NCBI RefSeq assembly: GCF_002979975.1
Contig: NZ_PCQD01000008.1
Span: 1 to 64,000 of the forward strand
Length of the DNA: 64,000 nt
Direction: 5' to 3'
Source of the DNA: Pseudomonas sp. MYb185
GTDB lineage: Bacteria > Pseudomonadota > Gammaproteobacteria > Pseudomonadales > Pseudomonadaceae
Shown: positions 1 to 64,000 of the stretch, one piece after another
How positions within the stretch are numbered: position 1 is the first letter of the stretch
Layout of the letters: every line of letters starts with the position of its first letter
Notes under the pieces: model-generated
Seen by the model: only the letters and a program-made list of their open reading frames with translations
What the model was told of the DNA's origin: nothing
The model's database searches: none
Made by a program: the position numbers and the translations under genes

Positions 1-40
1 CTCGCCCCTTGCGGGAGAGGGGCCGGGGGAGAGGGGGAGA
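1..40. repeat. CCCTCTCCC-type dispersed repeat (copy 1)
   Basis: GC-rich stretch in which a GCGGGAGAGGGG block is followed by a GGGGGAGAGGGGG block. The same sequence recurs inverted at 36847-36888 and in this orientation at 37053-37095. It lies just past the tadA stop codon. Only part may be present because the window begins here. The role (terminator-like or REP-type) is inferred from position. Confidence 0.6.
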
Positions 41-46
41 CACACC

Positions 47-499
47 CTACCGCCGAGCCCGAAAAAACTCCGTCAACAACGCCCCGCACTCCTCCGCCAA
101 TACCCCACCCTCCACCTGCACCCGGTGATTCAGCCACGGCTGGTCCAATACCTGCGCACGGCTGATCACAGCGCCGGAGCGGGGTTCGCTGGCGCCGAAT
201 ATCAGGCGGCTGATGCGGCTGTGCACCAGCAGGCCGGAGCACATGGTGCAGGGTTCCAGGGTGACGTAGAGGGTGGTGCCGGGCAGGCGGTAGTTGGCGT
301 CGCTGGCGGCGGCCTGGCGCAGGGCGACCATTTCCGCATGGGCGCTGGGGTCATGGCTGCTGATGGGCTGGTTGAAGCCGCGGCCGATGATCCTGCCGTC
401 ACGCACCAGAATGGCGCCCACCGGCACTTCACCCAGTTCGGCCCCCTTACGCGCTTCGGCGATGGCCTCACGCATGAAATCGATATCAGCTGGTTTCAT
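47..499 (-). CDS. tadA: tRNA-specific adenosine deaminase TadA
   Basis: Zinc-dependent deaminase that converts the wobble adenosine of tRNA-Arg(ACG) to inosine in the cytoplasm. The 150-residue product has the full cytidine-deaminase-fold signature: HAE at residues 54-56 (zinc ligand His54, proton-shuttling Glu56) and PCTMC at 83-87 (zinc ligands Cys84 and Cys87). Length is normal for TadA. It follows the cysNC terminator hairpin on the same strand, so it probably has its own promoter in 500-603. A guanine deaminase-like paralogue is possible in principle, but the VPVGAILV and NYRLPGTTLYVTLEP context fits TadA. Confidence 0.93.
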   Translation of the reverse strand: MKPADIDFMREAIAEARKGAELGEVPVGAILVRDGRIIGRGFNQPISSHDPSAHAEMVALRQAAASDANYRLPGTTLYVTLEPCTMCSGLLVHSRISRLIFGASEPRSGAVISRAQVLDQPWLNHRVQVEGGVLAEECGALLTEFFRARR

Positions 500-559
500 C
501 TGGAATCTTTTGCCGCCCGTCTATCACACCCCGTGGACGGCAAAGGATACACAATCGCG

Positions 560-589
560 CGGAAAAGGTGGCGGGCATTGCTGCCCGCC
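560..589 (-). terminator. Intrinsic terminator after cysNC
   Basis: An 8-bp perfect stem (GGCGGGCA/TGCCCGCC, 570-577 with 582-589, 4-nt loop) lies 14 nt past the cysNC stop. Read on the minus strand it is followed by CACCTTTTCC, a short U-run. It separates the cysteine operon from tadA. Confidence 0.6.
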
Positions 590-603
590 GGAGGGATACT
601 GCC

Positions 604-2508
604 TCAGATCAGCGAACGCTCGCGCAGCAGTTCGATGACCTTGTCGACGCTGGCCGCCAGATCCAGCTCGGCGGTATCGATGACCAGGTCGGCATCCTCT
701 GGTATTTCGTAGGGATAGGAGATGCCCGGAATGGTGCCCTCTTCCCCGGCGGCATACAGCCCGGACGGGTCGCGCGCCTGGCACACTTCCAGCGGTGTAC
801 TCAGATGCACCATCAGGCAGCGATCACCGAGGATATGCTTGGCGGTTGCGCGACTTTCCGCGGTGGGCGCGACGAAGGCACCCAGCGCGATCAGGCCAGC
901 CTGGTTCAGTTGGCGGGCAACGCGGGCGCCCTTGTGCAGGTTTTCCGCACGGCCAGCCGCATCCCGGCCCAGTCCCTTGCTCAGATCCTGGCGCATGGCT
1001 TTGCCATCCAGCACGAAGCAGGCCCGGCCACGGTCGAACAGGCGACGCTCCACGGCGTAGGCCAGGGTGCTCTTGCCAGCGCCGGACAGGCCGGTGAACA
1101 GCAGGGTGACCGGCTCCTGGCCGTAACGCACTGCGCGCTCGCTCGGGGTGACGTGGGCGAACCCGCCAAGGCTACCGCTGCTCTGCTGTGCCGACTGCGC
1201 CTTGGCCACGATCATGCCGGCACCAACGGTGCCATTGGTCATGCGATCGACGACGATAAAGGCACCGGTGGTACGGTTGGCGCGGTAGTCGTCAAAGGCA
1301 ATGGGCCGTTCCAGTGCCAGCTCGACCCGGGCGATTTCATTCAATGCCAGCTCGCTGGCCTCTTCATGGGCCAGGGTGTTCACATCCTGACGGAAGTGAA
1401 TACGGGTGAAGGACCCGGGACTGTAGCTGGTGGCCCGCTTGATATCGTACTTGCGGCCCGGCTGCATCGGCTGCTCGGACATCCACACCAGGCTGGCCTC
1501 GAACAGATCGCCGATCACCGGGCGGTTATCCACATGGGCGAGCATGTCGCCGCGGGAGATATCGATTTCATCCTCCAGCGTCAGGGTCACGGCCTGACCC
1601 GGTCCGGCGGCATCCAGCTCGCCATCGAAGGTGACGATGGACTTGACCCGGCTGGTCTTGCCCGAGGGCAACGCCACCAGCTCATCGCCCTTGCTCACCA
1701 CACCGGAGGCAATGGTGCCGGCAAAACCGCGGAAGTTGAGGTTCGGCCGGGTTACCAGCTGCACGGGGAAGCGCAGGTCGGTCAGATTGCGGTCCGCAGC
1801 CACTTCCACGGTTTCCAGGATCTCCATCAGCGACGGGCCGGTGTACCAGGGGCTGCGCTCGCTGCGGTTGACCACGTTATCGCCTTTCAATGCGGACATG
1901 GGCACGAAATGCACCGAGCTGTTGGCCAGCGTGTCCAGCCCCTCGGCGAACTCGCTGTAATCGGCGCAGATCTTGTTGAACACCTGTTCGTCGAAGTCCA
2001 GCAGATCCATCTTGTTGACCGCGACAACGATATGCTTGATACCCAGCAGGGAGGCGATGAAGCTGTGCCGGCGGGTCTGGGTCTGCACACCGTAACGGGC
2101 GTCGATCAGGATGATCGCCAGGTCGCAGGTGGAGGCGCCGGTGGCCATGTTGCGGGTGTACTGCTCATGGCCGGGGGTATCGGCGATGATGAACTTGCGC
2201 TTGGCGGTGGAGAAATAGCGGTAGGCGACATCGATGGTGATGCCCTGCTCGCGCTCGGCCTGCAGGCCATCGACCAGCAGCGCCAGATCCACTTCCTCAC
2301 CGGTGGTGCCGGACTTCTTGGAGTCGCGGGTGATGGCTTCCATGTGATCTTCGTAGATCATCTTGGAATCATGCAGCAGGCGGCCGATCAGCGTGCTCTT
2401 GCCGTCGTCGACGTTACCGCAGGTGAGGAAACGCAGCAGTTCCTTGCGCTCGTGCTGCCCCAGATAGGCCAGGATATCCTGGCTGATCAAATCAGATTGG
2501 TGACTCAT
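604..2508 (-). CDS. cysNC: Bifunctional sulfate adenylyltransferase large subunit / APS kinase CysNC
   Basis: CysN-CysC fusion of 634 residues. The N-terminal GTPase drives adenylation of sulfate by CysD; the C-terminal kinase phosphorylates APS to PAPS. The GTPase has a P-loop GNVDDGKST (31-39), DTPGHEQY and NKMD. It is followed by an EF-Tu-like beta-barrel region and, after a serine/alanine-rich linker near residue 450, an APS-kinase P-loop GLSGAGKST (473-481). The family's usual phosphoserine neighbourhood reads FVAPTAESR, with threonine at the position I expect to be serine. It lies 21 bp behind cysD on the same strand, as in other pseudomonads where the two form one complex and operon. 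Identification is secure. Confidence 0.96.
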
Positions 2509-2529
2509 GTAATTCTCCGGACTGAGCGC

Positions 2530-3435
2530 TTAGAAGTAGCCTTGACGTTTTTTCTCTTCCATCGACCCTGCCTGATCGTGGTCGATCACGCGGCCCTGGC
2601 GCTCGGAAGTACGGGTAAGCAGCATTTCCTGGATGATTTCCGGCAGCGTCGCGGCGGTGGACTCCACCGCACCGGTCAGCGGGTAGCAGCCCAGGGTACG
2701 GAAGCGCACCATTTTCATTTCCGGTGTTTCGCCCGGTTGCAGCGGCATGCGCTCGTCATCGACCATGATCAGCGAACCGTCGCGGTTGACCACTGGACGC
2801 TCGGCGGCGAAGTACAGCGGTACGATCGGGATGCCTTCCAGATAGATGTATTGCCAGATATCCAGCTCGGTCCAGTTGGACAGCGGGAATACGCGGATGC
2901 TTTCACCCTTGTGCACCTTGCCGTTGTAGATGTTCCACAGCTCGGGGCGCTGGTTCTTTGGGTCCCAGCGGTGATGCTTGTCGCGGAAGGAGTACACGCG
3001 CTCCTTGGCGCGGGACTTTTCCTCGTCGCGGCGCGCGCCACCGAAGGCGGCATCGAAGCCGTACTTGTCCAGTGCCTGCTTCAGGCCCTGGGTCTTCATC
3101 ACGTCGGTATGCACGGCGCTGCCATGGGTGAAGGGACCAATGCCCTGGGCCACGCCTTCCGGGTTCATGTGCACCAGCAGGTCCAGGTCCATCTCCTCGA
3201 CCATGCGCTCACGAAAGCTGTACATCTCGCGGAACTTCCAGCCGGTGTCCACATGCAGCACGGGGAACGGCAGGCGGCCGGGATAGAAGGCCTTGCGCGC
3301 CAGGTGCAGCATCACGGCGGAGTCCTTGCCGATGGAATAGAGCATCACCGGGTTCTGAAACTCGGCGGCGACCTCACGAATGATGTGGATGCTTTCAGCT
3401 TCCAGCTGTTTGAGATGGGTCAGTTTTTCCAGCAT
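2530..3435 (-). CDS. cysD: Sulfate adenylyltransferase subunit 2 CysD
   Basis: ATP-pyrophosphatase-type adenylyltransferase that makes APS from sulfate and ATP together with CysN. The PP-loop motif SIGKDSAVM is near residue 35 and the family C-terminus [10 protein letters not shown]...EKKRQGYF is intact. I place the start at the ATG at 3433-3435 ([15 protein letters not shown], 301 aa), because family members begin here and are about 305 aa. An in-frame ATG 17 codons upstream (3486) would add an unrelated leader. It is the first gene of the cysD-cysNC operon. About 118 bp without a gene separates it from the Nif3-like gene. Confidence 0.95.
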
Positions 3436-3553
3436 GGGGTACTCGCGGTGAACGAAGGGCTTCAAAAGAATCTCGCATTGTAACAAAGCGACGACCTTCT
3501 AATAAGCAGCCCCTCAATACCTTTAAGTTATAAGCATATTCACCGCGAGTCAG

Positions 3554-4312
3554 TCACACCGGATTGTCGATATCGATGAAGCGGTGTTCGACCCCGAAGT
3601 GCTCGACCAGATGCTCTCCCAATGCCTGCACCCCGTAGCGCTCGGTGGCATGGTGGCCGGCGGCATAGAAGTTGATGCCGCATTCGCGGGCGATATGGAT
3701 GGTCTGCTCCGACACCTCGCCGGTGATGAAGGCATCCACGCCCAGCGCCACCGCCTTGTCGATATAGCCCTGCGCCGCGCCGGTACACCAGGCAATGCGC
3801 TTGACCGGTCGGCTATGGCCACTGATGAACAGCGGCTCGCGCCCCAGCGCCAGGTTCAGTTGCTGGGCCAGTTCCTCGCCGCTGAGCGCTTCGGCCAGCT
3901 CACCCTGCAGCCCTACCGAACGCGGGTTGTTCGGTTCCAGACCGCCGGTGATATTCCAGCCGAGCAACTGCGCCAGTTGCACGTTATTGCCCAGCTTGGC
4001 ATGCACATCCAGTGGCAGATGATAGGCGACCAGGTTGATGCCGTGCTCGAGCAGGGCACGAATCCGCCGCTGCTTGAGCCCGGTTATCGGTGCCGCTTCA
4101 CCTTTCCAGAAATAGCCATGGTGCACCAGCAACAGGTCGGCGCCCTGCTCTGCCGCCGCGTCGATCAAGGCCTGACTGGCGGTCACCCCGGTAACGATGC
4201 GTTGTACCCCGGCGCGCCCTTCCACCTGCAGGCCGTTGGGGCAATAATCCTGAAAGGCGTTGCAATCGAGCAGGTTATTGCAATAGGCCACCAGCTCGGA
4301 ACATTCGGTCAT
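3554..4312 (-). CDS. Nif3-like dinuclear metal-centre protein (YbgI/DUF34 family)
   Basis: 252-residue member of the Nif3/YbgI family, often annotated as GTP cyclohydrolase 1 type 2 although the cellular role is not settled. Diagnostic motifs are CPNGLQVEG near residue 25, LLVHHGYFW near 61 (metal-binding His pair), AYHLPLDVH near 97, and the C-terminal GHHATERYG with the following Glu-Leu-Gly helix. Length matches E. coli YbgI (about 247 aa). It sits between cysD and the divergent algW, where pseudomonads carry the same gene. Family assignment is firm; function is not. Confidence 0.88.
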   Translation of the reverse strand: MTECSELVAYCNNLLDCNAFQDYCPNGLQVEGRAGVQRIVTGVTASQALIDAAAEQGADLLLVHHGYFWKGEAAPITGLKQRRIRALLEHGINLVAYHLPLDVHAKLGNNVQLAQLLGWNITGGLEPNNPRSVGLQGELAEALSGEELAQQLNLALGREPLFISGHSRPVKRIAWCTGAAQGYIDKAVALGVDAFITGEVSEQTIHIARECGINFYAAGHHATERYGVQALGEHLVEHFGVEHRFIDIDNPV

Positions 4313-4465
4313 GTTAGCTTACCCTCTGATATGAAAGCGGTTTTCGTGTATACAAGATGAAGATACCAGGCGCGTGCCGGAGGTACCTGCACAATCATAT
4401 TAATCTCTTTATAATGACAAACTCCCAGGCTCTTCCCTCTGGCCATTTTCGGTAAAGGTAACCCA

Positions 4466-5605
4466 GTGAAAGGTTTTCTGCGTAATTTGGGCTGGCCTGC
4501 GGTCTGCGGCCTGTTACTGGCCCTGGTGATCCTGCAGCAGTTTCCGGAATGGCTCGGACTGCCGGCCAGATCCAACTATCAAATGGCTCCGGCAATGGCG
4601 CTCCCCGCCTCGACCGGCGTGGTCTCCTATAGCGACGCGGTGAGCAAGGCCGCGCCCGCGGTAGCCAATATCTTCACCACCAAGCAGGTGAATACCTCGA
4701 ATGGCAACCAGCCATTCAACAACCCATCCGTGCGCGATTATGCCGATAGCATACCGGCGCCCTCCCGCCGCCAGTCCAGCCTCGGCTCGGCGGTGATCCT
4801 GCGCCCGGACGGCTACCTGCTGACCAACAACCATGTAGTCGCTGGCGCCGACGGTATCCTGGTGGCGCTGCAGGATGGCCGCGAGGCCATCGCCGAGCTG
4901 ATCGGTACGGACCCGGAAACCGACCTGGCGGTACTCAAGATCGACCTGCCCGACCTGCCGGCAGTGGTCATCAGCCCGGCTGAGCAGCAACGCACCGGCG
5001 ATGTGGTCATGGCCATCGGCAACCCGTTCGGTCTCGGCCAGACCATCACCATGGGCATCATCAGTGCCACCGGCCGCAACCAGCTGGGGCTCAATACCTA
5101 TGAAGACTTCATCCAGACCGATGCGGCGATCAACCAGGGCAACTCCGGTGGCGCCCTGATCGATGCCTATGGCCGGCTGATCGGTATCAATACCGCCATC
5201 TTCTCCCAGTCCGGCGGCTCCCAGGGCATCGGTTTCGCCATTCCGGCACCGCTGGCGATCAATGTCATGGAGGAGATCATCCAGCGCGGCCGGGTCATTC
5301 GCGGCTGGCTGGGTGTCGAGGTCCAGCCGCTGACCAACGACCTGGCCGAGTCCTTCGGCCTGATCCAGGCCCACGGCATCGTGGTTTCGGGACTCTACCG
5401 CAACGGGCCGGCATGGGTCGCCGGCCTGCGTCCCGGCGATGTGATCCTGAAGATCGACGGTCAAACGGCCAGCAATGGGCGTCACGCGATGAACCTGGTG
5501 GCGCGGGCGACGCCCGGTCAGAAAGTCGAGCTGGAAGTGCTGCGCAACGGCGAATCGTTGAACTTTACCGCCGAGGTTGGCGTACGGCCAACCTTCGGCT
5601 CCTGA
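4466..5605 (+). CDS. algW: Periplasmic serine endoprotease AlgW (DegS-like)
   Basis: 379-residue HtrA-family protease that starts the envelope-stress cascade by cutting the anti-sigma factor MucA in response to misfolded outer-membrane proteins. An N-terminal membrane anchor (residues 11-25) leaves the protease in the periplasm. The catalytic triad is visible: His123 in TNNHVV, Asp153 in ETDLAVLK, Ser227 in GNSGGAL. A single PDZ domain follows from about residue 285 (GWLGVEVQPL). One PDZ and a retained anchor fit DegS/AlgW rather than MucD, which has two. Translation starts at GTG 4466. It is convergent with hisC with only four bases between stop codons, so no separate terminator fits there. 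Confidence 0.93.
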   Translation: MKGFLRNLGWPAVCGLLLALVILQQFPEWLGLPARSNYQMAPAMALPASTGVVSYSDAVSKAAPAVANIFTTKQVNTSNGNQPFNNPSVRDYADSIPAPSRRQSSLGSAVILRPDGYLLTNNHVVAGADGILVALQDGREAIAELIGTDPETDLAVLKIDLPDLPAVVISPAEQQRTGDVVMAIGNPFGLGQTITMGIISATGRNQLGLNTYEDFIQTDAAINQGNSGGALIDAYGRLIGINTAIFSQSGGSQGIGFAIPAPLAINVMEEIIQRGRVIRGWLGVEVQPLTNDLAESFGLIQAHGIVVSGLYRNGPAWVAGLRPGDVILKIDGQTASNGRHAMNLVARATPGQKVELEVLRNGESLNFTAEVGVRPTFGS

Positions 5606-5609
5606 CAAG

Positions 5610-6671
5610 TCAGCCGTTCAGCAGGTCGCCGAGGGCATCGAGCAGCGCCTGATTCTGCTCCGGCGTACCCACGGTAATACGCAGGAACTGCTCGATACGC
5701 GGCAGACGGAAATGCCGCACGATCACCCTGCGCTCACGCAACCCCGCCGCCAACTGTGCCGCATCCCGCTGGGGATGGCGGGCCAGCACGAAGTTGGCGG
5801 CCGAGGGCAGCACCTCGAAGCCCAGTTGCGCCAGCGCGGTACTCAATTGCTCGCGACTGTCGATGACCGCCTGGCAGCACGTCTCGAAGTAGGCCTGATC
5901 CTCGAATGCCGCTACCGCGCCGACAATCGCCAGACGATCCAGCGGATAGGAGTTGAAACTGTTCTTGATCCGCTCCAGCGCTTCGATCAGATCCGCATGA
6001 CCGACCGCCAGGCCCACCCTCAACCCGGCCAGCGAGCGTGATTTGGACAGGGTCTGGGTCACCAGCAGGTTGGGATAGCGGTCCACCAGAGCAATGGCCG
6101 TCTCGCCGCCGAAATCCACATAGGCTTCGTCCACCACCACCACCGAATCCGGGTTGGCCTGCAGGATCTGTTCGATACCGGCCAGCGGCAGCAACATGCC
6201 GGTCGGCGCGTTGGGATTGGGGAAGATGATGCCACCATTGGCCTGCCGATAGTCTTCCGGCCGGATACTGAAATCCTCGGCCAGCGGCAACAACTGTGCC
6301 TCGATGCCGTATAGCCCGCAATACACCGGGTAGAAGCTGTAGCTGATGTCCGGCATCAGCACCGGTTTGCCGTGCTGGAACAGCGCATGGAAGATATGCG
6401 CCAGTACCTCGTCGGAGCCGTTGCCAACGAATACCTGGGCGCTGGTCACGCCGTAATAGCCGGCAATGGTGTCCTTCAGTGCATCGGCATTGGGCGCCGG
6501 ATACAGCCGCAGGCCGTCATCCAGCTGCGCGCGGATGGCGTCGAGCACCTTCGGCGACGGACCGTAGGGATTCTCGTTGGTGTTCAGCTTGATCAGGTTG
6601 TCGAGCTTGGGCTGCTCGCCCGGCACATAGGGCACCAGATCCTTTACAAAGGGACTCCAGAAACGACTCAC
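5610..6671 (-). CDS. hisC: Histidinol-phosphate aminotransferase HisC
   Basis: PLP-dependent fold-type I transaminase that makes L-histidinol phosphate in histidine synthesis. The 353-residue sequence has the N-terminal [12 protein letters not shown] signature, [25 protein letters not shown], and the Schiff-base lysine Lys210 in [14 protein letters not shown]. Length is normal. In pseudomonads hisC directly follows hisD; here 545 bp carrying a 39-bp tandem array lies between them. HisC may therefore be less tightly co-expressed with hisG-hisD, or read through the array. Confidence 0.95.
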
Positions 6672-6745
6672 GGCAAGACTCCAGAACAGTAACGGCTCAC
6701 CGGTCGGGAGCCTGGGTCAACATTGATACTACCGGCAAACGCCAT

Positions 6746-6780
6746 GGATTGCCGCGCCACTACGTGGCTCGCAATGACGG
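6746..6780 (-). repeat. CATTGCGAG/GGCAATCC dispersed repeat at the array head
   Basis: The sequence runs from GGATTGCCGCGCC to GGCTCGCAATGACGG, so read on the minus strand it gives CGTCATTGCGAGCC...GGCAATCC. The GGCTCGCAATGAC half continues directly into the 39-bp array as its first unit. This suggests the array was amplified from one end of this repeat. Confidence 0.6.
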
Positions 6781-7076
6781 TGATATTTCGGCCTGGCTCA
6801 TGGTGGCTCGCAATGACAATGGTATTTCAGCCTGGCTCATGGTGGCTCGCAATGACAATGGTATTTCAGCCTGGCTCACGATGGCTCGCAATGACGGTGG
6901 TATTTCAGCCTGGCTCACGATGGCCCTCAATGACGGTGGTATTTCAGCCTGGCTCACGATGGCTCTCAATGACGGTGGTATTTCAGCCTGGCTCATGGTG
7001 GCTCGCAATGACAATGGTATTTCAGCCTGGCTCACGATGGCTCTCAATGACGGTGGTATTTCAGCCTGGCTCATGT
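6765..7076. repeat. 39-bp tandem array, eight units (minisatellite) between hisD and hisC
   Basis: Eight consecutive 39-bp units, each beginning TGGC(T/C)C(G/T)CAATGAC and ending TTTC(A/G)GCCTGGCTCA plus two or three variable bases, start at 6765, 6804, 6843, 6882, 6921, 6960, 6999 and 7038. Units 3 and 7 are identical and other variants are shuffled along the array, as expected from unequal crossover or slippage. Because 39 is a multiple of three, several frames on both strands stay open and encode 13-residue repeats. No ribosome-binding site or recognisable protein is attached, so I treat it as non-coding. Confidence 0.85.
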
Positions 7077-7115
7077 GACAACCTCACAACCCATAGCCAC
7101 CTTCGCCCACTCCCT

Positions 7116-7150
7116 CGTCATTGCGAGGAGTGAAACGACGCGGCAATCCA
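7116..7150 (+). repeat. CATTGCGAG/GGCAATCC dispersed repeat
   Basis: Reads CGTCATTGCGAGGAG...CGCGGCAATCCA. It forms an inverted pair with the copy at 7176-7210, 25 bp away. It lies in the non-coding stretch between the 39-bp array and the hisD stop. Confidence 0.65.
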
Positions 7151-7175
7151 CGGACTCGGTATCTCCGGCCATCAC

Positions 7176-7210
7176 TGGATTGCCACGCCTCTGCGAGGCT
7201 CGCAATGACG
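7176..7210 (-). repeat. CATTGCGAG/GGCAATCC dispersed repeat (inverted partner)
   Basis: Reads TGGATTGCCACGCC...GAGGCTCGCAATGACGA, the reverse of the copy at 7116-7150. The pair could form a long hairpin immediately past the hisD stop at 7217 (minus strand) and so affect read-through from hisD into hisC. Confidence 0.65.
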
Positions 7211-7216
7211 ACAATA

Positions 7217-8527
7217 TTATTGCTTGATGCGGTACTCCGCGCTGCGCGCGTGCGCCGTAAGGCTTTCACCCCGGGCCAGTACCGAGGCGGTTTTCGCCAG
7301 TTCGGAGGCACCCTCTGGCGAGCAGAAGATCACCGAGGAGCGCTTCTGGAAGTCATATACCCCCAATGGCGAGGAGAAGCGCGCGGTGCCCGAGGTGGGC
7401 AGCACGTGGTTCGGGCCGGCGCAGTAGTCGCCCAGCGCCTCGGGGGTGAAGCGGCCCATGAAGATGGCGCCGGCATGGCGGATCAACGGCAGCATGGCAT
7501 CCGGATCGGCTACCGACAGCTCCAGGTGCTCAGGGGCAATGCGGTTGGATACTTCGCAGGCCTGCTCCAGACTGTCGACCTTGATCAGCGCGCCGCGGCT
7601 TTCCAGGGAGATACGCACCATGTCGCTGCGCTCCAGGCTGCCCAGCAGCTTGTTCAGGCTGGCCTCGACCGCATCCAGGAATTGCGCATCCGGTGACAGC
7701 AGGATCGATTGCGCATCCTCGTCGTGTTCGGCCTGGGAGAACAGGTCCATGGCGATCCAGTCCGGGTCGGTCTGGCCGTCGCAGATCACCAGGATCTCCG
7801 AGGGACCGGCGATCATGTCGATACCGACCTGACCGAACACCGCGCGCTTGGCGGTAGCCACGTAGATGTTGCCGGGACCGACGATCTTGTCCACCGGAGG
7901 TACCGTCTCGGTGCCATAGGCCAGCGCCGCTACCGCCTGCGCGCCACCCACGGTGAATACCCGGTCCACACCGGCCAGGCAGGCGGCGGCCAGTACCAGC
8001 TCGTTGATCTCGCCGCGCGGGGTCGGTACCACCATGACCACTTCGGGCACACCGGCAACCTTGGCCGGGATGGCATTCATCAATACCGAGGACGGATAGG
8101 AGGCCTTGCCGCCCGGCACATACAGGCCAACGCGGTCCAGCGGTGTCACCTGCTGACCCAGCACGGTGCCATCGGCCTCGGTATAGCGCCAGGACGCCTG
8201 GCGCTGGTGTTCGTGATAGACCCGCACCCGCTCGGCAGCTACTTCCAGCGCCTGGCGCTGCTCGGGTGTGATGCGCTGCAGCGCCAGTTCCAGGCGGGCA
8301 CGATCCAGGGTCAGGTCGGCCATGCCGGCCACCTCCAGCCCGTCGAAACGGCCGGTGTATTCGACCAGCGCCGCATCGCCGCGCTCGCGCACGGCGGCGA
8401 TGATTTCCTCGACCCGCTCGTTGACCGCCTTGTCGGATACCCCTTCCCACGCCAGCAGGCCATCCAGATGATGGTTGAAATCAGCCTGATTGACATCCAG
8501 ACGGGCGATTTTCAACGGCGTGTTCAT
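7217..8527 (-). CDS. hisD: Histidinol dehydrogenase HisD
   Basis: Zinc- and NAD-dependent enzyme that carries out the last two oxidations from histidinol to histidine. The 436-residue protein has [39 protein letters not shown], the zinc-site segment FSQAEHDE, the catalytic Glu-His pair in RIAPEHLEL, and GPNHVLPT. Length matches the family (about 434-440). It is the second gene of a murA-hisG-hisD run on the minus strand, 32 bp after hisG. Confidence 0.96.
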
Positions 8528-8559
8528 GGCGTATTCCTCAACGGTAGGGATAGTACATA

Positions 8560-9201
8560 TCAGCTGGCGCGGCGCTCGACGGCGTCGCTCAGCAATTGGA
8601 TCAGGGTTTGTATCCGAGCATGCTTCATCTTCATCGAGGCCTTGTTGACGATCAGCCGCGAACTGATGTCAGCGATCAGCTCCTGCGGCTCCAGGCCATT
8701 GGCCTTGAGCGTATTGCCGGTATCGACGACATCGATGATCTTGTCCGCCAGGCCAACCAGCGGCGCCAGCTCCATGGAGCCGTACAGCTTGATCACTTCA
8801 ACCTGGCGTCCCTGGGCAGCGTAGTAGCGGCGCGCGACATTCACGAACTTGGTCGCTACCCGCAGCCGGCCCTTGGGTTCGGGGGTGTTCACCGGGCCGG
8901 CGGTCATCAGCCGGCAGTTGGCGATCTTCAGGTCCAGCGGCTCGTACAGCCCCTGGCTGCCGTACTCCATGAGCACGTCCTTGCCGGCCACGCCCAGATC
9001 GGCAGCACCCTGCTCGACATAGGTCGGCACATCGGTGGCACGCACGATCAGCAGGCGCACATTCGGATCGGTAGTACTGAAGATCAGCTTGCGGCTCTTG
9101 TCCAGGTCCTCCACCGGCTCGATCCCCGCCAGCTTCAGCAGCGGCAGGGTATCGTCGAGGATGCGGCCCTTGGACAGGGCGATGGTCAGGCTATTGCTCA
9201 T
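8560..9201 (-). CDS. hisG: ATP phosphoribosyltransferase catalytic subunit HisG (short form)
   Basis: Catalyses the committed step of histidine synthesis, condensing ATP with PRPP. The start is the ATG at 9199-9201 ([17 protein letters not shown], 213 aa), behind a GAGAGAA ribosome site; a longer frame to 9270 only adds shadow sequence overlapping murA. Motifs include [21 protein letters not shown] and the PRPP-binding stretch [21 protein letters not shown] (two overlapping blocks). At about 210 residues it lacks the C-terminal regulatory domain. From family knowledge it should therefore need a HisZ subunit, which is not in this window. Confidence 0.95.
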
Positions 9202-9212
9202 GTAGATTTCTC

Positions 9213-10729
<1,517 letters not shown>

Positions 10730-10743
<14 letters not shown>

Positions 10744-11074
10744 TGGGTATCTCCATGGTGCTGACAGTCGCAGCAGAAAGGGTTTCCAGCCATTCATCCA
10801 GCCCGCACACGGCCGCCATGCTCAGCAGGCCGGCCGGCAGAGCGCTGACCTGCAGTTGCACCTGGTGCTCGCGGGCAGTACGGGCGGCCGACAGCAGCAG
10901 TGACAAGCCGACGCTGTTGGAGTGGGTGACGCCCGACAGATCCAGCGTCATGGACTGACCGGCGCTGGCGGCGATGGCACGGGTGAGCTCCTCGCGCAGC
11001 GCTATGGCGCTGACGAAGTCCAGCTCACCTTCGAGCCGCAGCCGTTCGGCATCATGCAGCAGACGTGTGCTCAC
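10730..11074 (-). CDS. mlaB: STAS-domain protein MlaB
   Basis: Cytoplasmic subunit that binds MlaF in the MlaFEDB transporter for phospholipid traffic between the membranes. The 114-residue protein has the STAS pattern: LRLEGELDFVSAIALREEL, then LDLSGVTHSNSVGLSLLL with the Thr-His-Ser-Asn-Ser loop, then a C-terminal helix. The GTG start (11072-11074) overlaps the mlaC stop by 4 nt (GTGA). The long C-terminus past LDEWLETL, with no known motif, overlaps ibaG. Confidence 0.86.
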
Positions 11075-11718
11075 TCGCCGGCCTCTTGCTCGACGATCTC
11101 GCGGGACTCGGCAACCACACTGCCCCAGTTGGCGATCACCGCATCCAGGTCGTTGCGGTTGGCCTGCATGGCCTGGGCGAACTGGTCACGGAACAGCAGA
11201 CCGATATTGATGCCCTCGACGATCACGTTGCGCACCTTCCATTGGCCGTCGAGCTTGACCATGGTGTAGGTGACCGGATAGATGTTGCCGTTGTTGGCCC
11301 GCACTTCCATGTTCACACTGGCGCGCTCATCGGACTGCTGCGCGCCCCTGGCCGGCGGCAGCACGGTGATGTTGCCGCTGTCGAATTCGAGCAGTGCATT
11401 GCCGTAGAACTCGACCATGCTGCGCTTGAAGGTGTCGATGAAGCGATCCATCTGCTCCTCCGAGGCACTGCGGCTGTAACGCACGGTCATCACGCTACGG
11501 GCGATACCGCGGAAATCCACCACCGGATCGAGCACTTCATTCAAGCCTTCGAGGAAGGCATTGGAGTCCTGCTCGTACAGTTCACGGTTGGCATTGAGCA
11601 CTTCCATGACCCGCACGGAAGTATCTTCCACCACCTGGTGGGGGGTGGCGGCCGCAGCCTGGGCCAGCAGGGGCGTACTCAGCAGCAGGGCCAGTGCCCA
11701 AGTCATGAGGTTGCGCAT
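11071..11718 (-). CDS. mlaC: Periplasmic phospholipid shuttle MlaC (Ttg2D-like)
   Basis: Periplasmic lipid-binding protein that ferries phospholipids between the outer-membrane MlaA complex and the inner-membrane MlaFEDB complex. A signal peptide covers residues 1-22, with cleavage likely after LLAQAAA. The mature region has the Ttg2 fold signature: VVDFRGIARSVM, a helix FIDTFKRSMVEFYGNALLEF, and VRNVIVEGINIGLLFRDQF near the C-terminus. The total of 215 aa is normal. It overlaps mlaB by 4 nt and lies 12 nt after mlaD. Confidence 0.93.
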   Translation of the reverse strand: MRNLMTWALALLLSTPLLAQAAAATPHQVVEDTSVRVMEVLNANRELYEQDSNAFLEGLNEVLDPVVDFRGIARSVMTVRYSRSASEEQMDRFIDTFKRSMVEFYGNALLEFDSGNITVLPPARGAQQSDERASVNMEVRANNGNIYPVTYTMVKLDGQWKVRNVIVEGINIGLLFRDQFAQAMQANRNDLDAVIANWGSVVAESREIVEQEAGE

Positions 11719-11730
11719 GATATTCTCCTG

Positions 11731-12195
11731 TTAATCGTCTTTGCTGACGGTATTGAGCAAGAAGCGGCCGATCAGTTCCTCAAGTACCAGCGCGGACTGG
11801 GTATCGAGGATCTCATCACCATCAGCCAGCACCAGGTCGTCGCCGCCCACGGAAATGCCGATGTACTTTTCGCCCAGCAGGCCGGCCGTCACGATTGAGG
11901 CGGTGCTGTCGGCCGGCAATGTGTCCACATCGGAATTGATGGTCATCTCGACCAGTCCGGTATAACGGTTCTTGTCAAAGGTGATGCGCTTGACCTGGCC
12001 GATGGTCACACCCGCCATGGTCACCTTGGACCGGGCCGTCAGCCCGGACACGTTGTCGAAGTGGGCATACACGGTATAGGTGTCACCATTGGTGCTCAGG
12101 GTCAGGCCACTGACTCGCAGGGCAAGTATCAGCAGGGCCAGCAATCCAGCCAGGATGAACAGGCCTACAGTCAGTTCCAGTTTACGGGTGCGCAT
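11731..12195 (-). CDS. mlaD: MlaD, MCE-domain lipid-binding subunit
   Basis: Inner-membrane-anchored MCE protein whose hexamer forms the periplasmic lipid funnel of MlaFEDB. A signal-anchor helix (residues 8-28, LTVGLFILAGLLALLILALRV) is followed by one MCE domain with DNVSGLTARSKVTMAGVTIGQV and LGEKYIGISVGGDD. At 154 aa it is the short single-MCE type expected in gammaproteobacteria. It sits 18 nt after mlaE. Confidence 0.94.
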   Translation of the reverse strand: MRTRKLELTVGLFILAGLLALLILALRVSGLTLSTNGDTYTVYAHFDNVSGLTARSKVTMAGVTIGQVKRITFDKNRYTGLVEMTINSDVDTLPADSTASIVTAGLLGEKYIGISVGGDDLVLADGDEILDTQSALVLEELIGRFLLNTVSKDD

Positions 12196-12213
12196 GGCAG
12201 TTTCCTTGGCAGA

Positions 12214-12996
12214 TCAAAACATCAAAGCGGTGAGAATGAAATCCAGGCCCAGGATGGCCAGGGAGGCATAGACAACAGTGCGGGTGGTGGCCCGGCTGAT
12301 GCCTTCGGACGTCGGCTCGCAATCGTAACCCTGGAAGACCGCAATCCAGGTGACCACAATGGCGAAGACCACGGCCTTGATCAGGCCATTGAGCACATCG
12401 GCACTGAACAGCACCGAATTCTGCATATTGGACCAGTAGGACCCGGAATAGACGCCCAACCAGTCCACCGCAACCATGGCGCCACCCCAGATACCGACCA
12501 CGCAGAAGATCAGCGACAGCAGCGGCATGGAAATGAAGCCGGCCCACAGGCGCGGTGCGATCACGTACTTGAGCGGGTCGACGCCGATCATCTCCAGGCT
12601 CGACAGCTGCTCGGTGGCCTTCATCAGGCCGATCTCGGCGGTCAATGCGGAACCGGCGCGCCCGGCGAACAGCAGTGCGGTCACCACCGGCCCCAGCTCA
12701 CGCAGCAGGGTCAGCGCAACCATCTGCCCGACCGCCTGCTCGGAACCGTAGTCCTTGAGAATGTTGTAGCCCTGCAGTGCCAGCACCATACCGATGAAGA
12801 CGCCGGAGACGATGATGATCGCCAGCGACAGCACGCCCACCGCGTACAGCTGCTTGAGCAGCAGGCTGAAGCCATTGCCGTAGCGGGAACGCCCCGCCAG
12901 CGCCTGAAACAGGAAGATGCCGGAGCGGCCGATGGCAGCCACTACATCCAGGCCGCCCCGGCCCAGCGATGCCACCCTATCCACGAGCGTGCTCAC
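12214..12996 (-). CDS. mlaE: MlaE, permease of the phospholipid ABC transporter
   Basis: 260-residue inner-membrane permease with five or six hydrophobic segments. It has the family motifs [26 protein letters not shown] (two adjacent blocks), the amphipathic coupling segment [14 protein letters not shown], and [20 protein letters not shown] near the C-terminus. The start is a GTG at 12994-12996 whose first base is the last base of the mlaF TAG stop, a one-base overlap that implies coupling. Confidence 0.95.
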
Positions 12997-13811
12997 TATT
13001 TGCGCTCCTTCTGCAACAGGTCATCCACATAGTCCGTCGCCGGGAAGTGGAACGGCACCGGGCCATCCGGCTCGCCCTGCATGAACTGGCGAATGCGCGG
13101 GTTATCGGAATTCATCAGGTCATCCGGCTTGCCATGACCAAGCACCTGGCCATCACCCACCACATACAGGTAATCGGCGATGCTGGCGGTTTCCGCCAGG
13201 TCATGGGACACCACGATACTGGTCAGTCCGAGCGCGTCATTGAGCAGGCGGATCAACCGTACCAGTACCCCCATGGAAATCGGGTCCTGGCCAACGAAGG
13301 GTTCGTCATACATCATCAGTTCGGGGTCCAGGGCAATGGCCCGGGCCAGCGCCACGCGACGCTTCATGCCGCCGGACAGCTCGTCGGGCATCAGCTTGAA
13401 GGCACCGCGCAGCCCCACGGCCTGCAGCTTGAGCAGCACGATGTCACGGATCATGTCTTCCGGCAGCTTGGTATGCACCCGCAGCGGGAAGGCGACGTTC
13501 TCGAACACGTCCAGGTCGGTGAACAGCGCACCGCTCTGGAACAGCATGCCCATGTGCTGACGCGCGGCGAACAGCTCTTCGCGGCCAAGCTGGGGAATGT
13601 TCTGGCCGTTGACCAGGATCGCACCGCTGTCGGGACGCAACTGCGCGCCGATCAACCGCAACAGGGTGGTCTTGCCACAGCCGGACGGCCCCATGATGCC
13701 GGTAATCTTGCCGCGGGGAATCCGGACGTCTACATTATTGAAGATAGTCCGCTCACCCCGGGTGAAGGTTACCTGCTGCAGATCGACGATGAAATCCGAT
13801 GATTCGGGCAT
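12996..13811 (-). CDS. mlaF: MlaF, ATP-binding subunit of the phospholipid ABC transporter
   Basis: ABC ATPase that powers MlaFEDB. With the start at ATG 13811 ([16 protein letters not shown], 271 aa) it has a Walker [10 protein letters not shown] (41-49), signature LSGGMKRR (145-152) and Walker B LMMYDEP (165-171), followed by the VSHDL switch region. A longer frame to 13910 would add 33 residues with no family match, so I reject it. It is the first gene of mlaFEDCB-ibaG-murA-hisG-hisD, divergent from kdsD across a 443-bp gap holding a structured element. Confidence 0.95.
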
Positions 13812-14012
13812 AGTTATGGGTGGCCTTACTGTTGACCGGCGCAATGACGGAAAAATGAACGGGCTAATATACCAGTTCAGCGAAGGCAGCCCAAGCTGGA
13901 CACCTTTCATTTGTTTTCAGGGACGCCGAATTTCATGAAGCACTGCCAATAGATCCCCGCCCCGCCCCATCCCTTCCCAGTATTCTTTGCACTACCAGCA
14001 GCATAAAACTTT

Positions 14013-14133
14013 GCGGAACAGGTTGGCCGGCAGGGTTGGGCCGACCGTCGGTTGCCATGGATGGCAACCGCGAGCCCCCAGGGATGGGTTCACGGCGTGT
14101 CGGCACGGCCCTGCCGGCCAATCTGTTCCTTGC
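14013..14133. repeat. Three-stem structured element, copy A (between mlaF and kdsD)
   Basis: Outer arms GGAACAGGTTGGCCGGCAGGG (two overlapping blocks, 14015-14035) and the imperfect complement in 14104-14129 pair with mainly G-T differences. The core 14046-14098 holds hairpin 1 (GGTTGCC/GGCAACC around a TGGA loop) and hairpin 2 (CCCA/TGGG around GGGA), joined by CGAGC and ending CACGGCGTGT. The same core layout with different stems occurs at 25677-25785 and 55101-55208. It lies in a gap between divergent promoters, so it is not simply a terminator. The rest of 13812-14254 shows no gene; a TATACT -10-like box is at 14218-14223. Confidence 0.75.
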
Positions 14134-14254
14134 AGACTCCGGCAAAAGACATCAATCCTACGCTGGCGGTGACAAATGAAGAGGCACAGCACAGATGAGT
14201 TGAGCGTCACAAAACGCTATACTCCGCGCTGACTGCTTATAGAAATCAAAGACC

Positions 14255-15226
14255 ATGCCAGAATTCGATTACACAGCTTCAGCCCAGCGCACCATTCGTC
14301 TCGAACGTGACGCCGTCGACAGCCTGTTGACCCGGCTCGAAGGGCATTTCGATACCGCCTGTGCCACGCTCATTGAATGCCCCGGACGCATCGTGGTCAC
14401 CGGCATGGGCAAATCCGGCCATGTTGGCCGCAAGATCGCCGCGACCCTGGCCAGCACCGGCTCGCCGGCCTTCTTCGTCCATCCGGGCGAGGCCAGCCAT
14501 GGTGACATGGGCATGATCACCCGCCAGGACGTGGTGATTGCCCTGTCCAATTCGGGCAACACCGCCGAGGTGGTGACCCTGCTGCCGCTGATCAAGCGCC
14601 TCGGTATTCCGCTGATCAGCATTACCGGCAACCCCGAGTCGACCCTGGCCCGCGCCGCCGTGGCCAACCTGGACACCGGTGTCGAGCAGGAAGCCTGCCC
14701 GCTGAACCTGGCGCCGACCTCCAGCACCACCACTGCCCTGGTGATGGGCGATGCGCTGGCTATCGCCCTGCTCGAGGCCCGCGGCTTCAGCGCCGAGGAC
14801 TTCGCCTTTTCCCATCCCGGCGGCAGCCTTGGTCGGCGCCTGTTGCTGCTGGTCGATGACATCATGCACAGCGGCGCGCAGATGCCGCTGGTATCGCCGG
14901 ACACTTCGCTGCGTGATGCTCTGCTGGAAATGACCCGCAAAGGCCTCGGCCTGACCGGCATCACCGACAGCCAGGGCGTGCTGGCCGGTATCTTCACCGA
15001 CGGCGACCTGCGCCGCACGCTGGATCAGGACGTCGACATCCGCAGTGCCCGCATCGAGCAGGTCATGACCCCGCGCTGCAAGACCGTGCGCCAGGGAGTA
15101 CTGGCTGCCGAGGCGCTGAAGGTAATGGAGGACGGCAAGATCAGCGGCCTGTTCGTGGTCGATGAGCAGGGCCTGCCGGTCGGCGCCCTGAACATGCATG
15201 ACCTGTTGCGTGCGGGGGTGGTATGA
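14255..15226 (+). CDS. kdsD: D-arabinose 5-phosphate isomerase KdsD
   Basis: Interconverts ribulose 5-phosphate and arabinose 5-phosphate, the first step to Kdo for the LPS inner core. The 323-residue protein has an N-terminal SIS domain (GMGKSGHVGRKIAATLASTG, LSNSGNTAEV, SSTTTALVMGDALA) and two C-terminal CBS repeats (from about residue 205 and about 270). It is the first gene of the kdsD-kdsC-lptC-lptA-lptB operon; its stop overlaps the kdsC start by 4 nt (ATGA). Confidence 0.95.
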   Translation: MPEFDYTASAQRTIRLERDAVDSLLTRLEGHFDTACATLIECPGRIVVTGMGKSGHVGRKIAATLASTGSPAFFVHPGEASHGDMGMITRQDVVIALSNSGNTAEVVTLLPLIKRLGIPLISITGNPESTLARAAVANLDTGVEQEACPLNLAPTSSTTTALVMGDALAIALLEARGFSAEDFAFSHPGGSLGRRLLLLVDDIMHSGAQMPLVSPDTSLRDALLEMTRKGLGLTGITDSQGVLAGIFTDGDLRRTLDQDVDIRSARIEQVMTPRCKTVRQGVLAAEALKVMEDGKISGLFVVDEQGLPVGALNMHDLLRAGVV

Positions 15227-15753
15227 AACCTGAGTTGACACTGCTGGAACGCGCCCGCGCTATTCGCCTGGCGATCTTCGACGTGGATGGCGTGCTCACC
15301 GATGGCCGCCTGTACTTCATGCCCGACGGCACCGAATTCAAGTCGTTCAACACCCTGGACGGCCACGGCATCAAGATGCTGATCGCCTCCGGTGTGCAGA
15401 CCGCAATCATCAGTGGCCGCAACTCGCCACTGGTGGAGCGCCGGGCTGCCAACCTCGGTATCCAGCACCTGATCCAGGGCCGTGAAGACAAGCTTACCGC
15501 ACTGGCCGAGCTGCGCCAGCAGGTACCAGTGGAGCTGGAAGAGATCGCCTTCCTCGGTGACGACCTGCCGGACCTGCCGGTCATGCGCCGCGTCGGCCTG
15601 GGCATGGCGGTGGCCAGCGCTGACGGCTTCGTCCGCGAGCATGCCCACGGCGTGACCCGCAATACCGGCGGGGCCGGTGCGGCGCGGGAGTTCTGCGAAC
15701 TGATCATGCGCGCCCAGGGCACCCTGGACGCCGCGCAGGCGGCCTACCTGTGA
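15223..15753 (+). CDS. kdsC: 3-deoxy-D-manno-octulosonate 8-phosphate phosphatase KdsC
   Basis: HAD-superfamily phosphatase that releases Kdo from Kdo 8-phosphate. The 176-residue protein is a C0-type HAD with no cap domain: nucleophile motif IFDVDGVLTDG near residue 20, IISGRNSPLVERR (motif II region), and the metal-binding GDDLPDLPVMRRVG. The C-terminal tail VTRNTGGAGAAREFCELI is typical of KdsC tetramers. Overlaps of 4 nt on both sides indicate a tightly coupled operon. Confidence 0.95.
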   Translation: MKPELTLLERARAIRLAIFDVDGVLTDGRLYFMPDGTEFKSFNTLDGHGIKMLIASGVQTAIISGRNSPLVERRAANLGIQHLIQGREDKLTALAELRQQVPVELEEIAFLGDDLPDLPVMRRVGLGMAVASADGFVREHAHGVTRNTGGAGAAREFCELIMRAQGTLDAAQAAYL

Positions 15754-16319
15754 AGATTCCGCGCTATCTGGTGACCGGTGGGCTGGTACTGCTGGCGGTC
15801 GTGCTGGCCCTGGCGGTGGGCTACTGGAACATCCGACCGGCCAGCTTCACCCCGCAATTGGTGCAGGACCCGCTGCAGCCCGACTTCTTCATGGATAATC
15901 CACGGATTCGCCAGCTCAACGAGCAGGGCCAGCCGGTCTATGACCTGACCAGCGTGCGCGCCGCCCACCAGGTCGGCGAAGACGTCACCGAACTGGATGA
16001 ACCCAGACTGCTGTATTACCGCGAGGGCGAGCAGCAGCCGTGGAATCTGCGTGCCCGCTATGGCGAAGTCAGCGCCGACGGGGAACGCGTCGAGCTGAGC
16101 CAGAACGTGGTTATCGAGCAGCCGCTCGCCGGCCAGCCGGCCCGCCGACTGTCGACCCCGGCGCTGAGCATCTTCCCCAGCCGCCATTATGCCGAAACCG
16201 ACCGCAGCGTCAGAATCGAGGCAAGCGGCGTGACCACGGCTACCGGTATGCAAGCTAACTTCAACGACGGCCGCATCGAGCTGCTGTCCAACGTAAGAGG
16301 CGAACATGAAGCGCTTTAG
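15750..16319 (+). CDS. lptC: LPS export protein LptC
   Basis: Bitopic inner-membrane component of the Lpt bridge that passes LPS from LptBFG to LptA. The start is a GTG at 15750 overlapping the kdsC stop. A single membrane helix (residues 8-25) precedes a periplasmic beta-jellyroll domain of about 160 residues with DFFMDNPRIRQLNEQGQPVYDL and the LSTPALSIFPSRHYAETDRSVRIE strand pair (two adjacent blocks). The total of 189 aa is normal. The lptC stop overlaps the lptA start region by 14 nt. Confidence 0.92.
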   Translation: MKIPRYLVTGGLVLLAVVLALAVGYWNIRPASFTPQLVQDPLQPDFFMDNPRIRQLNEQGQPVYDLTSVRAAHQVGEDVTELDEPRLLYYREGEQQPWNLRARYGEVSADGERVELSQNVVIEQPLAGQPARRLSTPALSIFPSRHYAETDRSVRIEASGVTTATGMQANFNDGRIELLSNVRGEHEAL

Positions 16320-16842
16320 AATTCTGTGTCTTGCCCTGCTGGCCGGTGCCGCCGCGCCGGTGGCGGCGCTGCCTGATGACGCCAGCCAGCCCATTCGCAT
16401 CCAGGCCAACTCCGCGACCCTGGATGATCGTCGCAACACCGCGGTGTACAGCGGCAATGTCATCATTACCCAGGGCAGCATGCGCCTGACCGGCAGCCGC
16501 GTCACGCTGAATACCGACCAGGCCGGCGAGGTCAGCAAGATCGTCGCCCAGGGCTCCCCGGCCACCTACCGCCAGACGCCCGATGCGGGCGGCAAGCCGG
16601 TAGACGCCCGGGCGCTGACCATCGAATACCACGCCGATGTCGAGCGTGTAGTGCTGATCGACCAGGCGTTTCTCGAACAGGCTGGCAACACCTTCCAGGG
16701 CCAGCGCGTCAGCTATGACATCCAGCGCCAGGTCGTGGATGCCGGCCGCGCCAGCGGCGACGATGACGCCTCGGCCGAGCGCATCGAAATCATCATCCAG
16801 CCACGCAAGCGTACCGAGCCGGCGAACAATGACGAAACTTGA
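16306..16842 (+). CDS. lptA: LPS transport periplasmic protein LptA (LptH)
   Basis: Periplasmic OstA-like protein that polymerises into the bridge carrying LPS to LptD. The signal peptide is [21 protein letters not shown], with the mature start near [10 protein letters not shown]. The OstA repeats follow: [23 protein letters not shown] and [16 protein letters not shown], ending [14 protein letters not shown]. The 178-residue length is normal. The pseudomonad orthologue is often called LptH. It overlaps lptB by 14 nt. Confidence 0.93.
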
Positions 16843-17554
16843 AGCACGCCATCTGGCCAAGGCCTACAAATCGCGCAAGGTCGTGGAGGACGTCTCGCTG
16901 TCGATCAACAGCGGCGAGATCGTCGGGCTGCTTGGCCCCAATGGTGCCGGCAAGACCACCTGCTTCTACATGATCGTCGGCCTGGTCAAGGCCGATCGCG
17001 GCAATATCCTGATCAACGAGCAGGATGTCACCCGCCTGCCCATGCATGGCCGCGCGCGCCAGGGCATCGGTTACCTGCCGCAGGAAGCCTCGATCTTCCG
17101 CAAGCTCAGTGTGGCCGATAACATCATGGCGATCCTGCAGACCCGCAAGGACCTGAACCGCAAGGGCCGCGAAGGCAAACTCGACTCGCTGCTACGCGAG
17201 TTCCACATTCATCACCTGCGCGACAACCTGGGCATGAGCCTGTCCGGCGGCGAGCGGCGGCGAGCGGAGATTGCGCGGGCACTGGCCACCGATCCGCAGT
17301 TCATCCTGCTGGACGAGCCGTTCGCCGGCGTCGACCCGATCTCGGTGAACGATATCAAGCAGATCATCCAGCATCTCAAGGACAAGGGCATCGGCGTGCT
17401 GATTACCGATCATAACGTCCGTGAAACCCTGGATATCTGTGACAAGGCCTACATCGTCAACGATGGCCACATCATTGCCGAGGGAGATGCCGAGGAAGTG
17501 CTCGCCAACCAGTTGGTTCGCGAGGTGTATCTGGGTCATGCCTTCCGTTTGTAA
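16829..17554 (+). CDS. lptB: LPS export ABC ATPase LptB
   Basis: Cytoplasmic ATPase that powers LPS extraction by LptFG, both of which are encoded at 51.2-53.4 kb. The start [17 protein letters not shown] at 16829 gives 241 aa; an upstream frame is only a shadow of lptA. Walker A GPNGAGKT (36-43), Q-loop [12 protein letters not shown], signature LSGGERRR (138-145), Walker B FILLDEP (158-164) and the switch ITDHNVRE are present. Confidence 0.96.
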
Positions 17555-17651
17555 AGACCGTCAGGTTTAAGGCATGCTAGAGGGCAATTGGCCATGATTT
17601 TGTTTTTATCATCAATGGCTTGAAACAGCGTACAAGGTAAACCGCAACACT

Positions 17652-19154
17652 ATGAAACCAACGCTCGTCCTCAAGATGGGGCAGCAGCTGACGATGACAC
17701 CGCAGCTGCAGCAGGCCATCCGACTGCTTCAGTTGTCCAGCCTCGACCTCCAGCAGGAGGTGCAGGAAGCGCTGGAAGCCAATCCGATGCTGGAAGCGGA
17801 CGATGGCGAGGATGACTTTTCTTCCAGCTCGGCGGAGACCGCTGGCGGCAACGAAGACGCGCCCTCCACCGCCCTGCCCGAGCCCACCGCGCTGGATGTC
17901 ATCGACCAGCACAGCCACAGCGAGGAAGAAGGCAACTGGAACGAGCAGATTCCCAATGAACTGCCGGTCGACACCCAGTGGGAAGACATCTACCAGACCT
18001 CCGCCAGCTCCTTGCCCAGCAGCGGTGATGATGAGGACTGGGACTTCACTGCGCGCACCAGCACAGGCGAAACCCTGCAGAGCCATCTGGAATGGCAGCT
18101 CAACCTGTTGCCGCTGTCGGATACCGACCACCAGATCGCCATTGCCCTGATCGACGGCATCAATGCCGACGGCTACCTGGAAGAATCGCTGGAAGACATC
18201 CAGGCCTCCCTCGATCCCGAGCTGGGCGTGGAGCTGGACGAGGTCGAGATGGTGCTGCATCGCATCCAGCAATTCGAACCTGTCGGGATCGGCGCGCGCA
18301 ACCTGAGCGAGTGCCTGCACCTGCAGCTGCAGCAGTTGCCCGACAGCACACCGATGCTGGAGCAGGCCAAGCGCATCGTGCGGGAGTACCTGGAACTGCT
18401 CGGCAGTCGGGATTTCGCCCAGTTGATGCGCCGCACCCGGCTCAAGGAAGACCAGCTGCGCGAAGTCATCGCGCTGATCCAGACGCTCAATCCGCGCCCC
18501 GGCGGTGAAATCGCCTCCGGCGAGGCCGAGTACGTGATCCCTGATGTGATCGTACGGCGGGACCACAACCGCTGGATCGTCGAGCTGAACCAGGAAGCCG
18601 CACCACGGGTGAGGGTCAACAGCCAGTACGCGTCGATGGTCAAGCGCGCGGACAGCAGCGAGGACAACACCTATCTGCGCAACCACCTGCAGGAGGCGCG
18701 CTGGTTCATCAAGAGTCTGCAGAGCCGCAACGAGACGCTGATGAAGGTGGCCACGCAGATCGTCGAGCACCAGCGCGGTTTTCTCGAGCACGGTGAGGAA
18801 GCCATGAAGCCGCTGGTTCTGCATGATATTGCCGAGGCGGTCGGCATGCATGAATCGACCATTTCCCGGGTGACCACGCAGAAATACATGCACACCCCAC
18901 GCGGCATCTTCGAGCTCAAGTACTTTTTCTCCAGCCATGTCAGCACCAGCGAGGGCGGGGAATTCTCTTCCACCGCCATTCGCGCGCTGATCAAGAAACT
19001 GGTGGCGGCAGAAAACCCGAAGAAACCATTGAGTGACAGCAAGATCGCTGGTTTACTGGAGGAACAAGGCATCCACGTGGCGCGGCGCACCATCGCCAAA
19101 TATCGCGAGTCGCTCAACATCGCGCCATCGAGCGAACGGAAACGACTGGTCTGA
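17652..19154 (+). CDS. rpoN: RNA polymerase sigma-54 factor RpoN
   Basis: Alternative sigma factor that recognises -24/-12 promoters and needs AAA+ activators; in pseudomonads it serves nitrogen, motility and other regulons. The 500-residue protein has the Gln/Leu-rich region I ([30 protein letters not shown], given here as one known region at residues 1-30), an acidic region II (about 50-120), the core-binding domain, a helix-turn-helix ([18 protein letters not shown]-like, about 365-390), and the C-terminal RpoN box [11 protein letters not shown] 97-bp gap separates it from lptB. Confidence 0.97.
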
Positions 19155-19198
19155 AGCGACTTGGGTCAAGGAACACGAACATAAGAAGTGGCACCATG

Positions 19199-19221
19199 GG
19201 GGTAGCTGGACAAGCTACCCC
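19199..19221 (+). other. Hairpin between rpoN and hpf
   Basis: Perfect 9-bp inverted repeat GGGGTAGCT/AGCTACCCC with the 5-nt loop GGACA, 30 nt before the hpf start codon. No U-run follows, so it is more likely a processing, attenuation or 5' stability structure than an intrinsic terminator. Confidence 0.45.
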
Positions 19222-19250
19222 AGTTCATCAAGCCAATCGGGAGAAATCTT

Positions 19251-19559
19251 ATGCAAATGAAAATCACTGGTCTCCAACTCGATGTGACAGACGCCCTGCG
19301 CGACTATGTGACCGAGAAAATGGCACGCCTGGAGCGGCACTTCGACAAGATTATCAGCGCCCAGGTCACCCTGGAGGTGGACAAGCTGCAGCAAAAAGCC
19401 GAAGGTACACTCCACATCGCCGGCAACGACCTGGTTGCCGAGGCGCAGCATACCGATATGTATGCCGCCATTGACCTGCTGATCGACCGTCTGGATCGCC
19501 AGCTGATCAAGCACAAAGAAAAACACATTGGCCGCCAACAGGGCGTCAACGACCGGTAA
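19251..19559 (+). CDS. hpf: Ribosome hibernation promoting factor Hpf (short form)
   Basis: Binds the 30S subunit and, with Rmf, favours inactive 100S ribosomes in stationary phase. The 102-residue protein is the short form with only the S30AE domain: LQLDVTDALRDYVTEKMARLERHFDK (two adjacent blocks) and a basic C-terminal half AIDLLIDRLDRQLIKHKEKH. It is the gene after rpoN in the conserved rpoN-hpf-ptsN-rapZ-ptsO order. A second ATG two codons in (19257) could also serve as the start. Confidence 0.94.
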   Translation: MQMKITGLQLDVTDALRDYVTEKMARLERHFDKIISAQVTLEVDKLQQKAEGTLHIAGNDLVAEAQHTDMYAAIDLLIDRLDRQLIKHKEKHIGRQQGVNDR

Positions 19560-19576
19560 GACCCAAGCAGCGAACC

Positions 19577-20029
19577 ATGCAGATAAGTCAAATACTCTCC
19601 CCCCAGCTCACCTTCACGGCAGTGCAGGGGGGTTCAAAAAAACGTGTGCTGGAACTGATCGGCAAGCTGATCGCCCAGCACACCCACCTGGATTCCGATG
19701 CCATCTACGAAAGCCTGATCGCCCGGGAAAAACTCGGCTCGACCGGCTTCGGCAATGGCATCGCCATTCCCCACTGTCGCCTGGAGCAATGCACCGAGGC
19801 GGTGGGCGCCCTGCTGCAACTCGACAGCAGGATCGATTTCGATTCCCTCGACGGTGAACCCGTTGATCTGATTTTCGTTCTGCTGGTGCCCCATGAGGCC
19901 ACCGAGCAGCACCTGCAGATCCTCAAGATGCTGGCCGAGAAACTTGACCAGGAAGATTTGCGCGAGGCGCTGCGACAGGCGCCGGATGCAGAGACCCTTT
20001 ACCGGGTCATGGTTGGCAACGGAGGCTGA
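19577..20029 (+). CDS. ptsN: Nitrogen-regulatory PTS enzyme IIA PtsN
   Basis: IIA-Ntr regulator phosphorylated by PtsP through PtsO; it acts on potassium transport, nitrogen and carbon regulation rather than sugar uptake. The 150-residue protein has the phospho-acceptor His66 in [12 protein letters not shown] and the PTS EIIA type-2 fold motif [19 protein letters not shown]. It lies 17 nt after hpf and 5 nt before rapZ. Confidence 0.95.
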
Positions 20030-20034
20030 CGATA

Positions 20035-20889
20035 ATGCGTCTGGTGGTCGTCAGCGGACGTTCCGGCTCCGGCAAGAGTACCGCTCTGCACCTTCTGGAA
20101 GACAATGGCTTCTACTGTATAGACAACCTGCCGGCAGGCCTGCTCCCGGAGCTGGCACGGCAGGCCAACAATACCGACCTGAGTCTGCCCAAGGTAGCTA
20201 TCAGTATCGATGCGCGCAATCTGCCCAGCGATCTGCAACGCTTTCCCGAGCTGCTCAAGCAGGTGCGCGACGTGGGCATCCACTGCGATGTGCTGTTTCT
20301 TGCCGCCACCGACGAGGTGCTGATCAAGCGCTTCTCGGAAACCCGCCGCAAGCATCCGCTGACCGATGGCAACCTGTCCCTTGGTGAAGCGATCGCCGCC
20401 GAGCTGAAAGTGCTCGAACCCATCATCGATCTGGCCAGCCTGAAAATCGATACCAGCCACCTGACCCTGTACCAGCTGCGCGATCTGCTCAAGCAGCGCC
20501 TGCTGAGCAGCCAGAGCAACAGCCCGTCCATTCTCATCCAGTCGTTCGGTTTCAAGCGTGGCGTGCCGGTGGATGCCGACCTGGTGTTCGATGTGCGCTG
20601 CCTGCCCAACCCCTACTGGAAGCCCGACCTGCGGCCGTTTTCCGGCAAGGACCAGCAGATCCGCGACTATCTGGACGCCGAGCCCGATGTGCAGGACATG
20701 TACCAGGATATATATCATTTCCTGCAGAAGTGGCTGCCACGCTATGCCGCCGGCGAGCGTAGCTACATGAGCATAGGCATCGGCTGTACCGGCGGTCATC
20801 ACCGCTCGGTGTACATCGCCGAACGGCTGGTCAAGGAATTGAGCGTGCATTCCTCCAACCTACTCATTCGTCACCGTGACCTGCCATGA
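20035..20889 (+). CDS. rapZ: RNase adapter protein RapZ
   Basis: ATP/GTP-binding protein that in enterobacteria directs RNase E to the sRNA GlmZ and so tunes GlmS; its target in pseudomonads is not settled. The 284-residue protein has the P-loop GRSGSGKST (8-16), VAISIDARN, and the conserved C-terminal [18 protein letters not shown]. Length matches E. coli RapZ (284). It overlaps ptsO by 4 nt (ATGA). Confidence 0.95.
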
Positions 20890-21164
20890 CCCAGCTGACC
20901 CAACGCGTCCAGATCATCAACAAGCTCGGCCTGCATGCTCGCGCCGCGGCCAAGTTCGTCAGCGTGGCCAAGCAGCATGGTTGCAGCGTGTGGGTCGGCG
21001 GCGATGAGCAGCGGATGGTCGATGGCAAGAGCATCATGCAGGTCATGATGCTGGCCGCGAGCAAGGGCACCGAGCTATGCATCACCTGCGAAGGCGATCA
21101 TGCCGAACAGGCCATGGACGAGCTGGTCTGCCTGATCAACGATTATTTCGGCGAAGGCGAGTAG
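20886..21164 (+). CDS. ptsO: Phosphocarrier protein PtsO (NPr)
   Basis: HPr-like carrier of the nitrogen PTS, passing phosphate from PtsP to PtsN. The 92-residue protein has the active-site His17 in [12 protein letters not shown] and the regulatory-site motif [13 protein letters not shown]. It is the last gene of the rpoN-linked cluster; a dispersed hairpin repeat follows in the 188-bp gap to pmbA. Confidence 0.94.
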
Positions 21165-21208
21165 CCCCAGCTGCCCACTGAACGCCCCCTACCTCACCGA
21201 CAGTAGGC

Positions 21209-21243
21209 GTAGCGCCCGAACGCGGACCGGGGCGCTACACCCC
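21209..21243 (+). repeat. Dispersed hairpin repeat after ptsO
   Basis: GTAGCGCC (21209-21216) pairs with GGCGCTAC (21231-21238). The 29 nt at 21215-21243 (CCCGAACGCGGACC, then GGGGCG, then CTACACCCC) match 28 of 29 positions at 47045-47073 in the opposite orientation. It sits between convergent ptsO and pmbA and may serve as a bidirectional terminator. The rest of the gap 21165-21352 shows no gene. Confidence 0.6.
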
Positions 21244-21352
21244 GAGAAACAGACGGCGGTGAGCAAGGCACTTCAGCCTGGGCTGGCCTTTCGGGTTGTC
21301 GCGCGCCTGCGCGACGACGGAGTGGGAATGATGGCGCACAACCTGGAACGCC

Positions 21353-22711
21353 TCAGGCACCACCAACGGTCATGCCGTCCACCAGCCAGCTGCCGGTGAG
21401 GTAGTTGCCGCGCCGCTCGATATCCGAACCCACGCAGCGCAGATTGCCGAACATCTCCCGCAGGTTGCCGGCGATGGTCACTTCCCGTACCGGATGGCTG
21501 ATCACACCGTTTTCCACCCAGAAGCCACCGGCACCACGGGAATAATCCCCGGTCACGCCGTTGATGCCCTGCCCCATCAGTTCGGTGACCAGCAGACCGG
21601 TACCCATTTCCTGCAACAATGCCTGCAGATCACCAGCATTGGAGCTGATGTGCAAGTTGTGCACGCCGCCGGCATTGGCGGTGCTCGGCAGCTTCAACCG
21701 TCGCCCGGAATAGGTGCTCAACACCCAGCTTTGCAGGGTGCCCGCGTTGATGAACGCCTGCTCCCGCGTAGCCAGGCCATCGCCATCGAAAGCGGAGCTG
21801 CCCAGCGCCTGAGGCAGATGCGGGCGTTCATCGATGCTGACCCACTCGGGAAACACCTGGCTGCCCATGGCATCCAGCAGGAAGGTGGACTGGCGGTACA
21901 CCGCCCCACCGGAAATCGAGCCGATCAGATGACCAAGCAGGCCGGCAGCCTGGTCAGCAGCAAAAAGCACCGGCACCCGCGCAGTCTTCACCGGTTTGGC
22001 GCCAACCCGCGCCAGGGTCCGCTCCGCCGCCTTGCGGCCCAGCGCCTCGGAGCCCATCAGCCGGTCAGCGCGGCGATCGACTGTATACCAGTAGTCGCGC
22101 TGCTTGCCCTCTTCGGTACTGACGATCAGTACCGCGGACGCGCTATGCCGCGAGCCCAGCGAGCTACCGATGAAACCATGGCTGTTGCCATATACCCGGC
22201 AGCCCTGCTGACTGCTGATATTGGCACTGTCGCTACTCAGCCGCGGATCGATCGCCAGCGCCGCCGCCTCGCAGGCCAGGGCGCGCTCGATCGCGGCCTC
22301 GGCATCCAGCTGCCAGGGGTGATACAGATCCAGATCGACAAGATCACGCGCCATCAGCTCGGCATCGGCCAGGCCGGAACAAGGATCGGGGGAGGTGTTG
22401 CGCGCAATCGCCAGCGCCGCCTCGACGGTCGAACGGATCGCCTCATCGGAGGTATCCGAGGTGCTTGCCGACCCCTTGCGCTGATCCAGGTACAACGTGA
22501 TGCCGAAGCCCTGGTCACGGTTGAGCTCGACCGTTTCCACCTCGCCCTGGCGCACACCAACGGACAACCCGGTGTTCTGGCTGACCGCCACCTCGCAGGC
22601 CGAGGCGCCCTGGCGGCGCGCCTCGTCAAGGATGAAGGCCACTCGCTGTTCGAGCATCCGGCACAGGGCCTGGGGGTCATCGTACTGCTGATCAGGAAGC
22701 TGTTCGGTCAT
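21353..22711 (-). CDS. pmbA: Metalloprotease PmbA (TldE)
   Basis: Partner of TldD in a metalloprotease that degrades or matures small peptides (microcin B17, CcdA). The start MTEQLPDQQYDDPQALC at 22711 gives 452 aa, the usual length. Motifs include CEVAVSQNTGLSVGVRQGEVETVE (two adjacent blocks), GFGITLYLDQRKGSAST and C-terminal GVTGDYSRGAGGFWVENG. As in other PmbA proteins there is no HExxxH motif; the metal site is on TldD, which is not in the window. It is divergent from yjgA. Confidence 0.93.
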   Translation of the reverse strand: MTEQLPDQQYDDPQALCRMLEQRVAFILDEARRQGASACEVAVSQNTGLSVGVRQGEVETVELNRDQGFGITLYLDQRKGSASTSDTSDEAIRSTVEAALAIARNTSPDPCSGLADAELMARDLVDLDLYHPWQLDAEAAIERALACEAAALAIDPRLSSDSANISSQQGCRVYGNSHGFIGSSLGSRHSASAVLIVSTEEGKQRDYWYTVDRRADRLMGSEALGRKAAERTLARVGAKPVKTARVPVLFAADQAAGLLGHLIGSISGGAVYRQSTFLLDAMGSQVFPEWVSIDERPHLPQALGSSAFDGDGLATREQAFINAGTLQSWVLSTYSGRRLKLPSTANAGGVHNLHISSNAGDLQALLQEMGTGLLVTELMGQGINGVTGDYSRGAGGFWVENGVISHPVREVTIAGNLREMFGNLRCVGSDIERRGNYLTGSWLVDGMTVGGA

Positions 22712-22806
22712 GTGATCTCCTCGTAGATGGCCATTGTACCCCGGACAGACACCCTGTGAACGGGTATCATGGCGCATTGAACAGAACCGGCGCACGGGCG
22801 GCAACC

Positions 22807-23334
22807 ATGACAGATTTTCCAGAAGAACACGACGACGGCCAGCAGGAAGACGAAAAGAGCAAAAGCCAGGTCAAACGCGAAATGCAGGCGTTCCAGGAGC
22901 TGGGCCGCCGCCTGGTCGAACTCAAGCCCTCCCAGCTGGCGAAGCTGGAGCTGACCGACAAACTGCGCGCTGCCCTGGAGGAAGCCCACCGGCACACCGC
23001 CCGTGGCGCATTGAAACGCCACCTCAGCTTCGTCGGCAAGCTGGTGCGTGAACAACCGGATATCGATGCCATCCAGACTTACGTCGACCGCCTCGACAGC
23101 AGTAGCCAGGTGCATGCCCAGTACTTCCATCAACTGGAGCGCTGGCGCGACCGCCTGCTCACCGGCAAGCCGGAGGAACAGCAGGCGTTCATCGATGCCT
23201 ACCCCGACGCCGACCGGCAGATCATCCGCCAACTGGTACGCCAGGCGGGCAAGGAAGCCGCCGAAAACAAGGCGCCGGCCGCTGCACGCAAACTGTTCAA
23301 GCTGATTCGCGAAATCGCCGACCACGCTGAATAA
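22807..23334 (+). CDS. darP: Ribosome-associated protein DarP/YjgA (DUF615)
   Basis: Dual-action ribosomal assembly factor of the 50S subunit. The start MTDFPEEHDDGQQEDE at 22807 (175 aa) is chosen because DUF615 proteins begin with such an acidic leader followed by KSKSQVKREMQAFQELGRRLVEL (two adjacent blocks). The helical core ends KAPAAARKLFKLIREI. The position divergent from pmbA is standard in gammaproteobacteria. Confidence 0.92.
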   Translation: MTDFPEEHDDGQQEDEKSKSQVKREMQAFQELGRRLVELKPSQLAKLELTDKLRAALEEAHRHTARGALKRHLSFVGKLVREQPDIDAIQTYVDRLDSSSQVHAQYFHQLERWRDRLLTGKPEEQQAFIDAYPDADRQIIRQLVRQAGKEAAENKAPAAARKLFKLIREIADHAE

Positions 23335-23448
23335 TCGCCCCCTGCCGGGTGGTGGATCACTATCGCCCGGCTATCCTTCCGTCACCACAAATGGCGTTCC
23401 CAAGTGGCTGTGCTAGGTTCAAGAAGAACCCCAAGCACAGGATTCGCC

Positions 23449-24432
23449 GTGAATATAGCCACGCCCCTGCCCCGTCTGGAAAACCTGCTGACGCCTGATC
23501 AGGGTCACGAGCATCAGCAACTGCTCGATGGACTGCTGCAACCACAGGCCTGCATCAATCCCAAATACTTCTACGATGATCGCGGCTGCGAACTGTTCAC
23601 CCGTATCTGCCAGCTCGACGAGTACTACCCGACCCGCACCGAAGCGGCCATCTTCGAACAATGCGCCGACGAGATCAGCGCAGCATTGGCCAACCATGCC
23701 CAATGGATCGATCTGGGCTGTGGCGACTGCAGCAAATCGCGCCGCTGGCTGGAGCGCATTACCCCGGCCCGGCTGATCGGCATCGACATCGCCGGAGACT
23801 TTCTGCAATCCTGCCTGGCGGACATCGCCGACGGGCATCCGGAGCTGGAGTGCGTCGGCGTGGTCAGCGACTTCACCCAACGCCTGGATATCAGCCGGCT
23901 GCTGGCCGAAGACCCACACAGCCCGCCGGTGTTCTTCTACCCCGGCTCGTCGATCGGTAATTTCGCCCGCACCGATGCCCTGCGTTTGCTGCGCGGTATT
24001 CGCCGACACTGCGGCGAGCGCGGACAGCTGCTGATCGGCGTCGACCTGGTCAAACCCAGCCACATCCTCGAAGCCGCCTACGACGATACCGAAGGCGTCA
24101 CCGCCGCGTTCAATCTGAATGTGCTGGAAGTAGTCAACCAACTGCTACCGGCGGACTTCGCAGCAGCCGCATTCCGCCACCAGGCCGTCTACGACCCGCG
24201 CAACTGCCGTATCGAAATGCGCCTGGTAGCCAACAGCCCGCAGACCGTGAGGCTGGGCAACACCGCGGTACGGCAATTTCAGCGTGACGAACATATCCTT
24301 ACCGAGTATTCCCACAAATACACCACCACCGGCTTCAGCACCCTGCTGGCCGAGGCCGGCTTCGGCCGGCAACAGCTGTGGACCGATCCTCACCACTGGT
24401 TCGGCGTATTCCTCGCGGAGCCACAGGCATGA
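23449..24432 (+). CDS. egtD: L-histidine N(alpha)-methyltransferase EgtD
   Basis: SAM-dependent trimethylation of histidine to hercynine, the first step to ergothioneine. Methyltransferase_33 motifs: NPKYFYDDRGCELFTRICQL early (substrate pocket with Asp-Arg-Gly), EYYPTRTEA, SAM site DLGCGDCSKSRRWL near residue 92, FFYPGSSIGNF, and the C-terminal EYSHKYT. I choose the GTG at 23449 behind AGGA (327 aa, near the roughly 321 aa of mycobacterial EgtD); an upstream GTG at 23404 would add 15 residues. The stop overlaps the egtB ATG by 4 nt. Confidence 0.9.
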   Translation: MNIATPLPRLENLLTPDQGHEHQQLLDGLLQPQACINPKYFYDDRGCELFTRICQLDEYYPTRTEAAIFEQCADEISAALANHAQWIDLGCGDCSKSRRWLERITPARLIGIDIAGDFLQSCLADIADGHPELECVGVVSDFTQRLDISRLLAEDPHSPPVFFYPGSSIGNFARTDALRLLRGIRRHCGERGQLLIGVDLVKPSHILEAAYDDTEGVTAAFNLNVLEVVNQLLPADFAAAAFRHQAVYDPRNCRIEMRLVANSPQTVRLGNTAVRQFQRDEHILTEYSHKYTTTGFSTLLAEAGFGRQQLWTDPHHWFGVFLAEPQA

Positions 24433-25643
24433 CCCTGCAACCGCCACCGACCGAAACCAGCCTGCTGCACTCGCATTACCGCAACGTGCGTGACCACAGC
24501 ATGCAACTGGTCGAAGGACTCAGCGCCGAGGACTGCCAACTGCAGTCGATGGCCGAAGCCAGCCCGATCAAATGGCACCTGGCGCATACCACCTGGTTCT
24601 TCGAGACCTTCATCCTGTCCGCCCTGCCGACACCGCCACCCCGCTTCGATGACGCGTTCGCGGTGCTGTTCAACTCCTATTACGTCGGAATCGGTCCGCG
24701 TCATGCACGACCGGAACGGGGCATGCTGTCACGGCCCTCGCTGGAGCAGGTTTTCGCCTATCGCCGACATGTGGATGCGCACATGCATCACGCCCTCTCC
24801 TCCCCGACCCTGCCCCAGGCGTTGATGGAACTGGTGGAACTGGGTCTGCATCATGAACAGCAGCACCAGGAATTGATCCTTACCGACCTCAAACATCACT
24901 TCTCCCGCAACCCGCTGGCCCCGGCCTGGCGCGACAGCGGCAAGGATCAGGCAGTGACTACTCACGGTGGCCTGACGGTCAGGGCGCTTGCCTTCGAAGG
25001 CGGTCTGGTCGAGATTGGCCATGCCGGCAATGGCTTCTGCTATGACAATGAAGGCCCCCGCCACCGCGTCTGGCTCGATTCCTTCAAGCTGGCCAACCGC
25101 AATGCGACCAACGGGGAGTACCTCGCCTTCATCCGCGACGGCGGCTATCAACGCCCCGAACTCTGGCTATCCGACGGCTGGGACCAGGTCTGCGGCGAAC
25201 AATGGCAGGCCCCGCTGTACTGGCAGCATGACGACACCGGCTGGCATGTCTTCACCCTGCATGGCCTGCAACCCCTGGCCCCCGAAGCAACGCTCAGCCA
25301 CATCAGCTTCTACGAAGCCGACGCCTTCGCCCGCTGGGCCGGCGCGCGCCTACCCACCGAGGCCGAATGGGAGCATGCGGCAAATCAGGACCAACCATTG
25401 CACGGCCTGTTCGACGAGGCCTGGCAGTGGTGCAACAGCGCCTACCTGCCCTACCCCGGTTTTCGCCCCGCCGCCGGCGCGGTCGGCGAGTACAACGGCA
25501 AGTTCATGATCAACCAGATGGTACTGCGCGGCGGATCAATCGCCACACCCGCCGGGCATAGTCGGACTTCATATCGCAACTTCTTTCCGACATGGGCGCG
25601 GTGGCAGTTCAGTGGGGTGCGGTTGGCCTGGGATGGCAATTGA
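24429..25643 (+). CDS. egtB: Hercynine oxygenase / sulfoxide synthase EgtB
   Basis: Non-haem iron enzyme that joins hercynine and a thiol (gamma-glutamylcysteine or cysteine) by oxidative C-S bond formation. The start at 24429 gives 404 aa. The N-terminal DinB-type bundle carries the predicted iron ligands His53 (WHLAHTTWFFE) and His142/His146 (HHEQQHQE). A C-terminal formylglycine-generating-enzyme-like domain contains ARLPTEAEWEHA and LRGGSIATP...SRTSYRNF. No egtA, egtC or egtE is nearby, so the sulfoxide lyase step must be encoded elsewhere, and which thiol is used cannot be read from this alone. Confidence 0.9.
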   Translation: MTLQPPPTETSLLHSHYRNVRDHSMQLVEGLSAEDCQLQSMAEASPIKWHLAHTTWFFETFILSALPTPPPRFDDAFAVLFNSYYVGIGPRHARPERGMLSRPSLEQVFAYRRHVDAHMHHALSSPTLPQALMELVELGLHHEQQHQELILTDLKHHFSRNPLAPAWRDSGKDQAVTTHGGLTVRALAFEGGLVEIGHAGNGFCYDNEGPRHRVWLDSFKLANRNATNGEYLAFIRDGGYQRPELWLSDGWDQVCGEQWQAPLYWQHDDTGWHVFTLHGLQPLAPEATLSHISFYEADAFARWAGARLPTEAEWEHAANQDQPLHGLFDEAWQWCNSAYLPYPGFRPAAGAVGEYNGKFMINQMVLRGGSIATPAGHSRTSYRNFFPTWARWQFSGVRLAWDGN

Positions 25644-25676
25644 GCCGGCTTCCCCAGCGACTCCGAAATCGAACTA

Positions 25677-25785
25677 GCGCAGAACCGAATAGCCCCATCC
25701 AGACCGTTTGATGCCAGGGACGGCATCAACGAGCCTACAGGGATGTATTCACGGCGCGTCTGGATGGGGCTATTCGGTTCTGCGC
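25677..25785. repeat. Three-stem structured element, copy B (after egtB)
   Basis: Perfect 28-bp inverted arms, 25677-25704 (GCGCAGAACCGAATAG then CCCCATCCAGAC) and 25758-25785. The core holds hairpin 1 (TTGATGCC/GGCATCAA, AGGGAC loop) and hairpin 2 (TACA/TGTA, GGGA loop), then CACGGCGC. Arms and stems differ from copies A and C but pair equally well. It lies 34 nt past the egtB stop, between convergent genes, where it could act as a terminator. Confidence 0.85.
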
Positions 25786-25807
25786 GTAACCACAAGACCA
25801 CCACAAT

Positions 25808-25846
25808 CCAAATAAAAAGGCCGCTCCCGTTACCGGAAGCGGCCTT
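25808..25846 (-). terminator. Intrinsic terminator of the acyl-CoA dehydrogenase gene
   Basis: 9-bp stem AAGGCCGCT/AGCGGCCTT (25817-25825 with 25838-25846). Read on the minus strand it is followed by TTTTTATTTGG. It starts 23 nt past the stop codon at 25869. This is the clearest U-tailed terminator in the window. Confidence 0.85.
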
Positions 25847-25868
25847 GTTGATCACTCAACGCCAGCTA

Positions 25869-27674
25869 TCAGTAGCCCAGCGAGAAGTTCTCTTCGTCCA
25901 TCTCCATCAGGTTGGCGGAACCGGACAGCATGGCCTCGACGTGTGCACGGGTACGCGGCAGGATGCGCTGGTAGTAGAAGCGCGCAGTCTGCAGCTTGGC
26001 CTTGTAGAAGGCCTCGTCCCCAGTGCCGGCAGCCAGTTTCTCGGCAGCAACGCGGGCCATGTCAGCCCAGAAGTAGGCCAGGCAAACGTAGCCGGAGTAC
26101 ATCAGATAATCGACCGAAGCGGCACCGACCATCTCACGGTCCTTCATCGCCGCCATGCCGATCTTCATGGTCAGGTCAGCCCATTCCTTGTTCAGGGTCG
26201 CCAGCGGGCCGACGAACTCCTGGATGGACTCGTTGCCTTCCGCGCCCTTGCAGAACTTGTGCACGATCTTGGTGAAGTTCTGCAGGGTAGCGCCCTGGGT
26301 CATCAGCACCTTGCGGCCCAGCAGGTCCAGCGCCTGGATGCCCGTGGTACCTTCATACAGCATGGAAATGCGCGAATCGCGTACGTTCTGCTCCATGCCC
26401 CACTCGGAAATGAAACCGTGGCCACCGTAGATCTGCACACCGTGGTTAGCCGCCTCGAAGCCGACCTCGGTCATGAACGCCTTGGCGATCGGCGTCAGGA
26501 AGGCCAGCAGCGAGTCGGCCAGCTTCTTCTGTTCCTCGTCCTGGCTGCGCTTGATGATATCCACCTGCTTGGCAGTGAAGTACACCATGGCACGGTTGCC
26601 TTCGGCGAAAGCCTTCATGGTCAGCAGCATGCGGCGCACGTCCGGATGCACGATGATCGGGTCAGCTGGCTTCTTCGGTGCCTTCGGGCCGCTCAGCGCG
26701 CGCATCTGCAAACGCTCGCGGGCGTACTTGATGCCACCCTGGAACGCCACTTCAGCATGGGCCAGGCCCTGCAGAGCGGTACCCAGGCGCGCCGTGTTCA
26801 TGAAGGTGAACATCGCGTTCAGGCCCTTGTTCGGCGGCCCGATCAGGAAGCCGGTGGCGCCGTCAAAGTTCATCACGCAGGTGGCGTTGCCATGGATACC
26901 CATCTTGTGCTCCAGCGAGCCACAGGTAACGGCATTGCGCTCGCCGTTCTCGCCCTCGGCGTTCGGCAGAACCTTGGGCACGATGAACAGGGAGATACCC
27001 TTGGTGCCAGCCGGGGCATCGGGCAGACGCGCCAGAACGATATGGACGATATTCTCGGCCATATCGTGCTCACCGGAAGAAATGAAGATCTTGGTACCGG
27101 AAATGCGGTAGCTGCCATCTTCAGCCGGCTCGGCCTTGGTGCGCAGCATGCCCAGGTCGGTACCGCAATGGGGTTCGGTCAGGCACATGGTGCCGGTCCA
27201 CTGACCGGAAATCAGCTTGGTCAGGTAAACCTGCTTCTGCTCTTCAGTGCCGTGGGCTTCGATGGTATTCATCGCGCCGTGGGACAGGCCCGGGTACATG
27301 CCCCAGGACCAGTTGGCCTGGCCAACCATTTCGCTCAGGGTCAGACCCAGGGAGTCAGGCAGACCCTGACCGCCGTATTCGGGGTCCAGCGACAGGCTCG
27401 GCCAGCCGCCTTCGACGAACTGTGCGTAGGCTTCCTTGAAGCCGGTCGGAGTCTTCACGCCCTCAGGGCTCCAGGTACAGCCCTCGGTGTCACCGACGCG
27501 GTTCAGCGGTGCAATCACCTGCTCGCAGAACTTGGCACCCTCATCGAGGATGGCGTTGATCATGTCCGGAGTGGCGTCTTCGCATCCAGGCAGGCTGCTG
27601 TAATGCTCTTCATAACCCAGTACTTCGTCGCGTACGAAACGGATGTCGCGCAGGGGAGCCTTGTATTCTGGCAT
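25869..27674 (-). CDS. Acyl-CoA dehydrogenase (large C-terminal-domain type), beta-oxidation
   Basis: FAD enzyme for the first step of fatty-acid beta-oxidation; 601 aa from [17 protein letters not shown] at 27674 (five extra residues are possible from 27689). The order is: N-terminal extension typical of this roughly 600-aa class, core motifs [32 protein letters not shown] and [15 protein letters not shown], the catalytic-Glu loop [19 protein letters not shown], and a C-terminal DUF-type domain. A perfect 18-bp PsrA-like palindrome lies 59 bp upstream. A U-tailed terminator follows. Chain-length specificity cannot be read from sequence. The paralogue at 35039-36841 has the same architecture. 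Confidence 0.93.
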
Positions 27675-27732
27675 GGGTACTGACCTCAACGATTATTTCA
27701 GGATTCGGGACGGCGACGAGCCGGACGGCCCA

Positions 27733-27750
27733 TTCAAACACGTGTTTGAA
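27733..27750 (-). promoter_or_regulatory. PsrA-type operator upstream of the acyl-CoA dehydrogenase
   Basis: Perfect palindrome TTCAAACACGTGTTTGAA. It contains CAAAC-N4-GTTTG, the pattern known for the long-chain fatty-acid-responsive TetR repressor PsrA of pseudomonads. It is 59 bp upstream of the start codon, so binding would probably overlap the promoter. PsrA itself is not in the window. Within 27675-28048 there is otherwise only the three-hairpin stretch and no gene. Confidence 0.7.
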
Positions 27751-27807
27751 ACTTACGTTTTAGCCCTGTCAATGTCAAGCCCCGGCGGACGGAAAACAGG
27801 GAATTGC

Positions 27808-27884
27808 ACTGCTGAGAGTAGCAGTAAGACCCAGGAGCTGGGTTGGGAGCCGGATACGCGGAAGGTGGTAACGAAGCAGTTACC
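27808..27884. other. Three consecutive short hairpins in the 27.7-28.0 kb gap
   Basis: ACTGCT-gagagt-AGCAGT (27808-27825), CCCAG-gag-CTGGG (27830-27842) and GGTAAC-gaagca-GTTACC (27867-27884) follow one another within 77 bp of a 374-bp non-coding gap. No known RNA family is recognised. They could be part of a small RNA or a leader; the direction is unknown. Confidence 0.35.
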
Positions 27885-28048
27885 GTTACATGGTCACGGG
27901 GGTAGCGGCTTCGTCACGCCGCCGACTAGCACTTTAATCGCTCTGTATTGGGGAGAAGGATGACGGGGATTTACGAAGGATGACGAGCTTAAGTGAACAG
28001 CATGGCAGCCGGCGCCGAAGATAATGGGGAATGTGATGAAAGGACTGC

Positions 28049-28357
28049 TCAGGCCCGAATATCGATCAGGGTGCCCAGCACCTCGTCGGCGGTATCAATG
28101 ATCGCCGCACCTGCCTCGACGTCCCGACTGGCCTGCTGCAGTTCCACCAGGCTATTGGTCAGGTTCACCGGACGGTTGCTATCCACCCGGGTGCTGGCCG
28201 CCGGTTGTCCGGTAGCCGGTTGCAGCGGAATGGCGCCAGCCGCCGCCGGCCCGACCGGTGCACCGGCACGGGCGATTTCCGCCGCGGCGGTATTGGCACG
28301 GTACTGGCCCTGACGCACGGCGTCGAAGCCGGAGGACAACAGATCAAGCGAGGCCAT
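28049..28357 (-). CDS. Small flagellar-rod-like protein of unknown function
   Basis: 102-residue protein found in pseudomonads between bioD and the acyl-CoA dehydrogenase gene. The N-terminus LDLLSSGFDAVRQGQYRANTAAAEIA resembles the first helix of rod/hook proteins (FlgC, FlgG). The C-terminus NSLVELQQASRDVEAGAAIIDTADEVLGTLIDI (two blocks) resembles the FlgC C-terminal helix with its ...ADE(M/V)L... motif. The middle is a Pro/Ala-rich linker. The core of a true rod protein is missing, so it may be an export-type relic or an adaptor. Family resemblance is seen; function is unknown. Confidence 0.7.
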   Translation of the reverse strand: MASLDLLSSGFDAVRQGQYRANTAAAEIARAGAPVGPAAAGAIPLQPATGQPAASTRVDSNRPVNLTNSLVELQQASRDVEAGAAIIDTADEVLGTLIDIRA

Positions 28358-28405
28358 GGCGCAGACTCATATAGTGGCAATATGCCCATTCAAGCACAGA
28401 ATGCC

Positions 28406-29110
28406 TCAGGATGACATGCCGCTGGTCGGTGCAAGCAGGGCATCAAGCTGCAGATGCGCGGCCACCGTCGCCGAACCGAGCGGCTCTATGCGCGGCACCA
28501 CACCCAGGCAGGGGGCCGGTAGCAGCGCCTGCAGGGTCTGCAGATTGTGCTGCTGGCGGTCCATCTGCGGGTCGACCTGGTTGGCGACCCAGCCGGCCAG
28601 TTGCAGGCCATCAGCGGCAATCGCCTCGGCAGTCAGCAAGGCATGATTGATACAGCCCAGGCGCAATCCCACCACCAGGATCACCGGAATGTTCAACTCG
28701 ATCGCCAGATCGGCCAGGGTCTGCCGGTCATTCAATGGCACGCGCCAACCACCGGCACCTTCCACCAGGGTCAGGTCCGCACCCTGCTCGAACACCTTGT
28801 TGCAGGCGGCGGCCAGTTGCGCAGCAGTCAGTGTCAGCCCCGCTTCCCGGGCGGCGATATGTGGCGCGATCGGCGGGGCCAGCGCCACCGGATTGAGCAG
28901 ATCGTAGTCCAACGGCGGCAGGCATTCGGCCTGCAGTGTCAGGGCATCATCGTTACGCAGGCCGGCAGCGGTGCTTTCGCAGCCGGCGGCAACCGGTTTG
29001 ACCGCTGCGGTAGTCAGCCCGCGCAGCCGTGCGGCATGCAGCAGGCCGGCTGCGATGGTGGTCTTGCCGATCTCGGTATCGGTACCGGTGACGAAGTAGC
29101 GCTGGGACAT
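28406..29110 (-). CDS. bioD: Dethiobiotin synthetase BioD
   Basis: ATP-dependent ureido-ring closure from 7,8-diaminopelargonic acid and CO2, the step before BioB. The 234-residue protein has the P-loop FVTGTDTEIGKTTIAAGLL at the N-terminus, VKPVAAGCE, and VEGAGGWRVPLND. It is the last gene of the bioB-F-H-C-D operon, 14 nt after bioC. No bioA is present in the window. Confidence 0.94.
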   Translation of the reverse strand: MSQRYFVTGTDTEIGKTTIAAGLLHAARLRGLTTAAVKPVAAGCESTAAGLRNDDALTLQAECLPPLDYDLLNPVALAPPIAPHIAAREAGLTLTAAQLAAACNKVFEQGADLTLVEGAGGWRVPLNDRQTLADLAIELNIPVILVVGLRLGCINHALLTAEAIAADGLQLAGWVANQVDPQMDRQQHNLQTLQALLPAPCLGVVPRIEPLGSATVAAHLQLDALLAPTSGMSS

Positions 29111-29124
29111 GCGGGGTCTCCGGA

Positions 29125-29919
29125 TCAGTTATCGGTTGCTTTGAACATCAGCACCTGCGCCACCTGCCAACTGGCGGGCAGGCCGTCGGCGGTGCGGAAG
29201 TCTTCATAGGCGGCAGTCAATCGGCGCAGGCGCGCGGCGCCAGTCAGCCCACCGGGACGGCCGGGGTTGACGTTATGCGCACCCAGGGACTTCAACTCCT
29301 GGGTCAGCTCGCCCAGGCGCGGGTAATACAGCACATGCTGCTCGACCTCACAGCGCCAGTCGGCAAAGCCCGCCGTACCCAGCACCGCCTGCAGTTCGTC
29401 CAGCGGCATGAAGCGATTGACGTGGACAAAGTCATCCACCGCCCGCCAGGCACTGCGCAACTCGTGCAGGCTGCCTTCCAGCAACGTGTTGAAGGCCAGG
29501 CAACCACCGGGGCGCAGCACACGCCAGGCCTCGGCCAGCGCCTTCGACAGGTCGGGACACCATTGCAAGGCCAGGCTGGAAAAGATCAGATCCTGAGAGT
29601 CACTGCGCAGCGGCAGGGCTTCGGCATCGGCGGCCACCCAGGCCGGCAGCGCCGGGCTGAGCTGGCGGGCGTGGCGCAGCATACCTTCGGCCAGATCCAG
29701 ACCGATGACCGGCTGTTGAAAGCGGGCAGTCAACGCCCGGCTGAAGTAACCGGTGCCACAGCCCAGATCGATGATGTCGACAGGCGCCGAATCCGCCGGC
29801 ACGCGCTCCAGCAGATTGCTGCCCACGGTGCGCTGCAGGGCCGCTGCCTGGTCATAGGTCACGGCGGCGCGGCTGAACGACTCGGCAATCAGGCGCTTGT
29901 CCAGCACTGGCTCAGGCAT
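29125..29919 (-). CDS. bioC: Malonyl-ACP O-methyltransferase BioC
   Basis: Methylates malonyl-ACP so that the fatty-acid machinery can build the pimeloyl chain. The start [19 protein letters not shown] at 29919 (264 aa) is chosen over a longer frame overlapping bioH. SAM motif I is IIDLGCGTGYFSRAL; post I is GLDLAEGML, and SSLALQWCPDLSKAL is a typical BioC motif. The start overlaps the bioH stop by 8 nt. The C-terminal LKSLGAHNVNPGRPGGLTG is also BioC-like. Confidence 0.93.
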   Translation of the reverse strand: MPEPVLDKRLIAESFSRAAVTYDQAAALQRTVGSNLLERVPADSAPVDIIDLGCGTGYFSRALTARFQQPVIGLDLAEGMLRHARQLSPALPAWVAADAEALPLRSDSQDLIFSSLALQWCPDLSKALAEAWRVLRPGGCLAFNTLLEGSLHELRSAWRAVDDFVHVNRFMPLDELQAVLGTAGFADWRCEVEQHVLYYPRLGELTQELKSLGAHNVNPGRPGGLTGAARLRRLTAAYEDFRTADGLPASWQVAQVLMFKATDN

Positions 29920-30628
29920 GCCGGGTCTCCAGCCAACCGGCAATCTCGGCGGCCAGCCACAGCGGTTGCTCCAACGGCAGAGCGTGGCTGGCCTGTTCAT
30001 GCACCACCACCCGCGACGCATCATGCAGTGCAGCAATAGCCTCGGCAGCAGCTACCGGCACCAACGCGTCCTGCCCAGCAAAGCAGTGCAGCATCGGTTG
30101 CAATGGGCGGCTCAGGGCCACACGGTTGTCGAGCATGCCGAGCACTGCCAGGGCATGCAGGCGCTGTTCGGCCTCCAGTTCGTCCCAGGCCAGGGCTTTC
30201 ACCAGCTGTCTTGCCTGGGGGCTGCCCTGGGCCACCAGCAAGGCAAAGCGCTTGAGGGTTTTCTCCGGCGCATCGCGGTAATCCTGATAGAAGCTCTTGA
30301 AGGTTTCCGTGGGCATGGCCTGCGCCCAGTCCCGACGTTCGACGAAACAGGCGTTGCTGGCCAGCGTCGCCACCCGCGGGAAATGCTCCGGAAAGCGCCG
30401 ATGCAACTGCACTGCCAGCATGCCGCCCAGCGACCAGCCAACCAGCACGCCCGGCTTCATCTGCTGGGCCAGGCTGCTCAGATCGGTCTCCAGGCTGGAT
30501 AGCTGGATCGCCGGTAGCGGCAGAATATCCACGCCGACATCGGGCAGGCGCTCAAGCAGCGCCTCGCGCAGCGGCTGCAGGGTCTGCGGCGCCAGCGCCC
30601 AGCCGGGCAACAGGGTAATGTGCGTCAT
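29912..30628 (-). CDS. bioH: Pimeloyl-ACP methyl ester esterase BioH
   Basis: Alpha/beta-hydrolase that removes the BioC methyl group and ends chain elongation at pimeloyl-ACP. The 238-residue protein has the nucleophile Ser66 in VGWSLGGM, the acid Asp in FAGQDALVP and the His in [10 protein letters not shown]. The N-terminal [18 protein letters not shown] matches BioH. The start overlaps the bioF stop (ATGA). Confidence 0.92.
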
Positions 30629-31797
30629 GTGTTCATCTCCGGCAGGCTGGCCAGGGTTTGCTGCAGGGCTTCCAGCAAGCGGGCGATATCGTCTTCACTG
30701 TGCTCGGCCGACAGCGTGACACGCAGTCGTGCCGTACCCTGCGGTACGGTTGGCGGGCGAATGGCGGTGATCAGGATGCCGCGCTGACGTAGCCCCGCCG
30801 ACAGCTGCAGCGCTCGCTGGCTGTCACCGATCAACAAGGGCTGGATCGGTGTGGGGCTGTCCATCAGTTGCAATCCGAGCGCGCTGGCGCCGGCACGGAA
30901 CTGGGCAATCAGCCGGGCCAGATGTTCCCGGCGCCAGCTCTCGTCACGCAACAGCTGCAGGCTTTTCAATGTTGCCCAGGCCACCGCTGGCGGCTGGCTG
31001 GTGGTGTAGATATAAGGGCGGGCGAACTGGATCAATGTCTCGATCAGCTCCTCACTGCCGGCAATGAAGGCGCCAGCGGTGCCGAACGCCTTGCCCAGGG
31101 TCCCCACCAGCACCGGCACATCCTCCAGACCCAGGCCGTAATGCTCGACGATGCCGGCACCGGTGGCCCCCAGGCAGCCGAAGCCATGGGCGTCATCGAC
31201 CATGACCCAGGCGTCGTGGTGGCGCGCGGTAGCGCAGATCTCCGGCAGCTTCGCCAGGTCGCCATCCATGCTGAACACCCCGTCGCTCACCACCAGGGTG
31301 TTGCCGCTGGCCTTGCCCAGCCGCTGCTGCAGACTCTGCGCATCGTTATGCAGATAACGGGAGAAGCGCGCACCACTGAGCAATCCGGCATCCAGCAGCG
31401 AGGCGTGATTGAGCCGGTCCTGCAACACCGTATCGCCCTGCCCGACCAGCGCGGTGATCGCGCCCATGTTGGCCATATAGCCGCTGGACATCAGCAGCGC
31501 GCGGGGACGACCGGTGAACTCGGCCAGGGCTTCTTCCAATTGATGATGCGCACCGCTGTGACCCACCACCAGATGCGAGGCGCCGCCACCAGTCCCCCAG
31601 CGACGCACCCCCTCAATCATCGCTTCGGCCACCTGGGGGTGGTTGGCCAGCCCCAGGTAGTCGTTGCTGCAGAAAGCCAGCAGCGACTGCCCGTCGACCA
31701 CCGCATGCACACTCTGCGGCGACGCCAGCAGCGGGCGCTGGCGGTAGAGATGGGCGGAGCGGCGCTCGGCCAGACGGCTCGACAGGTCGAAGGACAC
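30625..31797 (-). CDS. bioF: 8-amino-7-oxononanoate synthase BioF
   Basis: PLP enzyme condensing pimeloyl-ACP with alanine. The start is taken as GTG at 31795-31797 ((M)[19 protein letters not shown], 390 aa), because family members begin with SFDL. A frame from 31848 would begin inside a hairpin with no ribosome site. PLP lysine Lys236 is in [31 protein letters not shown] and [10 protein letters not shown] are intact. It is the second gene of the biotin operon, 91 bp after bioB. Confidence 0.93.
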
Positions 31798-31834
31798 GGG
31801 ATTCTCGTTGCAGGCGAATGGATGGAAAGAGGGG

Positions 31835-31854
31835 CCGGACGTCAACACGTCCGG
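31835..31854 (-). other. Intercistronic hairpin between bioB and bioF
   Basis: Perfect 8-bp stem CCGGACGT/ACGTCCGG with a 4-nt loop, in the 91-bp bioB-bioF gap. On the minus strand it is followed by CCCCTCTTTCC, a weak pyrimidine tail. It could attenuate transcription or act as a processing site that sets bioB levels apart from bioFHCD. Confidence 0.4.
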
Positions 31855-31888
31855 TCCGGTACTACTGATCAGTCAGTGAAGCTCAGGC

Positions 31889-32938
31889 TCAAACCGCCGC
31901 GGCGTTGGTAAACATGGCACTGTCGCGCTGCTCGACCAGCGCCTGCTCGATTGCCGCCTGGTGCACCTCGTCATCATGCTCCTGACGCTCCTCGGGCTTG
32001 ATGCCCAGACGCTGGAACAGACGCATGTCCTTCTCCGCCTGGGGATTGGAGGTGGTCAGCAGCCGATCGCCGTAGAAGATCGAATTGGCCCCGGCGAAGA
32101 ACGCCAGCGCCTGGGTCTGCTCACTCATCTGCTCACGGCCGGCGGACAGGCGAACATGGGACTTGGGCATCATGATCCGCGCCACCGCCAGCATGCGGAT
32201 GAAATCGAAGGGGTCCAGGTCCTCGGCGTTTTCCAGCGGCGTGCCGGCTACCTTGACCAGCATGTTGATCGGCACGCTCTCCGGGTGTTCCGGCAGGTTC
32301 GCCAGCTGTATCAGCAGCCCGGCGCGATCTTCCAGGGATTCGCCCATGCCGAGGATACCGCCGGAGCAGATCTTCATCCCCGCATCGCGCACGTAGGACA
32401 AGGTCTGCAGTCGGTCACCATAGGTACGGGTGGTGATGATGTTGCCGTAGAACTCCGGCGAGGTATCCAGGTTGTGGTTGTAGTAATCCAACCCGGCATC
32501 GGCCAGCGCGGCAGTCTGCTCCTTGGTCAATTTGCCCAACGTCATGCAGGTTTCGAGACCCAGCTCACGCACGCCGCGCACCATTTGCAGTACATAGGGC
32601 ATATCCTTCTCGGAAGGATGCTTCCAGGCCGCGCCCATGCAGAAACGGGTGGCGCCAATGGCCTTGGCCGCAGCGGCCTCGTCCAGCACCTTCTGCACCT
32701 CGAGCAGTTTTTCCTTGTCCAGGCCGGTGTTGTAGTGGCCAGACTGCGGGCAGTACTTGCAGTCTTCCGGGCAGGCACCCGTCTTGATCGATAGCAGCGT
32801 CGAGACCTGAACACGGTTGGCGTCGAAGTGCTGGCGATGCACCGTCTGCGCCTGGAACAGCAGGTCGTTGAAGGGTTGGCGGAACAGGGCCAGCACTTCT
32901 GCCGGAGTCCAGTCATGGCGGGTAACAGGCGCAGTCAT
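31889..32938 (-). CDS. bioB: Biotin synthase BioB
   Basis: Radical-SAM enzyme that inserts sulfur into dethiobiotin. The 349-residue protein has the CX3CX2C cluster Cys56-Cys60-Cys63 in [14 protein letters not shown], the [13 protein letters not shown] motif of the auxiliary-cluster region, and RLSAGREQM near residue 265. It is the first gene of the operon, with a TTGACA/TATCAT promoter (16-bp spacing) and a BirA-type operator immediately upstream. Confidence 0.96.
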
Positions 32939-32982
32939 CGGAGCATATCCTTGGAGTCAGTGAGGATTTCTTTATGCAACGC

Positions 32983-33010
32983 ATGATAATGACGACATGG
33001 AGACTGTCAA
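32983..33010 (-). promoter_or_regulatory. bioB promoter
   Basis: On the minus strand TTGACA (33005-33010) is a perfect -35 hexamer, followed after 16 bp by TATCAT (32983-32988) as -10. About 45 nt separate the -10 from the bioB start. The -35 hexamer lies within the left half of the BirA-type operator. Confidence 0.7.
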
Positions 33011-33036
33011 CCACTTATGAAGGGCAAGGTTTACAA
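33004..33036. promoter_or_regulatory. BirA (biotin repressor) operator between bioB and comF
   Basis: CTGTCAACC (33004-33012), 15-nt spacer, GGTTTACAA (33028-33036). It matches the proteobacterial BirA pattern TTGTAAACC-N14/15-GGTTTACAA with two mismatches in the left half. It overlaps the bioB -35 hexamer and the first seven codons of comF, so holo-BirA would block bioB transcription. The birA gene is not in the window. Confidence 0.75.
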
Positions 33037-33733
33037 CTGGTTAACTTTTAACCATATCAATCGCTGCCTGCTGTGCCTGGGCAGTGCCGCCGGAATCGCC
33101 GAGTGCATCTGCACACCCTGCCTGGAGGAGTTGCCCTGGCTCGGCACCGCCTGCCGGCAATGTGCACTGCCATTACCCAATGCCGACCAGTTGTGTGGCC
33201 ATTGCCAGTTGCTGCCGCCGGCATTCAACCAGGTGGTGGCGCCCTTTCGCTATGCCTTCCCACTGGACAGCCTGATTCCCGCATTCAAGCATCAGCACAA
33301 GCTCACCTATGGTCGCCTCCTGGCACGCCTGCTGTGTCAGGCCATAGTGCATCATCATGAGGAGCACGAGCAGGCGTTGCCCGACCTGATAATCCCGCTG
33401 CCGCTGCACCGTGCGCGGCAGGCGCAGCGCGGCTACAACCAGGCGCTGGAGCTGGCCCGACCGATCGCCCGGCGGCTGGGCGTGACGCTGGACAGGAGCA
33501 TCCTGCTACGCCAGCGCGCCACCGCAGCGCAGCAGGGGCTGGATGCCCAGGCGCGCCGGCAGAACATGCAAGGCGCCTTTGTCTGCCAGCACCCACAGCG
33601 GCTTAAGGGCAAGCATGTCGCGCTGGTCGACGATGTGGTCACCACCGGCACCACGGTCAATGAAGCCAGCCGCACCCTGCTGGCAGCCGGCGCGGCCAGC
33701 GTCAGCATCTGGTGCGTGGCACGCACGCCCTGA
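33017..33733 (+). CDS. comF: ComF-family phosphoribosyltransferase-like protein
   Basis: 238-residue ComF/GntX-type protein linked to DNA uptake and competence in other bacteria. The N-terminal zinc-finger-like region has CLLC, CICTPC, CRQCALPL and CGHC (residues about 17-63). The C-terminal PRTase fold has the PRPP loop HVALVDDVVTTGTT near residue 200 and the upstream QRGYNQALELA. The start ATG at 33017 lies inside the BirA operator, so the N-terminal KVYNW codons double as operator sequence. A weak hairpin (33737-33751) with a short T-run follows the stop. Confidence 0.88.
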   Translation: MKGKVYNWLTFNHINRCLLCLGSAAGIAECICTPCLEELPWLGTACRQCALPLPNADQLCGHCQLLPPAFNQVVAPFRYAFPLDSLIPAFKHQHKLTYGRLLARLLCQAIVHHHEEHEQALPDLIIPLPLHRARQAQRGYNQALELARPIARRLGVTLDRSILLRQRATAAQQGLDAQARRQNMQGAFVCQHPQRLKGKHVALVDDVVTTGTTVNEASRTLLAAGAASVSIWCVARTP

Positions 33734-33736
33734 GGC

Positions 33737-33753
33737 AACCGCAGGCCGGTTTT
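33737..33753 (+). terminator. Possible weak terminator after comF
   Basis: AACCG/CGGTT stem (5 bp, CAGGC loop) running into TTTT at 33750-33753, four bases past the comF stop. The stem is short, so the call is tentative. The rest of the gap to srkA (33754-33902) shows no gene. Confidence 0.3.
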
Positions 33754-33902
33754 GCGTAAACCCAGCCAATGGAAACGGCGCTCGCGGCAAGACGCGGCTT
33801 CTATAATGCATAGAGGATTACCTGTAAGCTGCGTTCAACTATCATGGCAAGCCGGCCAGTACGGACGGTTTGAGGCTTGCTGCTTGCCACCTGGAGCTGC
33901 AA

Positions 33903-34877
33903 ATGAGTCACCCTTTTGCCCTGCTGACCCCTGATACCGTGCTGGATGCGGTGGAGTCGCTCGGTTTTGTCAGCGATGCCCGCACCCTGACGTTGAACAG
34001 CTACGAGAACCGGGTATTCCAGATCGGTATCGAGGATGGCCAGCCGCTGATTGCCAAGTTCTACCGCCCGGGACGCTGGAGCGATGCAGCGATCCTGGAG
34101 GAACACCAGTTCTCCATGGAGTTGGCCGAACGCGATATCCCGGTGATCCCGCCATTGCAGATAGATGGCCAGACCCTGTTCGAATTCGCCGGCTTCCGCT
34201 TCAGCCTGTTCCGCCGTTTCGGTGGCCGCGCCCCGGAGCTGGACAACCCCGACCACCTGTTGATGCTCGGCCGGCTGCTGGGTCGACTGCATGCCGTCGG
34301 GGCCATGAAGCCCTTCGCCCATCGTCCGGAACTGACCGTGCAATCCTTCGGCCATGACAGCCGCAACTGGTTGTTCGAGCATGGCTGCGTGCCGGAAAAC
34401 CTGCGCCCGGCCTATTTCTCGGTGGCCGACGACCTGCTGGCGCGCATCGAGGATATCTACCGCGCTCATCCCTACCAGACCATCCGCCTGCATGGCGATC
34501 TGCATGTCGGCAACCTGCTGTGGCGCGACGACAGCCTGTACATGGTCGACATGGATGACTGCCGCCAGGGCCCGGCCATCCAGGACCTGTGGATGATGCT
34601 GTCCGGCGAGCGCGATCAGCGTCAGGCGCAACTGTCCGAGCTGGTCGACGGTTATAACGAGTTCCATGACTTCGATCCGCGCCAGTTGCCACTGATCGAA
34701 TCCCTGCGCAGCCTGCGCCTGATCCACTACAGCGCCTGGCTGGCCCGGCGCTGGGAAGACCCGGCATTCCCCATGCACTTTCCCTGGTTCGCCAGCGAAC
34801 GCTACTGGGCCGAGCAGATACTTACCCTGCGTGAACAGCGCGCTGCGCTGGATGAGCCGGCGCTGCGGCTGTTCTGA
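33903..34877 (+). CDS. srkA: Stress response serine/threonine kinase SrkA (YihE/RdoA)
   Basis: Choline-kinase-like protein kinase that counters stress-induced death in E. coli. The start MSHPFALLTPDTVLDAVES at 33903 gives 324 aa; a frame 11 codons longer lacks support. Motifs: the ATP-lysine stretch PLIAKFYRPGRWS, LGRLLGRLHAVG, the catalytic loop IRLHGDLHVGNLLW near residue 200, and the metal site MVDMDDCRQGPAIQDLW. A hairpin follows the stop. Confidence 0.92.
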   Translation: MSHPFALLTPDTVLDAVESLGFVSDARTLTLNSYENRVFQIGIEDGQPLIAKFYRPGRWSDAAILEEHQFSMELAERDIPVIPPLQIDGQTLFEFAGFRFSLFRRFGGRAPELDNPDHLLMLGRLLGRLHAVGAMKPFAHRPELTVQSFGHDSRNWLFEHGCVPENLRPAYFSVADDLLARIEDIYRAHPYQTIRLHGDLHVGNLLWRDDSLYMVDMDDCRQGPAIQDLWMMLSGERDQRQAQLSELVDGYNEFHDFDPRQLPLIESLRSLRLIHYSAWLARRWEDPAFPMHFPWFASERYWAEQILTLREQRAALDEPALRLF

Positions 34878-34919
34878 TCCAGCTTTATCAATTCCATCAA
34901 TGGCTGTTCCACGCTGACC

Positions 34920-34946
34920 GATGTGCCGCATACACTGCGGCACATC
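34920..34946 (+). terminator. Hairpin downstream of srkA
   Basis: Perfect 11-bp stem GATGTGCCGCA/TGCGGCACATC with the loop TACAC, 43 nt past the srkA stop. It is followed by ATAATTC rather than a T-run. It is either a terminator needing little U-tail, or an operator-like palindrome before the acyl-CoA dehydrogenase at 35039. Confidence 0.5.
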
Positions 34947-35038
34947 ATAATTCACAGCCTCTGGAAACATTGACGCGCAGGCACTGCAACAGGCCGGACG
35001 CAACGGGTTTCGAGGTGAACTCAACGGGGTGCCCCACC

Positions 35039-36841
35039 ATGACCGATACCTTGCTCGACTCACGCAACCTGGCCTTTGAGCTGTATGAAGTACTCGACGC
35101 CGAGGAACTGACCCAACGCGAGCGCTTTGCCGATCACAACCGCGAGACCTTCGACGCCGCCCTGGCCACTGCCCGGCAGATCGCGGAGAAATACTTCGCC
35201 CCGCACAATCGCAAGAGCGACGAGAACGAACCGGAATACGTGGACGGCGCCGCGGTGCTGATCCCCGAGGTGAAGCCGGCGGTGGATGCCTTTATCGAAG
35301 CCGGTTTCCAGAACGCCGGGCGCAGCTTCGAGGAGGGCGGCATGCAGTTGCCGAACCTGCTGTCGCGCGCCTGCTTCGCGCACTTCCAGTCGGCCAACAT
35401 CGCTACCTCGTCCTACCCGATGCTGACCATGGGCGCCAGCAACCTGATCGGCAAGTTCGGCACCGAGGATCAGAAGCGCCGCTTCTTCCAGCCGATGATC
35501 GATGGCCGCTTCTTCGGTACCATGGCGCTGACCGAGCCGCATGCGGGGTCTTCCCTGTCCGACCTGCGCACCCGCGCCGAGCCGGCCGGTGACGGCAGCT
35601 ATCGCATCAAGGGCAACAAGATCTTCATTTCCGGTGGGGATCACCCGCTGTCGGAAAACATCGTGCACATGGTACTGGCCAAGCTGCCCGACGCGCCGCC
35701 CGGGGTGAAGGGCATCTCGCTGTTCATCGTGCCCAAGTTCCTGGTCAACGATGACGGCAGCCTGGGCGAGCGCAACGACGTGGTGCTGGCCGGCCTGTTC
35801 CACAAGATGGGCTGGCGCGGCACCACCTCCACCGCACTGAACTTCGGTGACAACGGCAATTGCGTGGGCTATCTGGTCGGCGAGCCGCACAAGGGCCTGG
35901 CCTACATGTTCCAGATGATGAACGAAGCACGTATCGGTGTCGGCATGGGCGCCATCATGCTCGGCTACGCTGGTTACCTGTACTCGCTGGACTACGCTCG
36001 CGAGCGTCCGCAAGGCCGGCATCCGGATGGCAAGGACCCGACCAGCCCGCAGGTAGCGATCATCGAGCATGCCGACGTACGGCGCATGCTGCTGACCCAG
36101 AAGGCCTATGTCGAAGGTTCCTTCGACCTGGGGCTGTTCTGCGCCAGGTTGGTGGATGACGGCAAGACCGGCAGCACCGATGAACAGCGCCAGCTGGCCA
36201 ACGAACTGCTCGACCTGCTGACCCCGATCGTCAAGTCCTGGCCCTCGGAGTTCTGCCTCAAGGCCAACGAGCTGGCGATCCAGATCCTCGGTGGCCATGG
36301 TTACACCCGCGAATACCCGGTCGAGCAGTACTACCGCGACAACCGCCTGAACCCGATCCATGAAGGCACCCACGGCATCCAGTCGCTGGACCTGCTGGCG
36401 CGCAAGCTGACCCAGAACAAGGGGGCGGGCCTGCGCCAGCTGACCGGACTGATCCAGGACAGCATCCAGCGCGCCGGTGCGCATGCCTCGCTGCAGGAAC
36501 TGCGGGCTCCGCTGGAGCAACTGCTGCAGCGCCTGCAAACCACCACCCAGGCGCTGCTGACTGACCTGGGCAGCGGCAAGGTCAACCAGACCCTGGCCAA
36601 CTCGGCACTGTACATGAAGGTCTTCGGCCACGCGGTGATCGGCTGGCGCTGGCTGGAACAGGCCATCCGCGCTGAGGAAGGCCTGGCTCGGGGCAACACT
36701 GCTGACGAGGCGTTCTACCGTGGCAAGCTGCAGGCAGCCCGCTACTTCCTGACCTGGGAAGTGCCCGCCTGCCATCATGAGCTGAACCTGCTGGATGCCC
36801 GCGACCAGACCTGTATGGAGATGCAGGATAGCTGGTTCTGA
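35039..36841 (+). CDS. Acyl-CoA dehydrogenase (second paralogue)
   Basis: 600-residue FAD acyl-CoA dehydrogenase of the same long class as the gene at 25869-27674. The start MTDTLLDSRNLAFELYEVLDAE at 35039 is preferred to 34970, which adds a non-homologous leader. Motifs: MALTEPHAGSSLSDLRTRAEP, IKGNKIFISGGDHPL, MGWRGTTSTALNFGD, GGHGYTREYPVEQYYRDNRLNPIHEGTHGIQSLDLLARK (catalytic-Glu loop; several blocks), and a C-terminal dimer-type domain. No PsrA-like palindrome is visible in front. A CCCTCTCCC repeat hairpin follows the stop. Confidence 0.92.
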   Translation: MTDTLLDSRNLAFELYEVLDAEELTQRERFADHNRETFDAALATARQIAEKYFAPHNRKSDENEPEYVDGAAVLIPEVKPAVDAFIEAGFQNAGRSFEEGGMQLPNLLSRACFAHFQSANIATSSYPMLTMGASNLIGKFGTEDQKRRFFQPMIDGRFFGTMALTEPHAGSSLSDLRTRAEPAGDGSYRIKGNKIFISGGDHPLSENIVHMVLAKLPDAPPGVKGISLFIVPKFLVNDDGSLGERNDVVLAGLFHKMGWRGTTSTALNFGDNGNCVGYLVGEPHKGLAYMFQMMNEARIGVGMGAIMLGYAGYLYSLDYARERPQGRHPDGKDPTSPQVAIIEHADVRRMLLTQKAYVEGSFDLGLFCARLVDDGKTGSTDEQRQLANELLDLLTPIVKSWPSEFCLKANELAIQILGGHGYTREYPVEQYYRDNRLNPIHEGTHGIQSLDLLARKLTQNKGAGLRQLTGLIQDSIQRAGAHASLQELRAPLEQLLQRLQTTTQALLTDLGSGKVNQTLANSALYMKVFGHAVIGWRWLEQAIRAEEGLARGNTADEAFYRGKLQAARYFLTWEVPACHHELNLLDARDQTCMEMQDSWF

Positions 36842-36846
36842 GGCCT

Positions 36847-36888
36847 TTCCCCTCTCCCCCGGCCCCTCTCCCGCGAGGGGAGAGGGGA
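36847..36888 (-). repeat. CCCTCTCCC-type dispersed repeat with hairpin (copy 2)
   Basis: CCCCTCTCCC (36863-36872) pairs with GGGAGAGGGG (36878-36887). It is the inverse of copies at 1-40 and 37053-37095. It starts six bases past the acyl-CoA dehydrogenase stop and could terminate that gene. With copy 3 it brackets about 165 bp of non-coding DNA that has no gene I can name. Confidence 0.65.
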
Positions 36889-37052
36889 GCGGAACGTGCA
36901 AACCGGCAACATGGGTGACAGCTCAGACAGGGAGGATGGTTACGCAAGTTACGGCAGCCTGTGCTCTGGTTACACATTGCCAGCGGTATCTACCCTTGTC
37001 TGAAAACGCCATGCTGACAAGAAGGCTCACGGATTTCAGCAAGCACAATCCA

Positions 37053-37095
37053 GCTCCCTCTCCCCTCGCGGGAGAGGGTTGGGGAGAGGGGGAAG
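37053..37095 (+). repeat. CCCTCTCCC-type dispersed repeat (copy 3)
   Basis: CTCCCTCTCCCCTCGCGGG then AGAGGGTTGGGGAGAGGGGG, oriented like copy 1 and opposite to copy 2. Copies 2 and 3 form an inverted pair 165 bp apart, a layout seen in REP pairs and non-autonomous mobile elements. The remaining gap to 37177 shows no gene. Confidence 0.6.
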
Positions 37096-37177
37096 CTGTA
37101 GCCGTTCGCCCCTCTACCCTTTCATTCGCACCCACCGACGTCTAACCTAGCCATCAGCTCACTGCGGATTGCTAGCC

Positions 37178-40100
37178 ATGCCACGCCTTCACCTGCTGCT
37201 GTGTCTGCTGTTCGCCTGCCAGGCGCTGTTCATGCCCCTGGCCCACGCGCAGGACAGTGACGCGGACCTCAGCCCCATCGAACGCCTGCAGGCGGATATT
37301 GCCGCGCTACCCGACAGCGGCAAGTCCGCCGCCGAACAGCAACAGTTGCAGGAAGCCTGGCAGCAGAGGCTGACGGCTCTGCAACGGATCGAGTCGCTGA
37401 AGGAGCAGCAGGCCGACCTGCAGTCGACCCTCGACGGCGCGCCTGAACAGCTACGCAGCCTGCGACAGCAGACAGATGCCCTCCGCCCGGCCGATGAAGA
37501 CCACCTGCGCCAGCGTTTTACCGCCGCCACGCTGCAGACCCTGGATACCACCCTGGGCGACCTGGTGGCCAGGATGTATGACTGGCAGAACGAACTGACC
37601 GCGGTCAACAGCGATCTGATCGCTGCGGAAACCCGCCCGGAGAAGACCCAGAGCCGTATCTCCACCAACCAGTCGCGGGCCAATGAACTCAATGAGCAAC
37701 TGCGCCAACTGCAGCGCCAACCCCAGAACCAGTTGAACCAGGCGCGGGTGGAGGCAATCCAGGCGGAACTGGCCAACCTGGAACAGTCCAGCAACCTGCT
37801 GCGCCAGCAATTGTCGGCGAACAATACGCTGCTGGAGCTGGCCAATGAAGAGCGCCGCCTGCTGCTCGCCGAGCTGGGCAATATCGACAAGGAAATCAAC
37901 GTCCTGCAGGACGTGATCGACGAGAAGCGGCGCAGCCTGTCCGAGCAGGTGATCAGCGATACCGCCGCCGAATCGCAGCAGATCAGCAATCACCAACTGC
38001 TGCACAAGCAAAGCCTGATCAACCAGCGGCTCAGTGAAGAGCTGCTCGAATCATCGAACCGGATCAGCACCCTGTCGCGGCGCAATATCCGCACGACCCA
38101 GCAGATCGATCACCTGACCCAGCAGGAAAGCGCACTGGACCAGCAGATCAGCGTACTGGAGGGCAGCCTGTTGCTGTCGCGCATCCTGCACCAGGAAAAG
38201 CAGGCATTACCGACGGTGCAGATCGACCCCACGCTGGCCGACTCGGTAGCCGACATGCGCCTGCGCCAGTTCGAGATCAATCAACTGCGCGAACAACTGC
38301 GTAACCAGGATGCCTATCTCACGCGCCTGCTCAACCAGTTGCCGGAGGACCAGCGGGATGACTTGCGGGATGATCTGCTGCAACTGATCCGCAGCCGGGT
38401 GACGCTGGTGGAGCAGCTCAGCAGCCATATCAACACCCTGCTGGGGGAGGCCATCGCCCTGCAGATAAGCGAGAACCAGCTGCAGCAACTCAGCACCAAG
38501 CTGCAGCAGACCATCGATGATCAGTTGTTCTGGGTAGCCAGCAATCCACCGATCGGCCGTGACTGGCTGCTCAGCCTGCCGGAGCAGATGCTCTCCCAGT
38601 GGCAGGATCTGCAACCGCTCAACCAGATCAAGCGTCTGTTGCTGACCCTCAAGGATCACCCTGGCTGGCTGGCGCTACTGCTGGTCCTGGCTGGCATACC
38701 GCTGCTGCTGCGCAAGCGGCTGATCGACCGGCTGCAGCAACTGCATGGGGAAGTCGGGCATTATCGCCTCGACAACCAACGCACCACGCCCCGCGCCCTG
38801 CTGCTGACGGCGGTCTCGGTGCTACCCCTGCCCATCCTGCTGGGCGGCGCCGGTTTCGGCCTGACCTTTGGTGATACCCCCGCCATGCCCACGTTCGGCC
38901 AGGCACTGCTGCAACTGTCCGTGAGCTGGTTCGTGCTGCATCTGATGTATCGGCTGTTCGACCCCCAGGGCATCACCATCCGGCATTTCCGCTGGTCCGC
39001 AACCACGGTTTCGCGCCTGCGCAAGCTGACCCGGCGCCTGGCCTGGGTACTGTTGCCGATGGTGCTGATCATCAGCCTCGGCACCACCAACCCGGAGCAT
39101 CTGGACAAGGACGTACTGGGCCGACTGGTCATGATCACCACCCTGGTGCTGTTCAGCCTGCTGGTTGGCAGTGTCATGCGCCAGAGCGAGCCCTTGAACA
39201 ATTCCCGGATATTTCACTTCGGCGCGTCGCTGATTCTCATCCTGCTGCCACTGGTGCTGGCCGGGATGACCATATGGGGTTATCACTTCACCGCTATCCG
39301 CCTGGCGGACCGGATGATCGATACCCTGTACCTGATCACCGCCTGGATACTGCTGCAGGGCATCGTGGTACGCAATCTGCGCGTGGCCGGCCGCCATCTG
39401 GCCTACCAGCGGGCGATCAGCAAGCGCCAGGCCGAGGAGCAGGCCAATGGCACCGAAACGGAAGTGACACTGGACATCCCCGAACTCAAGCTCGAGCAGA
39501 TCAACCAGCAATCGCTGCGGCTGGCCCGCCTCGGTCTACTGATCCTGTTCAGTGTGCTGGTGTACCTGGTCTGGTCCGACCTGATCAGCGCCGCCTCCTA
39601 TCTGGAATCCATCACCCTGTGGGAGTACAACAGCGGTACCGCCGACAACCCGCTGATGGTGCCGCTCAGCGCCGGCGACCTGCTCGGTGCGATCATCGTC
39701 GTGGTGCTGACCATCACCCTGGCACGCAACCTGCCCGGCTTGCTGGAAATCCTGGTGCTGTCGCGCATGGAACTGCGCCAGGGCAGCAGTTACGCCATCA
39801 CTACTCTGCTCAGCTATCTGATCGTCAGTGTCGGCATCATCAGTTGCCTGTCCACCCTCGGGGTCAGCTGGAACAAGCTGCAATGGCTGGTTGCCGCACT
39901 CGGCGTCGGTCTCGGTTTCGGCCTGCAGGAAATCTTCGCCAACTTCGTCTCCGGGCTGATCATCCTGTTCGAGCGGCCGGTACGCATCGGTGATGTGGTG
40001 ACCATCGGCGAGCTGTCGGGCACGGTCAACCGCATCCGCATCCGTGCCACCACCATCACCGACTTCGACCGCAAGGAAATCATCGTCCCGAACAAGACCT

Positions 40101-40477
40101 TCGTCACCGAGCACCTGATCAACTGGTCGCTGTCCGACACCGTCACCCGTGTCACGGTGAAGATCGATGTAGCCTATGGTTCGGATGTGGCTCTGGTGCG
40201 CAGCCTGCTGCTGCAGATCGCCGAGAATAATCCGCGGGTGCTGGATGAACCGGAACCCCTGGTGCTGTTTCTCGGTTTCAATGACAACCGACTGGATCAC
40301 GAACTGCGCATGCATGTGCGACAGTTGGGCGACCGCAACCCGGCCATCGACGAAACCAACCGGGAAATCGATCGCCTGTTCGCCGAAAACCATATAGAAA
40401 TCGCCTCCCGACAGATGGATATCAATCTGCGTACCAGCCAGGGCCTGGAGCGGTTGATAAGCACCAGGAGAGAGTGA
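37178..40477 (+). CDS. mscK: Large mechanosensitive channel, MscK (KefA)-like
   Basis: 1099-residue inner-membrane channel of the MscS superfamily, expected to open on membrane tension. The start is the ATG at 37178 ([21 protein letters not shown], a signal peptide), not the TTG three codons upstream. A long periplasmic helical, coiled-coil domain runs to about residue 485, rich in Gln/Leu heptads. About ten hydrophobic segments follow (about 490-930). The MscS pore and beta domain is [34 protein letters not shown] (blocks near residue 911), then [22 protein letters not shown]. YbiO/YjeP-type paralogues are alternatives; length and architecture fit MscK. Confidence 0.88.
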   Translation: [1099 protein letters not shown]

Positions 40478-40546
40478 AACCGCCGCTTGCGCGGCAACAG
40501 GCGGGGAACGCACAATAGCGTTTTCCCTGTCATCCGAGCATTGCCA

Positions 40547-41113
40547 ATGCCAAAAGCCTCCGAACTGAAGAAAGGCCAGATCGTCCAGATCAACAGCCAG
40601 CCGTATATCGTTTCCCAGATCGATGTGAAGAGCCCGTCCTCACGCAGCGGTACCACCCTGTACAAGGTGCGCTTCAACCATGCGCAGACCAAGCAGAAGC
40701 TCGAACAGAGCCTGACCGGTGATGACTTCTTCGCGCCCATCGACTTCCAGAAGCGCGCGGTGCAGTTTCTCTACCAGGATGCCGATGGCTACACCTTCAT
40801 GGATAATGAGGATTACACCCAGTTCACCCTGAGCCTGGACGCCCTCGAAGAACAGATTCCCTACCTGTATGACGGTATCCAGGGGCTGTATGGGCTGGTG
40901 GTGGAAGGCAACCTGGTCGGTGTGGAGCTGCCGTCTGTGGTGGAGATGGCGATTGCCGAAACGCCGCCGGCTATCAAGGGTTCCTCGGCCAGCGCCAGGA
41001 CCAAGACCGCGCGCTTTGCCAGCGGTCTGGAGATCCAGATCCCCGAGTACCTGGAAACCGGTGAAGTGGTACGCATCAACACCGAAACCGGTAAATTCAT
41101 GTCGCGCGCCTGA
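40547..41113 (+). CDS. efpL: Elongation factor P-like protein EfpL (YeiP)
   Basis: EF-P paralogue that relieves ribosome stalling at certain proline-rich and other motifs. The start MPKASELKKGQIVQINSQPY at 40547 gives 188 aa. The tip of domain I reads SPSSRSG with Arg33 where EF-P has its modified lysine. That marks the YeiP/EfpL branch, which works without post-translational modification. Domain III ends RFASGLEIQIPEYLETGEVVRINTETGKFMSR (blocks). Next to an esterase gene, 9 nt downstream. Confidence 0.92.
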   Translation: MPKASELKKGQIVQINSQPYIVSQIDVKSPSSRSGTTLYKVRFNHAQTKQKLEQSLTGDDFFAPIDFQKRAVQFLYQDADGYTFMDNEDYTQFTLSLDALEEQIPYLYDGIQGLYGLVVEGNLVGVELPSVVEMAIAETPPAIKGSSASARTKTARFASGLEIQIPEYLETGEVVRINTETGKFMSRA

Positions 41114-41122
41114 GGATAAAGC

Positions 41123-41779
41123 ATGTCGAACGAAGCCCTGATCATCGAATCGCCCAAGCCGGCGGATGCCTGCGTCATCTGGCTGCATGGCCTGGGCGCG
41201 GACCGCTATGACTTCGTGCCGGTGGTCAAGGCGCTGGAGCTGCCGGCCGATCACCGCGTACGCTTCATCTTCCCGCAGGCGCCAACCCGCCCGGTGACCA
41301 TCAATAACGGCTTCCCCATGCCATGCTGGTTCGACATCCTGGCGATAGCGCCACAACGGGTGATGAATATGGCGCAGTTGGCCGAGTCGGTAGCGATGGT
41401 CCGCGGCCTGGTCGAGCAGCAGATCGACAGCGGCATCGACGCCTCGCGCATCGTGCTGGCCGGCTTCTCCCAGGGCGGTGCAGTGATCATGCTCGCAGCG
41501 GTGGAAAGTGGCCTGCCGCTGGGCGGCATCATGGCCCTGTCGACCTATGGCCCTGGCCTGGAACAGGCCCTGCGCGACCATCAGGGGCCGACGCTGGACG
41601 CTTTCTTCGCCCACGGCCTGCATGACGATATCCTGCGGCCGGAGCTCGGCCGCCAGGCCCACGACCTGTTGCAGGGCGCCGGGCATACCGCGCATTGGCA
41701 CGTCTACCCGATGGGGCATGAGGTGTGCCCGGCGGAGATCGCCGATATCCGCGACTGGCTGAACAATCGTTTAGCGTGA
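41123..41779 (+). CDS. Carboxylesterase / phospholipase of the EstB (acyl-protein thioesterase) type
   Basis: 218-residue alpha/beta-hydrolase cytosolic esterase. The triad is Ser116 in GFSQGGAV, Asp168 in HGLHDDIL, and His199 in YPMGHEVCP. The N-terminal VIWLHGLGADRYDFVPVV and the IFPQAPTRPVTINNG loop are typical of the carboxylesterase II/APT family. Natural substrate is unknown. It follows efpL by 9 nt, and a strong hairpin comes 27 nt past the stop. Confidence 0.9.
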   Translation: MSNEALIIESPKPADACVIWLHGLGADRYDFVPVVKALELPADHRVRFIFPQAPTRPVTINNGFPMPCWFDILAIAPQRVMNMAQLAESVAMVRGLVEQQIDSGIDASRIVLAGFSQGGAVIMLAAVESGLPLGGIMALSTYGPGLEQALRDHQGPTLDAFFAHGLHDDILRPELGRQAHDLLQGAGHTAHWHVYPMGHEVCPAEIADIRDWLNNRLA

Positions 41780-41805
41780 AAGTCGCATAGCGAGCCTTCT
41801 AATGG

Positions 41806-41852
41806 CCTTCTCCCGTTCCGGGAGAAGGTGGCGCGTAGCGCCGGAAGAGGGA
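41806..41852 (+). terminator. Repeat hairpin after the esterase gene
   Basis: CCTTCTCCCG (41806-41815) and CGGGAGAAGG (41819-41828) make a 10-bp stem with a 3-nt loop. It is followed by a small GGCGC/GCGCC hairpin and GGAAGAGGG. It resembles a relative of the CCCTCTCCC repeats and probably acts as a terminator, though no U-run follows. Confidence 0.55.
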
Positions 41853-41977
41853 ACGATCACGCCGCCGCGGACTTTCATTATTCGGGTGCCCATGGCGGCA
41901 TGATCGTTGGGTCTTCGCTAACCGCCTGGGTTGCTTTACACTGCTCGATGATTCCCATATCACATCGAGAGACGATT

Positions 41978-43525
41978 GTGCTCAAGGCACTGAAAAAACT
42001 ATTCAAACCGGGCAAGACACCGGCTCCGCATCACGAGACGCACATCGAGCCGGCCGCTGCCCCGGTCGCCCCGGGCAGCGCCACGCCGACACCCGCGGCG
42101 CAGGCCCAGGCTAAACACGACAAGCACGAAAAGAAGGATGCCCGCCCGCGGCGCACCCGCCAGGCCAAGGCACGTCCGGCACCTGCGCCGGCCAAGCCCT
42201 GGGCCATCACTGATTTCGCCGTGGAACCAGCCGAGGGCAAGACCCGCTTTCATGACTTCCCGCTGCCCGACAGCCTGATGCGCGCCATTCAGGACCAGGG
42301 GTTCAGCTATTGCACACCGATCCAGGCCCAGGTGCTGGGTAATACCCTGCTTGGGCACGACGCCATCGGGCGCGCCCAGACCGGCACCGGCAAAACCGCT
42401 GCGTTCCTGATCTCGACCATTACCCAGTTGCTGGAAACCCCGCCGCCGGATGAGCGCTTCATGGGCGAGCCGCGGGCGCTGATCATCGCACCGACCCGCG
42501 AGCTGGTGATGCAGATCGCCAGTGATGCCGAAGGCCTGACCAAGCATTGCGGCCTGAACGTCATGGGCTTCGTCGGCGGCATGGACTATGACAAGCAGCT
42601 CAAGCAGTTGGAAAAGAAATACTGCGACATCCTGGTGGCGACACCGGGGCGCCTGCTGGACTTCTGCAATCGCGGCGAGGTGCACCTGGACCTGGTCGAG
42701 GTGCTGATCCTGGATGAAGCCGACCGCATGCTGGATATGGGCTTCATCCCGCAGGTACGCCAGATCATCCGCCAGACCCCACGCAAGGGTGAGCGCCAGA
42801 CGCTGCTGTTCTCCGCCACCTTCAGCGATGACGTGATGAACCTGGCGCAGCAGTGGACAGTCGACCCGGCCATCGTCGAGATCGAACCGGAACGCCCCGC
42901 CTCGGAAAACATCACCCAGAAGGTCTACGCCGTCAGCAGCAGCGACAAGTACAAGCTGCTGTTCAACCTGGTCACCCAACTGGAGCTGGAGCGGGTGATG
43001 GTGTTCGCCAACCGCAAGGACGAGGTGCGCCGCATCCAGGAACGTCTGGTGCGCGATGGCATCGATGCCGCCCAGCTGTCCGGCGACGTACCGCAGAACA
43101 AGCGGGTGCGCACGCTGGAGAACTTCCGCGAGGGCAAGCTGCGGGTGCTGGTCGCCACCGATGTGGCCGGGCGCGGTATTCATATCGACGGCATCAGCCA
43201 CGTGATCAACTACACCCTGCCGGAAGACCCGGAGGACTACGTCCACCGCATCGGCCGGACCGGGCGCGCCGGTGCCAAGGGTACCTCGATCAGCTTCGCC
43301 GGCGAGGATGACGCCTTCCAGTTGCCACCGATCGAGGAATTGCTGGGCGGCAAGCTGGAGTGCATGCCACCGGAAGAAGAGCTGATCAAGCCGGTGCCCA
43401 AGCGTCAGCGCAGCGCCGAGGAGAAGGCCGCCAGCGATGCCAACGAAGCCGAACAGGCCGCCGCCGCTGCAGCCAATCGCAGGCGTTCAAGTTCAAGAAG
43501 GGATGGTCGACGGGACCGTCGCTGA
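41978..43525 (+). CDS. rhlB: ATP-dependent RNA helicase RhlB (DEAD-box)
   Basis: DEAD-box RNA helicase, in E. coli a degradosome part. The GTG start at 41978 behind GAGAGAC gives 515 aa beginning [12 protein letters not shown], as in pseudomonad RhlB; a longer frame upstream runs through the terminator hairpin. A basic, Ala/Pro-rich N-terminal tail (about 85 aa) precedes motifs [33 protein letters not shown], and the helicase-C [13 protein letters not shown]. The C-terminus is a basic [15 protein letters not shown] tail. Confidence 0.9.
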
Positions 43526-43538
43526 GTCTTTTTCACAA

Positions 43539-43574
43539 CCGGGCCGATGACTATAACCCGCTCATTCGGCCCGG
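43539..43574 (+). terminator. Hairpin downstream of rhlB
   Basis: CCGGGCCGA (43539-43547) pairs with TCGGCCCGG (43566-43574); 18-nt loop, 13 nt past the stop. No T-run follows. The rest of the gap to 43789 has no recognisable gene. Confidence 0.45.
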
Positions 43575-43789
43575 GTGAACCCCCATCCGTCCGTTAATGG
43601 CGATCTTCCACATTTATTTCATTGACGCTTGTAGCCGTCATTTACTTTGCGCTATACCTCAATCAACCGACCGATGCCTGGCAGTGATCCATTGATACCG
43701 CCAGGTAATGCGAGTCGGTCTTGCGGACTGCCAGGTGCGGACCGGTGCCTGATACAGTCTCGTATACGGCCATTGCGAGGTAATAGCCC

Positions 43790-45172
43790 ATGGAAGCGTG
43801 CGGAGCGACCCGACACACCTTCTACGTACTGGATACCAACGTCCTCATCCACGATCCCAATGCCCTGCTCAATTTTGAAGAACACCACGTTATCATCCCG
43901 ATGACCGTCCTCGAAGAACTCGACAAGCTCAAATCAGGCAAGACCAGCACCGCCGCAGACTGCCGTCAGGCGATCCGGCTGATCGACCAGACCCTGGCCG
44001 ATGCCCCTCCCGCGCTGGTTGAATCCGGCGTACCGATCCAGCGCGGCAAACTCGGCCCCAACGGCACCCTGGCGATCCTCATGGACAAGGCGCCGATCCC
44101 CGCGCACTGCCTGCCCAATGACATCAACGACAACAAGATCATCAACCAGTTATGCCAACTGCAGATCCGCCATCCCGATGACCGCATCGCGCTGGTGTCC
44201 AAGGACATCAACATGCGGCTCAAGGCCCGCGCCTGCGGTATCGATGCGGAGGACTACCACACCGACCAACTGCTCGACGACATCAACCTGCTGGCCCGCG
44301 GTTACCATCAGATCGAGGGCTCGTTCTGGGACCGCGCCAGCCGCGTCGAAACCCGCCAGCTGACTGGCCAGACCCTGCATGATGTGCAGTTGATCGACAA
44401 CCTGCCGGCCCTGCACATCAATGACTTCATCATCGACGAGCAGGGCTTTGTCGGTCAGATCAAGGCAGTCGACGGGGTCAATCTGCAGCTGCTCGACATG
44501 CACCGCGAACCGCTGATGCATCAGGAAGCATGGGGACTGCGGCCGAGGGACCTGTTCCAGGCGCTGGCCATGCACGCCCTGCTGGACCCGGACATCCACC
44601 TGGTCAACCTCACCGGCGCCGCCGGCTCGGGCAAGACCATCCTGGCGCTGGCGGCAGCGATCGAGCAGACCATGGTCAGCAAGACCTACCGGCGCATCAT
44701 CGCCACCCGCAGCACCCAGGGGCTGGACGAGGATATCGGCTTTCTCCCCGGTACCGAGAAGGAGAAGATGGAACCCTGGCTGGGCGCGATCACCGACAAC
44801 CTGGAAGCCCTGCACATGGACGACGAATGCACCCATGGCAGCGTGGAATACATCCTCGACCGGGTACCGCTGCAGTTCAAGTCGCTGAACTACATCCGCG
44901 GGCGCAGCTTCCAGCAGAGCTTCATCCTGATCGACGAAAGCCAGAACCTCACACCGCACCAGATCAAGACCATCATCACCCGCGCTGGCAACGGCTCCAA
45001 GGTGGTGTGTCTGGGCAACCTGGCGCAGATCGATACACCCTACCTGAACGCCACCAGTTCCGGTCTTACCTACCTGACCGAATGTTTCAAGGACTTTCCC
45101 CACGGCGTGCATATTCACCTGCAGGGCGTACCCCGCTCGCTGCTGGCGGAGTACGCAGAGACCCACCTGTAA
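43790..45172 (+). CDS. PIN-PhoH fusion ATPase (PhoH2-type)
   Basis: 460-residue protein with an N-terminal PIN RNase domain (VLDTNVLIHDPNALLNF; acidic residues in LEELDKLK and the LVSKDINMR segment) and a C-terminal PhoH-type P-loop ATPase (LTGAAGSGKTILALAAA near residue 280, FILIDESQNLTPHQIKTIITR). PhoH2 proteins from other bacteria act as RNA helicase-nucleases; the partner antitoxin PhoAT is not seen here, and the upstream 264 bp hold no gene. Start: ATG 43790 behind GAGG. Confidence 0.9.
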   Translation: MEACGATRHTFYVLDTNVLIHDPNALLNFEEHHVIIPMTVLEELDKLKSGKTSTAADCRQAIRLIDQTLADAPPALVESGVPIQRGKLGPNGTLAILMDKAPIPAHCLPNDINDNKIINQLCQLQIRHPDDRIALVSKDINMRLKARACGIDAEDYHTDQLLDDINLLARGYHQIEGSFWDRASRVETRQLTGQTLHDVQLIDNLPALHINDFIIDEQGFVGQIKAVDGVNLQLLDMHREPLMHQEAWGLRPRDLFQALAMHALLDPDIHLVNLTGAAGSGKTILALAAAIEQTMVSKTYRRIIATRSTQGLDEDIGFLPGTEKEKMEPWLGAITDNLEALHMDDECTHGSVEYILDRVPLQFKSLNYIRGRSFQQSFILIDESQNLTPHQIKTIITRAGNGSKVVCLGNLAQIDTPYLNATSSGLTYLTECFKDFPHGVHIHLQGVPRSLLAEYAETHL

Positions 45173-45180
45173 ACCGGTCC

Positions 45181-45203
45181 AGCCCCTGCTGCAAGGAGGG
45201 GCT
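45181..45203 (+). terminator. Hairpin after the PIN-PhoH gene
   Basis: AGCCCCT (45181-45187) pairs with AGGGGCT (45197-45203) across a 9-nt loop, eight bases past the stop. No strong T-run follows. The CATTGCGAG repeat cluster begins directly after it. Confidence 0.45.
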
Positions 45204-45210
45204 GCTCCCA

Positions 45211-45435
45211 TGGATTGCCACGTCGGCAAAAAACGCCGCCTCGCAATGACGGCGGGGAGCGCAACGCGGCAAGCAGCGCACAAGAGCTTACCCAGAACCC
45301 CGTCATTGCGAGCCCTGCAAGGGTGCGGCAACCGCTTGTCATTGGGAGCCCTGCAAGGGCACTACAATCCTCGTCATTGCGAGCGAAGCGCGGCAATCCA
45401 GTGATAGCGGGATGCTCGAAGCATATGGATTGCCA
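45211..45435. repeat. Cluster of CATTGCGAG/GGCAATCC dispersed repeats
   Basis: Several copies in both orientations: 45211-45251 (TGGATTGCC...CTCGCAATGAC), 45301-45333 (CGTCATTGCGAGCCCTGC...GCGGCAACC), 45336-45371 (TGTCATTGGGAGCCCTGC...ACAATCC), 45372-45400 (CGTCATTGCGAGCGAAGCG then CGGCAATCCA), and a half copy at 45425-45435. A decayed CCATTGGGAGCC is at 45464. It fills the 357-bp gap between the PIN-PhoH gene and yaaA. The same family flanks the 39-bp array at 6.7-7.2 kb. No gene is seen in the gap. Confidence 0.75.
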
Positions 45436-45529
45436 AGACACAAGATAAACGGCTTTATCAGTCCCATTGGGAGCCTTTGGCCGGTGTATGCGGCATAATA
45501 TCCGGCACTGCATTTAAGGAGCCCTTGTC

Positions 45530-46306
45530 ATGCTGATGGTGATTTCCCCCGCCAAGACCCTGGATTACGACACCGCACCGGTCACCAAGCGCCATACCCT
45601 GCCGCGCTATCTGGATCACAGCCGGGAACTGATCGAGGTGCTGCGGGAAAAATCGCCCCAGGACATCGCCGTGCTGATGTCACTGTCGGACAAACTCGCC
45701 AGCCTCAACGTCGCCCGCTACGACAGCTGGAGCGATACCTTCACTGCCGAGAACAGCAAGCAGGCCCTGCTGGCATTCAAGGGTGACGTCTATACCGGGC
45801 TCAATGCCGAGGACTTCAGCGAGGAGGATTTCGACTTCGCCCAGCAGCACCTGCGCATGCTCTCCGGGCTGTACGGCATCCTGCGGCCACTGGACCTGAT
45901 GCAGCCCTACCGCCTGGAAATGGGCACCAAACTGGCCAACCCGCGTGGCAAGGACCTGTACAGTTTCTGGGGCGAGCACATCACCGAGTGGCTGAACCAG
46001 GACCTGGCCGAACAGGGCGACGGCGTGCTGCTGAATCTGGCGTCACAGGAATATTTCGGCGCGGTCAAACCCAAGGCCCTGGATGGCCGGCTGATCGAGA
46101 CGGTATTCAGGGACCAGAAGAACGGTCAGTACAAGATCATCAGCTTCTACGCCAAGAAGGCCCGTGGCCTGATGGCCCGCTATGTGATCAAGGAACGCCT
46201 GCAGGATCCGGAAGGGTTGAAGGACTTCAATCTGGACGGTTATCGCTATGACCAGGCCAGCTCCAGCCCTGACAAGCTGGTATTCCTGCGTGAAGAGCAG
46301 CGCTGA
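45530..46306 (+). CDS. yaaA: Peroxide stress protein YaaA (DUF328)
   Basis: 258-residue DUF328/UPF0246 protein; in E. coli it lowers free iron and DNA damage during peroxide stress and binds DNA. Motifs: [15 protein letters not shown] at the N-terminus, [24 protein letters not shown] (two blocks), [12 protein letters not shown], and [13 protein letters not shown]. It is followed after 3 nt by a Crp/Fnr regulator gene, suggesting a shared transcript. Confidence 0.93.
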
Positions 46307-46309
46307 GCC

Positions 46310-47053
46310 ATGACCGGCGCCGGGCAGAACGGCTCGTCACCAGGGCCCAGTGACCGACTTACCCAGTTGCTGCAACATAATCGCTGGTTTGGTGACCTGC
46401 CGACTGACTGCATCAGCGAGATAGTGGCGATGGCGCGATTGCGCGGGGTGGATGATGGGCAGCGGCTATTTGCCCGCGGCGATCTGCCGGACGGTCTGTA
46501 TGGTATCTGCAGCGGCAGCGTGCGCATCAGCAATACCGGCACCGATGGGCGCGAAGCACTGCTGACGGTACTCAGCCCCGGCAGTTGGTTTGGCGAGATA
46601 TCCCTGTTCGATGGCCTGCCCCGCACCCATGACGCCCATGCCATGGGTGCCACCGAACTGCTGCTGATTCCGCAGAAGGGTTTCCAGCAACTGCTCGAAC
46701 GCCGTCCCGAGCTTTATCCGCATTTCATGCGGCTGCTGTGCCGACGCCTGCGCCTGTCATTCAACATGATGGACGACAGCGCCCTGCTCCCGCTGCCTGC
46801 CCGGCTGGCCAAACGCCTGTTGATGCATGCGCAGTACTACGGCGAAATGGCGATGAGCAATGAGCGGCTGTCCATCCAGCTATCCCAGGAAACCCTGGGC
46901 CTGATGCTCAACAGCTCGCGCCAGAGCATCAACCGCCTGCTCAAGCAGTTCGAACAGGCCGGCTGGATTCGCATCCACTACAGCCAGATCAGTATTCTCG
47001 ATGAAGAAGCCCTGACCCGCATCGCAACGGGCAGCGGTATGCCTGGGGTGTAG
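46310..47053 (+). CDS. Crp/Fnr-family transcriptional regulator
   Basis: 247-residue regulator: cyclic-nucleotide-binding beta-roll (GDLPDGLYGICSGSVRISN, LSPGSWFGEISLFDGLPRTHDAHA) and a C-terminal winged helix (SQETLGLMLNSSRQSINRLLKQFEQAGWI). It lacks the four-cysteine N-terminal motif of Fnr/Anr; the cAMP-pocket Arg-Ser/Thr pair is replaced by Arg-Thr-His, so ligand is uncertain. The gene begins 3 nt after yaaA. Its last codons (MPGV-stop) lie in the 29-nt dispersed repeat, so the C-terminus may have been altered by repeat insertion. Confidence 0.88.
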   Translation: MTGAGQNGSSPGPSDRLTQLLQHNRWFGDLPTDCISEIVAMARLRGVDDGQRLFARGDLPDGLYGICSGSVRISNTGTDGREALLTVLSPGSWFGEISLFDGLPRTHDAHAMGATELLLIPQKGFQQLLERRPELYPHFMRLLCRRLRLSFNMMDDSALLPLPARLAKRLLMHAQYYGEMAMSNERLSIQLSQETLGLMLNSSRQSINRLLKQFEQAGWIRIHYSQISILDEEALTRIATGSGMPGV

Positions 47054-47073
47054 CCCCCCGGTCCGCGTTCGGG
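47045..47073 (-). repeat. 29-nt dispersed repeat overlapping the regulator stop codon
   Basis: The reverse complement matches 21215-21243 at 28 of 29 positions. The stop codon of the Crp/Fnr gene (47051-47053) lies inside it. It abuts the 97-bp array, which carries a similar GTGTAGCGC...GCTACGCC hairpin. Confidence 0.65.
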
Positions 47074-47098
47074 CAATATGCCTATGGCCTGGCCCGGC

Positions 47099-47478
47099 CG
47101 TCGTCGAGCAGGCGCTCGACAACCCGGGAGCAGCGCGGTACCAGGGTGTAGCGCACCGACGCTACGCCTGCGGGCTGGCCGGCAGCCTTCAAACCCGTCG
47201 TCGAGCAGGCGCTCGACAACCCAGGAGCAGCGCGGTACCGGAGTGTAGCGCATCGGCGCTACGCCTGCGGACTGGCCCGCAGCCTCAAGACCCGTCGTCG
47301 AGCAGGCGCTCGACAACCCAGGAGCAGCGCGGTACCGGGGTGTAGCGCCCCCGCGCTACGCCTGCGGACTGGCCGGCAGCCTCAAGACCCGTCGTCGAGC
47401 AGGCACTCGACAACCCGGGAGCGGCACGGTACCGGGGTGTAGCGCCCCGGCGCTACGCCTGCGGGCTGGTCGGCAATC
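47099..47478. repeat. 97-bp tandem array, four units
   Basis: Units begin CGTCGTCGAGCAGGC at 47099, 47196, 47293 and 47390, exactly 97 bp apart. Each has a TCGAGCAGGCGCTCGA hairpin and a GTGTAGCGC...GCGCTACGCC hairpin. The last unit ends at the flavodoxin stop codon (47479). Differences among units are a few substitutions each. It fills the gap between convergent genes; no protein-coding signal is seen. Confidence 0.85.
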
Positions 47479-47943
47479 TCAGGCCTGGCCGTTACGCAGG
47501 CGCGCAATGAAATCATCCAGCCACGGCTTGGCATCTTCCTCGGGGGTGACCGTTTCACTGGCGTCGAGCCGCAGCATCGGCAGCGCTTCGCTGGCCTGGA
47601 CTTCCAGCAGCAGCTCGCGGATTTGTTCACCACCCAGGCAGAAGGTATCGCCGTAACCGGCGTCGCCCAGCGCAATGACGCCGAAGGGTTTGCCTGTCAG
47701 CAAAGGAAAGCGCGACTGCATGTCGTAGTAGAAATCCTGGATGGTGGCCGGCAGTTCCCCCATGCCGGTGGTCGAGCAACAGACCAGGATCGCGTCAGCA
47801 TTGGCCTCGAGCAATGCATCCACCGTCGCCGGCTTGATGCGGGTAACCTGCAGCCCGGCTGCCCGGCAGCGCTCTGCCGCTTCGTCAGCCACCTCATCGG
47901 CAGTGCCGAAAACCGAACCACTGAGTATCGCCAGATGCATCAT
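47479..47943 (-). CDS. Flavodoxin-domain protein (MioC-like)
   Basis: 154-residue FMN-binding flavodoxin, similar to E. coli MioC and to a pseudomonad gene next to folM. FMN phosphate loop: LSGSVFGTADEVADE at residues 7-21; second loop STTGMGELP near 58; third loop GDAGYGDTFC near 93. Redox partner is unknown. The start may be the first or second ATG. The 3' end abuts the 97-bp array; the 118-bp gap to folM holds the divergent promoters. Confidence 0.88.
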   Translation of the reverse strand: MMHLAILSGSVFGTADEVADEAAERCRAAGLQVTRIKPATVDALLEANADAILVCCSTTGMGELPATIQDFYYDMQSRFPLLTGKPFGVIALGDAGYGDTFCLGGEQIRELLLEVQASEALPMLRLDASETVTPEEDAKPWLDDFIARLRNGQA

Positions 47944-48061
47944 TACCCCCTTTGCTGATTGACCGGGCGCATATTATGCCCCAATCGCCACCCCGCTGCC
48001 GGACCGAACCGGACAGACATGCTAATATGCCGCCCTCGACAGACCACAGGATGCCGGCCCG

Positions 48062-48763
48062 ATGCATGACCAGCAGACCATTCTGATCACCGGAGCAGCC
48101 CAGCGCGTGGGCCTGCACTGCGCCCGGCGGCTCGCCGCCTATGGCTATCGGGTGCTGATCACCTGCCGTCGCCCGCGTCCGGAATGGCAGGACCACCCGC
48201 TGGACGGGGTCGAGGTGCTGCTGGCGGACTTTTCCAGCGTCGAAGGCATACAGCAACTGGTCGATACCCTGCAAAGCCGGCAGATCCGCCTGCGCGCGCT
48301 GATCCACAATGCCTCGGTGTGGCTGGATGACCAGGACAGCGCCGCTGCCCTGCAGCAGATGTTCATGGTGCACATGCAGGCGCCCTACCTGCTGAACCTG
48401 GCCTGCGCCGAGCTGTTCGACCCCGATGTCACCGGCGATATCATCCATATCAGTGATCATGTGGCCCAGCGCGGCAGCGCCCGGCACATTGCCTACAGCG
48501 CCACCAAGGCCGGTCTGGAAAGCCTCAGCCGCTCTTTTGCCGCCAGTCTTGCCCCGCGCATCAAGGTCAACGCCATCGCCCCGGCACTGATCATGTTCAA
48601 CGAGGGCGATTCAGCGGCCTACCGGGAAAAGGCGCTGGCCAAGTCCGCGCTGGGTATCGAGCCCGGTCCGGAAGTGGTCTACCAGTCCATTCGCTACCTG
48701 ATGGATAATCCCTACGTAACAGGTACCTGCCTCGACCTCAATGGCGGCAGAAACCTCAAATGA
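48062..48763 (+). CDS. folM: Dihydromonapterin reductase FolM
   Basis: Short-chain dehydrogenase reducing dihydromonapterin to tetrahydromonapterin, the pterin cofactor of pseudomonad phenylalanine hydroxylase. The 233-residue protein has the NADPH motif ITGAAQRVGLHCARRL, NASVWLDD, and the active-site YSATKAGLESL, with the preceding Ser in IISHISDH-type region reading IIHISDHVAQRG. The RPRPEW segment after beta-2 suits NADPH. First gene of folM-folE-folX. Confidence 0.9.
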   Translation: MHDQQTILITGAAQRVGLHCARRLAAYGYRVLITCRRPRPEWQDHPLDGVEVLLADFSSVEGIQQLVDTLQSRQIRLRALIHNASVWLDDQDSAAALQQMFMVHMQAPYLLNLACAELFDPDVTGDIIHISDHVAQRGSARHIAYSATKAGLESLSRSFAASLAPRIKVNAIAPALIMFNEGDSAAYREKALAKSALGIEPGPEVVYQSIRYLMDNPYVTGTCLDLNGGRNLK

Positions 48764-48781
48764 ACCGACACGAGAATTCTG

Positions 48782-49345
48782 ATGAGTCTTGAAAAGCTGA
48801 CCAGCAACTACCACGACGTCCTCACCAACCTGGGCGAGAATCCCGAGCGCGAAGGTCTCAAGGGTACCCCTCTGCGCGCTGCCAAGGCCATGCAGTTTCT
48901 CTGCCGCGGCTATGAGCAGTCTCTGGAGGAGATCGTCAACGGCGCGCTGTTCGAGTCCTCCAGCGACGAGATGGTCATCGTCAAGAACATCGAGCTGTAT
49001 TCGCTGTGCGAACACCACATGCTGCCCTTCATCGGCAAGGCACATGTGGCCTACATGCCCAATGGCAAGGTGATCGGCCTGTCCAAGGTGGCGCGCATCG
49101 TCGACATGTTCGCCCGTCGCCTGCAGATCCAGGAAAGCCTGACGCGGCAGGTCGCCGAAGCCGTGCAGTCGGTAACCGGTGCCAAGGGCGTAGCGGTGGT
49201 CATCGAAGCACGACACATGTGCATGATGATGCGCGGGGTGGAAAAGCAGAACTCCTCCATGCTGACCTCGGTGATGCTCGGCAGCTTCCGCGAGTCGTTC
49301 AATACCCGCCAGGAATTCCTGCAACTGATCGGACGGGATAGCTGA
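48782..49345 (+). CDS. folE: GTP cyclohydrolase I FolE
   Basis: Converts GTP to 7,8-dihydroneopterin triphosphate. The 187-residue protein keeps all zinc ligands: Cys76 and His79 in [11 protein letters not shown] and Cys147 in [10 protein letters not shown], with the spacing of E. coli FolE. A pseudomonad genome often has a second, zinc-independent FolE2; this is the type I enzyme. It is 18 nt after folM and 1 nt before folX. Confidence 0.96.
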
Positions 49346-49346
49346 C

Positions 49347-49718
49347 ATGCAACGTCTTGAGCCTGGCATGGCGCGCATCCGGATCAAGAACCTGCGCCTG
49401 CGTACCTTCATCGGCATCAAGGAAGAAGAGATCAACAACCGCCAGGACGTGCTGATCAACGCGCTGATCCTGTACCCAGCCGACAGTGCGGTGGAGGTCA
49501 ATGAGATCGACCATGCACTGAACTATCGCACCATCACCAAGGCCATCATCAGCCACGTGGAGGAGAACCGTTTCGCCCTGCTCGAACGGCTCACCCAGGA
49601 GCTGCTGGATATCGTCATGCAGCATCCCCAGGTGCGTTATGCCGAGATCGAGGTGGACAAGCCGCACGCCCTGCGGTTCGCCGAATCGGTCTCCATCACC
49701 CTGAGCGGCGAACGCTGA
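49347..49718 (+). CDS. folX: Dihydroneopterin triphosphate 2'-epimerase FolX
   Basis: Epimerises dihydroneopterin triphosphate toward monapterin. The 123-residue protein shares the FolB fold: [30 protein letters not shown] (blocks), [16 protein letters not shown], and [22 protein letters not shown] and FIGIKEEE fit FolX rather than FolB. With folE and folM it completes the tetrahydromonapterin branch. Stop and hopJ start overlap (TGATG). Confidence 0.9.
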
Positions 49719-50053
49719 TGACACCCGAGTCTTTCAAGAACCGGCTCGGCAGTGCCGAGCACCGCTTTGCCGATACCCTGGCCTTCATTGACCAGAACTA
49801 CCAGTACCAGCCCAGCGCCTTCCGCAACGGCCCGCTGCACAACAGTGCGGAACAGAACCAGGGCTCGTGCCGGGTGCTGGCCATGGCGCTGGACCTGGGG
49901 TTGAGCGACGAACAGGCACTGCACTGCTTCGGCGAGCACTACCAGTCGGTACTTGCCCAGCCCGAGGGCAGCGAGCATGCCAATATCCGCGCACTGATGC
50001 AGCACGGCCTGGCCGCGGTGCACTTCGACAACCAGCCACTCACCCGGTGCTGA
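49718..50053 (+). CDS. HopJ-family protein
   Basis: 111-residue protein of the HopJ type III effector family, a name from one Pseudomonas syringae homologue. The signatures are FADTLAFIDQNYQYQPSAFRNG, NSAEQNQGSCRVLAMA, and the C-terminal HANIRALMQHGLAAVHFD. The family occurs widely in non-pathogens, and no secretion system is encoded here. The start overlaps the folX stop, so it is co-translated with the pterin genes; a metabolic role is more likely than secretion. Confidence 0.85.
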   Translation: MTPESFKNRLGSAEHRFADTLAFIDQNYQYQPSAFRNGPLHNSAEQNQGSCRVLAMALDLGLSDEQALHCFGEHYQSVLAQPEGSEHANIRALMQHGLAAVHFDNQPLTRC

Positions 50054-50078
50054 ACAGCGCCCAGCCAACGGAGCATCC

Positions 50079-50567
50079 ATGGCGGTCAAGCAACTCGAAC
50101 CACGCGGCGACTTTCCCGCCCCCGGCCTGTTTCGCCGCCTGGCCAGTGCCTTCTATGACCTGATGCTGTGCCTGGCGCTGCTGATGGTGCTGATCCTACT
50201 CTACCAGCAAGGCCTGTTGCGCCTGATCTATGGAGCGGAGACGCTGCAGGCCATGTCCGATGCCGGCAACCTGGACCGCGACCCAGTGCTCACCATCCTG
50301 ATGATCATTTCCATCTATGGTTTCTTCGGGCTGTTCTGGACGCTCACCGGCCAGACCCTCGGCATGCAGGCCTGGCGCACGCGGGTACAGCAGATCGATG
50401 GCAGCTCCATCACCTGGCGTCAGGCCATCAATCGGGTCAGCGTGTCCTTCATCGCCTGGGCCTGCGGCGGGCTGGGCATATGGTGGGCACTGTGGGACAA
50501 GCAGTCACGCACCTGGCAGGATATCGCCTCCGGGACCCGGACGGTGGTGTTGCCGAAGAGAAAGTGA
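50079..50567 (+). CDS. RDD-family membrane protein
   Basis: 162-residue inner-membrane protein: FRRLASAFYDLMLCLALLMVLILL (first helix with the Arg and Asp of the RDD motif), a second helix LTILMIISIYGFFGLFWTL, the TLGMQAWRTRVQ stretch, and a third helix SVSFIAWACGGLGIWWALW, ending in WQDIASGTRTVVLPKRK. Function is unknown; some RDD proteins act in ion exchange. Its place next to lptG/lptF-region genes is usual in pseudomonads. Confidence 0.88.
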   Translation: MAVKQLEPRGDFPAPGLFRRLASAFYDLMLCLALLMVLILLYQQGLLRLIYGAETLQAMSDAGNLDRDPVLTILMIISIYGFFGLFWTLTGQTLGMQAWRTRVQQIDGSSITWRQAINRVSVSFIAWACGGLGIWWALWDKQSRTWQDIASGTRTVVLPKRK

Positions 50568-50610
50568 ACCGAACGCTGCCGCTGCGCAGCATCCATAAGC
50601 AGATACCGAT

Positions 50611-51222
50611 ATGAATCTCGCCCTGACCACCTCCTATGCCCTGGTGGTAACCCTGCTGATCGCCACTCCTGGGCCGGTGGTGGCGCTGGTCATCAACACC
50701 GCCTCGGCGGCCGGATCGAAAAAGGCACTTCAGACCGCCATCGGCGCCAATGGCGCTTCCCTGGCGCTGATTGCCGCCGCGGCGGCGATCATTTCCGGCG
50801 CGGCGGTACTGCAACCGGAAACCCTGCGCTGGATCAGCATCGCCGGCTGCCTGTATATCGGCTGGCTGGCGATTTCGGCGATACGCGAGCATGTGACGCT
50901 GCCGAGCGAGGCGCAGCAGGGGCGCAGACTGCAACAGGGCGGCTGGTTGAAAGGCTTTCTGGTGGGTATCTCCAACCCGAAGGACATCCTGTTCTTCGTT
51001 GCGCTGTTTCCGCAGTTCATCCAGGTCACCGAGTCCTTCGCCACCAGCATGGGTCTGCTCGCGGCCATCTGGGTTGCCCTGGATCTGCTGATCCTCGGCG
51101 CCTACATCTTCATTCTTGGGAAGGTGCTGTCGGTCCGCTACCGGCGCTGGATCGCGCTGGTCTCGGCGGTGTTGCTGCTGGGTATTGCCGTGGCAGGGCT
51201 GGTGTACAACCTCAGCGCCTGA
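50611..51222 (+). CDS. LysE/RhtB-family exporter
   Basis: 203-residue amino-acid or small-molecule exporter with about six membrane segments. Family motifs: N-terminal ATPGPVVALVINTASAAGSKKALQTAIGANGAS (blocks; the TPGP motif near residue 16), GCLYIGWLAISAIREH, and GFLVGISNPKDILFFVALFPQFI. Substrate cannot be read. The gene is convergent with lptG through a shared hairpin terminator. Confidence 0.88.
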   Translation: MNLALTTSYALVVTLLIATPGPVVALVINTASAAGSKKALQTAIGANGASLALIAAAAAIISGAAVLQPETLRWISIAGCLYIGWLAISAIREHVTLPSEAQQGRRLQQGGWLKGFLVGISNPKDILFFVALFPQFIQVTESFATSMGLLAAIWVALDLLILGAYIFILGKVLSVRYRRWIALVSAVLLLGIAVAGLVYNLSA

Positions 51223-51232
51223 GGACGATAGC

Positions 51233-51255
51233 GCGGGCTGAGGAACTCAGCCCGC
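51233..51255. terminator. Bidirectional terminator hairpin between lysE-type gene and lptG
   Basis: Perfect 10-bp stem GCGGGCTGAG/CTCAGCCCGC with a 3-nt GAA loop. It overlaps the last codons of lptG and starts 10 nt past the exporter stop. No U-run on either side, so efficiency is uncertain. Confidence 0.55.
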
Positions 51256-52308
51256 CCTGCGCATCAACCAGGCGCCCATGGCGATCAGGATGACAATCGG
51301 CAACAGCACCGCAATCAACGGCGAGAAGCCGAACACCAGGCTGGAGGGTCCGAGCAGGTCCTGCACGATGCGGAAGCTGAAACCGACCAGCACCCCGGTG
51401 AATACGCGCTGCCCCAGGGTGACCGAGCGCAGCGGGCCGAAGATGAAGGAGATGGCGACGAACACCAGCGCGGCGGTGGTCAACGGTTGCAGCAGCTTCT
51501 TCCAGAACGCCAGCCAGTACTGGCTGTTGTTCAGCCCCTGCTCGGCGAGATAGCCCTGGTAATGCCAGATGCCGGTCAAGGGCAGCACATCCGGGTCCAG
51601 TAGCACGACCCTGAGCAGACGGGGTGACAGCCCCACATCCCAGCGCTGCTGTGGATGATGCTCTACCCGGCTGGTGCCCTCGGGTTCAAACAGGGTGGTG
51701 GCGATATCTTCCAGCAACCAGTCCTCACCCTGCACGCTGGCGCGCTGGGCGAAGCTGGTTTCCAGCAGCTCGCGCTGTTCGTCGAAGCGGTAGCGGGTGA
51801 TGCCATGCAGTATGCCATTGGGCTGCACGGCGTTGATGTGGATGAAATCATTACCCTCGCGATGCCACAGCCCCTTGGATTTGACCGCTTCGCCACTGCC
51901 GATCGCCAGTGCACGGCGGCTTTGGGCGAGATTTTCACTGTAGGGCGCGGCGTACTCACCGAGCAGTACACCGGCCAGCATCAGTACCAGCAGCGGCTTG
52001 AGCACCGCACCCATGATCCGGGCGATGGATACCCCCGAGGCACGCATCACCGTCAGTTCCGAGTTGCTGGCCAGCGAGCCCAGACCGATCAGACAGCCCA
52101 CCAGGGCCGCCATGGGTAGCATTTCATACAGGCGTCGCGGGAAGGTTAGGAAGATGTAGGTCAGCGCCTCCAGCGCGCCGTAATCGCCCTCCAGATCCTC
52201 CAGCTCGCCGATGTAGGCGAACAACAGATCCAGCCCGACGATGATCAGCGCCACGGCCAGCACGCTGCTGATAACGGACTTGCCGATATAGCGATCAAGC
52301 AGCCGCAT
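51247..52308 (-). CDS. lptG: LPS export permease LptG
   Basis: One of the two permeases of LptB2FG; it extracts LPS from the inner membrane. The start MRLLDRYIGKSVISSVLAV at 52308, behind GGAGGTG, gives 353 aa. Six membrane segments, three at each end, flank a periplasmic jellyroll (about residues 120-260). YjgP/YjgQ signatures: LIGLGSLASNSELTVMRASGVS and RSVTLGQRVFTGVLVGFSFRI (blocks). It overlaps lptF by 14 nt. Confidence 0.93.
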   Translation of the reverse strand: MRLLDRYIGKSVISSVLAVALIIVGLDLLFAYIGELEDLEGDYGALEALTYIFLTFPRRLYEMLPMAALVGCLIGLGSLASNSELTVMRASGVSIARIMGAVLKPLLVLMLAGVLLGEYAAPYSENLAQSRRALAIGSGEAVKSKGLWHREGNDFIHINAVQPNGILHGITRYRFDEQRELLETSFAQRASVQGEDWLLEDIATTLFEPEGTSRVEHHPQQRWDVGLSPRLLRVVLLDPDVLPLTGIWHYQGYLAEQGLNNSQYWLAFWKKLLQPLTTAALVFVAISFIFGPLRSVTLGQRVFTGVLVGFSFRIVQDLLGPSSLVFGFSPLIAVLLPIVILIAMGAWLMRRAG

Positions 52309-53398
52309 GCGCACCTCCGGTCGGGCCACTGCGGGCGGTCAGGGCGCGCAGATTGAGCAACACGCCTACCCCCAGAAATACCAGATGCACCCACCACAGG
52401 CCGATGAAGGCCGGGGTCTTGCCGGCCTCCATCCAGCCCCTGGCGCTGACCAGCAACACCAGGTAGGCCATGTACAGAATCACCGCCGGTATCAATTTCA
52501 GGAAGCGCCCCTGGCGTGGATTGACCCGCGCCAGGGGGACGGCGAAGAACGCCACTATCGGCACCAGCAAGGGAATCGCCAGGCGCCACTGCAATTCGGC
52601 GCGGTTCTTCAGATCGGTGTCACCGAGCAACCGTGCGGTGGACATGGCCTCACGGTCATTGACCTCGGTCACCACCTCCGGCTTGGGCAGCAGGACGCCG
52701 TAGGTATCGTATTGAATGGTACGGAAATCCGCCGCACCAGGACGGCCGTCATAGCGGTAGCCGTTCTGCAGCACCAGATAGCGACTGCCGTCGGCGTTCA
52801 TCTGCTGCCGCCCGCGCTCAGCCACCAGCACACCGACACTGGCATCCTCGCCCGAGCCGGTGCGCTCGGCGATGAAGATGGTCTCCAGCTCGGTGCGGTC
52901 ATCCGACAGACCGCCGGCATAGGTCACCCGCTGGCCACTGCCCAGGGTCTGGAAGCGACCGGCGGCCAGGGTATCGAATTCGGTCATGGCATCCTGTTCG
53001 TTGAACAGCTGCTGGGTCTTCAGCACCCCCGCCGGCGCCACCCACAGGCTCAGCCAGGCCACCAGCAACGCCACCAGCAATGCCGGCCCCTGGGTATAGC
53101 CGAGAACCTTGCGATCACTGATCCCGGTCGCCGACAGCACCGCCATTTCACTGTCCAGATACATCCGCCCGTAGGCCAGCAGGATGCCGAGAAACATACC
53201 CAGCGGCAGAATCAGCACCACGAAACCCGGCAGCCGATAGGCCATGATGGTGAACAGCACACCCGGGTCCAATTGCCCCGCTGCCGCTTGCGCCAGGTAC
53301 TTGATGAAACGACCGCTCATGATGATCAGTAGCAGCACGCCACTGACCGCCGCCAGGGTGGTCAGCACCTCACGGCTCAGGTATCGGAATACGATCAC
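52295..53398 (-). CDS. lptF: LPS export permease LptF
   Basis: Partner permease of LptG. The 367-residue protein begins MIVFRYLSREVLTTLAAVS from a GTG codon at 53396-53398. Six membrane helices and a periplasmic domain with YSRYLVLQNGYRYDG-like stretch (read here as SRYLVLQNGYRYDGRPG). Motif LAYGRMYLDSEMAVLSATGIS is the coupling helix. LptB, LptC and LptA are encoded at 15.7-17.6 kb. Divergent from pepA across 161 bp. Confidence 0.93.
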   Translation of the reverse strand: MIVFRYLSREVLTTLAAVSGVLLLIIMSGRFIKYLAQAAAGQLDPGVLFTIMAYRLPGFVVLILPLGMFLGILLAYGRMYLDSEMAVLSATGISDRKVLGYTQGPALLVALLVAWLSLWVAPAGVLKTQQLFNEQDAMTEFDTLAAGRFQTLGSGQRVTYAGGLSDDRTELETIFIAERTGSGEDASVGVLVAERGRQQMNADGSRYLVLQNGYRYDGRPGAADFRTIQYDTYGVLLPKPEVVTEVNDREAMSTARLLGDTDLKNRAELQWRLAIPLLVPIVAFFAVPLARVNPRQGRFLKLIPAVILYMAYLVLLVSARGWMEAGKTPAFIGLWWVHLVFLGVGVLLNLRALTARSGPTGGAHAAA

Positions 53399-53541
53399 AA
53401 CTTGTTTCCTTGAATCCGGGGCTTTATGGCCTCACGGGAATAGGCCAGAATGCAGTGACAGCAAGCCTGTCCGCAGGTGGCTGGCCAGCATCGGCATAAA
53501 AGCCGGTCGCAATGGGCAGCATTATCGGTCAAACCACATGA

Positions 53542-55053
<1,512 letters not shown>

Positions 55054-55100
55054 GGCCACACGACGCTATCCGGAAATATTGACTACGCCGACACCTCCGA

Positions 55101-55208
55101 GCCGGGTCCGGTAGCGCCGGTCACAGACCGTCGATAGCCAGGGATGGCTATCGCGAGCTACAGGGACGTACTTGCCGCGTGTCTGTGACCGGCGCTACCG
55201 GGCCCGGC
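55101..55208. repeat. Three-stem structured element, copy C (between pepA and holC)
   Basis: 28-bp arms 55101-55128 (GCCGGGTCCGGTAG then CGCCGGTCACAGAC) and 55181-55208 pair at 27 positions; the one exception is a G-T pair. The core holds hairpin 1 (CGATAGCC/GGCTATCG, AGGGAT loop), CGAGC, hairpin 2 (TAC/GTA around AGGGAC), and GCCGCGT. It is 48 nt past pepA and 75 nt before holC, both on the plus strand, so if it terminates, holC needs its own promoter. The rest of 55054-55283 shows no gene. Confidence 0.82.
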
Positions 55209-55283
55209 GACGCGCGAAGGTAATGCCGTCGATATTTCCTTGCACGGAACCCGAACCGTACTTTCCAACAGCCAACGGCAACC

Positions 55284-55715
55284 ATGACCAGAATCGACTT
55301 CTACGTCCTCAACAGCAACCAGATCGAAGCCCGGCGGCAGTTCGCCTGTCGCCTGGCCTACAAGGCCTGGGAACAGAACCGGCAGGTGTACCTGCACTGC
55401 GCAGACGAGGCTGAAGCCGCCAGCATCGACGAGCTGCTGTGGTCGTTCCGCGCCGACAGCTTCCTGCCCCACGCACTGCATCCCGACCAGCCGAACGAAA
55501 CCGTGGTCTGTGGCTGGGGAGACGACCCGACACCACACCACGACCTGCTGATCAACCTCAGCAACGACACCCCCGAATTCTTCAGCCGCTTCAACCGCCT
55601 GGCGGAAATACTGGTCGAACACGACCCAATCCTGACTCCAGCCCGGGAACGATTTCGTTTTTATCGCAAACGGGGCTATCCTCTGAAAACTCATCAGATA
55701 CGGATAGCAGGATGA
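55284..55715 (+). CDS. holC: DNA polymerase III chi subunit HolC
   Basis: Clamp-loader accessory protein that links the psi subunit to SSB. The 143-residue protein has the N-terminal TRIDFYVLNSNQIEARRQFACRLAYKAWEQ (blocks), ALHPDQPNETVVCGWG, and the C-terminal FRFYRKRGYPLKTHQIR. Follows pepA, as in pseudomonads, and is 3 nt before the next gene. Confidence 0.92.
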   Translation: MTRIDFYVLNSNQIEARRQFACRLAYKAWEQNRQVYLHCADEAEAASIDELLWSFRADSFLPHALHPDQPNETVVCGWGDDPTPHHDLLINLSNDTPEFFSRFNRLAEILVEHDPILTPARERFRFYRKRGYPLKTHQIRIAG

Positions 55716-55718
55716 AGT

Positions 55719-56183
55719 ATGAAGCAGCGCGAACCAACGGACCCGTCACGCTTGCTGAAGGACCTGGAGTCCATCCGCACACTGCTGGATGACGACCCGC
55801 CAGCAGACCACCAGCTCGACATTCCCCTGTTGCAGGACATCATCAGCTCCGGCAGTGACAAGCCGGCGCCACCTCCTGCCTCTTCCGCCAGCAAGACACC
55901 CAACCCCTTCCTGCCCTATGAGTCCCTGGCACGCCTGGCCGGTGAACGGGTCCAGCTTGAACGCATCCTGCAACAGACCACCCAGCAATCCCTGCTCGGC
56001 CCGCATACCGGTGCCCGGGAAGTGCGCATGGAAGCCCGACTGCAAGCCGAAGCGCAACTGGTCATGCAGGATGTCATCGATGAGATACTGCCGGTGATCG
56101 AAGCCGAGCTGCGCAAACGTTTGAATGGGAAGCTGGAGCAGATCGTGCAGGAACAGCTGAACCAGGGGGTAGTGGATAGCTGA
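55719..56183 (+). CDS. HolC-linked hypothetical protein
   Basis: 154-residue soluble protein with no signal peptide or membrane helix. The N-terminal third is acidic and Pro/Ser-rich, with LLKDLESIRTLLDDD and DIPLLQDIIS. The C-terminal third is a long helix with LQAEAQLVMQDVIDEILPVIEAELRKRLNGKLEQIV (blocks). Pseudomonads carry such a gene between holC and valS; here katE follows instead, on the other strand. Function is unknown; coupling to HolC is inferred from the 3-nt spacing. Confidence 0.8.
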   Translation: MKQREPTDPSRLLKDLESIRTLLDDDPPADHQLDIPLLQDIISSGSDKPAPPPASSASKTPNPFLPYESLARLAGERVQLERILQQTTQQSLLGPHTGAREVRMEARLQAEAQLVMQDVIDEILPVIEAELRKRLNGKLEQIVQEQLNQGVVDS

Positions 56184-56192
56184 CCGTCGCAA

Positions 56193-56216
56193 GGGCCATG
56201 CTGTCAGACATGGCCC
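56193..56216. terminator. Bidirectional terminator hairpin before katE 3' end
   Basis: 8-bp stem GGGCCATG/CATGGCCC with an 8-nt loop, in the 45-bp gap between the convergent HolC-linked gene and katE. No U-run is seen, so it is a tentative call. Confidence 0.5.
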
Positions 56217-56228
56217 CCACACACGCTA

Positions 56229-58601
56229 TCAGACCAGTGGCGGATCCGTTTCCCGCTCGAAGCTCCTGTGCTGCGTCAGTGAGTCGATAAACTGCTGTAG
56301 CGCCTTATCGGTATCCTTGGTCGCAATATGGACACCGGGATAAGCGGACGCCGGATCGATTCCCGCCTTTTCCAGCACCCGGCCACCTTCGGCAACAGCC
56401 AGGATGGGTTTGCAATGGCGGAACAGGTGGCGGACAAACCCCAGCGCCTGTCCATTTCCACTCATCGCCTCCACTGACGCCTTGCCTCCCGGCACCACCA
56501 TCGCATCGAACAGTACCGACGGAGAGGCTTCGAAAGTGGTGTCCGCTTCCACTGCATTACCACTGCCCTGAATCTCACCCAGCTTGGAGCTGACGATTCT
56601 TACCACCGCTCCCTGATCGATAAGCGACGTACAGAGCGCCTGCACCGCCTTGCCATCCACCCCTTGTTCACAGATGACAGCGATTTTCCGGGTTCTGATC
56701 CCGGCCTCGCCCGGATGGGCGGTCAAGGACAGAAAATCCGATTTATCCACCTCGGCCTTGAATTTCCGGTCCGTCGCCAGCGGCATGGGCGGCGGCAGTT
56801 CAGTGATCCCCAGCTTGTCCGCTATGGGCTTGGCCAGCTCATCCGAGACATTACGCAACATCGACACGACCCGTACCCTCACAGCAGGCACGGTCAGCTT
56901 GCTCAACTCAAATGCGAAACCATCGATGATGTGCTTCTGCTCATGGCTCGTCTGGCTATTGAAGAACAACCTGGCCTGGTTATAGTGCTCGGCAAACTTC
57001 TCCGCCTTGGCAGTGATCTCGACCCCGGAAACCGGCTCGGGAAACGCAACGAAGCCATCTGCGCCAGCCTGGAACGGGCAGCCCCCACCGAGGGAGTTGG
57101 GTTCATAGGCCACCCGCCCCCGATGAATGGCCTGCCTGTGCATACCGTCTCGCTGGTTGTTGTTGACCGTCACCAAGGAGGCGTTGATGGGCAGCTCATG
57201 AAAATTGGGCCCGCCCAGACGTGACAGCTGGGTGTCCGCATAGGAATGGATGCGTCCTGCCAACAGCGGATCGTTGGTGAAGTCGATGCCCGGAATGACA
57301 TGGGCGGCACAGAACGCAACCTGCTCGGTTTCCGCAAAGAAGTTATCCGGATTGCGGTTCAGCACCAGCCGTCCCACCGGCGTGACCGGCACCAGCTCTT
57401 CCGGGATCAGCTTGGTAGCATCGAGCAGATCGAAACTGAATTTCTCCGCATCCTCCTCCGGCACCAGCTGAACGCCTACCGTCCACTCGGGATAATCACC
57501 GGCCTCGATCGCCTCCCACAGATCCCGACGGTGATAGTCAGGGTCTGCACCGGAAATCTTCACTGCCTCGTCCCACATGAGCGAATGCGTACCCCATTTG
57601 GGGGTCAGGTGAAATTTGACGAAGGTGGATTTGCCCTCCCGCGTGACAAAGCGGAACGTGTGAACACCGAACCCCTGCATCATCCTGTAGCTACGGGGAA
57701 TCGCCCGGTCGGACATCTGCCACATCAGCATGTGGGTGCTCTCGGGCATCAGAGAGACGAAGTCCCAGAAGGTGTCATGGGCAGAAGCGGCCTGGGGCAT
57801 GGCATGGTGGGGTTCCGGCTTGACGGCATGCACCAGGTCCGGAAACTTGATGGCGTCCTGAATGAAGAACACCGGCATATTGTTTCCCACCAGATCCCAG
57901 TTGCCCTGGTCGGTGTAGAACTTGATGGCGAAGCCGCGCACATCCCGGGCAGTGTCCTTTGATCCCCTCTCCCCCGCTACTGTCGAGAACCGCACGAATA
58001 CCGGGGTTTGCTTGCCTTTTTCCGCGAACGGCGCGGCACAGGTCAGGCTCCCAAGATCATCAAAACTCTCAAAATAGCCATGTGCCCCGGAACCTCGGGC
58101 ATGAACAATACGCTCCGGTATGCGCTCATGGTCAAAATGGGTGATTTTCTCTCTGAGGATGAAGTCCTTGAGCAAGGCAGGGCCACGGGCGCCGACTTTC
58201 AGCGAGGACTGATTATCTGCAATCAGCACGCCCTGGTTGGTCGTCAATGGGCCTGGTTTGGGTGTGGCTCGCGCCTTGTCCAGGGATCCATCCCGATAGT
58301 CACTATCGCTCCCCGCCCCCGTCTTGTCGCTGACATTCTTCTCACTCAGCGTACTGGCAGTAGCCAACTCATCAAATACCGGAGAAACTTTACCCGACAC
58401 GGCAACTTTACCGTTATCGGCATACTCACTCTCTTTGGTTTCGTTATATTCAATACTTCCAGAAACATCACCAACAATCCTGGCTTGTTTCAATTCAGGC
58501 TTCTTTGTGTTATCCGGGGCTGCAGCGGGAGCGCCATCAGTTGCAAGATAGGCAGTATCAGGAATGAACTTACCGCCCTTGTCTTTACCATTCTTAGCCA
58601 T
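56229..58601 (-). CDS. katE: Large-subunit monofunctional catalase KatE (HPII type)
   Basis: Haem catalase that degrades hydrogen peroxide. The 790-residue protein is clade-2 size, with an N-terminal extension (about 130 aa), the catalytic His167 in [13 protein letters not shown], Asn240 in [12 protein letters not shown], the haem-ligand Tyr in [14 protein letters not shown], and a C-terminal flavodoxin-like (DJ-1/PfpI) domain from about 640. The segment before the catalytic His is about 39 residues longer than in E. coli HPII and is low-complexity. The start has a GAGGTGAGGAT ribosome site. The upstream 58602-58860 is AT-rich. Confidence 0.94.
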
Positions 58602-58890
58602 ATCCTCACCTCAAAAGTTTGAATGTCGGATCGCCCTCCCAAGCGTAAAGACTAGCCCATCCCCCGCGCACGTCAAACCTTGCAACAAACAGGCTATAAC
58701 TCCTTATTTAAAATAAAAATGAAACCACCTGACAATTACACAACAAACAGTTCAGACAAAAATATTAGATACGAAAAACCCATAACAAACAAAAGCCAGC
58801 AATTAAATATATGAACTTATAAAGACCGTAAAACTGGTTTTTGAATAGAAACGCTAGCCGAACTCAATTTACTTCCAGCCACTACCAAGT
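58602..58890. other. AT-rich non-coding stretch upstream of katE
   Basis: Sequence from about 58680 to 58860 is clearly richer in A and T than its neighbours, with runs such as TTATTTAAAATAAAAATG. No open frame with a ribosome site is present. It probably holds the katE promoter on the minus strand, and the base composition may mark a junction of acquired DNA. Confidence 0.5.
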
Positions 58891-58896
58891 ATGGAA

Positions 58897-58959
58897 GGCC
58901 GGGTTCCATCCCGGCCAGCGGATCTGCCGCCAATATCCCTGTCGAGATGGAACTCGACA
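58897..58959. other. Two hairpins with complementary 6-nt loops
   Basis: GGCCGGG-TTCCAT-CCCGGCC (58897-58916) and TGTCGAG-ATGGAA-CTCGACA (58940-58959). The loops TTCCAT and ATGGAA are exact reverse complements, so an RNA or single-stranded DNA could form a kissing pair. They lie 3' of the MFS gene on its strand. Confidence 0.5.
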
Positions 58960-59023
58960 TTCCAATGCCCAGCGTAGATACGCGACACCTTCCCCATCCA
59001 GCGCGCGTTGCTCTATCCCTGCC

Positions 59024-59048
59024 GGACCCTGTCAGCGCGACAGGGTCC
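59024..59048 (-). terminator. Hairpin downstream of the MFS gene
   Basis: Perfect 10-bp stem GGACCCTGTC/GACAGGGTCC with a 5-nt AGCGC loop, 27 nt past the MFS stop. No U-run follows on the minus strand. Confidence 0.5.
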
Positions 59049-59074
59049 ACGCTGACAAGCTTCCCGGAACGGAC

Positions 59075-60403
59075 TCAGGCCGGCACCATCTGATCAAGCC
59101 CGTCCCGCATGCGCAGAGCATCCTCCCGGAAGCAACGCGCAGCCTGTAGCAACGCCAGCAGGGTGAGGAACAACGCCACCGGAATCAGCAGCATGGCATC
59201 GTGCAGGCCGACAGCCTTGAATACCTCGGTCATTTCAGTGGCACCGGCGGCATGCATGGCCGCCTGGGCCGAACGGTCGGACAGCCAGCCCACCACCAAC
59301 GGCCCGAGGCCACCGCCAAGCAGATACAGACCGGCAAAGAACAGCGCCATGGCGGTCGCACGCAGGCGCGGTTCGACTACATCCTGGATCGCCGTATAGA
59401 CGCAGGTATAGAAGTTGTAGGAGAACAGCCAGCCAATACTGAACACACCAACGAAAACCGCCGTGTCGATGCGCCCGGCGCTCAGCGCCCAGGCGGTGCA
59501 AACGCAGGCCACCAACATGCTGAAGGCGGCGAACAGCAGCCGACCGGCAGCCCAGCGCTGATGAATCTTGTCCGCCAACCAGCCGCCCAGGGTCAACCCG
59601 AACAAGCCGGTTACACCAACGATCACCCCGGTAGCCATGGCCGCGTTCTGCAGCCCCAACCCGAAGTAGCGCTGCAGCATCGGCACCATGAAGGAGTTGC
59701 AGGCATAGGAAGCAAAGTTGAAGGCCAGACCGGCCAGTACCAGCCACCAGAAGGTACGGATCGCCAGCACCTTGCGCAGCGGCTTGTCCACCGGTGCGGC
59801 GCTGACCTGCACGCTCTCCGCCGCGCCACGGGTCGGCTCGCGGATAAAGAACAGGAATACCGCCAGGATAAGGCCCGGCACGGCGGCAATGAAGAACGGC
59901 GCGCGCCAGCTGTCGAAGGCCTGGACCATGGCACCGATGGTAAAGAACGCCAGCAGCAGCCCCAACGGCAGGCCGAGCATGAAGATGCCCATGGCCCGTG
60001 CCCGCTTGTGCGCCGGGAACAGGTCACCGATCAGCGAGTTGGCCGCCGGGGCGTAGCTGGCCTCACCGATACCGATGCCCATGCGGATCAGCAGGAAGCT
60101 CCAGAAATTCCAGGCCATGCCGTTCAGTGCGGTCAAGCCGCTCCAGGCGGCCAGCCCCCAGCCCATAATCTTGCGCCGCGCACCGGTGTCAGCCATGCGC
60201 CCCAGCGGTAAACCCGCCATGGCATAGACGATGGTGAAAGCCGTGCCGACCAGGCCCAGTTGCAGATCGCTCAGGCCCCATTCCAGGCGGATCGGCTCGA
60301 TGATGATGGCCGGAATGGTACGGTCGAAGAAGTTGAACAGGTTGGCGAGAAAAAGCAGAAACAGGATGCGCCAGGCGTTGGACGCTTGCTGATTGGGCTG
60401 CAT
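59075..60403 (-). CDS. MFS transporter, spinster (Spns)-like
   Basis: 442-residue carrier with about 12 membrane helices. N-terminal FLLFLANLFNFFDRTIPAIIIEPI and loop 2-3 GLPLGRMADTGARRKIMGWG are typical of the spinster-type MFS group; helix 4 holds RMGIGIGEASYAPAANSLIGDLFP (blocks). Substrate is not readable from sequence. The C-terminus ends in a short cytoplasmic tail. Its 354-bp upstream gap (60404-60757) to the divergent PAP2 gene shows no gene. Confidence 0.88.
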   Translation of the reverse strand: MQPNQQASNAWRILFLLFLANLFNFFDRTIPAIIIEPIRLEWGLSDLQLGLVGTAFTIVYAMAGLPLGRMADTGARRKIMGWGLAAWSGLTALNGMAWNFWSFLLIRMGIGIGEASYAPAANSLIGDLFPAHKRARAMGIFMLGLPLGLLLAFFTIGAMVQAFDSWRAPFFIAAVPGLILAVFLFFIREPTRGAAESVQVSAAPVDKPLRKVLAIRTFWWLVLAGLAFNFASYACNSFMVPMLQRYFGLGLQNAAMATGVIVGVTGLFGLTLGGWLADKIHQRWAAGRLLFAAFSMLVACVCTAWALSAGRIDTAVFVGVFSIGWLFSYNFYTCVYTAIQDVVEPRLRATAMALFFAGLYLLGGGLGPLVVGWLSDRSAQAAMHAAGATEMTEVFKAVGLHDAMLLIPVALFLTLLALLQAARCFREDALRMRDGLDQMVPA

Positions 60404-60757
60404 GGAGAGTTCTCTTGTTGTTGTCCTTGGGCGGCCTCTCGCGGCGACACTTGCCTTGGCAGCATCGTCCGAAGGTCTGCTACGGACAATCTAGAACCTT
60501 TACCAGGGCCTGTCTCCGACTATTCGCTGGATTTATGTCTGCCGATGACTGCCCGCCAAATCATTTTTTTCGCTGAAGCTGAATGCAGCCTGAACAAAAT
60601 GGATAAACCCCGGAGCGAGAAAGCCATTTTCCTTATAGTGGGCAAGTAGCTCAGCTACGCTCACCAACTTTCTCTTATATATCAATGTCTTTTGCATGGA
60701 AACCGGATCTGGCATGCCCTCCGCTCAAGTCCACGCAAATGACAAGGATAGGACTGC

Positions 60758-61555
60758 ATGAACCACACATTGCTCAATGAGCGATGGCGCATCCGCCCGT
60801 TTGTCGCCTGCCATATGATCGCTCTACTACTGTTGGCCACCTGGCTGTGGGCCCCTGGCCGAGCGTTGTGGGACGAGTTCGATCTGCAACTGTTCGCCCT
60901 GCTCAACGAGCCGGTACATGGCGCGGGCCTGTGGGCGAAGATCTGGGCAATTGGCAGCATGCGCCTGGCAGACCTGGGCGTTGGCCTACTGATGCTGGCG
61001 GTGATGCTCAAGGCAAATCTGGTATTCAGCGGTGCGCAGATACGCAGGGGGCTGTATGCCTTTCTGGCGGCACTGCTGGTCATGTTGCTGTTTCGCGTCG
61101 GCTTCGCTGAACTGGTGAAACTGATGGGTTGGCAACGCCCGAGTGCGTCGCTGGTGGTGGAAGGCGCTGCACGGCTGACAGAGCTGTTCCCAGGGTGGGA
61201 GGAACGCTGGGACATGAAGGACAGCGCATCGCGCAGCTTCCCTGGCGATCACGCCTCGGTGCTGCTGCTCTGGGCCATGTTCATGAGCTTCTTTGCCCGT
61301 AACTGGCGCTTGCTGCTGGTCTGGACGATGGCCGTGATCTTCATGCTGCCGCGCCTGGTGGCGGGCGCGCACTGGGGATCGGATGCTCTGGTTGGCGGAG
61401 CATTTCTCGCCCTTCTGGGGCTGGCCTGGGCCTGTTTCACCCCGTTCGCCTGCAAGGCCAGCGGATGGATGGAAACAGTTACCCTACCGCTGACCCGCCT
61501 GCTCGCGAGGCTACCACTGCTGGGCCGTCTGAGCGTAATCAGCGGGCGCGGATGA
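60758..61555 (+). CDS. PAP2-family membrane phosphatase
   Basis: 265-residue membrane phosphatase or phosphotransferase with about six helices. Phosphatase motifs are clear: KLMGWQRPS (C1, KxxxxxxRP-type), SFPGDHAS (C2) and RLVAGAHWGSDALVG (C3). Candidates are a lipid-A phosphotransferase/phosphatase (LpxT or LpxE-like) or an undecaprenyl-pyrophosphate or phosphatidate phosphatase; motifs do not decide. Ends 31 bp before a convergent small gene. Confidence 0.85.
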   Translation: MNHTLLNERWRIRPFVACHMIALLLLATWLWAPGRALWDEFDLQLFALLNEPVHGAGLWAKIWAIGSMRLADLGVGLLMLAVMLKANLVFSGAQIRRGLYAFLAALLVMLLFRVGFAELVKLMGWQRPSASLVVEGAARLTELFPGWEERWDMKDSASRSFPGDHASVLLLWAMFMSFFARNWRLLLVWTMAVIFMLPRLVAGAHWGSDALVGGAFLALLGLAWACFTPFACKASGWMETVTLPLTRLLARLPLLGRLSVISGRG

Positions 61556-61586
61556 TAATGTTCCAACAAACTGAAAGCGAATAGAG

Positions 61587-61841
61587 TCAGTGGCTGTGCG
61601 GCTCCTCACCCAGTAACTCAAGCGCCTCGCCCAACACCGTAACCGACTCCTCGTGCTGCCCGGCGTCATGCAACTCCTCTCCTTGCGCACGCAACGCCAC
61701 CACCCGATCCAGCACCGCTTCATCGGTTGGCGGATTGCTTTCCAGGATGGCATCGATCCTAGCCATATCCTGAGGACAATGCATGGCAAAAGCAGCAGAA
61801 CTGAGCACCATTGCAGCAAACAGCAGGAATAAACGGGACAT
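61587..61841 (-). CDS. Small secreted protein of unknown function
   Basis: The start at 61841 (MSRLFLLFAAMVLSSAAFA, behind GAGGG) gives 84 aa with a signal peptide and a mature segment of about 65 residues beginning MHCPQDMARIDAILES. One cysteine is present. The rest is an acidic, helical-looking region with EELHDAGQHEESVTVLGEALELL and a His-rich end EEPHSH. A longer upstream frame has no homology pattern. I do not recognise the family; a periplasmic role is inferred from the signal peptide. Confidence 0.7.
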   Translation of the reverse strand: MSRLFLLFAAMVLSSAAFAMHCPQDMARIDAILESNPPTDEAVLDRVVALRAQGEELHDAGQHEESVTVLGEALELLGEEPHSH

Positions 61842-62027
61842 GACCACAACCCTCGTCTGATGGGTTCCCAGCACCCTCCAAGCGTAGTTCACAAACGGGG
61901 GGTTGTAACCGATACGGACGTTGTCACGACCTGGCCGATCACCCAAGATGACGGGCACCGCAGCGACGCGCCGACGCGCGGAGTTGTCATCAAGCGCAGC
62001 GGCTGCGCCACATGAAGTGAGGTTGTC

Positions 62028-62627
62028 GTGAACGATATCGCAAGTAATCAACAGTATTTTGACCAGGTGTTCGATCGGCAGCATCTGTCGTCAGCTGATA
62101 TCAGGGAGTCCGTCTTCGAGGAGTGCGAGTTCAGCGATTGCGACTTTTCTGCCAGTACGCTGGCTCGCTGCAAGTTCGTCGACTGCACCTTCAAACGTTG
62201 CAACCTGAGCCTCATGACCCTTTCTCAATCACGCTTCTCCACGGTGGAATTCATTGAATGCAAGCTGGTGGGAGTGGACTGGACCAAGGCCCAGTGGCCA
62301 TCCTTCGACCTGGCTCCAGGGTTGGCCTTCAGAAGCTGCATACTGAATGACTCCAGCTTCTTTGGACTGACTCTTCACTCGCTGCAACTGCAGGATTGCA
62401 GGCTGCATGACGTGGACTTCCGGGAGGGCAACTTTTCCGGATCTGCAATGCGTGATTGCGAGTTCAGCAACAGCGTATTCATGCGCACTGACCTGAGCAA
62501 GGTCGATTTCAGTGGGTCAACGGATTTCACCATTGACGTATTGACGAACAAGATCACCAAGGCAACCTTCTCCCGCATGGAAGCCTTGAGCCTGCTGGAT
62601 AGTCTCGGTATCGAGCTGGTTGATTAG
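62028..62627 (+). CDS. Pentapeptide-repeat protein
   Basis: 199-residue protein built of pentapeptide repeats of the A(D/N)LXX type, such as SVFEECEFSDCDFSAS and CKFVDCTFKRCNLSL. A right-handed quadrilateral beta-helix is expected. The GTG start at 62028 has GAGG in front. Qnr and McbG, which shield gyrase by DNA mimicry, share this fold, but many family members have other roles. The C-terminal 30 residues (FSRMEALSLLDSLGIELVD) resemble a capping segment. It is divergent from the small secreted gene. Confidence 0.85.
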   Translation: MNDIASNQQYFDQVFDRQHLSSADIRESVFEECEFSDCDFSASTLARCKFVDCTFKRCNLSLMTLSQSRFSTVEFIECKLVGVDWTKAQWPSFDLAPGLAFRSCILNDSSFFGLTLHSLQLQDCRLHDVDFREGNFSGSAMRDCEFSNSVFMRTDLSKVDFSGSTDFTIDVLTNKITKATFSRMEALSLLDSLGIELVD

Positions 62628-62838
62628 GTGTCGAACTGAGCAAAAACCGATGACAGTATCCAAAGCCTACTCGCTGCTCGAAGCCCAGTGCCTGCTGGCC
62701 TGGGTTGGCATCTCACCCCACTGGCAATGAGCCGGGGCAGGCCCACTACCGTCACTGCAAGCTGGACAATGGTGCGGCTCGCAGCGCTAACCGGCTACAT
62801 CCATTCCCCAGCGAGGCCAGGCACAGCTTTATACTCAC

Positions 62839-63639
62839 TCACTGCCTTCCAGGTGCCTCACTGAACGCAGTCACCTCGTCACCCCGGAGCGTTAGAACCT
62901 CATAACCATTCCGCGTCACCGCAACCGTGTGTTCCCACTGGGCAGACAGCGTCTTATCGCTGGTCACGACAGTCCAACCATCCTTTTTCAATTTAACTTT
63001 GGCCTTTCCCTGGTTAATCATCGGCTCGATTGTAAATGTCATGCCTTCCTGCAGCACCAGTCCTTTCCCCTGCTGACCAAAATTCAGCACCTGCGGCTCC
63101 TCATGCATTTCCCTACCAATGCCATGACCACAGTATTCACGCACAACGGAATACCCATGCCGTGCTGCATGTTGCTGAATTGCGTGTCCAACATCGCCTA
63201 ATGTGGCCCCGGGCTTCACTACACGTATTCCTTCCCACATTGCCTCATAGGTTTGATCGACCAGTCGCTTTGCAAACGGTGAAACATCACCAATCATGTA
63301 CATCTTGCTGGAGTCGGCAATAAAACCACCATGTTCAAGCGTGATATCGACATTGACGATATCACCCGACTTCAGCTTCTGAACATCTGAAGGAATACCA
63401 TGGCACACCACATGGTTCACTGACGTGTTCAGCACATACTGATAGCCGTACTGCCCCTTGCTGGCAGGGCGTGCCTTCAGATGATCCACAATATAGCGCT
63501 CGGCCAGGTTATTGATATCCATCGTGGAGATACCCAGCGTTACCTGCTCATCGAGGTAACTGAAAACTGACGCAAGAAGCCGACCGGCCTCGCGCATTAT
63601 CTGCAATTCCTGTTCATTTTTTAGTATGACCTCAGCCAC
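62839..63639 (-). CDS. map: Type I methionine aminopeptidase (Map)
   Basis: 266-residue metallo-aminopeptidase that removes N-terminal Met. All five metal ligands are visible: Asp98 in NVDIT, Asp109 in IADSSKMY, His172 in GHGIGREMH, Glu205 in TIEPM, Glu236 in AQWEHT, plus His80 of the substrate site. The start is GTG 63639 with AAGGAGG 11 nt upstream, inside the ParD-like gene; the frames overlap by 8 nt. It lies away from rpsB/tsf, where the housekeeping map usually sits, so it may be a second copy. Base composition is lower in GC than the core genes. Confidence 0.92.
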   Translation of the reverse strand: MAEVILKNEQELQIMREAGRLLASVFSYLDEQVTLGISTMDINNLAERYIVDHLKARPASKGQYGYQYVLNTSVNHVVCHGIPSDVQKLKSGDIVNVDITLEHGGFIADSSKMYMIGDVSPFAKRLVDQTYEAMWEGIRVVKPGATLGDVGHAIQQHAARHGYSVVREYCGHGIGREMHEEPQVLNFGQQGKGLVLQEGMTFTIEPMINQGKAKVKLKKDGWTVVTSDKTLSAQWEHTVAVTRNGYEVLTLRGDEVTAFSEAPGRQ

Positions 63640-63838
63640 CCATGACCCTCCTTATATCAACATCTGCATGTTTCATCTGCTCGCTCACAATTTGAGAGAA
63701 CGACATGCTCGGATTGGTCTCCGCAAGCATACCTATTTTTATCCAGTACTCAGCCTGAGCATTGATGGAGCGCACCATGACCGAACTAGCCTTGCGGACT
63801 TCCTCGTGGAGGTCATCATTGATTTTCACGATACCCAT
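63632..63838 (-). CDS. ParD-like antitoxin-type DNA-binding protein
   Basis: 68-residue protein from the ATG at 63838: MGIVKINDDLHEEVRKASSVMVRSINAQAEYWIKIGMLAE (blocks), matching ribbon-helix-helix ParD-like proteins (an N-terminal beta strand IVKINDDL and helices). No RelE/ParE-like toxin is next to it; the next gene in the operon is map, with an 8-nt overlap. A 26-bp near-palindrome precedes it, which fits autoregulation. Antitoxin function is inferred. Confidence 0.75.
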   Translation of the reverse strand: MGIVKINDDLHEEVRKASSVMVRSINAQAEYWIKIGMLAETNPSMSFSQIVSEQMKHADVDIRRVMGG

Positions 63839-63848
63839 AACAGATCCA

Positions 63849-63874
63849 TATATGAAACGTATACGAATCATATA
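63849..63874 (-). promoter_or_regulatory. Palindromic operator upstream of the ParD-like gene
   Basis: TATATGA (63849-63855), AA, CGTATACG (63858-63865), AA, TCATATA (63868-63874). Only the two AA pairs break a full 26-bp palindrome. It ends 11 nt before the ATG at 63838, so a bound repressor would cover the promoter or ribosome site. The rest of 63875-64000 shows no gene. Confidence 0.65.
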
Positions 63875-64000
63875 GAGAACCCGAACAGAGCGCAAAGATG
63901 ACCGCAGCGGTCCGGGAAAGCCAGAACCGCTTGCGACCTATGAATTGGTACGAGCGCTGACCTGACCGCCCCCGTGAAAGCAAGTAACGCGACAATGAAC

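Follow-up and report, generated by a model that had tools for sequence, protein, structure and literature searches.

A dispersed three-stem element of Pseudomonas sp. MYb185, related to TwoAYGGAY and carrying putative paired CsrA/RsmA sites

The sponge RNAs CsrB, RsmX, RsmY and RsmZ carry several GGA hairpins that bind CsrA/RsmA, and each is a single gene with its own promoter; CsrB and RsmY also appear in passages on Rfam 12.0. The TwoAYGGAY family (RF01731) is a member of Rfam clan CL00106, named in a passage of PMC5753348 as the Csr-Rsm protein binding clan. Passages of PMC4333381 propose binding of TwoAYGGAY by CsrA and give tandem G-A pairs in one stem as a trait of the family. A further family, Ysr224 (RF02770), is described in part of PMC12112432 as multi-copy and expressed in Y. 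ruckeri, and a passage of PMC9029176 places it among the most abundant sRNA families and calls it temperature-responsive. At the level of DNA, bacterial MITEs and REP/TIR repeats (ERIC, YPAL, NEMIS, RAYT/TIRYT) are characterised in passages of PMC3733652 as short, intergenic, palindromic and mobile sequences that stand paired or clustered.

The element considered here lies in a window of 64,000 nt, the whole stretch of Pseudomonas sp. MYb185 DNA that was analysed (contig NZ_PCQD01000008.1, positions 1 to 64,000), and is represented there by three copies, A, B and C. Like MITEs and REP/TIR repeats, the element of copy B is short, intergenic, palindromic and mobile and occurs in pairs; unlike MITEs and the RAYT/TIRYT repeats, it has a conserved RNA-like core and covarying stems, and no Y1 transposase neighbour was seen (30 loci). 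It shares GGA hairpins with the sponge RNAs but differs from them in being a two-site module with tens to hundreds of dispersed copies. The repeat family was not found described, by sequence words or by topic, in the titles, abstract openings and passages of open-licence PubMed Central literature that came up, an absence that counts as weak evidence. We lean towards reading copy B as a folded, RNA-like module in which paired CsrA/RsmA sites would be held by a clamp stem of free sequence, and which would have spread as mobile DNA.

Copy B and its named relatives

Copy B occupies 25677-25785 on the + strand, as do all of its parts. Its outer arms, 25677-25704 on the left and 25758-25785 on the right, are 28 nt each, complementary at 28 of 28 positions, and enclose a core of 53 nt with two GGA-loop hairpins. 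Hairpin 1 (25705-25731), seen in the fold and as the second covarying helix of the alignments below, carries the loop AGGGAC with its GGA at 25718-25720. The single linker A at 25732 belongs to the AG of CGAGC, of which the G pairs in hairpin 2; this A and G are invariant in an alignment of 66 sequences. Hairpin 2 (25733-25755; helices 3 and 4) has a GCC/GGC base, a UACA-GGGA-UGUA apex with the loop AGGGAU and its GGA at 25741-25743, and a 3' bulge, UUCAC. The start positions of the two GGA triplets differ by 23 nt. Folded as RNA, positions 25667-25795 reach -77.8 kcal/mol, whereas 200 shuffled sequences gave -37.5 +/- 4.0 (z -10).

Copies A and C have the core and layout of copy B. Copy A (14015-14129, +), with an ABC transporter gene on one side and a SIS/CBS-domain gene on the other, has 31-bp arms with 4 non-Watson-Crick positions, while copy C (55101-55208, +), between a peptidase M17 gene and the gene for the chi subunit of DNA polymerase III (HolC), has 28-bp arms with 1 such position. 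An earlier note on this DNA had described a three-stem element with a core common to the three copies, and the perfect arms of copy B, its fold and the covariance-model matches given below bear that description out. The gene upstream of copy B, with DinB_2 and FGE-sulfatase domains (24378-25643, +), ends at a stop codon 33 nt 5' of the element. Downstream stands a convergent acyl-CoA dehydrogenase gene (25869-27689, -), whose intrinsic-terminator-like site (25817-25846, -) is outside copy B. A sigma-70-like promoter was sought beside copy B and none was found.

The earlier note knew of no named family for the element, and here it was mistaken: TwoAYGGAY and Ysr224 are named relatives. Judged by sequence and predicted fold, copy B is a close variant of TwoAYGGAY. 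The two have in common a poorly conserved outer stem, two hairpins, an AG linker and a CGG..CGUC end. TwoAYGGAY loops read AYGGAY and those of copy B read ARGGAY, with AUGGAY in hairpin 1 of copy A and in many relatives. Copy B departs from TwoAYGGAY in its hairpin 2, which is shorter and bulged on the 3' side, and in its outer stem, which has no internal loop; its element also differs in being dispersed in many copies, frequently as inverted pairs. Tandem G-A pairs are absent from copy B and appear in hairpin 1 of 4 of 28 aligned copies (L082, L088, L093, L162).

The TwoAYGGAY model aligns with copy B from end to end at 24.8 bits, below its gathering cut-off of 43, and this match ranks behind microRNA and queA models whose matches are surely due to chance; it was not listed for a 123-base cut of copy B, nor at E <=5 for three other loci. 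Eukaryotic microRNA families, which topped the permissive Rfam scans, were set aside as chance matches to a long hairpin. At gathering thresholds Rfam returned nothing in the window and nothing in ten loci, and in 18 named loci it returned one Ysr224 (the Yersinia locus), one tRNA and no TwoAYGGAY. When five genomes were scanned with the TwoAYGGAY model, the cut-off was passed twice, once at a locus already in the element set (G023:C1:438389-438524, 43.5 bits). Eight sub-threshold matches, the best at 40.5 bits, were found in the source genome, and one in 14 control genomes. The eight form a second subfamily with the same plan and with CAGGGAYG and CCATGGATGG loops. Members of this subfamily (L330-L336, on G000:C27, C30, C25 and C15) have nearly perfect, variable arms of ~30 bp and stand nearer to TwoAYGGAY than copy B does.

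The kinship to Ysr224 rests on its consensus letters, which match the core of the element. The Yersinia proxima copy is itself a Ysr224 match, at 94 bits against a cut-off of 70 and on the opposite strand. In the source genome Ysr224 scores lie below 70 and again on the opposite strand (copy A 18.3 bits, best listed 33.3), and such sub-threshold matches carry little weight alone, as 9 of 14 control genomes also match at the loose setting. Ysr224, the relative whose expression has been observed, is modelled in Rfam on the opposite strand and with another fold from the copy B element, which speaks against a role of the + strand as RNA. The element joins TwoAYGGAY and Ysr224, two obscure Rfam entries, into one larger family.

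Dispersal and the mobile-DNA alternative

That other copies could be collected genome-wide with a covariance model, as the earlier note had suggested, was established with a model (R1) trained on 28 copies, all from other genomes and 5 of them from the same genus. It recovered copy B at E 1.6e-17, copy A at 3.8e-17 and copy C at 3.8e-12, values that are rough owing to a short calibration. At E <= 0.01 it gave at least 37 matches in the source genome and matched 18 of 29 genomes; these genome counts are lower bounds, since in each genome 150 of ~1,000 preliminary candidates went on to scoring. A weaker match within the window (46607-46657, -; 19.4 bits, E 0.004) is perhaps a decayed copy. A core pattern allowing <=2 mismatches occurs at 24 places in the source genome and in 18 of 29 genomes, the source genome included, whereas the reversed pattern used as a control occurs nowhere in the source genome and 4 times in all 29. 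The exact core pattern is present in 39 of 369 genomes of the class Gammaproteobacteria (control 0), and one of these, G289, contains 464 exact matches. Among the matches listed are Stenotrophomonas, Xanthomonas, Marinobacter, Microbulbifer, Rheinheimera, Yersinia, Vibrio, Methylomonas and others.

After 9 edge matches had been left out, 233 strict-core matches were scored for arms: the net score was at least 12 in 185, 8-11 in 11 and below 8 in 37, the last group including some with visible arms missed by the score and others that are interrupted or truncated. At random places a score of at least 12 was reached in 12 of 1458. Two source-genome copies (L038 96-121 and L040 83-108, on G000:C8 and G000:C10) have hairpin 1 broken near the loop by a sequence ending ..CCGGTCTATA, near contig ends; an insertion element that targets hairpin 1 may be responsible. 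Similarity searches of plasmids with copy B and of phages with copy A gave no match. A core sequence of 57 nt matched 8 plasmid records, the best at E 2e-3 and without an annotated feature there, and gave weak, chance-like matches to phages.

An alternative explanation is that the element is MITE- or REP-like mobile DNA, in which the folded strand would be single-stranded DNA read by a transposase and the core would be a recognition site, not an RNA-binding platform. We regard this as possible though rather doubtful. The copies are dispersed and many stand in inverted pairs, mostly ~150-350 nt apart; in the source genome the pairs have arm types and spacer in common. The G289 unit has terminal inverted repeats, TATACC...GGTATA, seen in 24 copies, and the TATACC end has 546 matches there at <=1 mismatch. 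Such repeats were recognised in G289, and by eye none were recognised in the units of the source genome. An autonomous partner with the G289 ends was sought in 4 stretches, and among the open reading frames of one of them (L378) no transposase was recognised by eye. On the RNA-module reading, too, the element DNA spreads between genes, as lone copies or inverted pairs and, in G289, within terminal-inverted-repeat units.

Orthologous sites, moreover, are polymorphic for presence of the element. The site of copy B was surveyed in 29 genomes of the genus that contain the acyl-CoA dehydrogenase locus, G015 being without a visible gene junction and two loci being cut short. It holds copy B in the source genome (G000) and an inverted pair in G007 and G008, and no element scored in the other 26 genomes (junction visible in 25). 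At one gene junction, G000 and G007 carry paired units whose order is opposite in the two; by eye, the other genomes printed have none there.

Against a purely transposase-read hairpin stands the comparison of copy B with G008 at this one site, where, of the 28 arm pairs, four have changed on both sides with pairing kept, one is a wobble and one is broken, so that compensated change continues after insertion. The mobile-DNA explanation also sits poorly with the neighbourhood of Y1 transposases: 45 matches were listed in 18 genomes, and 0 of 30 fetched loci had a B-type core within <=1.5 kb. An origin as TIRYT or RAYT repeats was rejected on this same count. Inverted duplication of the target at insertion found no support, given that arms recur between copies (24 G289 copies have arms and flanks in common) and that the empty sites printed show, by eye, no single pre-existing arm.

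The window holds other repeats as well. A 39-bp tandem repeat present seven times at 6726-7112 has CGTCATTGCGAG-type palindromes beside it and resembles CGTC-tagged REP repeats; palindromes of this type also lie at 7106-7146 and 45291-45331. Another repeat occurs four times in register at 47001-47485 with a spacing of 97 bp, and part of it, 47045-47084, is the inverted partner of 21204-21243.

Paired GGA loops and a putative CsrA/RsmA role

In the mechanism we favour, the + strand of the element would work in folded, single-stranded form, most probably as RNA. It would make a three-way junction out of two hairpins with N-GGA loops and a long outer stem, which may take any sequence that keeps its pairing. 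The two GGA hairpins would hold one CsrA/RsmA dimer, as in the Csr-Rsm clan, and the outer stem would serve as a clamp, setting the module apart and keeping it stable within any carrier transcript.

The dual CsrA/RsmA module was chosen because the GGA loops are paired and have a free preceding base, because the GGA of hairpin 1 is invariant and because the kinship is to the Csr-Rsm clan; the agreement of the N-GGA loop rule with that clan also speaks against a transposase recognition site. Copy B has GGA in the loops of paired hairpins, a trait of CsrA/RsmA-binding RNAs. Its hairpin 2, CUACAGGGAUGU, has one difference from the SELEX consensus, RUACARGGAUGU. A simple script placed GGA in or beside the hairpin 1 loop of 180 out of 190 unique segments, and 9 of the remaining 10 still contain GGA; hairpin 1 without GGA is rare (1 of the 190 segments and one G289 copy). 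In the 66 aligned copies the hairpin 1 GGA is invariant, 66 of 66, within a hypervariable stem and without having been demanded by the search.

Genome content and gene context lend this role no support. A csrA gene (PF02599) is present in 35 of 39 element genomes and 278 of 330 others and is thus not commoner with the element (Fisher p 0.48); G236, 98% complete and with 6 element matches, gave no csrA match. Within 400 kb of G289, a simple gene-calling script leaves 45 of 48 copies outside genes. The 39 single copies in that genome are sense to both neighbours in 13 cases, antisense to both in 13 and mixed in 8 and 5. With no sense bias, the element is a poor fit to a cis element read with its genes and a better one to a decoy (sponge) or, as the mobile-DNA explanation would have it, a mobile element without orientation bias toward genes. 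A local role at 3' ends is the other function that a CsrA/RsmA module might have.

The same orientations weigh on a less specific proposal, that the element is a generic stabiliser of mRNA 3' ends or a substrate of RNase III/E, like ERIC or NEMIS hairpins, with loops for another protein. Copy B itself suits such a role, with its very stable stem (-77.8 kcal/mol) and its place just past a stop codon, in sense, and stabiliser or processing roles are described for MITE hairpins in passages of PMC3733652. That said, single copies show no sense bias in G289, and a generic stabiliser would need neither a pair of conserved GGA loops nor an AG linker that never varies, so we consider the proposal improbable.

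The CsrA/RsmA role of the copy B element stands as a putative one, unproven and our best bet from sequence comparison. It makes a direct prediction, the binding of CsrA/RsmA by a mobile repeat. A bolder version, offered tentatively and with more doubt than belief, is that a mobile element found throughout Gammaproteobacteria bears a dual CsrA/RsmA site and by its transposition supplies genomes with tens to hundreds of decoys and connects new transcripts to the Csr/Rsm network, with the clamp selected for its structure. If true, mobile DNA would distribute decoys of a global regulator across the Gammaproteobacteria, and selection of the clamp stem for structure only would yield arms that are hypervariable yet always complementary.

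Covariation and strand bias of the arms

Pairing across copies was assessed in two alignments, one (A2) of 66 of the 73 printed references and one (A4) of 28 of those 66, of equal length and gap-free by choice. In A4, where the scan had preselected the arms for pairing but not hairpin 1, 90.2% of cells are paired (63.4% after shuffling), 217 cells are compensatory on both sides (72.7 after shuffling), and covariation scores 0.715 (0.218 after shuffling); none of 500 shuffles reached the observed value in any of the three. When partners were slid out of register the score was at most 0.16. Two further measures did not stand out from the shuffles: the number of pairs changed on both sides (20 of 26, compared with 17.9 in shuffles, 43 of 500 of which reach it) and further pair types (46 against 47.4). 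Unprompted, RNAalifold returned nearly the same structure, with 23 pairs, 19 of them with two-sided change. The earlier note's observation that stem letters change while pairing is kept in the arms and both hairpins extends to 28 aligned copies. Neither outcome that it had named as refuting, a lack of other copies or of covariation, came about: the covariation lies far above the shuffles in three of five measures and above the slid-partner control. The retention of fold and loops amid free stem letters suggests that elements of the copy B type function as folded RNA.

The mismatches that the arms tolerate are unequal between strands. These statistics are limited to elements whose arms reach 15 or more (276 of 286, with 267 in the clustered set) and are blind to whether arms exist. 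Among 131 representatives of arm clusters, GT outnumbers AC by 142 to 26, GA outnumbers TC by 96 to 12 and GG outnumbers CC by 24 to 3, while AA and TT hardly differ (11 vs 8). Elements leaning to GT exceed those leaning to AC by 70 to 13 (sign test, p 1.3e-10). Over all 276 elements the counts are GT 319 and AC 52, and in G289 GT 75 and AC 11; G023 runs against the bias (GT 6, AC 10). Since correction at the level of DNA cannot tell the strands apart, the + strand appears to be under selection as the folded strand. The bias does not prove RNA, because single-stranded DNA also accepts G-T wobbles, and a hairpin acting as single-stranded DNA would be expected to show the same one-strand tolerance.

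Selection on structure, one of two causes weighed in the earlier note, is supported for the copy B element by the covariation, the compensated changes at the orthologous site and the strand bias. The other, a copying process by which arms come to match, is disfavoured as the principal cause: self-correction of the palindrome at replication by template switching, with selection on the core alone, could keep arms near-perfect yet far diverged, as they are (33% identity between clusters in the 18 core-adjacent arm letters against 73% for the final 26 nt of the core, the low figure being partly by construction from a 70% cut), but it should act equally on both strands where ratios of ~5:1 to 8:1 are seen for GT/AC, GA/TC and GG/CC, and hairpins 1 and 2 covary as well, which makes it very unlikely. 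The same evolutionary evidence suggests that Ysr224 has been modelled on the disfavoured strand.

The arms of the 267 elements in the clustered set fall into 131 clusters, one of which holds 50. The earlier note called the arms of copy B unique to it, and this holds among 21 scored elements of the source genome (next best identity 0.55 over 20 letters); it does not hold for copy A, whose arm recurs in six other loci at 0.95-1.0 identity. Another recurring arm type, ending GAGCAAAG and with the core start CCTCTG, is found in three genomes of the genus (L117, L141, L048).
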